From Algoriphagus iocasae (GTDB taxonomy: Bacteria; Bacteroidota; Bacteroidia; Cytophagales; Cyclobacteriaceae): 64,000 nt of DNA. Shown piece after piece: positions 1-64,000 of this stretch (position 1 is its first letter; each line of letters begins with the position of its first letter). Under the pieces are notes generated by a model that saw only the letters and a list, made by a program, of their open reading frames with translations, ran no database searches and was not told where the DNA came from. The stretch is taken from NCBI RefSeq assembly GCF_014206875.1, contig NZ_JACIJO010000003.1, positions 598,066 through 662,065 of the forward strand, written 5' to 3'. The position numbers were made by a program, and so were the translations under genes.

Positions 1-365
1 ATCATACATCTGACATCCGACATCCGACACCTCACATCATACATCCAACACCCGACATCATAAATCATATATCATACATCATAGATCCCACTTCCGTCTC
101 CCGTCACCCGTCTTCCGTCTCTCATCCTTTCAGCCTTCATACTTCTAACTTAACTTCACCACTTTAACTTTTATTACCGGTGAAGCGACTGCCTACTGAG
201 ATTCGTTAAAAATCCCCCAGCCCCCTTTAATTAAGATTTTCATCCTATCAACAATTATCTACAAGGGGGATTGGGATCCGTCTTCGATAACCAACATCTA
301 ACATCCGACATCCCACATCCAACATCATACATCTGACATCTAACATCCGACATCATACATCAACC
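1..365. repeat. Low-complexity intergenic repeat tract
   Basis: Degenerate short direct repeats of the type CATACATCTGACATC or CATCCGACATC fill 1-75 and 290-365. Between them, 208-275 holds a palindrome-like pair of C-rich and G-rich runs (AATCCCCCAGCCCCC and AAGGGGGATTGGG). No gene is seen before 559. The same CATACATC motif recurs at 31981-32017, directly upstream of the aminotransferase gene. Confidence 0.75.
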
Positions 366-447
366 CATACCCCTTTCACCAAAATATAAGGCCGTCAAAA
401 AGGCAATATGAAATATTAACAAAAAGGATTTATGATTTGGTACAGCA

Positions 448-481
448 TTTGCCTTTTAATCATCTGTTTTTATTTACTTTG
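448..481 (+). promoter_or_regulatory. Possible Bacteroidota-type promoter for the lipoprotein/LRR operon
   Basis: TTTG at 448-451 lies 22 bases before TTACTTTG (474-481), a 7 of 8 match to the Bacteroidota -7 element TAnnTTTG, with the usual spacing to a -33 TTTG. Transcription would begin about 70 bases before the ATG at 559. The core TACTTTGTAC also resembles repeat family E, so the match may be fortuitous. Confidence 0.35.
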
Positions 482-558
482 TACCACATTTGCCGATCGG
501 GAATATCCTATTCTGCAATTCCAAGAAAAACCTAAATAAATTAAATCAAACCCCTAAA

Positions 559-1026
559 ATGAAAGAAAAGTTACTCTCTTTTTCGATCAACCGCTCTCTA
601 ATAATTGCCCTAGTAGGTCTATTGGCTCTTGGCGCATGTAAGAGTAAAAAGAAAGCTGTAGAACCAGCTCCTGCTCCGGCTCCAGTAGAAACAGTTACTG
701 AAACTCCTCCGCCAGCACCAGTGGCTTCTGCTGAAGAAGTAGCTGCTGAAAAACTTGAAAATTACTTCAACTCTGTAGCAGCTTCCGGGAATACTTCCAT
801 GGCAAATCAATCTATTCAGGAAACTTTGGCCATGTTCTCAAATCAGGAAACTCCCGTTTTGATCGTGATTCATGAAGAAAACGGAATCAAGGATTATGAT
901 GAGCCTACCACCATCAAAAAGTACCTTGAGTACCTGAAAGACACCAAGAAAAACCTGAATTTCATCTCAGATATCCGTCTGGATGCAAATGGTAAAGTTT
1001 CTGAATTGGAACTTAGAAGAAAATAA
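559..1026 (+). CDS. Proline-rich lipoprotein of unknown function
   Basis: A 155-residue predicted lipoprotein. A hydrophobic segment (residues 12-25) ends in the lipobox LGAC with Cys27, followed by lysines and a Pro/Ala-rich linker of about 20 residues that probably spans away from the membrane. A small mixed alpha/beta domain of about 90 residues follows; I do not recognise its family. The frame stays open upstream to a TTG at 490, but only the ATG at 559 gives a normal signal peptide. It is the first gene of a four-gene operon with two exported proteins and an LRR protein, which suggests a joint role in the envelope. Confidence 0.85.
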   Translation: MKEKLLSFSINRSLIIALVGLLALGACKSKKKAVEPAPAPAPVETVTETPPPAPVASAEEVAAEKLENYFNSVAASGNTSMANQSIQETLAMFSNQETPVLIVIHEENGIKDYDEPTTIKKYLEYLKDTKKNLNFISDIRLDANGKVSELELRRK

Positions 1027-1053
1027 TCTCCCATCTGAAAAATTAGATTTGAC

Positions 1054-1632
1054 ATGAACAATAAAATGATCCTTATGTTGGGCCTATTTCTTGCCACAAC
1101 AGTAAGTGTATTCGCACAAGCAGATGATATTAGCCCAGCAAGAAAGCAGGCAATTGACTCTCTAGCTTTAGAAAAAGTAAAAGATTTAAGTAAATATATC
1201 AGCATCATCGGTAGCAAAGAAACTCAGTTTTCTGAAGCAAATCGTGTAATGGATAGAGCTGAAGAGCTTTTCGCTCCAGGTGCTGAAATGGGAGTTTCCA
1301 GCATTAACTCCAGCGAAATTGCTTATTATAAAGTAAGACGCTACTTCGAAAGATTGATGGCACTTAACTATGATAGAGTAAATATCACTTGGTACGATAT
1401 CCAGTACATCTCTGATCTGGAAAGACAGCCTGATGGAAGATATGTAGGGGTGATCACCGTGTTCCAAAGATTCGAAGGTACATCCATTGAAACTGGCATG
1501 AACTACAAGGATACCACGAAAAAAGACATCACTATTTACGTAGAGAAAAAGCAAACTCAAATTGCCGGACGTACCATCGAATTCTGGGATGTGATGTTAG
1601 GCGATGTTAGAGTTACTGAAACCTCCGCATGA
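1054..1632 (+). CDS. Small exported protein of unknown function
   Basis: A 192-residue protein with a clear signal peptide (residues 1-22, ending VSVFAQ). The mature part has a helical first half and a beta-rich second half with many aromatic residues. No catalytic motif or known family was recognised. It begins 28 bases after the lipoprotein gene, and its stop overlaps the next start as ATGA, so translation is probably coupled. Probably periplasmic. Confidence 0.85.
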   Translation: MNNKMILMLGLFLATTVSVFAQADDISPARKQAIDSLALEKVKDLSKYISIIGSKETQFSEANRVMDRAEELFAPGAEMGVSSINSSEIAYYKVRRYFERLMALNYDRVNITWYDIQYISDLERQPDGRYVGVITVFQRFEGTSIETGMNYKDTTKKDITIYVEKKQTQIAGRTIEFWDVMLGDVRVTETSA

Positions 1633-2471
1633 GATTAATTTTCCTGATTTTTGCGTTTTTTAATGCAAGCATCTTTCTTGTCTCGGGGCAGGGCATAGGC
1701 AGCCCCGGGACAATTAAAGATGACGGCAGATTCGCAGCATCAACAAAACAAGTAAATCAATTTTTTAGGAGATTCAATGCAGAAGAATCTCCAACAGATG
1801 GAAACAAAAGGTTTTACCCAGGGGATTCCCTATATCATAATAAGGCTTTAAGAGAAGGTTTCTTACAAATCCTGTTTGATAACCAAACCTCCTCCATCTC
1901 TACAGACCTTAAAGATCAATTTACCAAAAACGTACTGTCGGATGCATATCCACAGTATCTCAACTTCCATCGTGAAGGTTGGCTTGCTGAAGTACAGGCA
2001 GATTTTCTTTTCAAAGGAAAAAGGGAAACAGCCACTTTGATCTTGAAATTGCAGCCAGAAGGATTGGGGTATGAATGGGTCATAGATAGGGTGAGTTTTC
2101 CCCCTTTTAAGGATCTCTTCAACAAGCCCGTCGGGAATGAAAAAGATTTTCTGCACCCTTTGAGCCATGAATTGGGCTTTATGAACCTTCGTAGGGCTTT
2201 TCAGGATTCAAAAGTGCCAGAAGCATTTACCAAGTCCAGTTTCGAACCTGATTATTTGACACTGTTTTTGTATGAAATGAAACAGAACAATATCCGATTC
2301 GAAACTGTCAAAGATGTGAAATTCCATTTCTTCCAAATTGAAGGATGGTACTTTGAAGTGAATCAATTCAATAGACCGGGATTTAACACAGGTTGGTTGA
2401 TATCAAATCTGGTTAAATTAAATCCAGGTGATAAGGATACTATCCTGAAATATATTTATGATCAACAGTAA
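1629..2471 (+). CDS. Exported protein of unknown function
   Basis: A 280-residue protein with a hydrophobic signal peptide (about residues 1-20, ending LVSGQ). The mature chain is rich in aromatic and charged residues and shows no motif that I recognise. Its ATG overlaps the previous stop by four bases, and its last 14 bases overlap the start of the LRR gene, so the four genes are translationally linked. The tight linkage is the main functional clue: it probably works with the secreted LRR protein. Confidence 0.85.
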   Translation: MRLIFLIFAFFNASIFLVSGQGIGSPGTIKDDGRFAASTKQVNQFFRRFNAEESPTDGNKRFYPGDSLYHNKALREGFLQILFDNQTSSISTDLKDQFTKNVLSDAYPQYLNFHREGWLAEVQADFLFKGKRETATLILKLQPEGLGYEWVIDRVSFPPFKDLFNKPVGNEKDFLHPLSHELGFMNLRRAFQDSKVPEAFTKSSFEPDYLTLFLYEMKQNNIRFETVKDVKFHFFQIEGWYFEVNQFNRPGFNTGWLISNLVKLNPGDKDTILKYIYDQQ

Positions 2472-4908
2472 AAAAATTTCTCTTCTAGTTCTACTCTTTT
2501 GCTTTGGGCTTACAAGCTTTGCCCAAAATATAAAGGGGTATTCCTCAGATGAAATAAAAGACTTCAGTGGAAAAGTAGAGGATCAGATCCGCTTTCTCGA
2601 ATATCTTCTTAACACCGTGGGTAACTCAGAAACCCCGGCAAGAGATAAGGATGTGGTCATCAGAGAAAGCTATTTGAAAATTTTTCGAGATGCTCAGGTG
2701 CAGGTAGAAGACGATCTTCTCATGGACAGAAAAGTCGTGACCAATAAGGACGTGACTGCTTACCTGAAAGATATTGAGTTCTTTTTCGATAATGCCGATT
2801 TCAAATTCAAAATCAGGGAAGTAAAACCTTCCCAAAAGGATAATGGAGATGTTTTCTTTGTAGTTTCATTGGATAGGACCATCACCGCCAGCGGTAAAAC
2901 CGGAGAGAAGATCTCCAACACCAAACCTCGCTTTGTAGAAGTCAACCTGGATGAAAAATCCCAGGAACTTAAAATTGCCAGTATCTATACCACCAAACTT
3001 AGCCGCGACGAGGAATTGGCAGAATGGTGGGAAATTCTGGATCCCAACTGGAAAGTATTCTTAAAGGAGAAATTTCAACTGACTGAGTTTGACTCGGTCG
3101 ACACGGATATGCTCTACCGTTTTGTAGGCATGGATTCCTTGGATATCTCCGGCACCACTACACTCCTGAATCTAAAGCCACTTGAGGCAATGAGGGAGTT
3201 GAAATATGTGAACCTAAGTAATACTCAGGTAACTGAGTTAGGCCCGATATCCAATGTGACTTTTCTGGAATACCTGGACGTCAGCAATACACCTACCTCT
3301 GATATTCAATTTATCAAATACTCGGATCGCCTAAAGCATCTGGATATTTCGAATACCCAAATCCAACAAATAGAGGAACTGGCTAATTTAAAGTCTCTTA
3401 AATCATTGAAAGCTGACAGAACTCCAATAATGAGTTTTGCGGTCTTGAATGAGTTTGATAGCCTTCAAAGCTTAAGCTTGGTGGAAAGCGGATTTAACAG
3501 CGCTGAAAATATCAAGGAATTAAGCAAATTGAAAAGTCTAGATCTAAGCCGAAATTATCTGATCAATTTTACAGCTCTGGCGGACTTGAAAAACTTGGTT
3601 TACCTGAATCTTTCAGAAACCAATATCCAGGATTTAACTCCTTTGAATAACCTGCAGGAATTGGAACAAGTGGATTTGACAGGAACCCAGATTGCTGATA
3701 TCTCTGTCCTGAATGCCAAACCTAAACTGGTAAAAGTTCTGGCAGATCAAAGTAAGCTTTCCGTTCTGGCCGCAGATAACTTCACCAGAAATAACCCGAA
3801 AGTTCTCCTGATCCACCATGTCAAGGATTTGGAAAGCTGGTGGTCTGGACTTTCCGATGCCTGGAAATCAACATTGAAAAAGGCTAACCCGAAAATCAGA
3901 ACTGACAATCCAAACGTAGAAATCCTAACTGAAACAATTGGTCTAGAATCTTTGGATATGTCAGGGGAGGGGATATTGACCCTAAATCCTATAACACGAT
4001 TTGTCAAATTACAGACCTTAAATTTCTCCGAAAATGAGATTTCTGATCTTTTGCCACTTTCCGAAGTAAAAACTCTGGTGGAAATTGTGGGTAAAAACAC
4101 TACGGTTAAGGATATCTCACCAATTAAAAACAATGAGTTACTGGAAAGAATAGATCTGGAAGGAGCTCCGGTTCAAAGTATTATGGATGTACTTTCTCTG
4201 CCAGCTTTGACTTATCTAAATGTCAATAACTCAGAAATATTTGCTGAGGAAGTTCCTGAAGTACTGATCCAGAAACCTAGCTTAAATATCATCTACAGAA
4301 CAGATGAATTGATGGCTTGGTGGGATTCTTTGGATGATGTATGGAAAACCTTATTGAGAAAACAGAATTCTACTCCTGAAAACCCAAATACAGATCAGTT
4401 ACATGCCATGACTGGAAAATCCTCTCTGGATTTTGAAAGGGTAGCCATTGGGAAAATTGAAGCATTGACCATCTTCAGCAACTTAAGGTCTCTGACCATA
4501 TTTGATGCTCCACTGATGGATATTACTCCTGTCTCAGAAATGAAATTGCTTAAATCTCTAAAGATTTCCCAAGTTCCGGTTTCTGACTTCTCAGCCATTG
4601 CTTCTTTAAATGAATTGGAAGAACTCGATATTTCTAATACAGGCATTTCCGATCTGGACCCAATGGAGAATCTAATTCATTTGAAAAAGTTGAATCTGTC
4701 TGGCACAAACCTAAAAGTACTTAGAGGTCTGGAAGGATTAATTAATCTCGAGGAACTGGATGTGGCTAGTACCAATCTAAGATCCCTGAGGCCAATTGAA
4801 GGATTGACCAATCTTAAAAAGCTTTCTTGTTTTAACACAAGATTGAATAGTAGATCCGTTGATAGCTTTAAGCAGGCAGTGCCTGATTGCGAAGTGCGAT
4901 TCTATTAA
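2458..4908 (+). CDS. Exported leucine-rich-repeat protein with three WW-x(6)-W modules
   Basis: An 816-residue protein with a signal peptide (residues 1-22, ending TSFAQ). Residues about 24-185 form an N-terminal domain without repeats. Then come three blocks, each opened by a conserved motif of two adjacent Trp and a third Trp seven residues later (W190/W191/W198, W461/W462/W469, W621/W622/W629), with a loosely conserved acidic/Asn stretch and a run of leucine-rich repeats of the LxxLxLSxTxIxDLxPL type, about 22 residues each. LRR arrays of this kind are protein-binding scaffolds. It is the last gene of the operon and is followed by a strong hairpin terminator. The partner is unknown; surface or periplasmic binding is inferred. 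Confidence 0.9.
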   Translation: MINSKKISLLVLLFCFGLTSFAQNIKGYSSDEIKDFSGKVEDQIRFLEYLLNTVGNSETPARDKDVVIRESYLKIFRDAQVQVEDDLLMDRKVVTNKDVTAYLKDIEFFFDNADFKFKIREVKPSQKDNGDVFFVVSLDRTITASGKTGEKISNTKPRFVEVNLDEKSQELKIASIYTTKLSRDEELAEWWEILDPNWKVFLKEKFQLTEFDSVDTDMLYRFVGMDSLDISGTTTLLNLKPLEAMRELKYVNLSNTQVTELGPISNVTFLEYLDVSNTPTSDIQFIKYSDRLKHLDISNTQIQQIEELANLKSLKSLKADRTPIMSFAVLNEFDSLQSLSLVESGFNSAENIKELSKLKSLDLSRNYLINFTALADLKNLVYLNLSETNIQDLTPLNNLQELEQVDLTGTQIADISVLNAKPKLVKVLADQSKLSVLAADNFTRNNPKVLLIHHVKDLESWWSGLSDAWKSTLKKANPKIRTDNPNVEILTETIGLESLDMSGEGILTLNPITRFVKLQTLNFSENEISDLLPLSEVKTLVEIVGKNTTVKDISPIKNNELLERIDLEGAPVQSIMDVLSLPALTYLNVNNSEIFAEEVPEVLIQKPSLNIIYRTDELMAWWDSLDDVWKTLLRKQNSTPENPNTDQLHAMTGKSSLDFERVAIGKIEALTIFSNLRSLTIFDAPLMDITPVSEMKLLKSLKISQVPVSDFSAIASLNELEELDISNTGISDLDPMENLIHLKKLNLSGTNLKVLRGLEGLINLEELDVASTNLRSLRPIEGLTNLKKLSCFNTRLNSRSVDSFKQAVPDCEVRFY

Positions 4909-5028
4909 AAGGGTAAAAAAAATAAGGGATAAAAAATTATAAAAAAGAATCCCTTATCAATGTTCTAGAAAAAATTATGAGAAAAGTTGCTTAATCACCC
5001 TGACATAAAGGTATAGAGTCCCCATTAA

Positions 5029-5058
5029 AAAAAAATACCCAGTACTGGGTATTTTTTT
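5029..5058 (+). terminator. Perfectly palindromic intrinsic terminator after the LRR gene
   Basis: Two 15-base arms, perfectly complementary about the junction 5043/5044: an A-run then ATACCCAGT, followed by ACTGGGTAT and a T-run. The T-run after the GC core makes it a terminator for the upstream operon; the A-run lets it work on the opposite strand as well. It lies about 120 bases after the LRR stop codon. Confidence 0.85.
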
Positions 5059-5158
5059 GTTTCAGGCACATGAATTTATCCACATTTTGGTCTTTTTAAA
5101 GGAATTGATTGTATTTTATGGTGTTAAATTTATTTGGCTTAAGGTTTTCATTTGGAGC

Positions 5159-6712
5159 ATGATTTTAAAAAAAAGCAGACTTTTTCAGATTTACCTCATT
5201 AGTTTTTGTCTGCTTACCTTGGCTTTCATCATTTTTGGCTTCAATAAGGGTTTCGATGTCATGGACGAAGGTTTGTATTTGCTTCTTCTAGATCCCTTAC
5301 AGGAAAATCAAGCTGGGATTTATCATTATGATTTGTTCTTCAAGCTCTTCTACCAACTTACTGGATTTGAATTCGGAATTGTCTGCTCCAGATTTTTAAG
5401 ATTGCTTTGCTATTTCCTAGCGGCATTATCTCTTACTTATTTTTGGAAGAATCTTAATCAAAAACAGGATTTTGACTGGGAGCATGGTTTGATTTTTCTA
5501 TTAGCTATATTCTCAGGTTATGCGTTTTTGCCGGCAAGTTTATCCTATAATTCCCTATCGGTGACATTGGCTTGCCTATGGCTTTGGATGATTTCTTATA
5601 AGACAATTCGGTTATCCAGAGTTTTGATTTTGGGTTTCATTTTGGCTTTGCTGATTTATGTGAAAATAACCGCAGCATTTTGCTTGCTGATCCTATCCCT
5701 GATTTGCTTGGGATATAAAAGGCAGTTGAACTGGAAAATTATCTTAAGCCTCTCAGTTCCATTTATCTTGTTGGAATGCTTTTTTAGTCTTTCAGTGGGT
5801 GTTTCGGTCATCTCCCGAATTCAGGAAAGTTGGGCGATGATGGACTCGAGGTCTGATTATCAATGGGGACATTTATTTAAAATCAACCTAGTGGGAGCGT
5901 TTTGGATTCTTCTGGTAGCCATTCCTGCTTATTTGATTTCAAAACTGAAATCCAGCTTTACTTCATACTTGTTAGCTATTCTTTTAGGAATCATAGGAGT
6001 AGTATTTAATATCACTTGGATTACAGAGGAATGGTCTCATATTTTTATGTTGATCACTGCTGCTCTGATGGGATTTTTTGTCGGGAGATTTGATTGGAAA
6101 TCAATTTCCAAAGATCAGCATCTTTTACTGTTATTAGTTCTGATCCTTCCTTTTGCCTTACATATGGGCTCCAATGTTTACTGGCTGCGACTCGGAATTC
6201 ATTACTGGGTGTTTTGGCTTATTACTTTGATGTTTTTAGTAGGCCCAGACACTGATAAAATCTCCCAAATAAAAGTTGCAGTTCCCATTGTTTCCTTGCT
6301 CTTAGTATTCAATGGGATATGGTGGAAACCTTTCGGTTCAGAGTCGCTTTGGAACTTTAACAGCAAATGGGAATATAAACCAGGAAGGTATATTTTGCTT
6401 TCTCGGGAAATGCATGAGATTTTGTCAGATGTGAAGCCAATGCTTGCCGAAATCCCCGATTCAGAAATGATCGCTGTTTATAGAAACCCAGGATGGATGT
6501 ATCTTCTGAACAGACAATCTCCTAACAGTCCCGGAATTTGGGATCAGGATCAATTAAAATCTCTTTATCCTGAATTTCCCAAGGGACTGAGAGCCATTTT
6601 ATATTTTCCTTATCAAGAGCTCCCAAATTTTAGGCCGGAAGAATTTATCGAAAAAGAATATAGCTTTGCCCAAGGTACTCTTAAATTGGAATTGAGAAAG
6701 CAAGAAGATTGA
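5159..6712 (+). CDS. Multi-pass membrane protein, GT-C glycosyltransferase-like
   Basis: A 517-residue protein with about ten hydrophobic segments and a C-terminal soluble part of about 100 residues. A D-E pair (residues 36-37) sits just after the first membrane segment. That position and topology match GT-C transferases that use polyprenyl-phosphate sugars, though no specific family is recognised. The frame is open back to 5057, but that would start inside the terminator; the ATG at 5159 puts MILKKSR just before the first membrane helix. The next gene overlaps it by four bases. Function in glycan or lipid glycosylation is inferred. Confidence 0.8.
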   Translation: MILKKSRLFQIYLISFCLLTLAFIIFGFNKGFDVMDEGLYLLLLDPLQENQAGIYHYDLFFKLFYQLTGFEFGIVCSRFLRLLCYFLAALSLTYFWKNLNQKQDFDWEHGLIFLLAIFSGYAFLPASLSYNSLSVTLACLWLWMISYKTIRLSRVLILGFILALLIYVKITAAFCLLILSLICLGYKRQLNWKIILSLSVPFILLECFFSLSVGVSVISRIQESWAMMDSRSDYQWGHLFKINLVGAFWILLVAIPAYLISKLKSSFTSYLLAILLGIIGVVFNITWITEEWSHIFMLITAALMGFFVGRFDWKSISKDQHLLLLLVLILPFALHMGSNVYWLRLGIHYWVFWLITLMFLVGPDTDKISQIKVAVPIVSLLLVFNGIWWKPFGSESLWNFNSKWEYKPGRYILLSREMHEILSDVKPMLAEIPDSEMIAVYRNPGWMYLLNRQSPNSPGIWDQDQLKSLYPEFPKGLRAILYFPYQELPNFRPEEFIEKEYSFAQGTLKLELRKQED

Positions 6713-8268
6713 AAACCCTACTGAAGAATAATTTCCAATTCATCTGGTCCATCCTTGGGCTTATCGCCACCATTACCATTTGGTTTTTGCCTTGGAGGTT
6801 TCAGGTAAATGATGATGAAATCATGATGTGGCTGGTTTCAGGAGCCTATACTTGCACACCTGAATCCTATGTCGTTTTCATCCATCCCATCCTCAGCTGG
6901 ATCTTTTCCAAGCTTTACACCCTAGCGCCAAATATTCCTTGGTATCCTCTTACTTGGTTCTTTTTTGTTTTCCTGTCATTTACTTCATTAATATCAATTA
7001 TTGGGAGATTAAAAGTATCAATTAGTCAAAAAAGTCTCTTTGGGTTGCTCAACCTTTCCATCTTACTTCATTTACTTTTCTTTTTACAATTCACCCAGGT
7101 AGCAGGCTATATGACCATGGCTGGATTCGGCCTACTTATTAAAAAAGAGGAATTTGAGAAAGTTAAATGGGAGTCATATCTCTTGATTTTAATTGGTTTT
7201 TTAATCCGATTTGAAGCTGCTGCTCTGGTTACTTTCGGGATACTCATCTGGATTTTCTGCCAATATCCTTTTAAAAATCTGAAAGGATTTCTTCCTTTTT
7301 TATTCTCAATCATTTTGATAGGAGCAATGGTTTTTGGGAGTAAAACCATTTATGAAAAGGCATCGGATTATAATGAATTCTTGGCTTTTAACAGAGCTAG
7401 ATCCTCAGTTATTGATCATCCGGTTTTTTATCGGAAAGTTCTGGAAAATGAAATTGACCCTGATGATCCTTGGTTCTATTTTTCGCGATGGTATTTCGAA
7501 GAAGGTCATATTGATTTAGATGCGTTAAACGCTGAGAAAAGTAATTTGGATTCTGAGCTTTTTACAATCAATCAATTCAAAAATACATTTGTTCGAATCG
7601 TTTTGGTTCAAAAGGCGGAAGCATTTAAATCCTTTTTATCGCTGATAGTTGTTCTTCTAATCCTTTTCGGTTTCAAGAAAAAGAATGTTCTGTTTTTAGG
7701 TCTTTGGGCTTTGATTTTTATGATTTTAAATCATTTTTATTTGTTTTATGGAAGAGTCAATATGCTCTTTTTTCTGGTTTTAGTTTTTGTATTGTTTCAA
7801 AATTCGCATGTTATTAAAAAACCTAAATTCATTTATGCAATTGGACTCTTATTAGTATTGGGTTTAGGATATCACTTTTACAATTTTCTGGATGAAGGAA
7901 ATGGTAGAAGAGTGATGAAAAAAGAGATGAAAAGATTATTGGCTGAATTGCCTGATACAGAACCTGTGTTTTTAGAAGGGTATCAAGAACATATGTTTGG
8001 GTTGAATTATAGTGCAAGTTCTCCGGTACCTTTTATCAACCAAGGATGGCTTTCTAGATCCCCCTTTCAAAAAGAGATTTTAAAGAGGTTTGGAGTGAAT
8101 AGTTTAAAAGATTTGGATTCTTTTTCTCTTTTAGCAATTAGAATGGATGAGCCACTTGTTTTCCCTGATTATATGAAATCCATAAATCCGAATTTTCAAT
8201 TGAAATCATATAATACCAGTGATAATTTTCAGTTTTTAAGGTTTAAAGCCAGTGTGGGGAAACATTAA
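6709..8268 (+). CDS. Multi-pass membrane protein, GT-C glycosyltransferase-like
   Basis: A 519-residue protein with about ten membrane segments and a C-terminal soluble part. The first external loop carries NDDEIM (D35, D36, E37), matching the acidic motif that GT-C enzymes use for metal or donor binding. The start is a TTG whose last bases form the TGA stop of the previous gene (TTGA overlap), so the two products are probably made together. The two proteins share layout but little obvious sequence. Both are plausible lipid-linked sugar transferases; substrates are not predictable. Confidence 0.8.
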   Translation: MKTLLKNNFQFIWSILGLIATITIWFLPWRFQVNDDEIMMWLVSGAYTCTPESYVVFIHPILSWIFSKLYTLAPNIPWYPLTWFFFVFLSFTSLISIIGRLKVSISQKSLFGLLNLSILLHLLFFLQFTQVAGYMTMAGFGLLIKKEEFEKVKWESYLLILIGFLIRFEAAALVTFGILIWIFCQYPFKNLKGFLPFLFSIILIGAMVFGSKTIYEKASDYNEFLAFNRARSSVIDHPVFYRKVLENEIDPDDPWFYFSRWYFEEGHIDLDALNAEKSNLDSELFTINQFKNTFVRIVLVQKAEAFKSFLSLIVVLLILFGFKKKNVLFLGLWALIFMILNHFYLFYGRVNMLFFLVLVFVLFQNSHVIKKPKFIYAIGLLLVLGLGYHFYNFLDEGNGRRVMKKEMKRLLAELPDTEPVFLEGYQEHMFGLNYSASSPVPFINQGWLSRSPFQKEILKRFGVNSLKDLDSFSLLAIRMDEPLVFPDYMKSINPNFQLKSYNTSDNFQFLRFKASVGKH

Positions 8269-8749
8269 TCAAAATAAATCCTTCCAACCTCCAACTTCCC
8301 ACTTCCAACCTCCAACTTCCCACCTCCAACTTCCGACTTCTCCCCATCTACTTTAAACTTTAAACTCTCTACTCTCCCTTCACCGTTCATCGTAAAATTG
8401 CATTATTCCCAAATCCCATTAAATTTGTTTAACCGAGTAATAAATTTACTCAGTCGCTAGTTTCCATGGTGGGAGTGAAAGGGCGAAGCTGTCCGCCGGA
8501 GGCGGAATTTAAAATTTATAATTATTTAATTTAAAATTGAACTTGGGTTCTATTTCTAATCTTTTGTAAATTAATTAGGCCTTAATTTTAAATTTTAGTA
8601 TACGCTTTCATACCTGTACCCAAAGAAAAAAGGGGTTGAAGTCTCTTTCAACATTTTATGGACAATGGACTGTCTTTGGTGGATGATTATCTGCTAATTT
8701 TAAATTATTAATTTTCCATTTTAAATTTCCCCATTTTTAATTTTTTATT
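8269..8749. repeat. Gene-free gap with repeat remnants
   Basis: 8280-8345 holds CCAACTTCC/CCAACCTCC direct repeats. At 8431-8455 is an element with the hairpin GAGTAA-taaat-TTACTC, followed by the phrase TGAAAGGGCGAAGCTG (from 8477); a related copy lies at 31138-31375. The rest is AT-rich with family G motifs (TTTTAAATT) up to the next start. No gene was found. Confidence 0.65.
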
Positions 8750-9103
8750 ATGGCAAATATTATTGTTGATAAAACATTCAGGTTTGCTCAGGAGATAATT
8801 ACTGTTTATCTGGATTTAAGAGAAAAAGGTCATTACAAAATTGCAGATCAACTAGTAAAATCAGGAACCTCTATTGGCGCCAACGTTGAAGAAGCACAAG
8901 CTGCCCACTCGAAGCTTGATTTCGTAGCAAAACTCACGATCTCAAATAAAGAAGCTCGGGAAACCAGGTACTGGCTAAGACTATTGGATAAAAAAGAATT
9001 ACTCTCCGAACATCCTTCATTTCCCTATTTAAAATCAGAAATAGAAGAAATAATTCTCCTGCTTAATTCTATAATCAAGAAATCTAGAGAAAATTTAAAA
9101 TAG
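8750..9103 (+). CDS. Four-helix-bundle protein (23S rRNA intervening-sequence protein family)
   Basis: A 117-residue, wholly helical protein. The motifs QLVKSGTSIGANVEEAQ and KEARETRYWLRLL are the signature of the small four-helix-bundle family first seen encoded in 23S rRNA intervening sequences. Members form pentameric bundles; their biochemical role is not known. It starts with ATG directly after AT-rich family G repeats and ends just before the 22-bp tandem array. A second member lies at 52286-52654, also embedded in repeats. Confidence 0.92.
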   Translation: MANIIVDKTFRFAQEIITVYLDLREKGHYKIADQLVKSGTSIGANVEEAQAAHSKLDFVAKLTISNKEARETRYWLRLLDKKELLSEHPSFPYLKSEIEEIILLLNSIIKKSRENLK

Positions 9104-9123
9104 CTCCTCGCCACCAGTTGAGA

Positions 9124-9374
9124 TTTTAAATTCTTAATTCTTCCATTTTAAATTTCTAATTCTTCCATTTTAAATTTCTAATTCTTCCATTTTAAATTCT
9201 TAATTCTTCCATTTTAAATTTCTAATTCTTCCATTTTAAATTCTTAATTCTTCCATTTTAAATTCTTAATTCTTCCATTTTAAATTCTTAATTCTTCCAT
9301 TTTAAATTCCTAATTCTTCCATTTTAAATTTCTAATTCTTCCATTTTAAATTCCTAATTCTTCCATTTTAAATT
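9124..9374. repeat. Tandem array, 22-bp unit, eleven copies
   Basis: The unit TTCCATTTTAAATttCTAATTC begins at 9141 and recurs every 22 bases exactly to 9361 (eleven copies), with a partial copy at 9124-9140. Copies differ only at the bases after AAAT (TTC, TCT or TCC). The last copy runs into the GTG start at 9380. There are no spacers, so it is not a CRISPR array. Confidence 0.95.
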
Positions 9375-9379
9375 AATAA

Positions 9380-9886
9380 GTGCTCGAATCCCTAGTCACA
9401 TCTAAAACCCGCATCAAACTTCTGCTCAAGTTCTTTGCTCATGCCAATTCAGGATACCTGCGTTCATTGGCCAAGGAATTTGATGAGTCTACCAATTCCG
9501 TTAGGGTCGAACTCAATCGCTTGACAGAGGCTGGTTTATTGGTATCGGAGGAGGAGGGGAAAACCAAGCTTTACAAAGCCAATAAAAACCATCCCTTTTT
9601 CAATGAAATCACCAATATGGTGTCCAAGTTTCTGGGGCTGGATGATTTGATGGAGAGAATCGTCAAAAGAATGGGGGAGGTGGAGAAGGCCTATATCGTG
9701 GGAGATTATGCTTTGGGAATAGACTCTGGAACAGTCAATATGATCTTAATTGGTAAAAATCTGGATAAGAAATACCTGGAATTCATCAAAGAAAAAACCT
9801 TCGAAAAAGTCCAACGAAAAGTGGAAGTAACTATCCTCGAGTCCGATCCCGGGGATATCCAAGGTATTTTGGTTTTTGGTTCCTAA
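9380..9886 (+). CDS. Winged-helix regulator fused to a degenerate nucleotidyltransferase domain
   Basis: A 168-residue protein. Residues about 8-75 form an ArsR-like winged helix (RSLAKEFDESTNSVRVELNRL is a typical helix-turn-helix). Residues about 100-168 resemble the small MNT/pol-beta nucleotidyltransferase fold, but the usual GS and DxD catalytic positions read GD (108-109) and TVN (118-120), so it should not be catalytic. Proteins of this type often open polysaccharide loci in Bacteroidota, and this one stands at the head of such a locus, so a regulatory role there is inferred. The start is GTG, six bases after the tandem array. Confidence 0.82.
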   Translation: MLESLVTSKTRIKLLLKFFAHANSGYLRSLAKEFDESTNSVRVELNRLTEAGLLVSEEEGKTKLYKANKNHPFFNEITNMVSKFLGLDDLMERIVKRMGEVEKAYIVGDYALGIDSGTVNMILIGKNLDKKYLEFIKEKTFEKVQRKVEVTILESDPGDIQGILVFGS

Positions 9887-10205
9887 AATTTATTGACGGA
9901 AGGTTTGAGATTTCTCAGTCCTTCGTCCTTCGAAATGACTCGAATAATTCATATCAACATAGTTCAAAGTCATTTCGAACGGAGCTTGCGGAGAGAGAAA
10001 TCTCATAATCTCGAATAGGCTTAATAATTTAGATTTCTCAGTCGGTTGTTTTTTTAGGAGTTGAAAAACCGATTCGTTCCCTCTTTCGAAATGACAATAA
10101 AACGATCAATTAACACTCAGTCATTCGAACGAGCGAATACCATAGGAAAAGGAAGAACAGCTAATACCGCGAGGAGAAATCTAAATTCAATCTTCTTTTA
10201 AATAT
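9887..10205. repeat. Family A palindromic repeats upstream of the GIY-YIG gene
   Basis: Element L1 (about 9902-10030) and element R1 (10031-10182). R1 is bounded by the inverted ends AGATTTCTC and GAGAAATCT and contains TTTCGAAATGAC. Near-identical copies of both follow the GIY-YIG gene. No coding sequence was seen. Confidence 0.88.
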
Positions 10206-10484
10206 ATGTTTGTATATATTCTTACAAATAGATCAAAAACTACACTTTACATTGGTGTTACAAATGATCTTCATCGGAGAATTTATGAACATAAAAATGG
10301 TCTTGGGTCTTTAAATTCCTTCACTTCAAAGTACCAATGTCACAACCTTGTCTATTATGAAGAATATGGGACGCCAAAGGAGGCAATAGAAAGAGAAAAG
10401 GAATTAAAAAAGTGGAGAAGGGAGAAAAAGAACAAACTTATAGAAATTCAAAATCCCAAATGGGAGTTTTTAGAAATAGACTAG
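10206..10484 (+). CDS. GIY-YIG domain protein (UPF0213/YhbQ-like)
   Basis: A 92-residue single-domain GIY-YIG protein: YILTN and YIGVTNDLHRRIYEH carry the Y-I-L / Y-I-G pair and the catalytic Arg, with K-x(3)-P-K-E-A-I-E-R-E-K-E-L-K-K-W as the usual C-terminal half. The fold hydrolyses DNA in homing endonucleases and UvrC, but stand-alone short members have no settled role. It lies alone between long direct repeats of family A, so cassette-like spread with the repeats is possible. Confidence 0.93.
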   Translation: MFVYILTNRSKTTLYIGVTNDLHRRIYEHKNGLGSLNSFTSKYQCHNLVYYEEYGTPKEAIEREKELKKWRREKKNKLIEIQNPKWEFLEID

Positions 10485-10485
10485 G

Positions 10486-10988
10486 TTTGAGATTTCTCAG
10501 TCCTTCGTCCTTCGAAATGACAAAAATCAATAACAATTGTTCGAAATGACTCGAATAATTCATATCAACATAGTTCAAAGTCATTTCGAACGGAGCTTGC
10601 GGAGAGAGAAATCTCATAATCTCGAATAGGCTTAATAATTTAGATTTCTCAGTCTGTTGTTTTTTTAGGAGTTGAAAAACCGATTCGTTCCCTCTTTCGA
10701 AATGACAATAAAACGATCAATTAACACTCAGTCATTTCGAACGAGCGAATACCATACGAAAAGGAAGAACAGCTAATACCGCGAGGAGAAATCTCGCAAA
10801 TAGTAACAAATACTAATGATTTAGATTTCTCAGTCGGTTGTTTTTTAGGAGTTGAAAAACCGATTCGTTCCCTCCTTCGAAATGACAATAAAACGATCAA
10901 TTAACACTCAGTCATTTCGAACGAGCGAATACCATACGAAAAGGAAGAACAGCTAATACCGCGAGGAGAAATCTCGCAAATAGTAACA
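10486..10988. repeat. Family A repeats downstream of the GIY-YIG gene: L2, R2, R3
   Basis: L2 (10488-10641) repeats L1 with an extra stretch of about 30 bases. R2 (10642-10794) and R3 (10823-10974) are near-identical to R1 and tandem with a 181-base period, each followed by CGCAAATAGTAACA. All are bounded by AGATTTCTC and GAGAAATCT. A single family E tract (10990-11110) separates them from the permease gene. No gene was seen. Confidence 0.92.
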
Positions 10989-10989
10989 T

Positions 10990-11125
10990 ATCAATTGTAT
11001 TTCCCACCTCCTAAATACCAGATACCAGATACCACAAGTCAAGTACCCCATACTTTGTACTTGGTACATAGTACTTAGTACTTCATACCCCAAATACCAT
11101 ATACCAAATTCCATTTACTTAACTC
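10990..11125. repeat. Family E tract (ATACCA / TACTTTGTAC)
   Basis: Reiterated ATACCAGATACCA-like and TACTTGGTAC/TACTTAGTAC units. The GTAC-centred units are self-complementary. The tract ends a few bases before the permease start. Confidence 0.8.
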
Positions 11126-11128
11126 AAC

Positions 11129-11956
11129 TTGGAACAAAAACAACATTATAAAGTCATCGAACCAACTTCCGGTTGGCAACTCATAGACTTCAAAGAGCTT
11201 TGGCGCTACAAAGACCTATTATACTTCCTGACGCTTAGGGGCATTAAAGCCCGCTATGCTCAATCGGTTTTAGGTGTTGCCTGGGCTATCATTCAACCTC
11301 TTTTTACAACGGTTGTCTTTACCATCGTTTTTGGAGGATTGGCGAAAGTAGATTCGGATGGAATCCCTTATACTTTGTTTTCCTACCTAGCCCTTTGGCC
11401 ATGGAATTACTTCTCAGGTACACTGACAGAATCGGCGAATTCCCTTATCCAAAACGCCAACATGATCACCAAGGTCTATTTCCCAAGAATGGTGCTTCCA
11501 CTTTCTTCTATTCTTTCCAAATTGCTGGACTTTATCATCGCTTTTGTGGTAGTGATCGGCATGATGATTTATTTCCAAATCACACCAGGTTGGGGCTTAT
11601 TGGTTCTGCCTCTTTTGATCATCCAACTCCTCATGTGCAGCCTTGGCATGGGTATGATGCTTTCCGCCATGGCAGTAAAATACAGGGATGTGAAACATGC
11701 CCTGACTTTTGTAGTCCAACTCCTGCTTTATGCTGCACCGGTAGTGTATAGCACCACAGCAGTTCCTGAGCAATACCAGAAGTTTTACATTCTGAACCCT
11801 ATGGTAGGAGTAATAGAAGGCTTCCGTGCAGCCTTCCTCGATAGACCCATGCCATGGGAATGGATCTGGCCAGGAACTATCGTCGCATTCATCCTTTTTG
11901 TTTTTGGCATGATGTACTTTCGTAGGATGGAGAGGATTTTTGCAGATGTGGCCTAA
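11129..11956 (+). CDS. wzm: ABC-2 type polysaccharide export permease (Wzm/TagG-like)
   Basis: A 275-residue inner-membrane protein with six membrane segments. The N-terminal amphipathic stretch (IDFKELWRYKDLLYFLTLRGIKARYAQSVLGVAWAI) and the segment FYILNPMVGVIEGFRAAFL are hallmarks of the permease of O-antigen/teichoic-acid ABC exporters. It would move a finished lipid-linked polysaccharide across the inner membrane together with Wzt. The only Wzt here is encoded 27 kb downstream (38933), although the pair is normally adjacent. The start is TTG; the upstream sequence is all repeat, so the start is not certain. Confidence 0.92.
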   Translation: MEQKQHYKVIEPTSGWQLIDFKELWRYKDLLYFLTLRGIKARYAQSVLGVAWAIIQPLFTTVVFTIVFGGLAKVDSDGIPYTLFSYLALWPWNYFSGTLTESANSLIQNANMITKVYFPRMVLPLSSILSKLLDFIIAFVVVIGMMIYFQITPGWGLLVLPLLIIQLLMCSLGMGMMLSAMAVKYRDVKHALTFVVQLLLYAAPVVYSTTAVPEQYQKFYILNPMVGVIEGFRAAFLDRPMPWEWIWPGTIVAFILFVFGMMYFRRMERIFADVA

Positions 11957-12451
11957 ACAGTGGTCAGTGATCAGTTGGCAGTGGTCAGTCGCAGTTGGCA
12001 GTGGTCAGTAGGCAGTCTCAGTGGTCAGTGGACAGTTGACTGTACCAAATCCCACATACCACATACTTTGTACTTCGTACTTGGTACTTTGTACCTCCCA
12101 TAGTGATCAGTCTCAGTAGACAGTCGCAGTAGGCAGTCTCAGTTGGCAGTTTTCAGTGTAGAGTTAACGGTTTACTAAGTACATCATCTTTCCAATTTCA
12201 GACTTCGTACTTGGTACTTGGTACTTTATACATCTGATAGTAGGCAGTCTCAGTGGACAGTGGTCAGTGGACAGTTGAAAGTACCCAATACCCAATACCA
12301 CATTCCAAATACTTTGTACTTCGTACTTGGTACTTTGTACATCTCATAGTAGCCAGTAACCAATAAGCCCATACTTCCCTTTAGGGGCTGCGGGTAAATA
12401 CCCTTCATTTTAAATTCTCAATTCTTTCATTTTAAATTTTAAATTAAAAAA
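11957..12451. repeat. Family F and E repeat tract
   Basis: 11957-12040, 12105-12165 and 12236-12275 are built from CAGTGGTCAGT, GGCAGT and TCTCAGT units (family F). 12045-12100, 12205-12230 and 12280-12340 are family E (TACTTCGTACTTGGTAC). Family G (TTCATTTTAAATT) at 12405-12450 leads into the next TTG start. No gene was seen. Confidence 0.85.
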
Positions 12452-13360
12452 TTGCTTCTCTCCATAATCTCCCCAGTTTATCGTGCTGAAAACACCCTCG
12501 ACCAACTCGTGTCCAGGATTCAGGCATGTATTACGGAAGGAGAATTTGAAATCATTTTGGTGGATGATGCCAGCCCTGACAATTCATGGCGTAAAATTGA
12601 ACAATTAGCCGAGGTACATTCAGAAATCCGTGGAATCAAACTTTCCCGGAATTTCGGTCAACACTATGCCATTACTGCCGGCTTGGATGCAGCAAAAGGG
12701 GACTGGGTAGTAGTAATGGATTGCGACCTTCAGGATAGACCTGAGGAAATCCCCAACTTACTGGCAAAAGCTCAAGAAGGTTTCGATGTGGTATTGGCCA
12801 GGAGAATTGACCGGCAGGACAACTTTTTCAAAAGGCTTTCCTCCAAGATCTTTTATAAGACCTTGGCTTGGCTTACAGGCTCTGAACAAGATGAAACCAT
12901 CGGTAATTTTGGGCTTTACCATAAAATAGTAATTGCAGAAATTATCAAGATGCGGGAAAGCATCCGCTACTTCCCAACTATGGTCAAATGGGTTGGTTTC
13001 AAGCAAACTACAATGGATGTGGTTCATGCAGGAAGAGAGGAGGGGAATAGTAATTACAATTTCAAGAGATTGTTTAATCTAGCATTGGATATTATGCTGG
13101 CTTATAGCGATAAACCTATCCGATTGGTAGTCAAAGTTGGTATGCTGGTAGCCCTTTCAGGCTTTGTTTTTGCAATTTACAACTTATACAAATACCTCAA
13201 CGGTGAAATCATTGTGGCAGGATATGCCAGTTTGATTATTTCCATTTGGGTGTTGACAGGGATTTTATTGGTGACTTTGGGAATGGTAGGCCTCTATGTA
13301 GGAAAAACCTTTGAAGGTGTAAAGAACAGGCCGATTTATATAATAGAAAAGGAGATATAG
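12452..13360 (+). CDS. GT2 glycosyltransferase, polyprenyl-phosphate type (GtrB/DPM1-like)
   Basis: A 302-residue protein. Residues 1-225 are a GT-A domain with SIISPVYRAE, VDDASPDNSW (38-46) and the metal-binding DCD (90-92) in VMDCDLQDRPEEI. Two C-terminal membrane segments (about 228-250 and 262-285) end in the typical GLYVGKTFEGVKNRPIYI. Enzymes of this architecture load a sugar from an NDP donor onto undecaprenyl phosphate on the cytoplasmic face. It lies between the Wzm and acetyltransferase genes. The start is TTG, inside a family G repeat. Confidence 0.92.
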   Translation: MLLSIISPVYRAENTLDQLVSRIQACITEGEFEIILVDDASPDNSWRKIEQLAEVHSEIRGIKLSRNFGQHYAITAGLDAAKGDWVVVMDCDLQDRPEEIPNLLAKAQEGFDVVLARRIDRQDNFFKRLSSKIFYKTLAWLTGSEQDETIGNFGLYHKIVIAEIIKMRESIRYFPTMVKWVGFKQTTMDVVHAGREEGNSNYNFKRLFNLALDIMLAYSDKPIRLVVKVGMLVALSGFVFAIYNLYKYLNGEIIVAGYASLIISIWVLTGILLVTLGMVGLYVGKTFEGVKNRPIYIIEKEI

Positions 13361-13758
13361 GCTCCTTCGTCGCCAGAAATACCGCTTCGCAGAGATACAG
13401 CTTCGCTGAGATATTCTGCCTTCGGCAGAGAAATACAGAATCTTCGATTCTGAGATAGGGTTCTAAAATTATTCTGTTTCAATATCTCGCTCCTGTAGGG
13501 AGCCTATTTCTATGGTATTTCGCCCAGAGGCCCTATTCCACTTTCCACTTTAAACTTTTCACTTCTAACCTACCTCCTAAATACCACATACCACATACCA
13601 CATACCACATACTTTGTACCAAAGAGGTCAACCTTATTTGGGATAGTTAATCTTACAGTTTTAGCTTTCATACTTAAGACTTCTGAATTAAAAAAAGTAC
13701 TTTGTACACCTGTCCGCTGTGGCGGATCCAACCTCCAACTTCAAACCTCCAACTTCCC
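13361..13758. repeat. Family D mini-hairpin array and other repeats
   Basis: 13370-13520 holds consecutive small hairpins such as CAG-cttcg-CTG, CTGCC-ttc-GGCAG and CAGAAT-cttcg-ATTCTG, separated by the constant spacer GAGATA or GAAATA. 13540-13620 holds CATACCACATACCA repeats ending in family E. Family C (CTGTCCGCTGTGGCGGATCC) at 13710-13729 and CCAACTTC repeats follow and run into the frame of the next gene. No gene was seen. Confidence 0.82.
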
Positions 13759-14430
13759 GTGTCCCCCATTAACCTCCAACCCCTTCCATTCGACTCTTCC
13801 CTGTTCAAATACCCAGTTGCCAAAACGAAGGTAGATCAGGATTGGAATGAAAAGTCCTTTTTGGATGCTGCATCAGCATTCCAACTCGTCTATATTTTTT
13901 CTGATTCTCCTCAGGAGTTTCTCAGCTTGGATATTCAATTTATGGGAGAGAAAGTAACTTTTAGAAAGCTATTGTTTCATCCCAACCAGGTAGGTGGTAT
14001 TCAACAATTCAACTCTACATTAAACCAACAAATTGTCTCTCTGGCATTGGATAGCGGAAAATATTCCCGATTCAAAAAGGATACTCGCTTAAATCAAAAG
14101 GAGTTTGAAAACTTATACCAGCACTGGATAGAAAAAGCAATTGACGAGGATATTGTCCTTACCAATAAAAGCCTGACTGCAATGGCAACACTTTCAGTGG
14201 AGGAAAAAGAAGCCAGCATAGGCTTACTCTCTGTAGATGAAAAGGAGAGGGGCAAAGGCCTTGGCCGGCAACTCGTACTTGCTGCAGAAAATGAAGCCAT
14301 ACTCTCTGGTGCCGAGACTCTTTTCATCCCCACTCAGGCACATAATACTCCTGCATGCAAACTCTACCAATCCCTTGGCTATACTCCTGTTCAACAGGTT
14401 TATGTCTATCATTGGTGGAAAGGTAAGTGA
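13759..14430 (+). CDS. GNAT N-acetyltransferase, RffC/WecD-like
   Basis: About 223 residues. The N-terminal LPFDSSLFKYPVAKTKV and C-terminal GNAT fold (GLLSVDEKERGKGLGRQLVLAAENEA, containing the acetyl-CoA loop R/K-G-K-G-L-G, then NTPACKLYQSLGY) match acetyltransferases that N-acetylate dTDP-4-amino-4,6-dideoxyhexoses. The matching aminotransferase (WecE type) lies at 32015-33313; the two genes are normally close but are 17.6 kb apart here. The open frame extends back to 13702, but those residues are translated repeat. The GTG at 13759 is the best start available, and the true start is uncertain. Confidence 0.82.
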   Translation: MSPINLQPLPFDSSLFKYPVAKTKVDQDWNEKSFLDAASAFQLVYIFSDSPQEFLSLDIQFMGEKVTFRKLLFHPNQVGGIQQFNSTLNQQIVSLALDSGKYSRFKKDTRLNQKEFENLYQHWIEKAIDEDIVLTNKSLTAMATLSVEEKEASIGLLSVDEKERGKGLGRQLVLAAENEAILSGAETLFIPTQAHNTPACKLYQSLGYTPVQQVYVYHWWKGK

Positions 14431-14749
14431 GCAGTCGCAGTGGTCAGTATCCAGCCTGCCTGCCGAAGGTAGGTCTCAGTAAACAGTAAGCAGTCTCAGT
14501 ATGCAGTGATCAGTAATCAATAGCTCTCTCAAACATCCACATACGACATACCACATTCCAAATACTTTGTACTTAGTACTTGGTACATTGTACATCTTAT
14601 AGTTATCAGTGCAGAGTTAACAGTTTACTAAATACTTCATCTTTCCTATTTCAGACTTTTCCCTTCTTATTTCAGACTTCATACTTCGTACTTTGTACTT
14701 CCAACTTCCCACTCCCAAACCCCAACCTACTTTTTAAAAAGATTAAAGT
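14431..14749. repeat. Family F, C and E repeat tract
   Basis: CAGTCGCAGTGGTCAGT-type units (14432-14450, 14472-14520), one family C palindrome (CCTGCCTGCCGAAGGTAGG, 14455-14473) and family E tracts (14560-14605, 14685-14702). No gene was seen; the oxidoreductase on the minus strand ends at 14750. Confidence 0.82.
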
Positions 14750-16441
14750 TTATTGAATAGCATCTTCCATCGTTAAAACTTGTCCATCTTGTAAAAGCTC
14801 TGATTTAAGGTCTTGGTATTTCAGGTCTTGAACAGCCAAATCCTGATCTAATGCCATCATAGCAACTGTTGCGGCAGATTGTCCCAAAATCATAAAAACT
14901 GGTTCCATCCGGATAGAACCGAAAGCTATGTGACTTGATGAAACAGCAACGGGAACCACCAAATTGGTGATTTCTTCTTTTTTGGGAAGGATAGATCCTA
15001 GTGCAATTTCATAGGGGCCAGGAATGTGTACTCCAATATCTCCTTCATTTTGTACATGTCCTTCTGAATCTACATAACGTTGGATATTATGCGAATCTAT
15101 GGTATAAGATCCCATTCCTATTGATTCAGGTGTAGCCTTCTTCTTGAGTAATTCATTTTCAGTCATGACATAAGACCCTACCATTCTCCGTGCTTCTCTT
15201 ACATATATTTGATGTGGCCAGTTTCCGTTGTCTATAAACTCATCCTTGGCCAATCCCCAATTCTGGAATTCTTCCTGAATATCTTTCGGAACTCTCGGAT
15301 CATTTGCGACAAAATACAACAGACCTTTCTGGTAATCCTCATGTTCGCGGATGATCTCCTTTCTTCTCTCATAAGTAGCTTCTGGGTAATCGTAGTTCAT
15401 TCCGATATTATCCGAACTAAATGGGCCATGATTGTTGGTGTCGGTTTTGCGATTTGGGATCATATCAAATTTCCCAAACCATTCATCCCAACCATTATCA
15501 AAAATTCTGACCAATAGCTCATATTGGGTAGAATCATAATTTGCAGGCCTAGGAAATGGAACTCGGTTATCAGGGTGATTTGACATACAAGTCCGAAAAC
15601 AGTAAGCTTGTATTTTATGATCTCCTTCTCCTTTGATACCGGGGTCGTTTTCACTTATTCTAGGTATAAGTCCTGAACTTGGATCCCCCTTTATCCAATA
15701 TGGGTCGATTTGCGATTCTAAGACTTGAAAATGATGTCTATGATGATAAACTCCTGTTTGGATTCCATTCCACTCTTCTCCATAAACATTATTGGCCTCC
15801 CTGCCCACATGGTAACTCACTCCCGAGGCAGCCATTAAATCTCCTTCATAAGTTCCATCGATATACATTTTACCTTTGAATTCCTTACCACTTAGCATTT
15901 TGATAGAAGTGATTTTCCCATCTTTAACAATTACACCATTTTCTCTATCTAGCCATTCATCTCGAAACACTTCCAGGCCAACTTCCTTGACCCATTCATT
16001 AAAGACTTCTTCTGCTATATGTGGTTCGAAAATCCACATGGTTCTAAATTCTCCATCAATGGCGGGAGTGCCCTGTCCTTTGTTCCCGAATTCCTCTTGT
16101 GCCTCCCACTTCCAATTGTCTTCTTGGGAATACTTGTCATAAACCCGCTGATAAAATTCTCTGGAAAGACCTCCGATAACTTCTTTTTTTCCGGTGTCGG
16201 TCCAGCCAAGTCCTCCTGAAGTAAGTCCTCCTAAATGGGTGTCAGGAGAAACTAATACCACGGATTTCCCCATTTTTTTTGCTTGAATTGCTGCGATAAC
16301 CGCTCCTGATGTACCTCCATATACTATGAGGTCTTTGATGTCTTCTTCTTTTTGATTGGAATTGCAGCCAGTTTCAAACACTATTGAAAATAGCAGCATA
16401 AAAATTCCAATGGAATATCTAATACTTGAGGAAATTGTCAT
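14750..16441 (-). CDS. FAD-dependent oxidoreductase lipoprotein
   Basis: About 563 residues from the ATG at 16441; an upstream ATG at 16483 would add 14 residues ahead of the signal peptide. A hydrophobic segment ends ETGC, giving a lipobox. The dinucleotide-binding loop VYGGTSGAVIAAIQAKKMGKSVVL, then GGLTSGGLGWTD and the C-terminal [24 protein letters not shown], define the FAD_oxidored family, which often accompanies SusC/SusD in carbohydrate uptake loci. The substrate is unknown. It is the last gene of the minus-strand operon and a close paralogue of the gene before it. Confidence 0.88.
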   Translation of the reverse strand: MTISSSIRYSIGIFMLLFSIVFETGCNSNQKEEDIKDLIVYGGTSGAVIAAIQAKKMGKSVVLVSPDTHLGGLTSGGLGWTDTGKKEVIGGLSREFYQRVYDKYSQEDNWKWEAQEEFGNKGQGTPAIDGEFRTMWIFEPHIAEEVFNEWVKEVGLEVFRDEWLDRENGVIVKDGKITSIKMLSGKEFKGKMYIDGTYEGDLMAASGVSYHVGREANNVYGEEWNGIQTGVYHHRHHFQVLESQIDPYWIKGDPSSGLIPRISENDPGIKGEGDHKIQAYCFRTCMSNHPDNRVPFPRPANYDSTQYELLVRIFDNGWDEWFGKFDMIPNRKTDTNNHGPFSSDNIGMNYDYPEATYERRKEIIREHEDYQKGLLYFVANDPRVPKDIQEEFQNWGLAKDEFIDNGNWPHQIYVREARRMVGSYVMTENELLKKKATPESIGMGSYTIDSHNIQRYVDSEGHVQNEGDIGVHIPGPYEIALGSILPKKEEITNLVVPVAVSSSHIAFGSIRMEPVFMILGQSAATVAMMALDQDLAVQDLKYQDLKSELLQDGQVLTMEDAIQ

Positions 16442-16516
16442 GTTATTTTTGAAATAATTATCCCTTAAAAACCAGGTTTTCACTGGATTTTAGGAAAGGT
16501 TGTTTATAAAAATTCT

Positions 16517-18178
16517 CTATTCTAAACGTTGCTTATATTCAATCAAAGCAGTCTTTAGGGTGTCATATGGCAAATCTTGCAGAGCAAGTGAATGGTCGAT
16601 TGCCAAGGAAGCAGCTATTGCTGCAGATTGTCCCAAAACCATAAAAACAGGTTCCATCCGGATTGAACCAAATGCTATATGAGATGCACTGACACAAACA
16701 GGTACCAAAAGATTCTGAGCTTCTGATTTTTTAGGTACAATAGATCGATAGCTGATAGGGTAGGGACCTGATACATGTGCTTCAACATTTCCTTCATTTT
16801 GTACATATCCATTCGCATCTACATAGCGCTGAATATTATGGGAGTCCATGCCATAAGCAGCTAATCCCACTGGATCATCTACAACTTCTAATCTTTCACA
16901 ATGCTGTTGGGTCATTACCAAATCACTGATCATTCTTCTTGCTTCTCTGACATACAACTGGTTCTGCCAACCATCTTCACGTTCAAATTCATCTTTACTC
17001 GTACCCCATCGGGAAACTTCATTTCGGATTTTTTCAGGAATTCTTGGGTGATATGCAAGAGTCCACATTAGCCCTTGCTGATACTTTCTATGGGCTTCTA
17101 CAATCTTCTCCCGCTCTTCATAACTAGCCTCTGGATAATCATAGTTTTGACCTATGTAATCAGTAGAAAATCCTGTCCGGTTATTGGTATCTGTTTTTCT
17201 ATTGGGCATAGATGAATTAATCCAAGGCACAGAGTTTTCTCCTGCCTCATAGTTTCTAAACAATAATTCATATTCTAACTCATTATAACCTTCAGGCTTG
17301 GAAAAAGGAATTCGATTATCCGGATGATCTGTCAAGCACATTCTAAAGCAATAGGCCTGTACTTTATTATCCCCTGAACCATCAATACCCGGTCCCCCTT
17401 TGGTAATAAAAGGCAGTAATCCACTTTCGGGGTTTCCTTTTTCGATATAGGGATCTACACCTGGGACAAAATTATGGTTCTTGGCATTTCTAGAAGGTTT
17501 GGTCTGCAAAGTAACACCCCAATAATTCGCCTGAACTCCATTAAGGGATTCCTTGTATTGCTCATTACTTTCCCTTCCTACTGTATAACTAATTCCGGCA
17601 GTAGCCATTAGATCCCCTTCGTATGTAGCATCCATAAATATTTTGCCTTCGAATGTCTTTCCGCTTTCCATGGTAATGGAATTGATTTTTCCATTCGTTT
17701 TATTGACCCCTGTCGCTGTTCTTAGCAGTCTCTCTCCATATACTATATCCACTTTCTCATTTTCCAACATCTCTAAGTATACCTTCAAAGCAGCAGATGG
17801 CTCAAAGGTCCACATGGCATCTTCTTTGGAAGTTGTGGTGGTTTGACCTCCGTCTTTATACTCTTCTCTTTTTTGCCATTTCCAGTTTTCAGGTTGGTTG
17901 TAATAGTTTTTTATTTCTTGGTAAAATTCTCTACTAATACCCCCAATAGCCTGCTTGTTTCCAATATCTGTTTGTCCTAAACCTCCTGTGGTTAGGCCTC
18001 CTAATCGACTGCCTGGTTCAATTAACACAACCGACTTTTCCATTCTAGATGCTTGGATGGCTGCAGCTACTCCAGCTGATGTACCGCCGTAGATGACTAA
18101 ATCATAAGACTGTGCCTGAGTATTTTGGGTAATTGAGAATGATAAAAGAATGCAAAAGACAATTAATATTCTTTTCAT
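16517..18178 (-). CDS. FAD-dependent oxidoreductase, secreted
   Basis: A 553-residue protein with a signal peptide (residues 1-22, ending NTQAQ). The FAD-binding loop [25 protein letters not shown] and the conserved [25 protein letters not shown] and [21 protein letters not shown] segments match its neighbour throughout, so the two arose by tandem duplication or serve linked substrates. It is probably periplasmic and processes what the SusC/SusD pair imports; the reaction is not known. It starts 93 bases after the SusD reading frame. Confidence 0.88.
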
Positions 18179-18271
18179 AAAATTTTTATTTAACTGTTTG
18201 AAAAAGATAGGATTACCTCACTTAAATAAAATGATTGTTTTAAATAAGATAACCCTATCCTTAAAGTGATA

Positions 18272-19952
18272 TTAGTATCCAGGGTTCTGCACTAGATTAG
18301 TATTGGTTTCCAATTCGATTCTTGGAATTGGCCATAAATAATCTCTATTAGGATTAAAAGCCCTAGTCTCTATGACCACCATTTCATCGGCATTACTGAT
18401 ATGGTCATAATGCGGAGTTCCCAATTCATCAATTATAGGAGCTTCAGTTAACCATCCACCTTCACCATACCGATTGACTCTTCCTCTTACCGGACCTGGG
18501 ATCACATCTTCGGCAATTTTCCATCTTCTGATATCGAAATATCTCAATCCTTCTATACCCAATTCACTTCGTCGCTCCTTTTTAATTATGTTGAGCAACT
18601 CAGTAGCTGTTTTCCCTGATGGGATAGGAGGCATCTGCACAGACTCTCTTTGACGAATTCTGTTGATGGCCTCGTAAACACTTTCATCAACTTCTCCCAG
18701 TTCTACTTTTGCTTCCGCGTAATTCAATAAAACTTCTCCAAATCTTAAAATTGTCAAGTTTTGATCAGATGATCCCACATTTGTAGGATAATCAGATACA
18801 TCCACATGTTTCCTGAAAAGGTATCCAGTAAAGGAAGCATAGGCATGTTGGGCTTCAATGTTAGGCACCCTCACTTTTTCATCACCCCTAAATTCCCAAG
18901 TCTCTGTACTGTCTCTATGTGTTTCAAATATCCAGTTTACCAATCTTGAACCAGGCACCACCAAAGTGTAATTCAACCTTGGATCCCTATTTTCAAAAGG
19001 ATTTTGCGGGTTGTACAAAGGAGATTTATCGATAGATAATCCGTCGATACAGTCAAAAGTGTCTACAAAATCTTGCGGTGGTTTCTTATTGGAATGTCCC
19101 AAAGCCATTCTGGATAGAAAGTCCCTAGGTGTATTATGGGTTTCAACTCCCCTTAAAAACTGGATTCTCATGATTACTTCAGGAGAATTGTCCCCTGCAA
19201 AAGTAAACATGCTCATGTATTCAGGGTCTTATTGTATAAGCCTCAGATTCCATAAGCTCCAAGGCTGCAGCTTTTGATTCATCCCATCGCTCATTCCATA
19301 ACGCCACTCTTGAAATCATCGCTAATACAGCACCTTTTGTGACTCTTCCTTTCTGTGTACTGCTCATCGGTAAGTACTCTTTTACCTCATTCATTTCAGA
19401 AAGGACAAAATCAATAACCTCGCTTTTAGGGGTTCTTGGTACTTGAGCTTCTTCTAAACTAAGTATAGAAGTAACCAATGGTACATCTCCGTATAGTTGA
19501 GCCAGATAGGCGTAAAAATATGCTCTCAGAAACCTGGCTTCACTAACTAGCCGATTGTACTTTTCAGGATCCATTTTTGTCCTTAAATCTTCAGATCCTG
19601 AAGTGATGGCATTTACACGATTGATCGCCCTGTAAAAGTTAGACCAAAACCCATTGGTGTAACCATTATCAGCATTTTGCTCACCTCTTCCCAATGCCTG
19701 TAGTGCACTGCCATTTCGATCCCAACCGTCATCTGAAGCGAAATCAAAGGTTAAAAACCATACTGCACCCTGCGTCTTATACATTAACCTATTGTAGACT
19801 CCTGTGACAGCCATCTCCAATTCTGTTTCATTGGCAAAAAAAGTTTCACTTGATGGCGAATCCAGCGGTAATCTGTCCAAATATTGATCATCACAAGCCG
19901 GAGCAATTAATAAAACAAATAGTACTGCGATATATATGATTGTATTTTTCAT
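18272..19952 (-). pseudogene. SusD/RagB-like outer-membrane lipoprotein, interrupted by a +1 frameshift
   Basis: Two adjoining frames together give a full SusD family protein of about 559 residues. The first (19952-19221) has a lipobox (IAPAC, Cys20) and the N-terminal SusD helices (YLDRLPLDSPSSETFF, FWSNFYRAINRVNAI). The second (from about 19220 to 18272) holds the C-terminal part (ILRFGEVLLNYAEAKVELG, RRSELGIEGLRYFDIRRW, NPGY end). The frame breaks at the CCC TGA at 19226-19221 (minus strand): removing one base gives RPEYMSMF without a gap. SusD binds glycans and caps the SusC channel. This is a real mutation, a sequencing error or +1 recoding at CCC-UGA. Confidence 0.88.
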
Positions 19953-19963
19953 GAGTTGCCAGA

Positions 19964-22900
19964 TTAGAAGTTAAGATTTAGCCCCATTGTATAAGTTGAC
20001 ATCTGTGGGTACCAACCTCCATCACTTACTGGTGCCTCAGGGTCATAACCCTCATAGAAATTGGTGATGGTAAACAGGTTTCGGCCACTTAAATAAACCC
20101 GAAGGTTTTTGACTTTCCATTTTTCCAATAATGGACTAGGAAAAGTGTAACCTAATTGTACACTCTGCAACCTCAGATAAGAAGCATCACTCATCCAAAA
20201 ACTTGAATTTTGTTGATTGTTGGTCTGATTCCAAGCTAATCTAGGATACCTCGCATCGGTATTATCTGGAGTCCAACGATCTTTATGTTGTTCCTGTACA
20301 GTTCCTCCCAAGTAGAATGGCATAATTCCTTGACCGAATAAATACCCATCGGCTTTCCCTACACCTTGAAAAAACACAGAAAAATCAAATCCATTATAAT
20401 CTCCATTTAATCGGAGTCCATAAGTGTACCTAGGAATGGGACTACCTATTACGGCCAAGTCTCTGTCATTAATCATCCCATCTCCATCTATATCCTTATA
20501 CTTAATGTCCCCTGGAGCCACGTTTCCAAACTGGGTAGCATGGTTGTCTACCTCTTCTTGGCTTTGGAATAACCCCTCCGCAACATAACCAAAGAATGAG
20601 CCTATAGGATGACCTTCTCTATTGACGGTGAGACCAGTATTTTCTATGCCCTTCATGTCAATAATCTCATTCTGGACATCAGAGAAATTGACCATTACTC
20701 CATAGTTAAAAGCTCCGATTCGATTGCGATAGTTGAGCATCAATTCATAACCTTTGTTATTGACTATCCCTGCATTTTGATAGGGAGCACTGAGTCCCGT
20801 AGTCAATGGAATATTAAGAGGTAAGAGGATGTCTTTGGTCTTTCTTATATAATAATCCATGGTGACATCGAGTTTTCCCCAAAGGTTGAAATCGATACCA
20901 AAATCTGTGGATTCTGTTACTTCCCATTTTATATCCTGGTTTGCCATGCTGTTTAGTGCCGCACCTGGAGAAATCACATTGTCAAATGAATAATCCTGGC
21001 CACTGCCCCCCAAAGAAATAAAGGCGGCATAAGGGTATAAACCGATGTTTTGGTTTCCTAACCTTCCCCAAGATGCCCTGATTTTTAGTTGGTCAATTAT
21101 CCCAGTGGAGTTTTTCATAAAGCTTTCCTCCGAAATTCTCCATGCAGCAGAGAAAGAAGGGAATACTCCAATTCTGTTTCCTTCAGCAAAGCGGGAAGAT
21201 GCATCTCTTCTCAGATTTGCTTCCAATAAGTATCTTTCATCGTAATTATAGGTAACTCTTCCAAAAAGAGAACGAAGTGCCCAATGTGTAGCAGATCCTC
21301 CTGTTTGTTCATTTAATCTGTTACCGGCATTGATCTGCTGATAATCCGGCAATGGAAATACCTGCCTGTACGCGGAAATCCAACTGTTTGTCTGATCCTC
21401 TTGTTGGTAACCACCTGTAAATCCTATTGTGTGCAGATTGTTAAAGGTCTTTTCTATATTTAATAAAAAGCGCACATTATTATACCACTCTCTCGTATAC
21501 CTTTCGGAAAGTGAGTTTCTCTGAGGGACAAAAAATGTTGGTGTTTCTCCATCACGGGCATAAGTCTGCGTTATGTTGGCAAAGCTTTTATTATGTGGAT
21601 TCCAAAGTTTGGGAGCATACATTCCTTCCACCGAAAGCCAATCTGTCAAATCATATTTTAGCCTGAAGTTCAAGATGGCATCTAAACTCTCCATTGTGGT
21701 CAGACCTCCATCTTTCGCCCTTGCCAATGGATGGTCTCCGTTCCATCCTTCTCCATACCTTCCATTAGACAAGATTCCCACTTCATTGGCTGGTATTCTT
21801 CTCATCCAATGAAATACATAACCTGTCCCATTGGAAGGTTCTATCTGCTCAGCTCTTCTGAGAAAAATATCTGATGAAAAGTTTAATCGGTCCGTAATTT
21901 TAATATCAGAATTCAATCGAATATTAAACCTGTTGAAACTTGTATTGGGAATAATTCCCCCTTGATTTAAATAGCTAAACGATCCTAGAATTTTTGATTT
22001 TTCACTACCTGCATTGACGCTTACATTATGGCTTTGCATAAAAGCAGAATTACTCATTGTTAGTGCCTGCCAATCGGTGTCCGGAAATTGATCAGATGGC
22101 ATACCTGCGGCATACCTAGATAGAAAATCATCTGAATATTGAGGGTCATTGCCGATATTAGTAAAGGCTTCATTTGCCAAAAGCATATGGTCCATAGCAC
22201 CTACTATTTCCGGTAATCTCGTTGGTACTTGAATTCCTGCATACATATTATAATTGACACTTACTCCTTCCTTACCTCTCTTAGTAGTGATCAAAACAAC
22301 TCCGTTGGCAGCCCTGGAACCGTAAATTGCAGCAGATGCAGCATCTTTAAGCACGGAAATGCTTTCTATCTCATTAGGATCCACATTGTTCATATTGGTT
22401 TCTACACCATCCACCATAATCAATGGATTGGAATCACCAAGTGTTCCTACTCCTCTAATTCGGATATTTCCTCCATCTGATCCGGGTTGCCCACTTCTTT
22501 GGGTTACTGTGACACCCGGGGCAACTCCCTGAAGTACCATAGAGGATTGTCCTACTGGTTGATTTTTAATGTCTTCTGAAGGAATGGCGCTGACAGCTCC
22601 TGTCAAATTCACTTTTCGCTGGGTACCATATCCGACCACTACTACCTCTTCTAAGTCAGAAAGACTCTCTAGTAGCGTTACAGTGACCGTGCTTTGATTG
22701 CCAATCTCCAATGACTGGTCCTCATATCCAATAAATGAGAATACCAATGTGGAATTTTCCGGAACATCAAGGCTGAAATTTCCTTCTACATCACTGATGG
22801 TACCGACGGTAGTGCCTTTTAATACGATAGTTACCCCTGGAATAGGGACTCCTAACTGGTCTACAACTTTTCCTTTTATAGGGATTTCCTGGTTTTCTGT

Positions 22901-23287
22901 GACAATCGATACTCGAGGTAGTGACGGGTTGATTTTGACATCTATAGAATTATTGACCTGCCTGAAGCGCAAATTGGATTGCTTGGATACTGCAATCAGA
23001 AAACTTTCTACCGTACCCGTTGCAGTTAACAGCTGAATCTGGTCGCTACCGTTGATATCCTTTTGGTCATAAAGGAAACTATATGATGTTTGTTTTTCTA
23101 TAAGCTTAAAAAACTGGTGGAGGCTTAAAGACTCTTTTTCCATTTTTACCCATACTTTGTCAATGGGTTTGTATTGACCTGCCACAGTGGTGGCAAGGCC
23201 AAAATTTATTGCCAAAAACTGTACTATAAATCCATATAAGAAGTATTTGGACAACATATAAATTGTCTTTTGTAAGTTTAATTGCAT
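19964..23287 (-). CDS. SusC/RagA-type TonB-dependent transporter with STN signalling domain
   Basis: A 1107-residue outer-membrane transporter. A signal region (about 1-38) is followed by an STN domain (about 60-115), a carboxypeptidase-regulatory-like domain (about 135-210, GKVVDQLGVPIPGVTIVLKG), the plug (VVVGYGTQRKVNLTGAV, IRIRGVGTLGDSNPLIMVDG, SISVLKDAASAAIYGSRAANGVVLITTK) and a beta-barrel. The STN domain contacts FecR to trigger the ECF sigma factor, and both are encoded immediately upstream. It imports a SusD-captured ligand, probably a glycan or glycoside. The SusD gene follows after 11 bases. Confidence 0.95.
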   Translation of the reverse strand: MQLNLQKTIYMLSKYFLYGFIVQFLAINFGLATTVAGQYKPIDKVWVKMEKESLSLHQFFKLIEKQTSYSFLYDQKDINGSDQIQLLTATGTVESFLIAVSKQSNLRFRQVNNSIDVKINPSLPRVSIVTENQEIPIKGKVVDQLGVPIPGVTIVLKGTTVGTISDVEGNFSLDVPENSTLVFSFIGYEDQSLEIGNQSTVTVTLLESLSDLEEVVVVGYGTQRKVNLTGAVSAIPSEDIKNQPVGQSSMVLQGVAPGVTVTQRSGQPGSDGGNIRIRGVGTLGDSNPLIMVDGVETNMNNVDPNEIESISVLKDAASAAIYGSRAANGVVLITTKRGKEGVSVNYNMYAGIQVPTRLPEIVGAMDHMLLANEAFTNIGNDPQYSDDFLSRYAAGMPSDQFPDTDWQALTMSNSAFMQSHNVSVNAGSEKSKILGSFSYLNQGGIIPNTSFNRFNIRLNSDIKITDRLNFSSDIFLRRAEQIEPSNGTGYVFHWMRRIPANEVGILSNGRYGEGWNGDHPLARAKDGGLTTMESLDAILNFRLKYDLTDWLSVEGMYAPKLWNPHNKSFANITQTYARDGETPTFFVPQRNSLSERYTREWYNNVRFLLNIEKTFNNLHTIGFTGGYQQEDQTNSWISAYRQVFPLPDYQQINAGNRLNEQTGGSATHWALRSLFGRVTYNYDERYLLEANLRRDASSRFAEGNRIGVFPSFSAAWRISEESFMKNSTGIIDQLKIRASWGRLGNQNIGLYPYAAFISLGGSGQDYSFDNVISPGAALNSMANQDIKWEVTESTDFGIDFNLWGKLDVTMDYYIRKTKDILLPLNIPLTTGLSAPYQNAGIVNNKGYELMLNYRNRIGAFNYGVMVNFSDVQNEIIDMKGIENTGLTVNREGHPIGSFFGYVAEGLFQSQEEVDNHATQFGNVAPGDIKYKDIDGDGMINDRDLAVIGSPIPRYTYGLRLNGDYNGFDFSVFFQGVGKADGYLFGQGIMPFYLGGTVQEQHKDRWTPDNTDARYPRLAWNQTNNQQNSSFWMSDASYLRLQSVQLGYTFPSPLLEKWKVKNLRVYLSGRNLFTITNFYEGYDPEAPVSDGGWYPQMSTYTMGLNLNF

Positions 23288-23382
23288 AATTTTAAGCGGT
23301 TTATTGATAATTCATTAAACTGGGTCTGAAGGATCGTATTCTATTCCCCAATAGTGTGTATTCCCTTTAGACCATCAAAATG

Positions 23383-23407
23383 AGCCAGCTGATTGATTCA
23401 GTTGGCT
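23383..23407 (-). promoter_or_regulatory. Hairpin between fecR and susC
   Basis: A 10-base-pair stem (AGCCAGCTGA with TCAGTTGGCT, one G-T pair) around a 5-base loop, in the 161-base gap between the FecR stop and the SusC start. It may be an attenuator, a weak terminator or a processing site that sets the ratio of regulator to transporter. No T-run follows on the minus strand, so termination is doubtful. Confidence 0.45.
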
Positions 23408-23448
23408 TACTTTTTATGTGTCATTGAAAAATGAGTAGTACATGATTT

Positions 23449-24489
23449 TTAGTTGTTGAAGTGAATGGTTACTTTTTTATTTTCAAGTTGATAAGTGAAA
23501 TTTTCAATGTTAGAAATACTAGTCAGTACATTATTTAAGGTTTGGTTTTCAAACTTTCCGTTAAATTTCCATTGATGAGGAGGAGTGCCTTTGACATTAA
23601 ATTCAACTCCATACCATAATTCAAGCTGTTGGATAACCTGGGCAAAGTTTGCCTGCAGGAATATTAACTTTCCAAATCTCCAACCTAAATCCAGCTCTTG
23701 ATCAAAGTCAGCGATTGACACTGAATCAGCCGAACTTTCATAGGATAATGCCTGTCCAGGCTTCAGAAAATAAGTTTTTAATGAGCTTGCTTCGAGCACT
23801 GAAACTTTTCCTGTGACAAGAGATATCCTTGATCCTTCACTCACTGTTGCATTGATATTAAATGAAGTGCCCAATGCCGTGGTAGTCAAGTTGGAAGCTT
23901 TCACTTGAAAAGGTTGATCTGGGTTTTCTGCCACTTCAAAAAATCCTTCTCCTATTAATTCTACAAAGCGAACAGTAGAATCAAATTTTTCAGGATACTT
24001 TAAACTACTCCCGGAATTAAGCCAGACCACCGTCTGATCCGGTAATCGGAAATTCAATTTTTCTCCCTCATTGGTAGATTTGGTGATCCAATTTGTTGTC
24101 GGACGAGTAGTTACTGTATTTTCTCTTTTTGAGTAATAATAAAGAAATGAAAGAATGAAACAGATAACTAAAATGGCTGCTACTCGGGTGATTTGCCAGC
24201 TAACTCTAAAAATTCTTGTTCTCTTGTCCGAATCTAAACTCTCTCTTTCCTGATAATCAGGATTGGTTTCGCTAAGAATTTTAAGCAAAACTTCTTCCTT
24301 GCTGGCCTTGGATACATTTTTTGAAGGGAATTTTAAACCATGAATAACTTCTCGTGCAAGTTTTACATCCTCGATTCGCTTTGGATTGGCCTCCATCCAG
24401 CTTTTCCAATAAGTTTCTAAATCAGGGTCTGGGTATTTTACCCACCTGATAAATTCCAGGTCCTCTAAAAGATCCAAAAAAGTTGCCAT
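23449..24489 (-). CDS. FecR-family anti-sigma factor
   Basis: A 346-residue single-pass membrane protein. A cytoplasmic N-terminal part (about 1-90; WxSWMEANPKRIEDVKLAREVI) binds the sigma factor. One membrane segment (about 97-113) is followed by the periplasmic FecR domain (about 135-230; LPDQTVVWLNSGSSLKYPEKF, VELIGEGFFEVAENPDQPFQV) and a C-terminal domain (about 265-345) resembling the STN fold. It holds the ECF sigma factor inactive until the loaded SusC signals. It lies between the sigma factor and SusC genes. Confidence 0.93.
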   Translation of the reverse strand: MATFLDLLEDLEFIRWVKYPDPDLETYWKSWMEANPKRIEDVKLAREVIHGLKFPSKNVSKASKEEVLLKILSETNPDYQERESLDSDKRTRIFRVSWQITRVAAILVICFILSFLYYYSKRENTVTTRPTTNWITKSTNEGEKLNFRLPDQTVVWLNSGSSLKYPEKFDSTVRFVELIGEGFFEVAENPDQPFQVKASNLTTTALGTSFNINATVSEGSRISLVTGKVSVLEASSLKTYFLKPGQALSYESSADSVSIADFDQELDLGWRFGKLIFLQANFAQVIQQLELWYGVEFNVKGTPPHQWKFNGKFENQTLNNVLTSISNIENFTYQLENKKVTIHFNN

Positions 24490-24621
24490 TAAGGTTTTTG
24501 GGTTATTGTTTTACTAGGTAAAGGCAACAATTAGGAAAACAACGTCATAATTTTTTGACTTTTTTTAAAAAATCTTTTCAAGAAGGCCTAAAAACTTCAT
24601 TTTGTAATATAAAATGGGGTA

Positions 24622-25266
24622 TTATGGGAGTTGTACAATAAAAAATATGGGTAGATACCCAATGCTTTCCCTGAGACTTCGAAGGGCTTTGTACATAAGG
24701 TCACGGGCAGATTTTGAATCATGTAATTCCATTAACTCTGAAGCCTGTTGGTAGCTCATCCCTTCATAAAATATATAATAAATGATTTCTCTTTTTCTGG
24801 GGGATAATTTTGAAATCGCCTCATTGATTAACTGACTTTTCTCCTGGTCAATTTGACGTTTGATCAGCGTTTGTTCATGGGAAAAAACAATCTCAAAACT
24901 ATGTTCGGTATCTAGTACTTGTTTTGTGTTTTCCCAAGCCTTAAGTTCTTTAAAGATCCTTCGTTTAAGACATTTAAAAAGATAAAACTTGATAGAATCT
25001 GTGTTCCCTAAAGTTTGACAGTTTTTTTTCAAGTCCAAAAACACCTCTTGAATGGAGTCCTTTACAAGTTCTTCATCATCCTTGATTCTAATCCCATAAC
25101 TAAATAAAACATCAAAAAATCGCTGATAGATTGTAATGAATGCAGAATTATTACCAGATTTAAATGATTTCCATAAATCACTATCGCTGCTGATCTGTAT
25201 CTCTTGATTATACAAATTTTTCTTCCCCTCTTCTTTTGGATCAGGGATATAATTTTGGTTAATCAT
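24622..25266 (-). CDS. ECF RNA polymerase sigma factor
   Basis: A 214-residue protein with sigma region 2 (about 30-105; FITIYQRFFDVLFSYGIRIKDDEELVKDSIQEVFLDL) and region 4 (about 145-200; ISKLSPRKREIIYYIFYEGMSYQQASELMEL, then the recognition helix). It is the first gene of the minus-strand uptake operon and should direct transcription of the SusC/SusD genes when released by FecR. Whether it also drives its own gene cannot be told, and no clear promoter was seen upstream. Confidence 0.93.
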   Translation of the reverse strand: MINQNYIPDPKEEGKKNLYNQEIQISSDSDLWKSFKSGNNSAFITIYQRFFDVLFSYGIRIKDDEELVKDSIQEVFLDLKKNCQTLGNTDSIKFYLFKCLKRRIFKELKAWENTKQVLDTEHSFEIVFSHEQTLIKRQIDQEKSQLINEAISKLSPRKREIIYYIFYEGMSYQQASELMELHDSKSARDLMYKALRSLRESIGYLPIFFIVQLP

Positions 25267-25913
25267 GGGTTGGGTCTATTGTATTGGTAATTAACTATAT
25301 TTTGGTAAAAATTAAAATATACACTTTTAAAAGTTTGTAAAATCATAAATTAAAGAATTATAATATTTTTATGAAGAAAAATAGAAATTAAATTTTGCGA
25401 TATTCAATTTCCTCTGAAAAGAATTCTATTTCTTAGCTTATACTATTCACGTAATTATTACTTCTTTATGAACTGCGAACTTAATGAACTACTAAATCAT
25501 AAACCTCCAACCTACCTCTGGTAAGCAGCCTTTAAACTTCTCACTTCCAACCTATCTCCGGCAGGCAGGCTTTAAACTTATTATAACTATCTCGCTGCCG
25601 CAGGGAGCCTATTTCTATTGTATTTCGCCAGTAGAGACTTTTTAAACTTTAAACTTTTCACTATTCAATTTAAACTTCCAACCTCCAACCTCCAACTTCC
25701 AACTTTAAACTTCTCACTTCCCAAATACCCCATACTTTGTACTTAATACTTGGTACTTTGTACTTCCCGCCTCCAACCTCCAACCTCCAACTTTAAACTT
25801 TTCCCTTCTAATTTCAGACTTCGTACTTCGTACTTCCCACCTACCTCCGGTAGGCAGGCTTTACACTTTTGACTTTCATGGGGAGCCTATTTCCACAGTA
25901 TTTCCTTCCCTGA
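25267..25913. repeat. Gap: AT-rich leader then mixed repeats
   Basis: 25267-25440 is AT-rich and non-repetitive, the likely promoter region of the sigma factor gene. 25490-25905 is repeat: family C (CTACCTCTGGTAAGCAG, CTATCTCCGGCAGGCAGG, CTACCTCCGGTAGGCAGG), CCAACCTCC runs, family E (25733-25768) and decayed family D (CTGCCGCAGGGAGCC). No gene was seen. Confidence 0.75.
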
Positions 25914-28900
25914 TCAACTTTTCTGAACGAAAAACCGTCTGACTTCTCCTGCCACAAAAGTGACTAATCCCAAAATTCCTGTGACCAAGGCCTGTAATTC
26001 AGTAAAAAATGAGCGCTCAAAATAAGCTACCAATCCAATTGCAACAATTAAAAATGAGAATACAGCCCATTGAACATTTCCTGCATTGCTGTTTTTCTTT
26101 CTGTATTCTTTGATTTCTTTTTTCATTCTGGTGGAAATAGTTGCCAGTACGAAGAACCGGAATGTTTTACTGAACAATTGTAGATTTCCGGCCAATTCAC
26201 TTTTAGAAATCACACCTTTTTGAAAAAGTTCTACCACTTCATCATAGTGTTGATAATTTAAAAACCCCTCCATGGCATAACTATAGCAGACATTTTTTTC
26301 TTCTAAGCTCAATTCCGCCCAAATATTATAAAAATATGCTTTTCCATATCTCTGAAGCAATAGCCGGGCATTAGGATCTTCGCTATTCTTGGAAATCAAT
26401 CCCCTTTTATAAAAATAAAGTTCCAATTCTTCCTCATTAAATGTGTTTTGAGTATGGATAGCAATCGAATTTGTTTGTGGCTTCAATGGGACAAACTCAA
26501 AATAATAACCGTTCATCAATTCTGAAAACCGCACTTTTGCCTCATCGGATGATAATCGGGAAACTAAATTTCTCCAACTGATACCCGAACTGAGAATTAA
26601 ATGAATCGATGAGGAAAGTTCATGGATGTCAGGAATACTCTTCATGAATTCATCCACAGAATCCAGTGTATGAACATCTTCTATCAAGAGCGCCTTTTTC
26701 CCAATGAATTTTATTGGATTAGGAATTTCTAAACCTGTATCGGAACAGTCAATAATCAATAATTCATCTTCCTTCAATCGGAACTGAGAATAAATCCAAT
26801 ACCTGCTCACATTACTGTCACACCCGGTTAGGAATAATCTTAAGTTAATGCAATGATTGAGTTCAGATTGAATGATACTTCCCAATGCATTTTCTTCCCT
26901 GACATTAAAGTCCAACCAAAATAATTTTTTGAGTAAAAAGTTCAATGTATGCCAGAAAAGCAATAAAAATAGAAGTAATAAGACTAGGACAACTATGGTC
27001 ACCCAATTAAAACTATGTTCAGTTTCATCACCTAAGTCAAATCCAATAGAGGATGCAGCCTTATGATAGATAGCGGGATGTGGATTAATAAATCTCGATA
27101 CATGTTTATCATGAGTTAAAATGGTAGTAGAAAATAAGCTTGACCTCTTTTCTTGGTACCAATTAAAATCGCAGTTTTTACAATTCTTGTTTAAAGAATC
27201 TAATTCTACGCTCTGTTTTACATTGTTGATCAGGCTTTCATCCCAGATTTTTTCCTCCATTTCAAAAACTGCATCACTGATGGATAAACCGGGTAAAAAG
27301 CCAAGTCCTATAAACCAAATCAAGAAAAAGAAATAATAGGGTTTTTTATTTTGATATTCTGAGTTTTTTTCTCCAAAATATAAAATTCCATAAACCAGAA
27401 GGATTGAAAATATACCACAGGAAAAAATCAAAATCAGACTGCCATGTAAAGAATCTATTACCAAGGATCCTATAAACCACAAAGAAATAAAGATAAATAA
27501 AGCAATGGAGGCATATTTGAAATTAACTGCCTTATGTTCTCGATATAAGATCCACCAGAATAAAAATTTCTTCCAATTGTATTTTTGTTTGATTAGGAAG
27601 TTGGTCAGAGAAAACATTAATAAAATAACAACCAAGTAAAGGGAAGTGAATAAAAAGCTTTCCATTGCGGCCAGACCGGATTGAATATGGTAATTATTGA
27701 GATCAACTAGGTAGATATACCACAATGGTTCATGGTTGCTGCCTAAATTCATAGGGCTGATCAGTGCTTTGTATTCATGACCATTAATTCGTATCGGCTG
27801 AATCCAATTATCCTCTAAATAACTTTCATCATAATTGAAAATAGTTTCGAAAGTCTCCCATTTTTCAGCTTCTACCACTGATTGAAGTTGGGTGAACTGG
27901 ATCTGGAATTTCGAACTGGCGTAAACCACTTCTCCGCTTTTCTTAACTAATAAAAATCTTCTTTCATCCTCGAGGGGTGGGTATTGCATTTTGAATGATA
28001 TTGCCTGGACATTTTCTTTTCCCTGTTTACTGATAATTTGTTCAGGCACACCATCAGTTTGAGAAAAAATCCGCTCCATAAAAAGTGGATCTTCCTTTTT
28101 ATCATTTTGATGGTATTGATAATAATTTCTATGGGAAACGGAGTAAAATGAAAAGTCCAGAGAGTCTTTAATGGTATGGTAATTAAGTGTTTGATACTTG
28201 ACTAATTGTCCTTTGCTATCTGCCTGAAAAATTTCGTTCACATTACTAGAATCAATTTTCTCTTTTTCTAATTGCTGTAACATATAGCAAATCTTTTCAG
28301 AGAGATGGTGTTTTGCTGCACCGGCTAGGATTTCATCTTTCTCCAATTCATGGCCAAAATGAATAAAATAGGAGCAAGTCCATCCTGCGACCAGCATAAA
28401 CATCAGCAGGGATGCCCCAATCGTAATGACCTTTTTTTGGCTAAGCACATCACCCTTGCCCATACTCAAAAATGAAATAATTGGTAACAAGGCTAATAAA
28501 ATAATCAGGGCCAAAACAGAAATAACAAGAATTGTAAAGTCAATCTTATAAGCCGCCTTTTCCAAATTACCCTGTTGGATCAATCCCAGAACCCAAATCT
28601 TGGTATTGCCTTGAACCAGGGGTACGATATATGCGGAATACTGATTAGAAAATAATTGCAATTGAAATTTACCCGAATAGCCTCTTATTGAATCAGTTAA
28701 ATCCTTATTTATATCTTCAGCAAAACTTAATCCCTCTAATTTTTTGGGATAGAGTACCTCTCCATTTTCCCGTATGAATACCAATTCATCAAAAAATATA
28801 TTTTTCTCCCCCATTTCTCTGAGCCAGTTTTGGTAAGAAACTTTGGTGGAGAGGAAAGTCATATCACTGTCCTTTTGATTTGGAATATTAAAAATCTTTT

Positions 28901-29330
28901 TAAAATGGACTTCTTTCGTATCGTTTAACATCGCATTAAACCAGGAAGCATCTTTGCCCTCCAGCCAAAGCGATTGCAATGGGATTTTTGAAATCACCAC
29001 TGAATCAGTAAAAAAAACTTCTGGAGTAGAATTTTGGGCAATGGAGAACTTGAATTTGTCATTATCCCTATCATTTTGCTGAAGTGCAGCCGCTTGTTTT
29101 TGAGTCTTATTGTCTCCATGGGAAGCGAATATATACCATGAAAAGCTCCTTATTTCTGCTCTTAAATCCTCAGTGGATTTTAAAAGAGCATCCCTGATCA
29201 TTAGGATATTCCTTGAAGCCTGATTATCCAATTCCTCCCGATTTAAGTTAGCCTGGCTAAATAAATAAGCAGACATAAGGCCTAATATGACCATTCCCCC
29301 AATCCATAATAGTAGCCCTATGCGGTTCAT
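25914..29330 (-). CDS. Giant multi-pass membrane protein with degenerate NTPase-like domain
   Basis: A 1138-residue protein of no family I can name. A first membrane segment (about 4-25) is followed by an external domain (26-260), two segments (264-290, 301-322), a second external domain (about 325-550), four or five segments (555-685), a short external part with CKNC (717-720) and a further segment (775-800). The cytoplasmic part 805-1075 resembles a STAND/AAA NTPase: a Walker A position without GK (LTGCDSNVSRYW), a Walker B-like KKALLIEDVHTLD (878-890) and a winged-helix-like stretch (IWAELSLEEKNVCYSYAMEGFLNY). Two last segments follow (1085-1130). It starts one base after the patatin-like gene, so the two form a unit. 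A sensor/transducer role is inferred. Confidence 0.8.
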   Translation of the reverse strand: MNRIGLLLWIGGMVILGLMSAYLFSQANLNREELDNQASRNILMIRDALLKSTEDLRAEIRSFSWYIFASHGDNKTQKQAAALQQNDRDNDKFKFSIAQNSTPEVFFTDSVVISKIPLQSLWLEGKDASWFNAMLNDTKEVHFKKIFNIPNQKDSDMTFLSTKVSYQNWLREMGEKNIFFDELVFIRENGEVLYPKKLEGLSFAEDINKDLTDSIRGYSGKFQLQLFSNQYSAYIVPLVQGNTKIWVLGLIQQGNLEKAAYKIDFTILVISVLALIILLALLPIISFLSMGKGDVLSQKKVITIGASLLMFMLVAGWTCSYFIHFGHELEKDEILAGAAKHHLSEKICYMLQQLEKEKIDSSNVNEIFQADSKGQLVKYQTLNYHTIKDSLDFSFYSVSHRNYYQYHQNDKKEDPLFMERIFSQTDGVPEQIISKQGKENVQAISFKMQYPPLEDERRFLLVKKSGEVVYASSKFQIQFTQLQSVVEAEKWETFETIFNYDESYLEDNWIQPIRINGHEYKALISPMNLGSNHEPLWYIYLVDLNNYHIQSGLAAMESFLFTSLYLVVILLMFSLTNFLIKQKYNWKKFLFWWILYREHKAVNFKYASIALFIFISLWFIGSLVIDSLHGSLILIFSCGIFSILLVYGILYFGEKNSEYQNKKPYYFFFLIWFIGLGFLPGLSISDAVFEMEEKIWDESLINNVKQSVELDSLNKNCKNCDFNWYQEKRSSLFSTTILTHDKHVSRFINPHPAIYHKAASSIGFDLGDETEHSFNWVTIVVLVLLLLFLLLFWHTLNFLLKKLFWLDFNVREENALGSIIQSELNHCINLRLFLTGCDSNVSRYWIYSQFRLKEDELLIIDCSDTGLEIPNPIKFIGKKALLIEDVHTLDSVDEFMKSIPDIHELSSSIHLILSSGISWRNLVSRLSSDEAKVRFSELMNGYYFEFVPLKPQTNSIAIHTQNTFNEEELELYFYKRGLISKNSEDPNARLLLQRYGKAYFYNIWAELSLEEKNVCYSYAMEGFLNYQHYDEVVELFQKGVISKSELAGNLQLFSKTFRFFVLATISTRMKKEIKEYRKKNSNAGNVQWAVFSFLIVAIGLVAYFERSFFTELQALVTGILGLVTFVAGEVRRFFVQKS

Positions 29331-29331
29331 A

Positions 29332-30948
29332 TCAGTAGATCAGTTGATTATGTCTTTCTAAGGATAACCTACTGGATTCCATGATTTTCTCAGTAATCAC
29401 CCTATTGATTACAACCTTCCTTCTTGCCCAAATAATGAGCTTGTTAGTAGAGTCAAACTCAAAAAAACTATCCTTCAAATTGGCAACACTTAAATGGATC
29501 TTGTTTCTATAACTCTCCAATTCTCGGATGTTGATTTTTGGCCAATACAAACCTTCATTGAATTCAGGCATGTAGGGTGCTTTTTTAGGATTGGAAAAAA
29601 TAGGGATCACCTGCAGTCTTCCACTGATTTTTGATCTGAATTCTTTTCTTTTCTGATCAGTCAAATACTCATAGCCTGAAAGACTAGAGGAGTTCCTTCC
29701 TTCTGGAGAAAAAGTAAAATGGTCTCTTAAAAACTTCTCACAATTTGCCCTGCCTAAAAAGAAATCATGAACACGAAATTGTTTACATACAAAGGCACCC
29801 AAACCATCTAATGATCCACATGCAATGGCTTGATTTCCTTCTACTTTTCTTTCCCCTTGGGAATTATAAGTATAGCGAATCGGGGAAATAATAAAATTGC
29901 CATTTTCAGAATTCCCCATTTCACTACTATTACTAGTATTAAAAGGACCAGAGTCGCCGAAATAAGGGTTTATCATTATAACTTTTGTCCTTTGGTTAAG
30001 CTCATTTTCATGGGACTGATTTTTGGCCATACCAATTTTATTGGTTAGCTCTTTACGGACTTTTTCAAAAACTTTTGAGTGGAGCTTGTCCACATTTCCA
30101 TTTGCATTTTGTTCAAATTCTGATTTTGCGATACTTCTTCCGGAAATATGAATTAACCAAAGCAAATCCATCAAATGTCTAGTTGAGGAATTGATGTCTT
30201 TCATTCGTTCGGGATTTCTTATCTCTTGGCTTACCCTAAAAGCCAACTTGTACCGAAGAATGGTTTCTAAAAAAAGAGGAGCAATTTGATTCCATCCTCT
30301 GTTTCTAATTTCTGCTTTTGAATAAGTGAAATTAGTATTGTCTATTTGGTCCAGAATAGGAGTCTTTCCAGAAAAGTCTTCCTGTAATAGATTGGTGGAG
30401 ATTATTTTATTGAAATAACTGGGATAGGTAAATTGAGAATAATTGGATAAGGCTAAATAGGCTTTGCTTGATGTAGTAGTTAAAACTTTTTCTACTTTTT
30501 TATGAACCTCAGTTTCTAAGAAATCAGAACCAAAATCTTTCTTAAAGTTGATACCAGGAAGATTTTTTGCTTTTAATATTTCTTGTAAGATCGAAAAAGA
30601 TGGATATGCTTTTATGTCCTCCATAAAATCCACCCAGGTATGATAAAATGGATTAGAGGGAATACAGTCCAATAAACTGGCATGATTAGGAATTTCATTT
30701 ACTGCATTAAACTCCCTTTGAATTGCCAGACTATCTATCAATGCTGTCAATCCTATCTCGGAACTGCCACCTATAAGCGAGATCCTTACATTGTGTTGAG
30801 GAACTTCGGAGGAATAGCCCGATAATTTTCGTTTTTCCCACTCGTCCATTGCATCAATTAAGTAATCCATGACTCCAGCTGTATAGGCTCCTCCTGATAA
30901 TGCTGCTGGAAGACAGATCCCTAAATGGAAATCTTTGTCATTTTCCAT
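29332..30948 (-). CDS. Divergent patatin-like protein
   Basis: A 538-residue protein, predicted soluble. LPAALSGGAYTAGVMDYLID (14-32) matches the oxyanion-hole strand and helix of patatins but lacks the usual Arg/Lys. The nucleophile elbow expected as GxSxG reads IGGSSEIG (59-66), so the second Gly is missing around Ser62/Ser63. The Asp motif DG is kept (381-382), followed by HDFFLGRANCEKFLRDHF, typical of bacterial patatin-like proteins. Patatins hydrolyse phospholipid acyl chains; this one may be altered or inactive. It is first in a two-gene operon with the giant membrane protein. Confidence 0.82.
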   Translation of the reverse strand: MENDKDFHLGICLPAALSGGAYTAGVMDYLIDAMDEWEKRKLSGYSSEVPQHNVRISLIGGSSEIGLTALIDSLAIQREFNAVNEIPNHASLLDCIPSNPFYHTWVDFMEDIKAYPSFSILQEILKAKNLPGINFKKDFGSDFLETEVHKKVEKVLTTTSSKAYLALSNYSQFTYPSYFNKIISTNLLQEDFSGKTPILDQIDNTNFTYSKAEIRNRGWNQIAPLFLETILRYKLAFRVSQEIRNPERMKDINSSTRHLMDLLWLIHISGRSIAKSEFEQNANGNVDKLHSKVFEKVRKELTNKIGMAKNQSHENELNQRTKVIMINPYFGDSGPFNTSNSSEMGNSENGNFIISPIRYTYNSQGERKVEGNQAIACGSLDGLGAFVCKQFRVHDFFLGRANCEKFLRDHFTFSPEGRNSSSLSGYEYLTDQKRKEFRSKISGRLQVIPIFSNPKKAPYMPEFNEGLYWPKINIRELESYRNKIHLSVANLKDSFFEFDSTNKLIIWARRKVVINRVITEKIMESSRLSLERHNQLIY

Positions 30949-32011
30949 ATTTAAAAATTAAGTTTAAAAATTTAGTAGAATAAAAATGTATCTCATTTAA
31001 AATGAGCTATTTATAAAGTTATAAAAAAAAATGAAATGATAATAAATATAGATGGAATTGATAAATAGGAAGATGGACTAAGTCTCAAAGCTTGCATCCC
31101 GAAATAACTTTTGAAATAAAATTTGCACTTTACATCCAACCGAGTAAATTTATTACTCAGTCTTTACCGTGATTGCGCCTACCCCCCGAGGCAATCTCGT
31201 TAAAATACCAACAGAAATCCTAAAACTCCATCTTTGGGCCTGGGACTGAAAGGGCGAATTCAACTACCGAAGGTAGTCTTACCTGCCGAAGGCAGGCTTG
31301 TCTCCCGAAGGTAGATTTACCTCCCGAAGGGAGGGCTGTGTTAAATTAAGTCAAATGTGACTGAAAGGGCGAAGCTGTGATTAGTAAGCAGTCGCAGTAG
31401 GCAGTCACAGTAGACAGTCTTAGTTGGCAGCCTGCCTGCCGAAGGTAGGTCTCAGTAAGCAGTCTCAGTAAGCAGTTCGGTTCCCGTACAAAATACCAAA
31501 TACTACATACTAATTACTTGGTACTTTGTACATCTCATAGTGATCAGTTTCTCTAAATACTACATACCAAATACTAGATACTTGATACTTTGTACACCTC
31601 ATAGTGACCAGTTGGCAGTCTCAGTAGGCAGTGATCAGTTTCTCTAAATTCTACATACCAAATACTAGATACTTGATACTAGGTACACCTCATAGTGACC
31701 AGTTGGCAGTCTCAGTAGGCAGTGATCAGTAAACAGTAGGCAGTGATCAGTACACAGTCTCAGTAAGCAGTGATCAGTAAACAGCATCCAGCCTGCCTGC
31801 CGAAGGTAGGTCTCAGTAAGCAGTGATCAGTAAACAGTAAGCAGTACTCCATCTTTCCTATTTCAGACTTTGTACTTCGTACTTGGTACTTTGTACCCAA
31901 AAGTTCAACCTTATTTGGGATAGTCAATCTTACAGTTTCAGCTTTCATAATCTAGACTTCTGAATTAATACAGTACTTCGTACATCATAAATCATACATC
32001 ATAAATCTTAC
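30949..32011. repeat. Long gap with palindromes and repeat tracts
   Basis: 30992-31006 is a 15-base palindrome (CTCATTT-a-AAATGAG) upstream of the patatin-like gene, a possible operator. 31138-31162 holds GAGTAAATTTATTACTC, the reverse complement of the hairpin at 8435-8451, in the same flanks. TGAAAGGGCGAA occurs near 31248 and 31362, with family C copies at 31265-31335. 31380-31850 is family F mixed with family E, and 31981-32011 has CATACATCATAAATC units. No gene was seen. Confidence 0.8.
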
Positions 32012-32014
32012 ATC

Positions 32015-33313
32015 ATAACCCTCCCAACTCCCTTCAACAAACCCTACCAAACCGGTAAGGAACTGACATACATCCAAGATGCGATCAATAGGGGTAAACT
32101 CTCTGGAAATGGTCATTATACCCATCTTTGTCAGCAATTCTTTGAGGAGCGTTATGGATTTCAAAAATGCCTGCTCACCACTTCCTGCACTGATGCACTG
32201 GAGATGGCGGCAATACTCTTGGATATCCAACCCGGGGATGAAGTGATTATGCCCGCATTCACTTTTGTCTCTACCGCCAATGCCTTTGTGCTCCGTGGAG
32301 CAAAAATCATCTTTGTGGATAGTAAGGCGGATCATCCGAATATGGATGAGAGTAAAATCGAGGAACTGATAAACCCAAAAACCAAAGCTATTGTAGTCGT
32401 TCATTATGCCGGAAAAGCCTGTGAAATGGATGTCATAATGGAGATAGCAGACAAGCATGGACTATTTGTGGTAGAGGATGCAGCCCAAGCCATAGATAGC
32501 TTTTATGAAGATAAGCCTCTGGGAGGAATAGGACATCTGGGATGCTTTAGCTTCCATGAGACCAAGAATATCCAAAGCGGAGAAGGAGGGATGCTAACAA
32601 TCAATGATCCCCAATTCATTAAAAGAGCAGAGATTATCTGGGAAAAAGGAACGGATAGAGCTGCCTTCTTCCGTGGGGAAGTCGATAAATACGGATGGGT
32701 GGATATAGGGAGCTCTTTCTTGCCATCCGAACTCAATGCCGCCTACCTATGGGCACAGTTAGAGAATATAGATGCAATTCAAAGAAGAAGAAAAGCCATT
32801 TGGGAGGACTATGCTAGTCTATTCAACGGCGATATTGCTAAGCCTAATGTTTTGTGTGCTGATTATCTGAAAGTATTTGAGAATTTAAAATTTAAAATTG
32901 AAAATGGCTTGTCAATCCGAGCGGAGTCGAGGACAGACGGTTTCGAACCTCTAAAATCTCCTCTCTCAGGTGCTCAGCCTGACAATAAAGCTAGTTTAAC
33001 TCCACAAAGCATCGAGGGTCAACTAATTTTAAATTCAAAAATTTCACATTCTAAATTCATTGCAAACGCCCACCTCTTTTACCTACTGTTTCCATCACTT
33101 GCTGCCCGGACGGCTTATTCGGAGGAATTAAAAAAACAAGGGATTCTGGCCATATTCCATTACCAAAGTTTACACAAATCAGAATATGCCAAAAAGCATT
33201 TCCCAGATCAATACGAGCGAGATCTTCCCAATTCTGATCGCTTTTCTAATTGCTTATTGAGACTGCCTTTGTTTTATGAGCTTCACGAATTTTCAAGTCA
33301 TCTCGACGACTGA
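32015..33313 (+). CDS. wecE: dTDP-4-amino-4,6-dideoxygalactose transaminase (WecE/RffA type) with an in-frame repeat insertion
   Basis: A PLP aminotransferase of the DegT/DnrJ/EryC1/StrS family, about 432 residues where about 375 is usual. The N-terminus reads PFNKPYQTGKELTYIQDAIN, so the gene begins well before its first ATG (32204). The frame is open only from 31991, and the likely first codon is an ATA at 32015 or ATC at 32012 inside a repeat; no ATG, GTG or TTG is available. VVEDAAQA and HETKN supply the cofactor Asp and Lys. Residues about 290-350 are translated repeat (family B and G), and the last residues SSHLDD come from a family A half-element carrying the stop. Whether it is still active is open. 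Confidence 0.85.
   Translation: MTLPTPFNKPYQTGKELTYIQDAINRGKLSGNGHYTHLCQQFFEERYGFQKCLLTTSCTDALEMAAILLDIQPGDEVIMPAFTFVSTANAFVLRGAKIIFVDSKADHPNMDESKIEELINPKTKAIVVVHYAGKACEMDVIMEIADKHGLFVVEDAAQAIDSFYEDKPLGGIGHLGCFSFHETKNIQSGEGGMLTINDPQFIKRAEIIWEKGTDRAAFFRGEVDKYGWVDIGSSFLPSELNAAYLWAQLENIDAIQRRRKAIWEDYASLFNGDIAKPNVLCADYLKVFENLKFKIENGLSIRAESRTDGFEPLKSPLSGAQPDNKASLTPQSIEGQLILNSKISHSKFIANAHLFYLLFPSLAARTAYSEELKKQGILAIFHYQSLHKSEYAKKHFPDQYERDLPNSDRFSNCLLRLPLFYELHEFSSHLDD
32909..32985. repeat. Family B palindromic element inside wecE
   Basis: The ends TTGTCAATCCGAGC (32909-32922) and GCTCAGCCTGACAA (32972-32985) are inverted with 11 of 14 matches. AT-rich family G-like arms (AATTTAAAATTTAAAATTG upstream, AATTTTAAATTCAAAAATT downstream) surround it. 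It adds no stop codon in the gene's frame. Confidence 0.82.
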
Positions 33314-33516
33314 AAGGAGGAGAGATCTGATCTTCGGCCATATACTTTGTACTTCGTACCTTAATTACTTCTTACCAAATACTTTGTACTTGGTACTTTG
33401 TACTTGGTACCACAATTACAACATACCAAATACCATATACCTTGTACTTAGAACCAAAACAGTAAACTTTCCCACCTGCCTCCGGTAGGCAAGCTTTAGC
33501 CCTCTGACTTTCCATT
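33294..33516. repeat. Family A half-element, family E and family C repeats
   Basis: TCATCTCGACGACTGAAAGG and AGGAGAGATCT (33297-33328) form a family A half-element across the stop codon of the aminotransferase. Family E units run from 33340 to 33450, and a family C copy (CCTGCCTCCGGTAGGCAAG) lies at 33475-33493. The next TTG start follows. Confidence 0.82.
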
Positions 33517-35109
33517 TTGCTGTTCAACTCCTTCACCTTCCTCATCTTCCTACCTATAGTATTTCTACTATACTGGTTTGTATTTCAGAAGAATTTGAAG
33601 CTTCAGAATGCATTCCTATTACTCGCTAGTTACGTGTTCTACGGCTGGTGGGACTGGAGATTTCTTGGGTTGATTATTGCGAGTTCTGCGGTGGATTATT
33701 ATTGTGGCCTTAAGTTAGGACCCGTCATATCGACCAAAAACCGAGTCATCTCGACCGAAGGGAGAGATCTCAATGATGGTAGTAAAGAAGAAAAAGAGAT
33801 TTCTCCTTCCGCAAGCTCCAGTCGAAATGACCAACGTACCAGGTCATTTCGACAGGAGGGAGAAATCCCTAATTCTAATGCCATCTTAAGTCTATTTCAA
33901 GGTCGCAAACTCTACTTAACAATAAGCCTCACCTTCAACCTAGGCCTTCTTGCCTTCTTCAAATACTTCAACTTCTTCATTGAATCAGCAGCGGATTTTA
34001 TCAGCCTCTTTGGCTTCCAGCCACACATCAGTACCCTTAATCTAATCCTTCCTGTTGGCATATCATTCTATACCTTTCAAACACTGAGCTATTCCATAGA
34101 CGTCTATAGAGGCAATCTCAAACCCACTAAAGACCTAATCGCCTTCTTTACCTTTGTGGCGTTCTTCCCTCAACTAGTTGCTGGTCCTATAGAAAGAGCA
34201 TCCAACCTGCTTCCTCAGTTCTTTAAAAAGCGGGAATTCGAATATCAGCAAGGATCCGATGGGATGAAACTTATTCTCTGGGGCTTTTTCAAAAAGATGG
34301 TGATCGCAGATAATTGTGCACTCGTAGTCAACCCCATCTTCGAGAACTATCAAACAGCTTCAGGCCTAGAGCTTATCATGGGAGCGATTCTCTTTGCATT
34401 CCAAATCTACGGTGACTTCTCAGGATATTCTGATATCGCAATAGGAGTGGCCAAACTCTTTGGGTTTGATTTAATGACCAACTTCCGAACTCCATATTTC
34501 TCGCGTGATATTGCCGAGTTCTGGCGCAGGTGGCATATTTCTCTTTCTACTTGGTTTCGGGATTATGTCTATATCCCGCTAGGCGGTAGTCGTGTTCCCA
34601 AAGCAAAAGCCATTCGGAATATCTTTATCGTATTCCTAGTCTCTGGATTCTGGCATGGAGCCAACTGGACTTTTATCGCCTGGGGAGGAATCCATGCGGC
34701 AATGTTTATACCTATATTCTTGATAGGGAAGAATAGAGCACACTTACATGATGGCGAACATCTAATACCTTCATTCAGAGAGGTAATTCAAATAGCATCA
34801 ACCTTCTTGTTGGTTTCTGTAGCTTGGGTGTTTTTTAGGGCTGAAACGGTAGGGGATGCCGTGGATTATTTTACTCATATTTTTAGAAATTCATTATTTC
34901 CTACCAGTTATGGTTGGTTTGGCTATAACATCCGGCTTGCGCTTATCTTATTTATTCTTCTAGAATGGGTGGGAAGATTCCAGTTTAATTGGCTAGAACG
35001 AATTCAAGGGAAATGGTATAGATATCCAGCTTATATTAGTACAATCTATTCAATATTGTTTTTCGGTGTTTTTGGGGAACCTATTGAATTCATATACTTT
35101 CAGTTTTAA
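33517..35109 (+). CDS. MBOAT O-acyltransferase (AlgI/DltB-like) with an in-frame repeat insertion
   Basis: A 530-residue multi-pass membrane enzyme that O-acylates an exported polysaccharide. It has the usual start MLFNSFTFLIFLPIVFLLYW, the segment DFSGYSDIAIGVAKLFGFDL, FWRRWHISLSTWFRDYVYIPLGGSR, and SGFWHGANWTFIAWGGIHA with the catalytic His. Residues about 68-125 (33719-33893) are translated family A repeat placed between DYYCGLKLG and GRKLYLTISLTFNLG, which adjoin in relatives; the protein is about 55 residues longer than usual. The insertion falls in a loop between membrane helices, so the enzyme may still fold. The start is TTG. The SGNH partner gene overlaps by one base. Confidence 0.92.
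   Translation: MLFNSFTFLIFLPIVFLLYWFVFQKNLKLQNAFLLLASYVFYGWWDWRFLGLIIASSAVDYYCGLKLGPVISTKNRVISTEGRDLNDGSKEEKEISPSASSSRNDQRTRSFRQEGEIPNSNAILSLFQGRKLYLTISLTFNLGLLAFFKYFNFFIESAADFISLFGFQPHISTLNLILPVGISFYTFQTLSYSIDVYRGNLKPTKDLIAFFTFVAFFPQLVAGPIERASNLLPQFFKKREFEYQQGSDGMKLILWGFFKKMVIADNCALVVNPIFENYQTASGLELIMGAILFAFQIYGDFSGYSDIAIGVAKLFGFDLMTNFRTPYFSRDIAEFWRRWHISLSTWFRDYVYIPLGGSRVPKAKAIRNIFIVFLVSGFWHGANWTFIAWGGIHAAMFIPIFLIGKNRAHLHDGEHLIPSFREVIQIASTFLLVSVAWVFFRAETVGDAVDYFTHIFRNSLFPTSYGWFGYNIRLALILFILLEWVGRFQFNWLERIQGKWYRYPAYISTIYSILFFGVFGEPIEFIYFQF
33745..33869. repeat. Family A palindromic element inside the MBOAT gene
   Basis: GTCATCTCGACCGAAGGGAG (from 33745) and the inverted arm CTCCAGTCGAAATGAC (ending 33831) enclose GAGATCTC and GAGATTTCTCC motifs. 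A further half copy (GTCATTTCGACAGGAGGGAG, then AAATCCC) lies at 33843-33869. All of it is read through in the gene's frame without a stop. Confidence 0.88.
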
Positions 35110-36041
35110 TGAAGAGATTTTTTAATAAGTTTATTTTCTTATTTTTTGTTGTAGTTCTTTTTTATCCAATGTTAATATTTATTTCAAGAGTTCCGTTTGT
35201 AGATCAATTCAGTATTAATTTCAATAAATTAAGTATTAGAAAAGGAGGTAATACCTTTTTAAGGTTTCAAGATGCTGATACCACCCAAAATATAGATCTA
35301 TTAATTTTGGGTTCTTCGATGGCCTACAGAGGCGTTGATCCCAGAGCATTTGATAGTTTGGGATTAGCGGTATTTAACTTAGGTACTAGCGGCCAAACAC
35401 CGATGCAGACGCGATTTTTGATTGACAAGTATCTTTATAAGTTAAATCCAAAAAGTGTACTTTGGGAAATAAGCCCATTTACGTTTACTCAAGCAGGATC
35501 TGAATCTTTTTTAGATTTAATTTCAGTTCGAAAAGATTATCAAGAAATGGCTTATATGCTTCCTTATTTTAAGGATATCTTACCTATAAATGCTTTTCTT
35601 GACAGATTATTATTTAATGAATTGGAATCCACCGATGGGGAGATAATGTTAGATAAGGAAGATGTATACATCAAGGGAGGATTTGTTGAGACTAGAAGAA
35701 AAGCTGAAAAAATTCCAAAATTAGAAGAGATTTCACTTGAAATGCTAGATTTCCAAAAAGAAATTTTTGAAAGTGTTCTTGATTCATTAGTGAAAAGAAA
35801 TATTAAAGTTTATTTATTTCAATCTCCGGTGTCCGAAGTGTATTTTTCCTCTATTCAAAATAAGGAGACAAATTATAATTATATTTTAGAAATCGCGAAT
35901 AAATATGATGTAGAGTTTTTTGATTTTAACTCAATTGAACTTTGTGATTGTTTTTATGATGAAATTCATCTTACTAAGGATGGGGTAGAAGATTTTAATA
36001 AAGAACTAATAAGGGTTTTTTTTAAAAATAATGATATGTGA
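35109..36041 (+). CDS. SGNH-hydrolase-like partner of the O-acyltransferase
   Basis: A 310-residue protein with one N-terminal membrane segment (about 7-27) and an external domain. LLILGSSMAYRGVDP carries the block I Ser, NLGTSGQT suits block II, and DEIHLTKDGVEDF at the C-terminus carries the Asp/His of block V. Such proteins (AlgJ/AlgX or DltD-like) pass or attach acyl groups with an MBOAT enzyme. The ATG overlaps the TAA of the MBOAT gene by one base. From here to about 47 kb the coding sequence is markedly AT-rich. Confidence 0.8.
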   Translation: MKRFFNKFIFLFFVVVLFYPMLIFISRVPFVDQFSINFNKLSIRKGGNTFLRFQDADTTQNIDLLILGSSMAYRGVDPRAFDSLGLAVFNLGTSGQTPMQTRFLIDKYLYKLNPKSVLWEISPFTFTQAGSESFLDLISVRKDYQEMAYMLPYFKDILPINAFLDRLLFNELESTDGEIMLDKEDVYIKGGFVETRRKAEKIPKLEEISLEMLDFQKEIFESVLDSLVKRNIKVYLFQSPVSEVYFSSIQNKETNYNYILEIANKYDVEFFDFNSIELCDCFYDEIHLTKDGVEDFNKELIRVFFKNNDM

Positions 36042-36097
36042 TTTATTGCTGTTAATCAAATTTAAATTTTTATCATTAAATATTATTTATATATAAA

Positions 36098-36751
36098 GTG
36101 GGTATAGTTAATTTTTCGATTCCAAAGGAGTTGGTTGTGAAATTAATTGATTTTAAAGAAATCGATAATTTTATTGAAACAGGTACATATAAAGGAGTAA
36201 CATCTTTTTGGGCTGCAAAATACTTTAAGAAAGTTTATACAATTGAAATTGACGAAAGAATATCCAATGAAACTTCTTCTATACCAGGTTGTCCTAATAA
36301 TATTGAATTTTTAATTGGTAATAGTAAAAATATATTGCCAGAATTAGTTCAAAGTAAATTATCAGGATCTTGCTTTTTTTGGTTGGATGGACATTGGTGT
36401 ATGGGTGCTGGAGGGAAAGATGAAGAATGTCCTTTACTAGATGAATTAGAAGCTATAAAATCAATTCAAAACCCGATCATTTTTATCGATGATGCGAGAT
36501 GTTTTTTAGGCCCTCTTCCTCCTCCTCATGATTCTAGTCATTGGCCTCGAATTGACCAGATATTTAATAAAATTTCTCAATTGTTTCCAAATCATCGATT
36601 CACAATTCAGGATGATGTGATTATGGTCATTCCAGTCGAATATATGCCAGTCTTGGATGATGACTGGAAGAATTCATTTCATGTAAGATTCTCTTCAAAG
36701 AAAAAGTCAAGCTTCCTTGGAAAGATTAAGAAAAAGCTAAAATCCTTATGA
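36098..36751 (+). CDS. Class I SAM-dependent methyltransferase-like protein
   Basis: A 217-residue protein. ETGTYKGVTSFWAAKYFKKVYTIEID gives the SAM-binding loop and acidic strand end, and FWLDGHWCMGAGGKDEECPLLDELEAI is a conserved Cys/His-rich part of a small family found in glycan loci. IFIDDARCFLGPLPPPHD follows. It probably methylates a sugar, but the substrate is unknown. The start is GTG, and its stop overlaps the next ATG (ATGA). Confidence 0.78.
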   Translation: MGIVNFSIPKELVVKLIDFKEIDNFIETGTYKGVTSFWAAKYFKKVYTIEIDERISNETSSIPGCPNNIEFLIGNSKNILPELVQSKLSGSCFFWLDGHWCMGAGGKDEECPLLDELEAIKSIQNPIIFIDDARCFLGPLPPPHDSSHWPRIDQIFNKISQLFPNHRFTIQDDVIMVIPVEYMPVLDDDWKNSFHVRFSSKKKSSFLGKIKKKLKSL

Positions 36752-37482
36752 AGGAAATTTTGATTAGGCTGCTAAAGAAATTTGGATATCGATTAACTAA
36801 AGCGCCGATTACTCTAAATGGATTGAAAGTTGAACATGACTTTTTATCTAGGCATAATTGGATTCTAAAATATGGTATAGAAACCATAATTGATATTGGT
36901 GCTAATAAAGGGCAGTTTGCAGCAAGATTTAGAGTGTTATTCCCAGATGCTTGGATTTACTCATTTGAACCTATACCTGAAGTTTATGATCAATTATGTA
37001 AAAGGTTTGAATTAGACACTAAATTCCAAGCCTTCAACTTAGGATTAGGCAAGCATTCTGGTGAAATAGATTTTTTTCAAAATGAATTTACAGACTCATC
37101 AAGTGCATTGCCTATGAAAAAGTTGCATAAAGAGAATTTTCCAAGGACCTCCAATGAAAAAAAAATTCAAATAAAGATTGAAAGGCTTGATGAAATTATG
37201 AAGTCCATAGTTTCTTCAAGTCCAATGTTGATTAAAATTGACGTACAGGGATTTGAAGAGATGGTGATTTTAGGTGGAAAAGATACTCTAATCAAAGCCT
37301 CAGTTGTAATTGTTGAAGTTTCGTTTTACGAGTTATACGAAAATCAAGTATTTTTCAAAACCATATATGAACACATGCTAAGTTTAGCATTTTCATATCA
37401 TGGGAACTATGAGCAATTAGTATCACCTGTTGATGGATGTGTTCTCCAAGCAGATGCAATCTTCATAAAGGAAAATGTCTGA
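36748..37482 (+). CDS. FkbM-family methyltransferase
   Basis: A 244-residue protein. IIDIGANKGQFAARFRVLFPDAWIYSFEPIPEVYDQL is the FkbM SAM-binding core, and LIKIDVQGFEEMVILGG is the conserved later motif. FkbM enzymes O-methylate sugars or other hydroxyls. It is linked by ATGA overlap to the previous methyltransferase and overlaps the next transferase by eight bases. It is the first of three FkbM-type genes in the locus. Confidence 0.9.
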   Translation: MKEILIRLLKKFGYRLTKAPITLNGLKVEHDFLSRHNWILKYGIETIIDIGANKGQFAARFRVLFPDAWIYSFEPIPEVYDQLCKRFELDTKFQAFNLGLGKHSGEIDFFQNEFTDSSSALPMKKLHKENFPRTSNEKKIQIKIERLDEIMKSIVSSSPMLIKIDVQGFEEMVILGGKDTLIKASVVIVEVSFYELYENQVFFKTIYEHMLSLAFSYHGNYEQLVSPVDGCVLQADAIFIKENV

Positions 37483-38221
37483 AGGAATAGAACTTTCTAT
37501 TATTATTCCAAATTTTAATTCTGGTATTCAACTGGATGATACTCTTGCTAGTATTTTTTCAAAGGGGAGTACTGTCTCTTTTGAAGTCATAATTATTGAT
37601 AATTTGTCTATTGACAAGCCTAGACAATATGTTGATAAATATCCACAAAACTTAATTGTATTTCAATCTGAATCCGATAGCGGAATTTATGATGCCATGA
37701 ATAAGGGAATCAAGCTTGCTAGAGGTAATTGGATTATTTTTATTGGAGCTGGTGATAGAATAAAGATTGATCAAATAATTTTAGTTTTCGAAGGTGAGAT
37801 TGAACAGTTTGACTTCGTTTACGGCAATGTAATTCTAACTAAAAGTGATCAATTGTATGATGGAGAATTCGATTTAAAAAAAATGTTATATAAAAACATT
37901 TGTCACCAAGCAATAATTTATAAAGCTACTCTTTTTAAAAGTATTGGTTTTTATAATGTAGATTACAAGATTTGGGCAGATTATTTATTTAATCTTGAGG
38001 TATTTTTTAATAAAGATTTAAATGTAAAATACTTTGAATTGGTTTTTTGTGAATTTATTGGAGGAGGTATTTCAAATTCACAAAAAGATTTGTTGTTTTC
38101 GAGAAGAAAAAAAAAGTTGTTTTTATCACTTTTGATGAAATATTGGACTATGCCAAATATTTTTATTGTTTTCAGATACTTTTTAGGAATAATTCGAGCT
38201 AGATTTCTAAATGGGAAATAG
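37475..38221 (+). CDS. GT2 glycosyltransferase
   Basis: A 248-residue GT-A fold transferase. LSIIIPNFNSGIQLDDTLASIF opens the domain, and DSGIYDAMNKGIKLARGNWIIFIGAGD carries the donor and metal site, with GAGD where DxD is common in this WcaA/PGL-type subgroup. KMLYKNICHQAIIYK is the usual acceptor-side segment. It adds one sugar in the cytoplasm to the growing lipid-linked chain; the specificity cannot be read from sequence. Confidence 0.88.
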   Translation: MSEGIELSIIIPNFNSGIQLDDTLASIFSKGSTVSFEVIIIDNLSIDKPRQYVDKYPQNLIVFQSESDSGIYDAMNKGIKLARGNWIIFIGAGDRIKIDQIILVFEGEIEQFDFVYGNVILTKSDQLYDGEFDLKKMLYKNICHQAIIYKATLFKSIGFYNVDYKIWADYLFNLEVFFNKDLNVKYFELVFCEFIGGGISNSQKDLLFSRRKKKLFLSLLMKYWTMPNIFIVFRYFLGIIRARFLNGK

Positions 38222-38933
38222 TACTGTTTTACTTTTAACTTCTACAATTTCCCCACAAGATTTTAATTTTGTGGGGAGAAAAGGAGTTCATAATAGAGAA
38301 GATGACTATTTCTCAGCGGTTTCTTTTTATTGTAAATTTAATTTGCCAATTGTATTTATCGACAATTCAAATTATCGAAGTGATCGAATAGAGAAAATTA
38401 TTTTTAATAATTCTGAATCGGAGTATTTGCTTTTTGAAAGTAAACAAAGTTTTAAGGGGAAAGGCCATGGTGAACTGGAAATCTTAAAGTATGGCTTAGA
38501 AAATTCTAATATTCTAAATAAATATCAAAATATCATTAAAATTTCAGGGAGACTTACTATATCTAATTTTTTTGAATTTTATTCTAAACTAGATTTGAAC
38601 CTTTCAATTCACTATTGTAACTATTCTAGAGAATTTTCTTGGGTTGATACAAGAATAATGATTTTAAATAAATCATTTATTAAAAATTATCTCTTTCCTA
38701 CCATGGATAAGTTCTTAAATGAATCTGAGAATGTTTTTTTTGAAAAAGCTTATGCTAGATCTATTCATCTATATCAGTATGATGGAGGCAGAATTTCACT
38801 TTGGCCAGCTTATCCTCTCTATAATGGATTTAATGGTGAAAGTGGTAAGAAGATAAAGTTTTCATTAATAAAGAAATTTAAATATTATCTTTTTAACAAA
38901 ATCAAAATTTTTGTGTTTAGTCAAACAATTTAA
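38211..38933 (+). CDS. Hypothetical polysaccharide-locus protein, possible glycosyltransferase
   Basis: A 240-residue soluble protein of no family I can name with confidence. It has alternating strand/helix segments (VLLLTSTISP, LPIVFIDNSNY, IIKISGRL) and WVDTRIMILNKSFIKNYLFP in a place where GT-A enzymes bind metal, but no clear DxD. Its position, overlapping a GT2 gene by 11 bases and Wzt by one, makes a transferase the best guess. Confidence 0.72.
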   Translation: MGNSTVLLLTSTISPQDFNFVGRKGVHNREDDYFSAVSFYCKFNLPIVFIDNSNYRSDRIEKIIFNNSESEYLLFESKQSFKGKGHGELEILKYGLENSNILNKYQNIIKISGRLTISNFFEFYSKLDLNLSIHYCNYSREFSWVDTRIMILNKSFIKNYLFPTMDKFLNESENVFFEKAYARSIHLYQYDGGRISLWPAYPLYNGFNGESGKKIKFSLIKKFKYYLFNKIKIFVFSQTI

Positions 38934-40204
38934 TGAGTATAATTAAAGTACATAATCTTTCCAAACGTTACCGATTAGGCCTAAAGGAAAAACAGTCAGA
39001 AACTCTAGCAGGTCAAATTGGACATCTGATTAGATCTCCTTGGGAAAATTTGAAGCGCCTTAGAGACATGAGCCGTTTTGGGACCGAGGATGAATCTGTT
39101 TTTTGGGCGCTTAAGGATATAAATTTTGAGGTCAAGGAGGGTGAAGTATTAGGGATTATTGGAAAAAACGGAGCTGGAAAATCTACTTTACTTAAAATTC
39201 TTTCTCAAATTACAGATCCTAGTTCTGGTAAAATAGAAATTCGTGGTAGAATAGCCTCACTTTTGGAAGTAGGGACTGGGTTTCATCCAGAACTATCAGG
39301 GAGAGAAAACATTTATATGAATGGGACTATCCTTGGAATGACCCGCATGGAAATTGATTCCAAACTGGATGAAATAATAGATTTCTCTGGAATAGAAAAG
39401 TTTATAGATACTCCTGTTAAATTTTATTCATCAGGAATGAAAGTTCGTTTGGGGTTTTCTGTGGCTGCCCACTTGGAACCTGAGATTTTGATAATTGATG
39501 AAGTACTTGCCGTAGGAGATTTTGAGTTCCAAGCCAAATGTTTGGGGAAAATGGAAAGTGTCTCCCAGCAGGGAAGAACAGTATTGTTTGTCAGCCATAA
39601 TTTGGAAGCAGTGAAGTCCCTATGCAGTCGATGTATAGTGTTGAACCAAGGTGAAATCCTTTTTAATGGGGCTGTAAAATTAGCTATTCAAAATTATTTT
39701 GGACTTACTAAGACGGTTGGAGGGAGTTTTACAGATTTAAGAACTCATCCAGAAAAGAGAGATCGGGATTTGGGGTTAATTGAGGCAATTATTTATGTAG
39801 ACGGACATCAAAGTATTGAAATTTGTGCTGGACAAGAACTTAAGGTTTCATTGAGCTACAATGTATTAGACGAACATTTGGGAACTTCAATTGATGTGGG
39901 CTTTGGGTTATTCGATGATGAAGGGAAGGGGTTGTTAGCATTTAATAATTCAAATTTTAAGCAAAAATTAGTTTTAAATAAAAAAACTGGAAATATTCAA
40001 ATAACTATACCTCAGTTTCCATTTTACAGATCAGATCAGGTTTATTTTCATTTTTACTTTGGGTATTTAGGAAATTATTATGAGGTTTTAACTCAAGCAA
40101 CTAAATTAAATTGTAATCAGAATGACTTTTTGGGATCTGGTAAGCCTTTAAAAGAAAGCTTGAACTCTGTTTTTGTGCCTCAGATAAATTTCCAGTTAAA
40201 TTGA
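38933..40204 (+). CDS. wzt: ABC transporter ATPase for polysaccharide export (Wzt-like)
   Basis: A 423-residue protein. The ATPase domain (1-245) has Walker A GIIGKNGAGKSTLLKIL (about 75-90), signature YSSGMKVRLGFSVA, Walker B EILIIDEVLAVGD and the switch His in VLFVSHN. The C-terminal part (about 250-423) is the beta-sandwich that in Wzt proteins binds the end of the O-polysaccharide and makes export substrate-specific. The only permease partner here is Wzm at 11129-11956. It overlaps the genes on both sides by one to four bases. Confidence 0.94.
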   Translation: MSIIKVHNLSKRYRLGLKEKQSETLAGQIGHLIRSPWENLKRLRDMSRFGTEDESVFWALKDINFEVKEGEVLGIIGKNGAGKSTLLKILSQITDPSSGKIEIRGRIASLLEVGTGFHPELSGRENIYMNGTILGMTRMEIDSKLDEIIDFSGIEKFIDTPVKFYSSGMKVRLGFSVAAHLEPEILIIDEVLAVGDFEFQAKCLGKMESVSQQGRTVLFVSHNLEAVKSLCSRCIVLNQGEILFNGAVKLAIQNYFGLTKTVGGSFTDLRTHPEKRDRDLGLIEAIIYVDGHQSIEICAGQELKVSLSYNVLDEHLGTSIDVGFGLFDDEGKGLLAFNNSNFKQKLVLNKKTGNIQITIPQFPFYRSDQVYFHFYFGYLGNYYEVLTQATKLNCNQNDFLGSGKPLKESLNSVFVPQINFQLN

Positions 40205-40944
40205 AACTTGTAAGAAGAGTTGGAATTGGGTTTATCAACAAACTTCCATCATCTTTAAAATGGAGTCTTTATTATTTATCTTTTTTTAAAAAAAGACTAA
40301 GAATAGATTTTACTAAAACAAGAAACTCTCTTTTGTCTAAGAAGTCGGCAATATTAGTTATTGGAGCTAATGATGGTTTAAGTTTTGACGATTTATTTGG
40401 ATCTCTTAATTCTTCTTTAACAACCGGCTTGCTTTTAGAGCCTTCATCGAAATATTTTTCTCAGTTGGTCAAAAATGCCGCTCATTTACTAAATCTTATA
40501 CCATTAAAGATTGCATTAAGTAGTTCAAATTCCTCATTGAACCTTTATCAATTGAATGAAAAGGGATTGAAAAAAATGCCTGAATGGGGAAGAGGTTTAG
40601 GCTCCTTTTCGAAAGAACATTTATTGAAATACGATGGTGTGTCTGAAGAAGATATTGAATCCGAACTTGTAGAAGGAAGGAGCTTTAATTCTTTAATTGA
40701 GGAGTATAATTTTTTCGCAATTGAATACCTACAAATTGATACTGAAGGATTTGATGCTGAAATTATTAAAATGATAGATTTTAAATCATTTTCCTCAAAG
40801 TTAATTAAGTTTGAAGTTTCAAATATTAATTATCAGGAAATACTTGAAACTAAAGAGATTTTAAAAAATCAAAATTATTATTTAATCCGACAAGGGGGAG
40901 ATATGATTGCCTATTCCAAAAATATAAATCCAATTTTTTATTGA
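40201..40944 (+). CDS. FkbM-like methyltransferase
   Basis: A 247-residue protein. AILVIGANDGLSFDDLF replaces the more usual GANxGxxS loop, LLLEPSSKYFSQL marks the acidic strand, and LQIDTEGFDAEIIKMIDF is the FkbM later motif. A sugar O-methyltransferase is likely. The start is TTG, overlapping the Wzt stop by four bases (TTGA). Adjacency to Wzt is notable, because some O-antigens are capped by methylation that Wzt recognises; that link is inferred. Confidence 0.82.
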   Translation: MKLVRRVGIGFINKLPSSLKWSLYYLSFFKKRLRIDFTKTRNSLLSKKSAILVIGANDGLSFDDLFGSLNSSLTTGLLLEPSSKYFSQLVKNAAHLLNLIPLKIALSSSNSSLNLYQLNEKGLKKMPEWGRGLGSFSKEHLLKYDGVSEEDIESELVEGRSFNSLIEEYNFFAIEYLQIDTEGFDAEIIKMIDFKSFSSKLIKFEVSNINYQEILETKEILKNQNYYLIRQGGDMIAYSKNINPIFY

Positions 40945-41717
40945 TACCTAAAATCATACATTATTGCTGGTTTGGAGGAAAAGAACTAGGTGAATTAGAG
41001 TCACGTTGCCTGAGGAGTTGGAAAGAAAAAATGCCTGATTTTTCAATAAAGCAATGGGATGAATCCTCAATTGATCTAGATAAATTCCCTTTCGCAAAAG
41101 AAGCCCTTAAATTACGAAAATACGCATTTGCTTCAGATGTAGTAAGATTAATGGCACTCTATGTGGAAGGTGGGATATATTTGGACACAGATGTATTGGT
41201 ATTAAAATCTTTTGAAAATCTTTTAAACAATTCATTTTTCACAGGTGAGTATAAACCAGGAGCTTTAAATGCGGCCATAATTGGTTCAGTGCCTAACCAT
41301 TTGGTTTTGCAACAACTTTTAGACTACTATCAAAATCTAGAGTTTAGTCAAGTAAATCCAAAAACTATTCCTGAAGTATTTGATGAGATTCTTCTGAATA
41401 CAAAGATTGATAACATAAAAATATATCCGCAAGATTTTTTTTATCCTTTACCTCTGGATCAAAAAGAAAAGGAATATTCTAAATTTTTGACGCGAAATAG
41501 CTATTGTGTTCACCTTTGGAACCATAGCTGGATAGATGAATTTATGCTATTAAAACAATTTAGATTTGGTAAAAGTGTGATTTTAAATTTTAGACATATT
41601 TCTTTAGCTCCTTCTATTTATTTAACATTTTCTCACCAAACTCGATATTTTAAAGAATTCTATATCAGACTAAAATCATTTTTGTATATAAAAATATATG
41701 GGTATAAAAAGAATTAG
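40941..41717 (+). CDS. GT32-type glycosyltransferase (capsular, OCH1-like DXD sugar-binding)
   Basis: A 258-residue protein. IPKIIHYCWFGGKELGELE and the motif ASDVVRLMALYVEGGIYLDTDVLVLKSF with DTD are diagnostic of the GT32/Gly_transf_sug family, and HLWNHSW near the end is also conserved. It transfers a hexose from an NDP donor. The start is TTG, overlapping the previous stop as TTGA. Its end overlaps the next gene by 20 bases. Confidence 0.92.
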   Translation: MIPKIIHYCWFGGKELGELESRCLRSWKEKMPDFSIKQWDESSIDLDKFPFAKEALKLRKYAFASDVVRLMALYVEGGIYLDTDVLVLKSFENLLNNSFFTGEYKPGALNAAIIGSVPNHLVLQQLLDYYQNLEFSQVNPKTIPEVFDEILLNTKIDNIKIYPQDFFYPLPLDQKEKEYSKFLTRNSYCVHLWNHSWIDEFMLLKQFRFGKSVILNFRHISLAPSIYLTFSHQTRYFKEFYIRLKSFLYIKIYGYKKN

Positions 41718-42525
41718 AGAAATTTATTCACTCATTGGAGTTAGTGGGTTAGCAAGATATTTTCTTTATAAATTTTTTAGTAATAATATGCAAAGTTTTA
41801 AATCAACCCTTCAATTAATTGAATGGAGTAGAAAAGGAGAATCTGACATACAGAGAAAAGGAGAATATTTACTTCTAAAAAGCTTTCCTTATTTTCGGGA
41901 GGTTAATTTTTATTTTAGACCTGTTAGTTCAGATTCCTCGGTTGTAAAACAACATTTCCTTTCCAGGGAATTACAACCTGTCATAGAGTATTTCCAATCT
42001 ATTTCTCAATTTCCTAAGGTCATGGTAGATGCAGGAGGCAATATTGGTGCTGCTTCGCGTTTTTTGCAGTTAAATTTTCCAGAAATAAAAATAATTGTAA
42101 TAGAACCTTCTAAGGAGAATTGTAAGGTAATTAAGCAGAATTTGAATGGAGTTGAGTACCAATTATACCCAAATGCGCTTTGGTTTCAATCTGAAAAATT
42201 ATCTCTCGATGAAACAAAAGGAGCTTGGGGAATTCGTGTTTCATCTTTCTCTGGAACAGGGGATTCAGTCGAGGGATTGAGCCTACAAATGATCTTGAAC
42301 CTATCTGAATGGGGAATTCCTGATTTTCTAAAAATTGACATTGAAGGTGCTGAGGAGGAAATTTTTCAAAATGACACCAATTTCAAAGAAATCTTAAAAA
42401 AAGTACGATGTATTTCAATTGAGCCTCATTCAAGGCATGGTGAAAGATTGATAAGAAATGTGTTGTCAGAATCAGGATTTAATATTGAGAATCATGGTGA
42501 GTTGATATATGGTTTTAGATTATAG
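41698..42525 (+). CDS. FkbM-family methyltransferase
   Basis: A 275-residue protein. A basic N-terminal region of about 95 residues precedes the FkbM core: VMVDAGGNIGAASRFLQLNFPEIKIIVIEPSKENCKVIKQNL and FLKIDIEGAEEEIF, ending in CISIEPHSRHGERLI. It probably O-methylates a sugar of the polysaccharide. It is the third FkbM-type gene of the locus. The first ATG fits the family, and the overlap with the transferase before it implies co-translation. Confidence 0.9.
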   Translation: MGIKRIREIYSLIGVSGLARYFLYKFFSNNMQSFKSTLQLIEWSRKGESDIQRKGEYLLLKSFPYFREVNFYFRPVSSDSSVVKQHFLSRELQPVIEYFQSISQFPKVMVDAGGNIGAASRFLQLNFPEIKIIVIEPSKENCKVIKQNLNGVEYQLYPNALWFQSEKLSLDETKGAWGIRVSSFSGTGDSVEGLSLQMILNLSEWGIPDFLKIDIEGAEEEIFQNDTNFKEILKKVRCISIEPHSRHGERLIRNVLSESGFNIENHGELIYGFRL

Positions 42526-42534
42526 GCTGAAGAA

Positions 42535-43542
42535 ATGGTTTCGGTTTTAATGTCAGTTTTTAATGGAGGTGATTATTTAAATGAATCCATTTCTTCAATT
42601 CTAAACCAAACGTATTCAGATTTTGAACTGATTATAATAAATGATGGGTCAATAGATAATTCGGAAGAAATTATTTTGGCTTACAAGGATAATAGAATTA
42701 GGTACTTTAAAAATGATCAAAATAGGGGGTTGATTTTCTCTCTTAATAAAGGACTTTCAGAGTCAAATGGGGATTATATTGTAAGAATGGATGCCGATGA
42801 TGTTTGTCATCCTGACCGGTTTAAGATTTTATTCTATTTAATGGAAAAGAACCAGGATATTTCCATTATGGGGTCTTCTGTAATTGATTTTTCAAGCTAT
42901 TTTCCTTCTTATAATTTATCTTCAATAGAATTAATTGATTTTAAAATAATTAATTCTATTGCTTTTTTTAATTGTCCTTTGTTGCATCCTACGGTAATAA
43001 TACGTTTTGATTTTTTGAAAGAAAATAATCTCTTGTATGATTCAAATTATATTCATGCTGAAGACAATGCGCTATGGTTGGATTCTATAAAAAAAGGCAA
43101 AGTATTGTCAATAGATTATCCATTGTTAAAATATAGACGACATCCAGACCAAGTTTCTAATATTCATAATAAAACCCAACATATTAATAGTACTAAAAAG
43201 AGGGTTGAATTTTTGGAAAGTATTGCTGATATAAAACTTTCAGAAAACGAAATTAATATTTATAGGTCTATTTGTTATAAATATGATGATCTTACAATGT
43301 CGGAATTTAACAATATTAATAGGTTTATAATTAAATTTGAAAATTCAATTCTTAATCAAGAATACATTAAAATTGATAAGAGATATTTTTCTAAATTATT
43401 ATATAACAGAGTTTCCTTGCTTTATTTGAGGAACTCTCATTTAGGATTTCCTCTTTTGATTAATTATTTTTCAAATTTTATGTTTAATTTTAAAATATTT
43501 ACTTCACTAAAATTAATTAGAAGAATAGTGTATGGAATTTAA
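42535..43542 (+). CDS. GT2 glycosyltransferase
   Basis: A 335-residue protein. VSVLMSVFNGGDYLNESISSILNQTYSDFELIIINDGSIDNSEEII and MDADDVCHPDR (metal-binding DADD) define the GT-A domain of about 210 residues. HAEDNALWLDSIKKG and KYRRHPDQVSN are the later GT2 motifs. The C-terminal 100 residues are AT-biased and lysine/asparagine-rich. It is cytoplasmic and adds one sugar; the specificity is unknown. Confidence 0.9.
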   Translation: MVSVLMSVFNGGDYLNESISSILNQTYSDFELIIINDGSIDNSEEIILAYKDNRIRYFKNDQNRGLIFSLNKGLSESNGDYIVRMDADDVCHPDRFKILFYLMEKNQDISIMGSSVIDFSSYFPSYNLSSIELIDFKIINSIAFFNCPLLHPTVIIRFDFLKENNLLYDSNYIHAEDNALWLDSIKKGKVLSIDYPLLKYRRHPDQVSNIHNKTQHINSTKKRVEFLESIADIKLSENEINIYRSICYKYDDLTMSEFNNINRFIIKFENSILNQEYIKIDKRYFSKLLYNRVSLLYLRNSHLGFPLLINYFSNFMFNFKIFTSLKLIRRIVYGI

Positions 43543-44449
43543 AGTATCTGTCATAATCCCTCTTTTTAATTGTGAAAGTTTTATTGAAAAATCTGTTAAA
43601 TCTGCCATTTCTTGTCTTGAGGTAGGTGAGGTTATTATTATCGATGATGGATCAACAGATTCTAGTTTTTCAATTTGTAAAAAATTACAAAAAGAGTCAG
43701 AAAAAATTAGTCTATATACTCACCCTGGAAGATGTAATAAAGGTCCTTCTGCATCAAGAAATCTTGGGATTTTGAACGCTCGACATCCGTTTGTTGCATT
43801 TCTAGATGCCGATGATTGGTATTTAGAACTAAGATTTAAAAATGATAAAGAACTTTTCGAATCTAATAGATCAATCGATGCAGCTTATTCTTGTACTATT
43901 CTGGAAGAAAATTTAGGTAAAAATGAAAAACGATATGGCGTACAATCAAATCCTAGTAATTTATGGGGATCTGATTTGTCTCCTATTGAATTTTATAAGA
44001 GTGTGTTGGAAAATAGAATTGTACTTTTTGACACGAATGGAATTACGATCAGAAAAGATTTTCTCTTAAAGAATAAATTGTTTGATGAACGGCTTTTTTT
44101 GCATCAGGATACAGAACTCTGGAACAGGTTAATGCGCTCTGGGATTTTTGTTGCATCACAATGGGAAAATCCAGTTGCTATAATAAGAAAACATGGAAAT
44201 AATCGTATTTCAAATCGGTCGGCAGATACCCATTTAAAAATGTTGGCAGTTCAAATTGATAATATTGGGATTTCTAAGTTATATAATTTTGAAATTAATA
44301 TTTTGTATTTAAGGATTTTAAGGGAAAGGAGTAAAATTATTAAGAGTCATTGGAGAAGAAGAATTTATTTTTATATTCAGTACTTGATAAATCAATTAAA
44401 TAAAAAGAAGATTTTAGAAGACATTCGTAGAACTTATGCCTTTGTTTAG
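43532..44449 (+). CDS. GT2 glycosyltransferase
   Basis: A 305-residue protein with VSVIIPLFNCESFIEKSVKSA, IIDDGSTDSSF, GPSASRNLGI and the metal site LDADDWY. HQDTELWNRLMRSG is the acceptor-side motif. It starts in the last bases of the previous transferase and overlaps the next by 14, so the string is one transcription unit. Donor and acceptor are unknown. Confidence 0.9.
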   Translation: MEFKVSVIIPLFNCESFIEKSVKSAISCLEVGEVIIIDDGSTDSSFSICKKLQKESEKISLYTHPGRCNKGPSASRNLGILNARHPFVAFLDADDWYLELRFKNDKELFESNRSIDAAYSCTILEENLGKNEKRYGVQSNPSNLWGSDLSPIEFYKSVLENRIVLFDTNGITIRKDFLLKNKLFDERLFLHQDTELWNRLMRSGIFVASQWENPVAIIRKHGNNRISNRSADTHLKMLAVQIDNIGISKLYNFEINILYLRILRERSKIIKSHWRRRIYFYIQYLINQLNKKKILEDIRRTYAFV

Positions 44450-45290
44450 TGTTATTATTCCCACTTATAACAGGTTAAGTGTACTCCCTCAGGCTATTGG
44501 TAGTGTTGTAAATCAAGTTTTTCATGATTGGGAGTTGATAATTGTAGATGATGGAAGCACTGATAATACTTTTGAATTTATTGATTCTTTGAATAAATCG
44601 AGAATTGTTGTTATCAGACAGAATAATCTTGGAGTATGTGTAGCAAGAAATGCAGGCTCTAAAGTAGCCAAAGGCAATTATTTGATTTTTCTAGATTCTG
44701 ATGATCAATTACTTCCAAATGCTTTAGAGGACTTTAAGAATGCTATTTTTTCACAAAATAGTTCTGACCTTATCCTTGCAGGTTATTTACGTAGAAATTT
44801 GGAAAATGAAAATTATATTTACTCCTCGCCTGTAAATTCATATTCTGCGCCACTTTCAGGAACATTTGCTATCAAAAAAGAAATATTTATAGGTTTAGGG
44901 GGCTATGATGAAAATATCAAATTTGGAGAAAATACAGAGTTTTTTCACCGATTTAATCTTTCAGGATTTACGAATTGTGTGATTGACTCTTATACTTTAA
45001 TTTATAATGACCACTTCCTAGGAGGTAGTAAAAATCTATTAAATTCCACACATTCTTTAATCTATATGCTTAATAAGCATAATGATACTTTATCTGAAAA
45101 AGTTAAATTTTTATATCATCAAATTTTAGGTGTTAACTTTATTAGATTTCGACATTTTTCGAAAGCTAGATTTCATTTAAAAAAGGCTTTCTTTATAAAA
45201 CCTACTCGATTTGATACACTTGGAAGGTTGGTGATTTCCCTATTTCCATTTATTGCTAAAAAACTATATTCTCGTGAAGTTGAGTTATGA
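44436..45290 (+). CDS. GT2 glycosyltransferase
   Basis: A 284-residue protein: FSVIIPTYNRLSVLPQAIGSVVNQ, IVDDGSTDNT, GVCVARNAGSKVAKGNYLIFLDSDDQL (DSDD metal site) and LGGYDENIKFGENTEFF. These are standard GT2 motifs, and the protein probably adds a hexose or heptose to the polysaccharide repeat. The C-terminus is basic and may dock on the membrane. Overlaps of 14 and 4 bases with its neighbours support co-translation. Confidence 0.9.
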   Translation: MPLFSVIIPTYNRLSVLPQAIGSVVNQVFHDWELIIVDDGSTDNTFEFIDSLNKSRIVVIRQNNLGVCVARNAGSKVAKGNYLIFLDSDDQLLPNALEDFKNAIFSQNSSDLILAGYLRRNLENENYIYSSPVNSYSAPLSGTFAIKKEIFIGLGGYDENIKFGENTEFFHRFNLSGFTNCVIDSYTLIYNDHFLGGSKNLLNSTHSLIYMLNKHNDTLSEKVKFLYHQILGVNFIRFRHFSKARFHLKKAFFIKPTRFDTLGRLVISLFPFIAKKLYSREVEL

Positions 45291-46171
45291 TTAAATTCGG
45301 AGGGTTTATCATAACCTATAATCGTCCTGAGATCTTAAGGGATACTATTTCAAAGATATTTGCTCAAACGTACCCTCCAGAAGTTCTTTGGGTTATTGAT
45401 AATTCCGAGAGTTTAGCTACCGATTATGCGATCGCTTCATTGCAAGATTCAAGAATTCGATACTATAGAATGGGTTATAATGCTGGTCCTGCCGGTGCTG
45501 CGGCGAAAGGACTGGAGATTTGTGGTAAAGAAGGTTTAGACTGGATTTATTGGGGGGATGATAATGATCCTCCTTTTAGAGTTGATTGTTTTGAAAGGCT
45601 TTTGGATAGAATAGATGTAAATCCATTTGTAGGTGTTATTGGGGCTATGGGACAGTTTTTTGATAGGAAAAAGGGAGTTGTTAAGCGAATTCAGACTCGC
45701 TTATTAGAAAAAAAAGAGACCATAGAAGTGGATTATGTTGCGGGTGGTAAATGTATGTTAATCAATGGATCCGTTGCTCGTGATGGAATTTGTCCAAATC
45801 CTGATCTATTTTTTGGTTTCGAAGAATTGGATTTTTGTTTGAAGGTTTGTAGAAAAGGCTATATTATACTAGTTGATTGCAAATTGTTTTTAGAAGAAAG
45901 AACTAATCATAAAAGATTAAATTTTGAAAGGCCAAATTATCAGAAAAAAGAGAACTTAAGCCGTGAATACTATAGTTTAAGAAATCTTCTTTATATATCC
46001 GATAATCTGACGTTAAACTCTATGAAAAATAAGCTAGTGCTTAAGTGGCTTGCAAAATCAATATATGGTTTTCGATATGGTTTTCGATATGGTTTTTCTA
46101 ATTTTAAGTTTATTATGCTTGCTTTTTATCATTATTTAAAAGGCATTAAAGGTAAAACAATTGATGTTTAA
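45287..46171 (+). CDS. GT2 glycosyltransferase, galactofuranosyl-transferase-like
   Basis: A 294-residue protein. GGFIITYNRPEILRDTISKIFAQTYPPE and NAGPAGAAAKGLE, then the metal motif WGDDNDPP and FGFEELDFCLKVCRKGY, resemble the GlfT/RfbF-type branch of GT2 with a DDxD-like site. Near the C-terminus the tetrapeptide YGFR is repeated (SIYGFRYGFRYGFSNF), encoded by a 12-base tandem repeat at about 46066-46098. It overlaps the preceding gene by four bases. Confidence 0.88.
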   Translation: MIKFGGFIITYNRPEILRDTISKIFAQTYPPEVLWVIDNSESLATDYAIASLQDSRIRYYRMGYNAGPAGAAAKGLEICGKEGLDWIYWGDDNDPPFRVDCFERLLDRIDVNPFVGVIGAMGQFFDRKKGVVKRIQTRLLEKKETIEVDYVAGGKCMLINGSVARDGICPNPDLFFGFEELDFCLKVCRKGYIILVDCKLFLEERTNHKRLNFERPNYQKKENLSREYYSLRNLLYISDNLTLNSMKNKLVLKWLAKSIYGFRYGFRYGFSNFKFIMLAFYHYLKGIKGKTIDV

Positions 46172-46213
46172 TATTTCAAAATAAGTTTATTTGTTAAATT
46201 CAAAATTCTATAA

Positions 46214-47074
46214 ATGCCAAGTGTCACTGCAATTATTGTAACCTATAACAGGCTAAATATCTTAAAGCAAAACCTTACTTGTGTTTTAGGGCAGAATATA
46301 GTTCCTAATAATGTGATAATTGTTGACAATGGAAGTAATGATGGTACTGTTGAATTTCTAGAGAGCTTAAAATTGGAAAATGTTAGCAATATTTTTCTTC
46401 AAAATAATATTGGTTTTGGAGGAGGATTGGCTGAAGGAATGAATAAAGCCATCGTAGATTTTGATCCGGATTATTTTTGGCTTTTGGATGATGATAGTTT
46501 TCCTGAAAATGACCTTTTAGAATATTTGCTTAACCAATCTCAAATAATTGGAATGGATGGAGTATTTGGACTTTCAGGATATATTCATTCAAATGGTATT
46601 CCTAAAAGGCCTAATAAAGGAGTAACTAACTTCACTGAAGTTGACTTTGTGTTAGTTGATAATGCTTTGATATCTAAAAATGTAGTAAAAAAAGCGGGTG
46701 TCGTTTCGGGAGAGTTTTTTATGATGTGTGAAGATTATGAATTCTCTCTTCGAGCAAGGGAAAATGGTTTTCCTGTATTTTTGCTTTTTCCTTCTGAACC
46801 GCTGGTCAAAAGGATGCATTTAGGTTCGCAAAGTAGTTCAAGGACTCTTATTTGGCGAGGTTATTATCATACTCGAAATCATATATTGATTCTCAAGAAA
46901 TATTATTCCACAAAAAAGCTACTAGGTTATATCAATCGGCACTCAAAAATTATTTTACATGCGCTTATTTTTGGACCTTACCGTTTTGAGAAAGTAAAAT
47001 TTAGGCTTTTAGGAATCAAGGATGGATTACTTGACGTGAAAGGAAAGACATTAGACCCCAAAAGATTTAATTGA
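46214..47074 (+). CDS. GT2 glycosyltransferase, galactofuranosyl/rhamnosyl-transferase-like
   Basis: A 286-residue protein. VTAIIVTYNRLNILKQNLTCVLGQ, VDNGSNDGTVEFL, NIGFGGGLAEGMNKA and LLDDDSFPENDLLEYLL (DDD metal site), with MCEDYEFSLRARENGFPVFLL, match the branch that includes galactofuranosyl and rhamnosyl transferases. It follows a 42-base gap after the previous gene and overlaps the next start by four bases. Confidence 0.9.
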   Translation: MPSVTAIIVTYNRLNILKQNLTCVLGQNIVPNNVIIVDNGSNDGTVEFLESLKLENVSNIFLQNNIGFGGGLAEGMNKAIVDFDPDYFWLLDDDSFPENDLLEYLLNQSQIIGMDGVFGLSGYIHSNGIPKRPNKGVTNFTEVDFVLVDNALISKNVVKKAGVVSGEFFMMCEDYEFSLRARENGFPVFLLFPSEPLVKRMHLGSQSSSRTLIWRGYYHTRNHILILKKYYSTKKLLGYINRHSKIILHALIFGPYRFEKVKFRLLGIKDGLLDVKGKTLDPKRFN

Positions 47075-48192
47075 AAGTATTTTTTATCCAAGACACTTTG
47101 ATTAATGCAGGAACTGAAAAGAGCTTGCTGCAAATTTTGCCTTTGGTATCTCCAGAGATTGAATTTAAAGTTGTTTACTTCTATCCTAGACATGATCTAA
47201 AGGATGCTTATGAAAGAGCCGGGATCCCATTGGTTTTTCTAGATTTGGAAGGGAAATATGATTTCTGGAAAGGGATTAAAAAACTCAGGGAATTGATTCA
47301 AAAAGGAAAGCCTGATATCCTCGTATCCTCTTTATTACGCAGTAATTTGATCACTAGAATGGCCTCCCTATTGACAGGTGTTCCGTTAGTTGGAACTTTT
47401 GTGAACGATAGTTATAACAATTATCGACTGGAAATAAAAAAAGGAATTCAGCGCCAGAAATTCAAGTTTTTTTGGGGATTGGATAGAATCACAGCCGCTA
47501 TTCCCAAGCTTTATATTTCAAATTCTTCATTTATAGCTAAGTCCCATATCAAAACTCTAGGTGTTCCTTTGGAGAAAACTAAAGTGGTTTACCGTGGTAG
47601 AAATATTCCCAGTCAGATATGGAAAAAAAGAGTTTCTGATACTTTTGAATTTATATCTTATGGGAGATTGTTACAGATAAAAGGATTTCAAGAATTAATT
47701 CAGGCTTTTGCTAAGGTTCATTCAGTTTACCCAAATTCGCGATTAATGATTTACGGGGAAGGGATTCATCGTCCTGTTTTAGAGAAATTAGTCAAAGAAT
47801 TGGACCTTTCTCATTCTGTTAGTTTGCCTGGAGTCATTTCCAATGTAACAGAGATTATATATAAAGCAGATTGCTTTGTGTTTCCATCTTGGTATGAGGG
47901 TTTTTCTGGGGCGTTGGTTGAGGCCATGATGGCTGGGATTCCAATAATCGCCTCAGATATTCCTATGAATTTGGAAGCCTTGACTCCGGATGTGAATGCG
48001 ATTACTTTTCCTGTACGGGATGTGAATGCATTGACTCGGAAAATGGAATATGCAGTCACACATCAGCAGGAAATGGCTGAATTGGGTAGAAAAGCACGCG
48101 AGGAAGCTTGTGGCAGATTTGATATTCAATTAATTGCAAAGCAATATGAATCAGTTTTAAGAGAAGCTTATCAAAAATATGCAGCGACCTAG
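47071..48192 (+). CDS. GT4 glycosyltransferase
   Basis: A 373-residue GT-B fold protein. FIQDTLINAGTEKSLLQIL is the N-terminal loop, and YGRLLQIKGFQELIQAFAKV and VFPSWYEGFSGALVEAMMAGIPIIASDI carry the E-x7-E donor site. It transfers a sugar with retention. The start is TTG overlapping the previous stop. Its end overlaps the next gene by 14 bases. Confidence 0.92.
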   Translation: MKVFFIQDTLINAGTEKSLLQILPLVSPEIEFKVVYFYPRHDLKDAYERAGIPLVFLDLEGKYDFWKGIKKLRELIQKGKPDILVSSLLRSNLITRMASLLTGVPLVGTFVNDSYNNYRLEIKKGIQRQKFKFFWGLDRITAAIPKLYISNSSFIAKSHIKTLGVPLEKTKVVYRGRNIPSQIWKKRVSDTFEFISYGRLLQIKGFQELIQAFAKVHSVYPNSRLMIYGEGIHRPVLEKLVKELDLSHSVSLPGVISNVTEIIYKADCFVFPSWYEGFSGALVEAMMAGIPIIASDIPMNLEALTPDVNAITFPVRDVNALTRKMEYAVTHQQEMAELGRKAREEACGRFDIQLIAKQYESVLREAYQKYAAT

Positions 48193-49798
48193 ATTAAAGA
48201 TTGGTGTATTAATTGATCAGTTTCAGATTCCTTCATGGGCTTGGGAAATGCTATCTTTAATATTAAAAAAAGAGTTAGCTGAGATTGACTTTATCCTAAT
48301 CAATCAAAGCCCAAAAAGCTCCGGTACTAAATCATCCTTTTTATATCGTGTTTTTTCAAAATTGGATCGAACCATTTTTAAAGTAAATCAAAATGCTTTT
48401 GTGCGAAAAGATATTAGGAAAATTCCCAGTTTGAAAGCTGAAATAATTCCAATAAAACCTGTTCAAAAAATATATTCAGATTGGTTTGAAAAAGGTGACT
48501 TAGAAAAAATAAAAGCTAGAAATCCAGATATCTTGATTCGCTTAGGCTTTCGAATTTTAAAAGGGGAAATTTTAAAAATTCCTACTCTTGGAGTCTGGTC
48601 TTACCACCATGGAGACAATCTAGTTAATAAAGGTGGTCCTCCATGTTTTTGGGAAGTCCTAAAAGGCTGGGAAACGACTGGTTCTGTGTTGCAGATTCTC
48701 TCAGAAAAGTTGGATGATGGAAAGGTGATTTACAGATCTTGGAGTAGAACAGATCCCTTATCTGTGCACCGCAATGCAAATAAAGTTTATTGGAAGAGCT
48801 TATACTTTATTCCTAGGAATATTGAAAGAATCAATCAGGTAGGCATAGACCAATGGAAATTGGAATTGGAGATGTGGGAGGCTGATTCCATGAATGATAT
48901 CACCCTCAAACCACCTGGGAATTTGGAGATGATTGGGCTTGGGCTTTCACACATTACGAAAACGTTTAAGAGAAAAGTAAATGAAAGTCTGAATAAAGAA
49001 GTCTGGCAGATATGGCTTGGCTCAAATGCCAACAATATTTTCTCAGATTTGAAAAGTTTGAAAAAAATCCCAAATCCCAAAGGATCTTATCTGGCCGACC
49101 CATTTCTTGTTGAGGAAGGAGATGAGAAGTATCTTTTTGCAGAGCAATTTGATTATTCAAAAAGAAAAGGTGTTATTTCTTTTGCACAAATTTCAGATGG
49201 TAAAATAAGTGAGTTTAGAACTGCAATAGAAGAAACCTTTCATTTATCCTATCCCTTTTTATTTCAGGAGGGGGAAGAATGGTTTATGCTGATAGAAAGT
49301 AGCGCTTCAAAATCTCTAAGGTTGTATAAGGCAAAGGAGTTTCCAAAGAAATGGAAACTTTACAAAACATGGTTTGAAGGTTACGAAATGTATGATCCGA
49401 CAATTGTTAAGAAAGATGGCCTTTTTTGGTTATTTGTTAATGTAAAGCCCCATCCCGGGGCTTCTTCTTTTGATGAATTAAGTCTTTTTTATTCGGAGGA
49501 TTTATTAACTGGAGATTGGATCTCTCACCCATTAAATCCGATCATTTCAGATGTCAGGTCAAGTCGTCCGGCAGGAAATCTTTTTTTTGAAAATGGCACT
49601 TGGTATAGGCCAGCGCAAGATTCTGCTAAGCACTATGGGCATCAGATTCGCATTCAGGAAATAATTAAGTGGGATAAGGATAACTTTAGTGAAAAAACTT
49701 TTAAAATAATTTCAGCAAATTGGAATCGAGGTTTAATAGGAACCCATACTATTAATTTATCAAAAAACTGGATAGTGGTAGATTCATTTCAGCGATAA
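48179..49798 (+). CDS. Formyltransferase-like domain fused to a GH43-like propeller domain
   Basis: A 539-residue two-domain protein. Residues about 8-230 resemble formyltransferases: LGVWSYHHGDN and GGPPCFWEVLKGWETTGSVLQILSEKLDDGKVI parallel the active-site and later motifs of the methionyl-tRNA formyltransferase fold. Residues about 285-539 look like the five-bladed fold of GH43-like domains (SYLADPFLVEEGDEKYLFAEQF, YPFLFQEGEEWFMLIESS, MYDPTIVKKDGLFWLFVNV, SRPAGNLFFENGTWYRPAQDS), as in glucosamine inositolphosphorylceramide transferase-like proteins. N-formylation or another acyl transfer on an amino sugar, with glycan binding by the second domain, is a fair inference. Confidence 0.82.
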   Translation: MQRPRLKIGVLIDQFQIPSWAWEMLSLILKKELAEIDFILINQSPKSSGTKSSFLYRVFSKLDRTIFKVNQNAFVRKDIRKIPSLKAEIIPIKPVQKIYSDWFEKGDLEKIKARNPDILIRLGFRILKGEILKIPTLGVWSYHHGDNLVNKGGPPCFWEVLKGWETTGSVLQILSEKLDDGKVIYRSWSRTDPLSVHRNANKVYWKSLYFIPRNIERINQVGIDQWKLELEMWEADSMNDITLKPPGNLEMIGLGLSHITKTFKRKVNESLNKEVWQIWLGSNANNIFSDLKSLKKIPNPKGSYLADPFLVEEGDEKYLFAEQFDYSKRKGVISFAQISDGKISEFRTAIEETFHLSYPFLFQEGEEWFMLIESSASKSLRLYKAKEFPKKWKLYKTWFEGYEMYDPTIVKKDGLFWLFVNVKPHPGASSFDELSLFYSEDLLTGDWISHPLNPIISDVRSSRPAGNLFFENGTWYRPAQDSAKHYGHQIRIQEIIKWDKDNFSEKTFKIISANWNRGLIGTHTINLSKNWIVVDSFQR

Positions 49799-50911
49799 AT
49801 GAAAATCATTCAACTTGTTACTTCCCGGAAGTTTAGAGGAGCAGAGATTTCAGCAAAATTGCTTTCTGAAAAATTGCTTTCATATGGTCATCAAATTTGG
49901 TTTGTAGGACTATATTCAAATGATAATTTAGATGTTCTTTCAGTTAAAGATGGCGTAAATATTGACCTGATCAATAGAAAGAAAGGAGGACTTGATTTTA
50001 ATTTATTTTTTCAACTAAGAAAGCTTTTTGATAGTATACAGCCTGATATAATTCAAGCCAATGGATCCGATACATTTAAGTATGCTGTTTTAGGGCTCTT
50101 GGGAAATAAAAAACCAAAGCTTGTTTACCGGAATATTTCTATCATGAGTCATTGGGTAAAGGATAGATTATTAATTAAATCATTTTACAAGTTATTGGCC
50201 AAAAGAGTAGATTGTTTTGTTTCGGTTGGAGAGCTGGCTAGTAGTGACTTACAAGTGTTACTGAAATTGCCTTCTAATAAATTGATTGTCATAAAAAGAG
50301 GAATTATTGCTGAATCTGTGGATAAGACAAAAGCAAGGTCAGTATTGGAAGAAAAGTATTCAATTCATTCAAATGATTTTCTTTTAATCCAAGTAGGAAG
50401 TTTAAGTAAGGAGAAAAATATAGAGTTTTCTTTAGAGCTGATTCATAAGCTAAATGCTAGAAATATAGATGTAAAACTCTTAATTGTTGGCGAAGGTCCA
50501 GAAAAAGAAAGGCTTCAAATAAAAGCCAGAGAATTGAAAATAGATCAGAGGGTTATGTTTACAGGAAATGTTAAAAATCCTCAGAATTATCTGGCAGGAG
50601 CTGATTTATTGATGATGACTTCGGAAATAGAAGGTGTTCCTGGTGCAGTTATAGAAGCAGCATTTCATAAAATTCCAGCAATAGGTGTAAATGTAGGAGG
50701 AGTGAAGGAGGTCATTATTCATGAGGAGACAGGCTTTTTAATTGATACTCATTCAATTAATTTGTTTGAAGAATATATAGATAAATTGGTCTATTGTAAA
50801 AGTAAGCTAATAGCATTAGGTGAGAATGCCAGAAAATTCGCTAAAAAGAATCATGATATTGATACGAATTCACGAAAATTTGAAAGTTTGTATTTTAAAC
50901 TTTTAGATTAA
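49799..50911 (+). CDS. GT4 glycosyltransferase
   Basis: A 370-residue GT-B protein starting directly after the previous stop. LVTSRKFRGAEISAKLLSEKL, QVGSLSKEKNIEFSLELIHKL, IVGEGPEKERLQIKA and SEIEGVPGAVIEAAFHKIPAIGVNVGGVKEVI (E-x7-E) are the family motifs. It is cytoplasmic and uses an NDP-sugar donor; the sugar is unknown. The polymerase-like gene follows after 17 bases. Confidence 0.93.
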   Translation: MKIIQLVTSRKFRGAEISAKLLSEKLLSYGHQIWFVGLYSNDNLDVLSVKDGVNIDLINRKKGGLDFNLFFQLRKLFDSIQPDIIQANGSDTFKYAVLGLLGNKKPKLVYRNISIMSHWVKDRLLIKSFYKLLAKRVDCFVSVGELASSDLQVLLKLPSNKLIVIKRGIIAESVDKTKARSVLEEKYSIHSNDFLLIQVGSLSKEKNIEFSLELIHKLNARNIDVKLLIVGEGPEKERLQIKARELKIDQRVMFTGNVKNPQNYLAGADLLMMTSEIEGVPGAVIEAAFHKIPAIGVNVGGVKEVIIHEETGFLIDTHSINLFEEYIDKLVYCKSKLIALGENARKFAKKNHDIDTNSRKFESLYFKLLD

Positions 50912-50928
50912 AAAAATACCTTTAAGAA

Positions 50929-52152
50929 ATGTTAGGTGCGGTAATTCTGGTTTTATTACTTTTTGGTCTAAGCCAACCTATTCTAGGTAATCTTCAGAGA
51001 GATCATAAATGGGTCAAGGCAGGTTTGCTAAACCAGATGTTCTGGTACCATATGTTCTTTGGTTTAGTCTATTGGACTTATGCACAATTTAATCGTTCGG
51101 ATTCTGTTAATTATTTTAATCGAACTGATAGATATTGGAAAAACTGGTTCGATGCATTCGCAGAAGGGACTGATTTTGTTGAGTGGTTTGCCTTTCCATT
51201 TGTTAGATGGTTTGGGTTTAATTACGATATGATGATGTTCCTAACCACTTGGTTGGGTTTTTGGGGCTTCGTCTATTTCTACCTTTTTTTTAAAGAAAAC
51301 CTACGCTTTAACCCCAAATTTGAAGGTTGGGATGCTATAACCATTTTTATGTTCTTGCCGAATATGCACTTTTGGACTGCTTCGTTAGGAAAGGGAGCGG
51401 TAATTTTTGCAGGGATTGGATTTTTGGTTTATGGTCTTTCTTGGCCGGCTAAACGACCTTTTCATATTGCTTTTGGGAGCTTTCTAACTTATATGATTCG
51501 TCCCCATATACTCTTTGCTATTCTAATTGGGATGGGAGTGGGTTTTGTTTTGGGTAAAGAAAAGGTGCCTGTTTATCAAAAGTATTTGGTCGTATTTTTT
51601 GCGATCGGAATGAGTATATATGTATATGAGGATTTAATTACTTATTTAGGATATGACCCAAATAATTTAATTGATTCATTCGAAGAAGAATCTGCTTTGA
51701 ACATGCAAAGGTTGCAGTCTGCAGGCTCTGCTGTAGATATGGGGTCTTATTCTTTGCCCATGAAGTTATTTACATTTTGGTTTAGGCCGCTTTTCGTGGA
51801 TTCCCCTAATGCGTTGGGAATTGCGATTTCCTTTGAAAATGCTTTGTATATCTATATGTTTAGTAAAATCGTAAGAAAGGATTTTATTACTTATATCAAG
51901 ATAGCACCTGCCATGGTCAAGATGTCTGCAGTTGTCTTTATTTCCATCTCTATCTCCATGACTTTTGTGATGTCGAATCTGGGAATTATCATCCGACAAA
52001 AATCCCAGATCATGTATTTTATGCTCTTTGTGGTGGTGGCATTTATGGACTGGCAAAAAACCAATCGCATCAAAAAAAGAGGAGAAATATTTAATAGAAT
52101 CGTAGAGGAGGAGAGAAGACGTATTGAAGAGGCAGAGTTGGTTGGGAAATGA
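50929..52152 (+). CDS. Polytopic membrane protein, polysaccharide polymerase-like
   Basis: A 407-residue protein with about ten membrane segments and a charged cytoplasmic tail (KKRGEIFNRIVEEERRRIEEAE). A large loop after segment six (YLGYDPNNLIDSFEEESALNMQRL) recalls the external loop of Wzy/EpsG-type polymerases, but no diagnostic motif is certain. It is the last gene of the plus-strand polysaccharide operon. ABC-exported O-antigens do not need a Wzy polymerase, so a second function (ligase or polymerase for another glycan) must be considered. Confidence 0.72.
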   Translation: MLGAVILVLLLFGLSQPILGNLQRDHKWVKAGLLNQMFWYHMFFGLVYWTYAQFNRSDSVNYFNRTDRYWKNWFDAFAEGTDFVEWFAFPFVRWFGFNYDMMMFLTTWLGFWGFVYFYLFFKENLRFNPKFEGWDAITIFMFLPNMHFWTASLGKGAVIFAGIGFLVYGLSWPAKRPFHIAFGSFLTYMIRPHILFAILIGMGVGFVLGKEKVPVYQKYLVVFFAIGMSIYVYEDLITYLGYDPNNLIDSFEEESALNMQRLQSAGSAVDMGSYSLPMKLFTFWFRPLFVDSPNALGIAISFENALYIYMFSKIVRKDFITYIKIAPAMVKMSAVVFISISISMTFVMSNLGIIIRQKSQIMYFMLFVVVAFMDWQKTNRIKKRGEIFNRIVEEERRRIEEAELVGK

Positions 52153-52285
52153 TGATGCCTTCGGCGTTGTATGCTGCGCTGTTGTATGGGTTCGCCGTTG
52201 CTTATCAACTAAAATTAGAACAACTACAACAACTACAACAACTACAACCACAACAACATTCCCAACTTTCAGAAAAGCAGCTCAG
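52153..52285. repeat. Family D remnants and CAACTACAA tandem repeat
   Basis: GCCTTCGGCGTTGTATGCTG and GTTCGCCGTTG mini hairpins (52156-52200) are followed by a CAACTACAA tandem repeat (52219-52255). The same GTTGTATGC motif recurs beyond the next gene, so the four-helix-bundle gene is bracketed by one repeat family. Confidence 0.75.
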
Positions 52286-52654
52286 CTAACTCCTCCAGTT
52301 CTTTTCAACGTAAGTAATGAAATTGGAGATTTTGATTCCCAGTATTACATATTCCTCAAGCAAACTCGCAGTAGATGTTATTTTCGGATATAGAATCTGA
52401 ATCTTTTTAAGGTGATTAATAGTTTCTAAATTGCTAGAATGGGAGAAAATCAAGAATCTGATAAATTCATTTTTATACTTCCGGTGTCCATATCCTTCCA
52501 CAATATTGGAATTGATAGAATCACATGCTCTTCTTAGTTGGCTTCCTAATTCGTATAGTTCATATTTTGGCAATTCCATACTCAGTTGATGAGCCTTGAT
52601 AAATAAGTCAAAAGAGATTTTATAGATTTCTAAATCTAAGTAGGAATTACTCAT
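52286..52654 (-). CDS. Four-helix-bundle protein (23S rRNA intervening-sequence protein family)
   Basis: A 122-residue all-helical protein. SYLDLEIYKISFDLFIKAHQL, LGSQLRRACDSINSNIVEGYG and NEFIRFLIFSHSSNLETINHLKKI are the family pattern: a helix with YxLAxELV-like spacing, RxxxSIxxNIxEG and ARxSxxE. Its function is unknown. It lies on the minus strand between repeat tracts (52156-52255 and 52695-52855) that resemble each other. The other member in this window is at 8750-9103. Confidence 0.93.
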   Translation of the reverse strand: MSNSYLDLEIYKISFDLFIKAHQLSMELPKYELYELGSQLRRACDSINSNIVEGYGHRKYKNEFIRFLIFSHSSNLETINHLKKIQILYPKITSTASLLEEYVILGIKISNFITYVEKNWRS

Positions 52655-52689
52655 GGCTAAAAAGTGCTTTCTATAATGATAGTTTAAAA

Positions 52690-52858
52690 GTTTATTTTTC
52701 TTTGTTGTACGCTACGCTGAGATATGCCTTCGGCGTTGTTCGCTACGCTGTAATATGCTTTCGGCGTTGTATGCTTCGCGTTATTGCGTTACGCTATTGT
52801 AAGCTTCGCGTTGTTTGGCTACGCCATTGTTTAGCTACTAATATTACAACAATTACAA
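52690..52858. repeat. Family D mini-hairpin array
   Basis: A run of 15 to 18 base units of the type GCCTTCGGC, GCTACGC or GCTTCGC followed by GTTGTA or ATTGTA, ending in TTACAACAATTACAACC. The units are near-palindromic with TTC or TAC loops. The array lies upstream of the four-helix-bundle gene (minus strand) and touches the end of the next glycosyltransferase gene. Confidence 0.85.
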
Positions 52859-54073
52859 CCTTTCCAACACCTCTTTATACACCCCCTCCAGCTCTCTCAC
52901 CATCCGATTCATACTAAATCCCTCTTTAACTCTTTCTCTTGCAGCTTGACTCATTTTTTGATGAATCATTGGGTTTTGGATTAGTTCTATAGAATAATCT
53001 GAAAGCTTCTCCCATTCTTCTATCTCAGATAAATATCCCTGCACTCCATGTTGTATCACTTCTCCAATGCCTCCTGCTCTGGTGGCGACAACTGGAACCT
53101 CACAAGACATGGCTTCAAGCATAGCAATAGGTAATCCTTCAAATTCCGAAGTACTCAAATAAATATCCATTATGGATAAGTAGGGGATGACATCTTTTTG
53201 AACCCCCACTAAATGAAAATGAGACTCTTTTCCTGATTTTTTGATTTGAGCTTCTATTCTTCCTCTCCACTCTCCATCTCCCACCAATAATAAATGTGTT
53301 TCTGGACAAGTTTCCAAAATACTCAAAGCAACCTCTACCCATAGCCAAAGTCGCTTCTGATCTCTGAAAACCGCCACTATACCTATTACAGGTGCTTCTT
53401 TCGGAATACAAAGTTGCTCCCGTCTTCCGCCTGCCTGCTGTGGCAGGTCTTCTGCCTGACCGCCGTGGCGGGTCTTCCGTCTACTAAAAGCCTCCGTATT
53501 CACCCCATTCTGAATTACTTTCAGCCTCATTCTTCCCCCTCTTTGATAGGGATCCCAGATAGAGTTTAATCGCATCGATAAGGCTACTTCATTGGAAACA
53601 GCAATCGCTACATCCTGTTTTTTAAAGCTTATTCTATTTCCCCAATAAGAAAGTTTATTGTATCTCTCCCAAGTGTTATGTTCTGTGTAGACTATAGGAA
53701 TATTTAAAGTGTTCCCAACAGATCTAGCCATAATTCCAGCCCAGGGCAAATGGGCATGGATAATATCAAAATCATTTTCAAGGATAAAATCACGTACCCT
53801 CTTTACTTGAAAAAATAACCCAAGATTACCAGAGGGTATTAAATGTACCTTGATACCAGCAAGTTCAAGTTCGTCTACGATATTGTTTTCTTGATGGTAA
53901 AAATAGAGGCAATGAAAATTGAATTTTTCCTGATCATGCACCAAGGCTGTTTCAGGAATCAGTTTTTCCGCGCCGCCTCTCCCAAGACTTTTAATAAGGT
54001 GTAGTACTTTGATTTTTTTATGCAATTCTCTGCTGTTTTGAGAAATGATCTTTTGAAGCCCAAAAATCATCAT
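52853..54073 (-). CDS. GT4 glycosyltransferase with an in-frame repeat insertion
   Basis: A 406-residue GT-B transferase. KVLHLIKSLGRGGAEKLIPE is the N-terminal loop, and STSEFEGLPIAMLEAMSCEVPVVATRAGGIGEVI the donor site (E-x7-E). Between NTEAFSR and REQLCIPKEAPVIG, which are close together in relatives, about 17-20 residues (about 197-218; KTRHGGQAEDLPQQAGG) are translated family C repeat (53419-53481). This is the linker between the two Rossmann domains, so activity may be kept. It stands alone on the minus strand, facing the main operon, and ends in a family D array. Confidence 0.9.
   Translation of the reverse strand: MMIFGLQKIISQNSRELHKKIKVLHLIKSLGRGGAEKLIPETALVHDQEKFNFHCLYFYHQENNIVDELELAGIKVHLIPSGNLGLFFQVKRVRDFILENDFDIIHAHLPWAGIMARSVGNTLNIPIVYTEHNTWERYNKLSYWGNRISFKKQDVAIAVSNEVALSMRLNSIWDPYQRGGRMRLKVIQNGVNTEAFSRRKTRHGGQAEDLPQQAGGRREQLCIPKEAPVIGIVAVFRDQKRLWLWVEVALSILETCPETHLLLVGDGEWRGRIEAQIKKSGKESHFHLVGVQKDVIPYLSIMDIYLSTSEFEGLPIAMLEAMSCEVPVVATRAGGIGEVIQHGVQGYLSEIEEWEKLSDYSIELIQNPMIHQKMSQAARERVKEGFSMNRMVRELEGVYKEVLERL
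53419..53481. repeat. Family C tandem repeat inside the glycosyltransferase gene
   Basis: Two 25-base copies, each opening with GTCTTCCGCCTG or GTCTTCTGCCTG and closing with GTGGCAG or GTGGCGG, then a third partial GTCTTCCGTC. Each copy holds the family C palindrome CTGCCTGCTGTGGCAG or its variant CCGCCGTGGCGG. Confidence 0.88.
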
Positions 54074-54999
54074 TCCAAATTCAAATTTGAAGAGAAGGAG
54101 AGGATTTATTTTAGGGATGTAAAAGAATAGGCTGGTTTCAGTCCATTTTTTTTACCTCGTAATAAAATCTCAATAGTCAATTTCCAAATTAGAAATCCAG
54201 TTTAAATCTAAGATCAATAATGACTTGATCTAAAGATAATTAATCATCCTTCGCCAATTCCCCCTTGACAAGGGGGCAGGGGGATTTTTTGTGATTTGGA
54301 TGAAAAATCTCGTTGTCCTGCTTCTCCAGAAGCTGGACTAGTTACTGTTCATCTACATCTTGCTGGCGTTAAGTTCTTTCCCAGAATATCGATCCAGGGC
54401 CAGCGCTGGGGAAAATACGATATCATTTTACCCAGGGTTGAAACCTTGGGCTATTAAGCTGCCGCCCCTACAGGGCTAGGATTTAGATTACTTGGAAGAT
54501 TCAAATTGACCTGCCTCTCCAGAAGCTGGTGTATTTACTGTTCATTTACATCTTGCTGGCGTTACGTTCTGTCCCAGAATAACGATCTAGGGCCAGCGCT
54601 GGCGAAAATACGATATCATTTTACCCAGGGTTGAAACCCTGGGCTATTAAGCTGCCGCCCCTACAGGGCTAGGATTTAGATTACTTGGAAGTTTCAAATT
54701 GACCTGCCTGTCCAGTAGCTGGTGTATTTACTGTTCATTTACATCTTGCTGGCGTTAAGTTCTTTCCCAGAATAACGATATAGGGCCAGCGCTGATCAAA
54801 TAACGATCCTTTAAACCCAGGCTTGAAAGCCTGGGCCCTGCCTATCGGCAGGCAGGTATTAAGCTATGCCCCCTACAGGGTCTATTAAATTCCCAATGTC
54901 TAATTCTTCATTATAAATTTCTAAATACCTCTCACTTCCGTCTATGGTCTTCTTTCTCCCGTCCTTTCTGCTTTCTGACTTTTTTTCCACTTCCCACCT
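54074..54999. repeat. Gap: upstream region, C/G-run hairpin and three 194-bp direct repeats
   Basis: 54074-54240 is AT-rich upstream sequence of the glycosyltransferase. 54255-54290 has the hairpin TCCCCCTTGACAAGGGGG and a G-rich tail. Three direct repeats follow (54316-54509, 54510-54702 and 54703-about 54890), nearly identical, each with CTCCAGAAGCTGG, GGCCAGCGCTGG and the palindrome CCAGGGTTGAAACCCTGG, then GCCGCCCCTACAGGGCTAGG. No gene was seen. Confidence 0.9.
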
Positions 55000-55983
55000 T
55001 CAAACTTTCAACTCCACATTCCTTACCATCTTCCCAATTCCCTCCATATTCTTACTCTCCATTCCATATTCAGATTTTAAAAACTGGAAATGAACCATTA
55101 ATTCCTGCAATTCGATCATGGATTGAATAGGGTCATTTGCAAAATTATGGGGATGCCACCAGAGATGATAAAACTCTTTGTTTTCGGCTGCATAGCTCAT
55201 TTCAGATTTTATTCTCGATAATCTGACGGAATTGAAAACCTTGTTATTTTTTGAAATAGGCCTAAATATTCTAGATGCAGGAATCAATAAGGGTTCATTA
55301 GGATAAACCCTCATCTCATCTTTTGTGAAGGAAGTTGTTTTACCGACTGGCATAAAACAGTCGGCAGATCTAAACCATTTTTTACTTAAATCCTCATGTT
55401 GGGTTTCCTGCCAAAACCAACTTTTCGGATTACTTCTGGCTTGTGTATAGCCTTCTTCTAAACAGATAGGGAGGTAAAGTTCGTTGATATGGTTTCTTGG
55501 GAAGACAAGGGATTTTAAGGTAATTCCAAATTTCTCTTGGGATATTTTCTGAGTGGCCTGAAGGTCCTGACGAAACTGATCAGGGCTTTGACCACGCATC
55601 AGAGTATAATAATGAGCAAAAGTATGCGAGCCCAGTTCTTGACCAGGTGTATCTATGATCTGCCGGATAAGTTCTGGGGCAAAATGAACTTCAGGTTTTA
55701 GTCCAGTCTTTTTTACAAATTCATAAGCTGAAAGCTTAGGTTCACGGTAAGAGGGTTTATGAATTGGAGAGTACTGTTCCCATTCCTCTTCATTTTCTGC
55801 AAATAGCATCCCCACTGTAGCCCATGTTGTCTCTACTTGATTCTTGGCAAAAACATCCAGCATATCTGGGACGATTTGCCTGGTGTATTTAAAATAATTG
55901 GGATGGTATTTTGTTCCTACTTTATCAAAAATTCCCCAGAGAAGTTCGAAGTCTAATGAAATACAAAAAATGCCTGAATCCAT
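55000..55983 (-). CDS. Polysaccharide deacetylase family protein
   Basis: About 327 residues from the ATG at 55983; the frame is open to an ATG at 56049, but the family motif starts at CISLDFELLWG, close to the later start. The NodB-type fold is marked by LDFELLWG (acidic metal site), ATWATVGMLF and GQELGSHTFAHY (the H-x3-H metal pair). These enzymes remove N- or O-acetyl groups from glycans. No signal peptide is seen, so it may act in the cytoplasm on lipid-linked intermediates, which fits its place at the end of the locus. Confidence 0.88.
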   Translation of the reverse strand: MDSGIFCISLDFELLWGIFDKVGTKYHPNYFKYTRQIVPDMLDVFAKNQVETTWATVGMLFAENEEEWEQYSPIHKPSYREPKLSAYEFVKKTGLKPEVHFAPELIRQIIDTPGQELGSHTFAHYYTLMRGQSPDQFRQDLQATQKISQEKFGITLKSLVFPRNHINELYLPICLEEGYTQARSNPKSWFWQETQHEDLSKKWFRSADCFMPVGKTTSFTKDEMRVYPNEPLLIPASRIFRPISKNNKVFNSVRLSRIKSEMSYAAENKEFYHLWWHPHNFANDPIQSMIELQELMVHFQFLKSEYGMESKNMEGIGKMVRNVELKV

Positions 55984-56362
55984 GCTTGCTAGGTGAATTG
56001 AATTTTGCTCTATGATATACTTCTCAACAAGATAATAGACAAGTTCCATTAGATAAAATCAAGCAATGGAAAATCATTTTTAAGAAAGAAAAAAGTATAT
56101 CTAAAAGTAAAACCCATCTATTGCCAGCAGGCTGAGCGGAGAAGTGAAGGCTGAAGTCCGAGACAATTTTCAGTATGCTCAAAAAAATAGATCCTTGATA
56201 GTTGTCTGAATGCAAACTGTTGCCTGTCTGGATATAATTATCTTGTGACCGAAGTAGTTCTGGAAATATATTCGATATCAGGAAGAAGGCGGGGATAAGG
56301 TTAAAAATACCCTACTAAAAGTAGCCTCCAAAAGATTAAACTTATAGCTAAGGTCAAATCTC
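55984..56362. other. Gap without recognised gene
   Basis: The sequence is of mixed composition, without the repeat families seen elsewhere. Short open frames here have no signal, motif or neighbour support. The upstream part may hold the promoter of the deacetylase gene. Confidence 0.55.
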
Positions 56363-56494
56363 TTATATAAGATGATTTGATCTGTTCTTTTTCTCCTTAC
56401 CTTTTAAAAGATTCAAAATTTTTAGAATAAGAAATAGAACTCCAAATACAGAAATAAATCCTCCTAGGATTTTGAAGAATGCTTCGTCGCCCAT
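56363..56494 (-). CDS. 43-residue single-pass membrane protein
   Basis: ATG at 56494 to TAA at 56365-56363. It encodes a short acidic N-terminus (MGDEAFFK), one hydrophobic helix (about 9-31; ILGGFISVFGVLFLILKILNLL) and a strongly basic tail (KGKEKKNRSN). It lies 14 bases after the 70-residue membrane protein in the same direction. The composition is that of a small membrane peptide; the function is unknown. Confidence 0.6.
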   Translation of the reverse strand: MGDEAFFKILGGFISVFGVLFLILKILNLLKGKEKKNRSNHLI

Positions 56495-56508
56495 ATACGA
56501 AAATAAGC

Positions 56509-56721
56509 CTATGCTACTGATTTCTTCCCTCCCCAACGGAAAAGTAAATATCCCACTCCAATTAATAATATAAAAAAGATAAGCATCCCTGAAAAATAGC
56601 CAATTCCGTAAGTTGTTGAAAAATCAAAGGGTTGAGTACTAAAGATAAAAATCGTTGTAAGTGAAAATATCACCATCCATAATATTCCAACAATTTTTAC
56701 AATAATTTTTAGAATTTTCAT
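56509..56721 (-). CDS. 70-residue membrane protein with two hydrophobic segments
   Basis: ATG start. Two membrane segments (about 5-29 and 40-62) are joined by a short loop (STQPFDFSTTYGIGY), with a basic end (RWGGKKSVA). No family was recognised. It begins 14 bases after the stop of the XRE regulator and is followed by another tiny membrane protein, which suggests a small co-transcribed module. Confidence 0.72.
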   Translation of the reverse strand: MKILKIIVKIVGILWMVIFSLTTIFIFSTQPFDFSTTYGIGYFSGMLIFFILLIGVGYLLFRWGGKKSVA

Positions 56722-56735
56722 TTAAATAGAATTAT

Positions 56736-56981
56736 TTAATCCCAATCGAAATCCAAGAACGCTTTTGGATGAACTTTTAAAATTTTGGCAAATCTTTCTA
56801 ATTCACTGATTCCAAAATTTGTCTCACCCCTTAATACTCTTCCAATTTGGCGATTATCATCAGCCTGAAAAAGCTCAGCAATTTTCTCTTGGGTAATTTC
56901 CTGATCATCGGCTATCTCTAATATTTTTGCGCTTACTCTATCGATGAAGGCTTGGTTTTTGTAATTTGGCTTTCTTCCCAC
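56736..56981 (-). CDS. XRE-family helix-turn-helix regulator
   Basis: An 81-residue protein. EITQEKIAELFQADDNRQIGRVLRGETNFGISELERFAKILKVHP is a Cro/C1-type helix-turn-helix. The basic start MGRKPNYKNQAF may also touch DNA. It should bind an operator near its own start; AGGACATATTTGTCCT at 57018-57033 (AGGACA/TGTCCT) is a good palindromic candidate just upstream. Two small membrane proteins follow it. Confidence 0.88.
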   Translation of the reverse strand: MGRKPNYKNQAFIDRVSAKILEIADDQEITQEKIAELFQADDNRQIGRVLRGETNFGISELERFAKILKVHPKAFLDFDWD

Positions 56982-57017
56982 ATAACAATAGTCATTAAAT
57001 AATTAAATTTTTATTAG

Positions 57018-57033
57018 GACATATTTGTCCTTT
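57018..57033. promoter_or_regulatory. Candidate operator for the XRE regulator
   Basis: A 16-base palindrome AGGACATATTTGTCCT with perfect 6-base arms (AGGACA/TGTCCT), 37 bases before the XRE start. Size and position suit a Cro/C1-type dimer site; this is not shown otherwise. Confidence 0.45.
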
Positions 57034-58058
57034 TATAAGTTTTGATTAACTTAGTTGCGATTAGAGAAATCTTTAATCTGCAAACTTTCATATTGAACGC
57101 ATTTGCACTTGTGAGTCTCGTCTTAGGAAACTGGTAATTTCAATTGAGGAACGGGATAAATAAGTGAGGATGCTCACGCCTTTGGCGTGGGCTACTTACT
57201 TGCTTGTTCCTCAGGTATACCAGTACCTCTAAGACAGCTTGTTTGAGTCCACGCCTCTTTTTTTGGTTTGGTCTCAACTTGGACTATAGTAATAACCCAA
57301 GTATCATGGAACAGACTTTGATTTTTTCTGGATTACCAAGCTCCCCGGGAAGGAATTTCTGTATTAAGGAAAGGACTGCATTTTACCTTGGGCCAAATTG
57401 CTCCCTACCTATTTATTGTAACCTATTACCAGAGGAACTCGGCATCACCGCGGTAGATCGCCTCTATCCTCTAAAGCCTAAGAATCCGATTTGAGGATTA
57501 AGGCATTTTTAAGGCTGTACTTGCTTTCTTCCTAGTCCAGGAAGGAACATATCCGGAGATTGCGCAGCTCCCAGAAGTACAGTTACTACACACTCACATC
57601 AGCAAGCTTTTTTAGCCGGTAGCGCTGATACATTTCTTATTTATTCATTAATGCTGGTTGGTCGGATAGACCAAGGTGCCTGCCTGCCGTAGGCAGGGGA
57701 GGAGTATGTCTTGTTCGGAGACGTCATTTCGAAGGAAGAATGACTGAGAAATCTCATTGTTTGGTGAGAGATTTCTCCTCCTCGTTCCTCGTTTTCGCCT
57801 GCCTGCCGAAGGCATGGAAATGACCTATAAGTAGATTTTGAAGGCTTTCAGACTTCTGACTTTAGCTTTCTGACTTTCTTCGAGACTGCCACGGCTCGTA
57901 CCTCGCCTCGCAATGACGGTGAATCCACGGGATATTGGTAATCGAACGTAACGTGAATAGGCTTCGACTCCGCTCAGCCTGACACACTACGGTTTTCCAA
58001 CATCGGTCATCGGACACCTGTCCGCCATGGCGGGCCCAGCATAAAACACATTTCAAGC
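57034..58058. repeat. Long gap with several repeat families and possible coding remnants
   Basis: 57144-57211 is a long hairpin: outer arms GAGGAAC/GTTCCTC around the inner CACGCC-ttt-GGCGTG. 57300-57610 reads as short protein-like stretches in two frames (for instance EGTYPEIAQLPEVQLLHTHI at about 57541-57600), possibly a decayed gene that I cannot name. 57681-57830 has family C (CCTGCCTGCCGTAGGCAGG) and family A (TCATTTCGAAGGAAG, GAGAGATTTCTCC). 57950-58035 has family B (GCTTCGACTCCGCTCAGCCTG) and C (CTGTCCGCCATGGCGGGCC). Confidence 0.65.
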
Positions 58059-60191
58059 ATGTTAAAAAAACTACAAATATGCTTCCTGGGATTGCTATGT
58101 CCTTTTCCCAATAGGAGCAAATCCAAAAAGTGGATAGATTTCTTCTGTATTAACAGTACTAGATCTCTCTATCTCACCGCCATAGGCGGTTTATTTCATC
58201 GACGAAGTCGATCTATCTCACGTCACTTGAAGAATTATCTCAGGGACAAAGGAGCTGTATTTCGTCAGCCACAAGCTGACATATCTCAGAAGCGAAGCGA
58301 CTTTATCCCGCAAGCCGAAGGCTTGTGTATCTCTAATTTTCTAAACCAAAAATGGTTCGTTAAAACCTTTTTAATCCTTTCAATACTATTAAGTAGTATA
58401 AATGAAGTAAGTAGTCAAGTTGCTTGTTCACCACCGGGGATTGAGTTGGTTGATAACCCCGGAATTCCTGCCTTAGCAGGGTTCCATCGGAGCGGGGAGA
58501 CCCGTTCCGATACTTTCTACTCGGTTACAGCGCAGGATATAGATGGGGGGCATGCTCCAGCAGTAGTCAGCCACAATCATGTAGCTGGTCATTCTAATAC
58601 TGTCATGCTGAGCGGAGCCGAAGCATTAGTTGATAACTCTATTTCTCTAGGGCAGGGGAGTCTTGGCTCTCCTGCCAATAATGCAGTGTTGATCTATATG
58701 GAGCTGGCAAAGAAGGGAGAATTGGATACGCTGACTTTTGAGACGGTGCCTTTTCAGGTTTCCCGGTTGCATCCCAATTTCAGGCAAAAGGAGCATTTTT
58801 TGGTCGGTCGAAAGGGAAGTTTTCTGGAAGGGGTCAATCCGGTGTCGGATCAGATGTTTTTGTTTGAGTCCTATGATTATCAGGAGCCGGGTTATTTCAG
58901 TCTGAAGATGGGCGAGGAGGGGATTTTGGAAAACTACCTGCTGTTTCCTGGTGATTCCATCAAGGTGCGGATTCAGGATGTGGCACACCGGATCAGCTTT
59001 GCAGGTCCTGATGCAGCTCTTTTTGAATGCCAGTACCAGATGGCCCTTGCAGGAGATCAACGAAGGTTCTCCCGGCCTTCCCAGATGATAACAGATGATG
59101 CAGAGAAGTTTTTGTCCAGAGATAATTACCGGGATCGGTACCTCACTGCCAAGAACAGTTTCGGTAGCTCCTTGGAACTGGTGGAGTATGGTAAGGAGGA
59201 ATTGGAAGAGTGGATGGAGCAATGGAACGTTCCAGTTGCCAAACTGCCCGAATGGAAGGTGCTGGAGTCCTATCGGGACAGGATATCCCCTGAGGCCTAT
59301 GAAATCCTCTTGGCGGATCTGATCGGGAATTACCGGGCTGCCCTGCTGGGCAAATTCAGGAATGAAATGTATGGACGGGCCGTGCATTCCCATGACAGCC
59401 TCTTGGTTTCGGAACTGAAAGAGTTGTTTCTCGAAGATCTGTATGAGATCGATAGTTTTTCGCCTGTGTTGGACTTTTCCAGTGGATGGCTTTTCTATCA
59501 GTATGAGCAGGCATACCTGAAGGCTTTGATCACCAATACTTCTTTTAGCAAAGGGGTGCAGGAGTCCTATTCGGGGGATCTCATGGCAAATATTCTCCTG
59601 AAATTTTTGATGGATAAATTCCAACAGATCCCAACCAAATCTTCATTTATGGAGCGGATTGCTCCTTTTATGGTGACTGCTGACCAGAAAGGCCAATTGG
59701 AGGAGTACAGGTCTAAATATGTTTCCGGCATACCTATTCAGGATTTTCTGTTCGAGGATCGCAAGGGCAAGGTTTATTCCAAGGCTGATTTTGCTGATCA
59801 GTTGACCCTGTTCTATTTCTGGAGTACGGGCTGTGGGGCCAGCGAGAATTTTTACCAAGAGACTTTTGATGAGTTGGCCAAAGAGTTCCGGGATTCCGAG
59901 CAGGTGACCTTGGTTGCTGTCAACGCTTCCCCAACTGCTGAGCTTTGGAAGAGGGGCCTTTCCTCTGGGAATTATACCTCTGACAAACTGCTCAATCTCT
60001 ACATGGGAGCGGAAGCTCAGGGATGGAAATCCCATTATAACATCCACATGTTTCCACAGCTGATGATGATGGATCCCAAGGGAAGGAACCTGGAGATCCT
60101 TTTTCTGGGTCAGGATGCAGCAAGCATCCGTGATCAGATTGAGTCTGCACTTTCTGTCGGTGGAAATGACAATGTATCATCTAAAGATTAA
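58059..60191 (+). CDS. Thioredoxin-fold exported protein with repeat-derived N-terminus
   Basis: The open frame has 710 residues. The C-terminal 140 residues are a TlpA/AhpC-like thioredoxin fold (FLFEDRKGKVYSKADFADQ, LFYFWSTGCGASENF, FPQLMMMDPKGRNLEI), but the active site reads CGAS, so it lacks the second Cys. The middle is a helical region of unknown type. Residues about 28-90 are translated family D hairpins (58140-58330), and 140-200 includes family B-like sequence. A second signal-like stretch (FVKTFLILSILLSSINEVSSQ) follows the hairpins, so the true start is unclear. It overlaps the SusC start by one base and should work with it. Confidence 0.75.
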   Translation: MLKKLQICFLGLLCPFPNRSKSKKWIDFFCINSTRSLYLTAIGGLFHRRSRSISRHLKNYLRDKGAVFRQPQADISQKRSDFIPQAEGLCISNFLNQKWFVKTFLILSILLSSINEVSSQVACSPPGIELVDNPGIPALAGFHRSGETRSDTFYSVTAQDIDGGHAPAVVSHNHVAGHSNTVMLSGAEALVDNSISLGQGSLGSPANNAVLIYMELAKKGELDTLTFETVPFQVSRLHPNFRQKEHFLVGRKGSFLEGVNPVSDQMFLFESYDYQEPGYFSLKMGEEGILENYLLFPGDSIKVRIQDVAHRISFAGPDAALFECQYQMALAGDQRRFSRPSQMITDDAEKFLSRDNYRDRYLTAKNSFGSSLELVEYGKEELEEWMEQWNVPVAKLPEWKVLESYRDRISPEAYEILLADLIGNYRAALLGKFRNEMYGRAVHSHDSLLVSELKELFLEDLYEIDSFSPVLDFSSGWLFYQYEQAYLKALITNTSFSKGVQESYSGDLMANILLKFLMDKFQQIPTKSSFMERIAPFMVTADQKGQLEEYRSKYVSGIPIQDFLFEDRKGKVYSKADFADQLTLFYFWSTGCGASENFYQETFDELAKEFRDSEQVTLVAVNASPTAELWKRGLSSGNYTSDKLLNLYMGAEAQGWKSHYNIHMFPQLMMMDPKGRNLEILFLGQDAASIRDQIESALSVGGNDNVSSKD
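58140..58330. repeat. Family D hairpin array within the open frame
   Basis: Successive hairpins ACCGCC-ata-GGCGGT, ATCGA-cgaag-TCGAT, TCAGC-cacaa-GCTGA and CAAGCC-gaa-GGCTTG, separated by TATCTC, TATTTC or TTATC. It is the same design, in opposite orientation, as the array at 13370-13520. The whole stretch is read without a stop in the frame of the thioredoxin-fold gene. Confidence 0.85.
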
Positions 60192-63100
60192 TGGCTATGA
60201 CTGTATTAAAAGCAATGAATATTCAACACTATACATATAAAATAGCATTGGCTCTGATGCTGTTCCTTTATTCCACTTGTATTTATTCTCAGAACAAATA
60301 CACGCTCAAAGGAAAGATTACAGATCGGGAATCAGGGGAAAGCCTCCCGGGCATTTTGATCCAGGTGATCCCGGCAGGGATCAGCCAGATCAGTACGGAT
60401 CAGGGGGGATTTGAACTGGTATTGCCGGCAGGGGAACAGGAGCTGACTTTCACTCACCTCAGCTATCTTCCGGTGAAGATGATATGGAATGGAGAAGAGC
60501 AAGCGGGAGAATTCCTGGAGGTGAAGATGGATCCCTCTGAGACCGAATTGACTGCGGTGGAAGTGGTGTCCACAGGATACCAGCAACTTCCCAAGGAACG
60601 GGTGACCGGTTCCTTTGTGCAAGTCGATCAGGAGCTTGTCAACAGAAGTGTGACGACCGATGTGCTCCAGAGACTGGATAATATCACACCGGGATTGATT
60701 TTCAACAAAGACAAAAATGACGAAAACAGCATCAGTATCCGGGGTACCAGCACCATCTTCGCGGATAGCGAGCCGCTGATCATTATTGATAATTTTCCTT
60801 ACGATGGAAAGATCGAAAATATCAATCCCAATGATGTGGAGTCCATCACCGTGCTGAAGGATGCCGCTGCTGCCTCCATCTGGGGAGCCAGGGCAGGAAA
60901 CGGAGTAATTGTCATCACCACCAAATCAGCAGGCTATGGTCAGGGGTTGAACGTATCCTTCAATGCCAATGTGACTGTGAGTGAAAAACCGGATCTATTT
61001 GTCAATCCGAAAATGGAGGTGTCTGATTTTGTGGATATAGAGGAAATGCTCTTTGAACAGGGGTTCTATCGAAGCAGGTACAATTCCACCAGAAACCCCT
61101 TGGTATCTCCGGTAGTGGAAAACTTGTATGCACTGGACAACGGGCAGATCTCAGAGGCCGATGCCCAGCAGCAGTTGCAGCAGTTCCGAAGCACAGACCT
61201 GAGGAATGAAATTGCCAGGCATCTCCAGAGGCCAGCTGTCAACCAGCAGTATTCCCTGAATATCTCTGGAGGAGGGAAGGTTTCCAACCATAGCTTTGGA
61301 TTGGGATACGATCAGAATCTTGCCTCACTATTGGGAAACCAACGGAACCGGTTGACCATGTCCAACAACAATAACTGGAAGTTTTTGAACGATAAGCTTT
61401 CAGTATTGGCCGGAATGTACCTTAGCTTCGAGAACAATGAAAACGGATCTCCATCTACAGCTGGATTGGATCCTTATTCCAAATTGGCGGACGAATCCGG
61501 AAATCCATTGCCGGTATATTCTACCTGGAGCAACCGCTATATTCTGGCAGCCCCTGAAAATGGGTTTTTAAACTGGCAATATGTACCGCTAGAGGAAATT
61601 GGATTGGCTCCTGATAGGAACAATTCACAGGATCTGCGTCTCAATGCACGGGTTGCCTATCAGATTATTCCGGGGCTTTCAGCGGAACTATCCTATCAGT
61701 ATTGGAAGAACAAAGGGGAAGCAAGGCAATTGTTTCCTATGGAGAGTTTTTATGCCAGAAACCTGATCAATACCTATACCCAGTTTGATGATCAGGGAGT
61801 CATGAGTTTTCCGATCCCGAGAGCGGACATTCTGGATGCCTCCTTTAGTACTTCTTTTAGCCATACCTATCGGGGTTTGTTGCGATTTGACAGGAATTTT
61901 CAAGGGCGTCATGCGGTCAATGCCATTGCGGGTTTTGAAGTGCGGGATTTTAATTCCGAGAGTCAGGGGGGAAGACATTATGGCTATGATGATGAGACAG
62001 GATTGGTGGAGCCCGTGGATTACCTGACCCAATGGAGAAAGGCTCCTGATCGATTTCCAGCCAATATTCCTTACCATGATTTTTTTCAGGGACAGACAGA
62101 CAGGTACCTTTCAGGCTATATGAATGCCGGTTATACCTTGGATCAAAAGTATTCCCTGACTGCAAGCATCAGACGGGATGCCTCCAATTTATTTGGGGTG
62201 AATACCAATCAGAAGTTTGTGCCGCTTTGGTCTGCCGGTTTGGGCTATACCATCAGTGAAGAGGAGTATTTTAAGATGGGCTGGGTTGATTTTCTGAGAC
62301 TTCGGGTTTCTTATGGGTACAATGGCAATACTGATAAACGGGTGTCGGCCTTCCCAAGTGGACGCCTCTTTTCAGGATCAGGAAATTATTTTACCTACCT
62401 GCCTTATACCATAATCGATCTACCAGGGAATCCCCAGTTACGATGGGAACGGATCGGGATTACCAATATAGGCATGGATTTCAATCTCTTTGGGGATCGG
62501 GTTTCCGGGACATTTGAATGGTTTAGCAAATCCGGCCAGGATATCATCGGGGATTATTCCCTCCCAAGTTCGTTGGGCTTCTCTTCTCTGAGAGGCAATT
62601 ATGCCAATACCCTGACCAAAGGCTTTGACCTTTCGGTGAATGTGGGGATTGTCCAGAAAGACTTTACTTGGAATACGATCTTTTTTGTCAGTCACCTGAA
62701 TGAGAAAGTTTCTAAATACGAGGGGAAAGGGTTGACATCCGATTACCTGAATTATGGGATCGGAGCCTCCAATGGATTCCCTTATGAAGGCAGACCGCTG
62801 CAGGGAGTTTACAGTTATGAATGGGCTGGACTGGATGCCCAGACTGGGGCTCCGGTGGGCAAACTGGAAGGACAGGGAAGCATGGATTACAGTGCCATTG
62901 TGGGACAGACGATGCCTGAGGATCTGGTTTATCATGGTTCGGGAAGACCTACCTGGTTTGGTGCTTTCAGAAATGACCTGCAATACAAGGATTTCAACTT
63001 ATCCGTCAATGTTAGCTACCGACTTGGCTATTACATCCGAAGAACGGGGATTAACTATTATTCCCTATTGGGAGGGGAGTATGGCCATGCTGACTATGCA

Positions 63101-63415
63101 AAAAGATGGCAGTCGCCAGGGGATGAATTACAGACAGATATCCCGGCCATGCCGGAAAGCAGGGATCAGCAACAATCCAATTTTTACCTAAAATCAGGTG
63201 CTTTGGTGGATAGGGGGGATCATATCCGACTTCAGGATATCCGATTGTCCTACAGGATTCCTACAGGGGATAAATGGATCAACAATACAGAGTTTTATTC
63301 CTATGTGAATAACCTGGGGATTCTCTGGAAGAAGAGCAAATCAGTGGTGGATCCTGATTATCAGTCTTCTGTACCTGCGAGATCCATTTCAGTTGGAATC
63401 CGGAAATCCTTTTAG
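60191..63415 (+). CDS. SusC/RagA-type TonB-dependent transporter without STN domain
   Basis: A 1074-residue outer-membrane transporter. The signal peptide ends CIYSQ; an internal ATG at 60215 (MNIQHY) is an equally good start. A carboxypeptidase-regulatory-like domain (about 40-115; LKGKITDRESGESLPGILIQV) precedes the plug (STGYQQLPKERVTGSF, SISIRGTSTIFADSEPLIIIDNFPYDG, ITVLKDAAAASIWGARAGNGVIVITTK) and the barrel. No STN domain, sigma factor or FecR is nearby, so its control differs from the first SusC. Base composition is visibly G+C-richer than in the rest of the window. Confidence 0.95.
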   Translation: MAMTVLKAMNIQHYTYKIALALMLFLYSTCIYSQNKYTLKGKITDRESGESLPGILIQVIPAGISQISTDQGGFELVLPAGEQELTFTHLSYLPVKMIWNGEEQAGEFLEVKMDPSETELTAVEVVSTGYQQLPKERVTGSFVQVDQELVNRSVTTDVLQRLDNITPGLIFNKDKNDENSISIRGTSTIFADSEPLIIIDNFPYDGKIENINPNDVESITVLKDAAAASIWGARAGNGVIVITTKSAGYGQGLNVSFNANVTVSEKPDLFVNPKMEVSDFVDIEEMLFEQGFYRSRYNSTRNPLVSPVVENLYALDNGQISEADAQQQLQQFRSTDLRNEIARHLQRPAVNQQYSLNISGGGKVSNHSFGLGYDQNLASLLGNQRNRLTMSNNNNWKFLNDKLSVLAGMYLSFENNENGSPSTAGLDPYSKLADESGNPLPVYSTWSNRYILAAPENGFLNWQYVPLEEIGLAPDRNNSQDLRLNARVAYQIIPGLSAELSYQYWKNKGEARQLFPMESFYARNLINTYTQFDDQGVMSFPIPRADILDASFSTSFSHTYRGLLRFDRNFQGRHAVNAIAGFEVRDFNSESQGGRHYGYDDETGLVEPVDYLTQWRKAPDRFPANIPYHDFFQGQTDRYLSGYMNAGYTLDQKYSLTASIRRDASNLFGVNTNQKFVPLWSAGLGYTISEEEYFKMGWVDFLRLRVSYGYNGNTDKRVSAFPSGRLFSGSGNYFTYLPYTIIDLPGNPQLRWERIGITNIGMDFNLFGDRVSGTFEWFSKSGQDIIGDYSLPSSLGFSSLRGNYANTLTKGFDLSVNVGIVQKDFTWNTIFFVSHLNEKVSKYEGKGLTSDYLNYGIGASNGFPYEGRPLQGVYSYEWAGLDAQTGAPVGKLEGQGSMDYSAIVGQTMPEDLVYHGSGRPTWFGAFRNDLQYKDFNLSVNVSYRLGYYIRRTGINYYSLLGGEYGHADYAKRWQSPGDELQTDIPAMPESRDQQQSNFYLKSGALVDRGDHIRLQDIRLSYRIPTGDKWINNTEFYSYVNNLGILWKKSKSVVDPDYQSSVPARSISVGIRKSF

Positions 63416-63629
63416 GTGGATGGAATGGAAGAAGCTTTGAAATGGAATCAACTTATGTGGATTCAACAGGATGGGAATTGGACTTATCCTTTCCCTATCC
63501 TGCATCAAAATCAGGTGAATCAATAAATCAAACAATGTGAGAGAAATGAAACAGATAATAAAAAATAGAAATATCGGATTTTATGGGGACATAAGAATTT
63601 ATAGACCCTTAGGATTATATAGAAACGCA

Positions 63630-64000
63630 ATGTTTTCCAGAACCATAGGACAAATTAGAAACTTGGGATTGATCCTGCTTTCAGGGCTGATGCTACTGGG
63701 ATGTGAGGGGTTTTTGGACGAGAAACCATCCAAAAACCAAGTGATCCCTACTTCGGTGAGTGAACTGGAAGGCTTGCTGTATGCCCGGTCATTTGGTATG
63801 AACCAAGACCATACGTTGGGGAATTTGGCAACGGATGATTTCGAAATCACCGAGTCCGGATTTGCCCAGTTGATCCAGTTGGAAAGGAATACCTGTACCT
63901 GGGAGTATGACCCGTTTTTGGAGGAGGTTTCCGGAGAATGGGCATCTTTATATAAGCAGGTCTATAATGCGAATTTGGTGCTGGAAGGCTTGGCATCTCT
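63630..64000 (+). CDS. SusD/RagB-like lipoprotein, cut by the window end
   Basis: Partial: 123 residues to the window edge. From the ATG at 63630 the signal peptide LGLILLSGLMLLGC ends in a lipobox (Cys25), then EGFLDEKPSKNQVIPTSVSELEGLL and WASLYKQVYNANLVLEGL, the typical SusD N-terminal helices. An in-frame ATG at 63546 would add 28 residues and is less likely. It pairs with the SusC gene ending at 63415. Confidence 0.9.
   Translation, partial: MFSRTIGQIRNLGLILLSGLMLLGCEGFLDEKPSKNQVIPTSVSELEGLLYARSFGMNQDHTLGNLATDDFEITESGFAQLIQLERNTCTWEYDPFLEEVSGEWASLYKQVYNANLVLEGLAS

Follow-up and report, generated by a model that had tools for sequence, protein, structure and literature searches.

The O-acyltransferase gene of Algoriphagus iocasae raises the question of how repeat DNA that otherwise lies mostly between genes comes to be translated inside a membrane enzyme, and whether this happened once or recurs at the same site. 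The gene was analyzed within a window of 64,000 nucleotides, which is the whole stretch of DNA under study and belongs to a genome of 5,427,275 bases (designated G000), as well as across other genomes of the genus.

The loop insert of the MBOAT gene in Algoriphagus iocasae

The gene occupies positions 33517..35109 on the forward strand, starts with TTG and encodes 530 amino acids. Its product matched the PF03062 profile (E 9.1e-25), and a structure-model search returned the DltB chains 8jem and 6bug (E about 1e-10) as the closest solved structures, followed by HHAT; both profile and fold thus identify it as an MBOAT O-acyltransferase of the AlgI/DltB-like type.

The original prediction had proposed that a family A palindrome plus a partial copy is translated in frame within this protein and lengthens it beyond the family norm. 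We confirmed the insertion as 177 bp at 33718..33894 (forward strand), corresponding to 59 in-frame, stop-free codons (residues 68-126). In the alignment with relatives, the extra segment was present as 59 residues at a loop where insert-free relatives hold 4-9, an excess of approximately 53 residues over these proteins. Measured as for the 59-codon insert, the loop of a paralogue from G000 itself spans 5 codons; one paralogue of this genome lies about 35 kb from the gene.

Three forward-strand elements of family A were distinguished within the insert. A degenerate partial copy (GTCATATCGA / GTCATATCGACC...; 33724..33744) precedes the full palindrome (GTCATCTCGA / GTCATCTCGACC ... GTCGAAATGAC; 33745..33831), the left arm of which is read in phase 0 and the inverted end of which is TCGAAATGAC at 33822-33831. 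A half copy at 33843..33868 is read in phase 2 (SFRQEGEIP), a different frame from that used for the left arm of the palindrome. Compared with 60 mononucleotide shuffles, the insert as a whole (33718-33894) showed the better folding (z -4.9).

In the structure model, the loop is flanked by helices at residues 47-70 and 129-153, with a short helix at 122-125 in between. Model confidence was below 50 for residues 72-119, with values of 33-43 across most of the loop, which is predicted to be disordered. Judging by the positive-inside rule, it would face the cytoplasm.

Probable refilling and possible exchange of the loop across the genus

In a search of 72 genomes of the genus, 48 showed some match to the MBOAT protein, and 17 besides G000 carried copies that were 57-82% identical, all of which were read. 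Together these gave 20 loops in 18 genomes, G059 and G075 each contributing a second copy; that of G059 is truncated later in the gene and was still counted. In these two genomes (loci L155 and L170, respectively), the two MBOAT copies lie a few kb apart, each with its own loop insert.

All 20 inserts, which range from 69 to 336 bp and comprise 933 codons in total, were multiples of three and free of stops, for which uniform-base estimates give chance probabilities of 2.9e-10 and 3.5e-20, respectively. Their content, by contrast with this uniformity in frame, differed from species to species when classified with our own peptide patterns. Family A was found in G000 and G071. Family B, the GTCATTGCGA palindrome, filled the loops of G063, G059, G033, G067, G069 and G078 and, in a more degenerate form, those of G080 and G019. 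The loops of G018, G076, G010, G093, G075 (both copies), G015 and G034 were 7-bp-periodic, with a lag-7 identity of 0.39-0.61 and values of about 0.25 at other lags. By peptide pattern, composite loops occurred in G063, G059, G033, G078, G067 and G069. The loop of G031 and parts of other loops were assigned to none of the repeat families, which counts against refilling by repeats. Families A and B were each translated in phases 0 and 2. Further, not all loops are hairpins: a clear folding advantage over shuffles (z below -2) was seen in only 7 of the 20, and the fold of one was worse (z +2.2).

The loops of database relatives, among them proteins named Mongoliitalea and Echinicola, were similarly varied; against refilling, many of the relatives are metagenomic and could be chimeric. 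As background only, a contig scan yielded, among the best 80 of 484 confirmed loci, full-length matches of about 1,413-1,479 bp, implying short loops. In 59 full-length relatives, the loop ranged from 18 to 109 residues while most other ten-residue segments were constant in length; the first 40 residues also varied, a matter of start annotation, as did the last 130 by a few residues. P0005, which is 90% identical to the window protein outside the loop, carries 24 unrelated residues within it. Relatives with the same residues but lacking the repeat DNA, which would have spoken against a repeat origin, were not seen in the comparison. Median loop identity was 0.23 for pairs with a core identity of 0.85-0.90 (189 pairs) and 0.27 for those at 0.90-0.95 (34 pairs), loop identities above 0.6 being reached by 4% and 6% of these pairs, respectively; more distant pairs had medians of 0.17-0.21. 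Above a core identity of 0.95 there were two pairs only, with a median of 0.64, which counts against repeated refilling.

Taken together, these results make it probable, as far as sequence comparison can tell, that the loop between two MBOAT membrane helices has been filled with translated repeat DNA over and over. A single insertion within the clade of the genus would have founded the site by placing dispensable repeat DNA in the loop, later repeats may have nested into or replaced the earlier loop DNA, and strains may have exchanged loops by recombination in the conserved flanks. The predicted disorder of the loop would be the reason why such replacement is tolerated. The idea of an in-frame family A insertion thus stands for the gene in the window; as a one-off event it does not, the loops of other species carrying unrelated repeats.

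The number of changes was estimated on a quick tree of database relatives computed with the loop omitted, which kept 119 of 121 rows (the window's own protein, P0001, and one short row were dropped). Leaving aside P0086, P0093, P0083 and P0074, in which the start or the loop start is missing, insert presence changed 5 times on the resulting 115-row tree and insert families far more often: changes per carriers were 5/5 for A, 13/13 for D, 14/14 for F, 23/34 for B, 18/22 for C and 10/11 for E. These counts are rough, given labels based on our own patterns, a mosaic gene and a quick tree in which 39 of the 116 inner branches are drawn open, and the first-letter count omits 7 filled rows without a label.

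The paralogues served as an internal control. At 48-60% identity, 29 were listed; a G067 copy with no N-terminal match and a broken G076 copy could not be measured, and the 27 measured copies (51-60% identical) all had 8-9 loop residues. Filled copies and paralogues coexist in 11 genomes. In a quick tree that left out the filled copies' loop, the 20 filled copies formed one clade against 28 paralogue rows, with one state change (support 99). This check removed a possible circularity, the recognition of paralogues by insert absence, and left the assessment of the competing explanations as it was. One founding insertion is therefore likeliest, as the filled copies form a single clade and the paralogues are unfilled. 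Neither the fold nor the repeat load of the genome alone explains the filling, since the paralogues share the fold, and in many cases the genome, and stay unfilled.

Within the filled clade, G000 and G071, both with family A loops, fell into different well-supported subclades, so that either family A entered the loop on two occasions or an exchange took place. It could be supposed that exchange explains everything, a fixed pool of old loop types recombining among strains with few new insertions. Near-identical or similar loops do occur in otherwise diverged proteins (P0051/P0063 and P0021/P0087), and identity along the gene was mosaic in several pairs. In the eight alignable loop pairs, loop pS was mostly well below that of the flanks (0.25 vs. 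0.74-0.78 in G000/G071; 0.04 vs. 0.21-0.40 in G067/G069), and loop pN/pS was 0.52-1.69 compared to 0.05-0.38 in the flanks, ratios that carry large errors as the loops are short. These values suggest that loop similarity resides at the DNA level and is younger than the gene. Two observations count against refilling: G063/G059 showed hardly any drop in pS (0.52 in the loop vs. 0.60-0.62 in the flanks), and Q and P0004 share a loop type, yet their identity next to the loop (77-80%) is lower than in other parts. Exchange is also favored by seven genomes (L282-L288) that retain only a short N-terminal MBOAT stretch (28-61 residues matched) followed by unrelated sequence, as though sets of polysaccharide genes were swapped along a boundary at the gene start. 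We also considered these seven as alleles frame-shifted by repeats and rejected this, as they run into unrelated sequence and look truncated. Exchange alone is nevertheless very unlikely, because the family A loop type tracks the genome's own repeat stock (see below) and composite loops such as those of G078 and G033 exist.

The loop might instead be a functional variable region under selection, for instance a binding or regulatory linker with repeats as raw material, in line with its being filled in all 20 clade copies read. Against this, the high pN/pS of shared loops and the reading of families in different frames both argue, as does P0072, an almost empty metagenomic allele that groups with P0047 and P0049, whose loops have 45 residues. 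We regard a selected function as extremely improbable. Under repeated refilling, selection would retain little beyond a stop-free sequence with a length divisible by three, and the peptide would be a disordered linker, presumably devoid of function.

Repeat families and host genes outside the loop

Strict patterns were counted over the 18 genomes, including the loops' own copies and with reversed patterns as the control. Family A occurred 23 times in G000 and 32 times in G071, at most 8 times in any other genome and not at all in 8, so that the two genomes with family A loops are the two richest in this family (next: 8). Family B was present in 14 of the 18 genomes, one heptamer pattern in 9 and another in 8. 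Reversed controls gave 0, including for family A in G000, except for one match with the heptamer pattern found in 8 genomes. For family B, loop type was weakly linked to the stock of the genome, G076 and G015 having many copies and no family B loop.

Family A copies clustered near the MBOAT gene: in G000, 9 of the 23 lie no more than 61 kb away, and in G071, 25 of the 32 lie no more than 47 kb away (gene copies counted). Tests for local copies gave mixed results. Insert 12-mers recurred in the 10-62 kb of neighboring DNA beyond all controls for only 3 of the 20 copies, and when 11 of the 20 loops were compared with their own neighborhoods by BLAST, 4 had no hit and 3 weak or doubtful hits only; one hit in G075 was the loop of its own second copy. 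Dispersal is therefore argued from the genome-wide patterns and the 7-bp periodicity, and the putative repeat origin is best shown for families A and B and for the clearly 7-bp-periodic loops.

Arrays with the same periodicity also lie between genes. The gap upstream of the MBOAT gene (33314..33516, no strand assigned) is a 7-bp-periodic repeat array with a lag-7 identity of 0.49 vs. a coding mean of 0.26. Among the intergenic gaps around the locus, several were periodic in this manner (up to 0.56 against the same coding mean) and others were not. Degenerate 7-bp-periodic repeats fill long gaps at window positions 1-489, 11957-12451 and 14431-14749 (lag-7 identity 0.50-0.56). A tandem array of a 22-bp A+T-rich unit at 9079-9423 resembles the arms of the aminotransferase insert described below.

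In line with the original prediction, family A is mostly intergenic elsewhere: among the 22 G000 copies examined, only the MBOAT copy lay deep in an open frame, flanked on either side by 50 or more open codons. Two others (L006 and L007) lie near the end of an opposite-strand frame of 256 codons and could be the C-terminal end of a gene. With identical contexts removed, gene context was covered for 55 of 76 strict family A places (32 in G071, 21 in G000 and 2 in G034) and 69 of 70 strict family B places. Strict copies that sit in a long frame and have 50 or more open codons to either side amounted to 11 gene instances: MBOAT in five genomes, GT4 glycosyltransferases in three, and HsdM, a type ISP restriction enzyme and DsbD in one each. 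When G000/G071 and G067/G069 were merged as one event each, MBOAT accounted for 3 of 9 events. The GT4 and DsbD inserts fall between two profile matches, and those of HsdM and the ISP enzyme inside one. Two family A and two family B copies in frames of 121-160 codons were set aside, the frames being judged spurious. In G033, a GT4 glycosyltransferase (L243:1377-2873) holds two family B copies and, by inspection, an ACATCGG-type heptamer stretch in one open frame.

These host genes bear on the simplest alternative, that repeats insert at random everywhere and that the loop merely survives in-frame inserts, each species acquiring its own independently. The predicted disorder of the loop and the linker-like position of the inserts in the three GT4 glycosyltransferases and DsbD are in line with such tolerance, as is the lack of a targeting enzyme in sight. 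Genes for Y1 (RAYT-type) transposases were present in all 18 genomes, and we considered them as movers and rejected them, since an exact family A or B core lay within about 1.5 kb of only 1 of the 20 loci read; no mover was found in this survey of 18 genomes and 20 loci. On the other hand, the measured paralogues lack inserts throughout, the filled copies form one clade and MBOAT makes up 5 of the 11 deep instances, so that we consider tolerance by itself unlikely.

The gene upstream of the MBOAT gene has a second variable, repeat-filled site. It encodes a DegT/WecE-like aminotransferase (32204..33313, forward strand), the frame of which is open over 440 codons, so that the true start may lie upstream of 32204. 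By inspection, its variable region (32858..33058, forward strand) consists of A+T-rich inverted arms around another palindrome-like stretch; further, a forward-strand family A half copy at 33297..33328 provides the C-terminal HLDD of the protein together with its stop codon. Some match to this protein was found in 71 of 72 genomes, and the 30 best-scoring orthologues were read (L172-L201). Spacing between fixed points was 102-237 bp in 13 of these and 57-87 bp in 17, always in threes. On inspection, most long inserts looked like A+T-rich inverted arms, palindromes or heptamers; that of G077 did not. The aminotransferase frame of G024 reaches 526 codons.

A more active process might place repeat DNA preferentially in the MBOAT loop, renewing it within the time in which close species diverge, either by recombination between repeats or through some hitherto unknown hairpin-acting nuclease or transposase; the same process would work at one site each in neighboring surface-polysaccharide genes. 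We think such a landing site rather unlikely.

Relation to known repeats and significance

Palindromic elements in protein-coding genes of Rickettsia (RPEs) are reportedly the subject of Ogata 2000 and Ogata 2002. The original prediction had drawn this parallel, of which the idea of a translated palindrome holds and the pattern does not, the MBOAT loop involving several families, more than one frame and a neighboring gene with its own site. According to a review, RPEs are palindromic repeats of about 150 bp that lie in frame in many unrelated protein-coding genes of Rickettsia, each with an open reading frame for a conserved peptide (PMC10969869). Set against that account, the likeness lies in translated in-frame palindromes inside otherwise conserved proteins. 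It differs in that one site of one gene here receives unrelated palindromic and 7-bp-periodic families, and in that each RPE family has one conserved peptide, whereas two reading phases occur within family A and likewise within family B. The comparison is by description, and we claim no RPE membership for either family.

Closer in form are the CGTC and GTAG REPs of Di Nocera 2013, which that article describes as short palindromes, often in facing pairs, mostly intergenic and in some cases, in several bacteria, intragenic, with intragenic clusters encoding 43-82 residues; the CGTC type is known from Bacteroidetes, has no dedicated transposase, bears CGTC (or the variants TGTC and CCTC) at one end and has a stem of 8-9 bp that begins with A-T pairs (PMC3733652). 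On that description, families A and B share the short palindromes, the frequent facing pairs and the mostly intergenic, sometimes intragenic location. An inverted partner with at most 1 mismatch lay within 150 bp in 39 of 54 family A and 33 of 69 family B copies, and an exact core was found near 1 of 20 Y1 genes, in line with REPs that have no adjacent transposase. The base before GTC was C in 66, A in 2 and T in 1 of the 69 family B copies; in family A (n=54) it was A in 19, G in 13, C in 11 and T in 11, most copies thus being without the CGTC tag. The unbroken stem was 5 bp in all 54 family A and 69 family B copies, a length set in part by the search pattern, compared to the 8-9 bp given for the REPs. 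The available part of Di Nocera 2013 also describes no single site refilled by different families (PMC3733652).

The periodic loops, for their part, resemble by description the heptanucleotide STRRs. In cyanobacteria, STRRs form degenerate 7-bp-periodic arrays between genes. The likeness lies in the intergenic arrays, and the difference in that some of those studied here are translated inside a protein.

In-frame palindromes are thus already known from RPEs and intragenic REPs, while the re-use of one coding site by unrelated families appears to be new: in a literature search by title and opening of the abstract that largely excluded subscription journals, we found no published work on one coding site refilled by different repeat families, nor on such repeats in this genus.

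One protein in one genus thereby offers a natural series of coding sequence drawn from repeat DNA, with the paralogues as a built-in control. The series makes it possible to test how fast noncoding repeats turn into protein, what is tolerable to a membrane enzyme and whether the presence of repeats attracts more of them. A further caution is that a database peptide like VIARRNDEAIS can represent a translated repeat rather than a domain. Overall, the loop indicates how a single site can be the place where noncoding repeats are repeatedly converted into protein.
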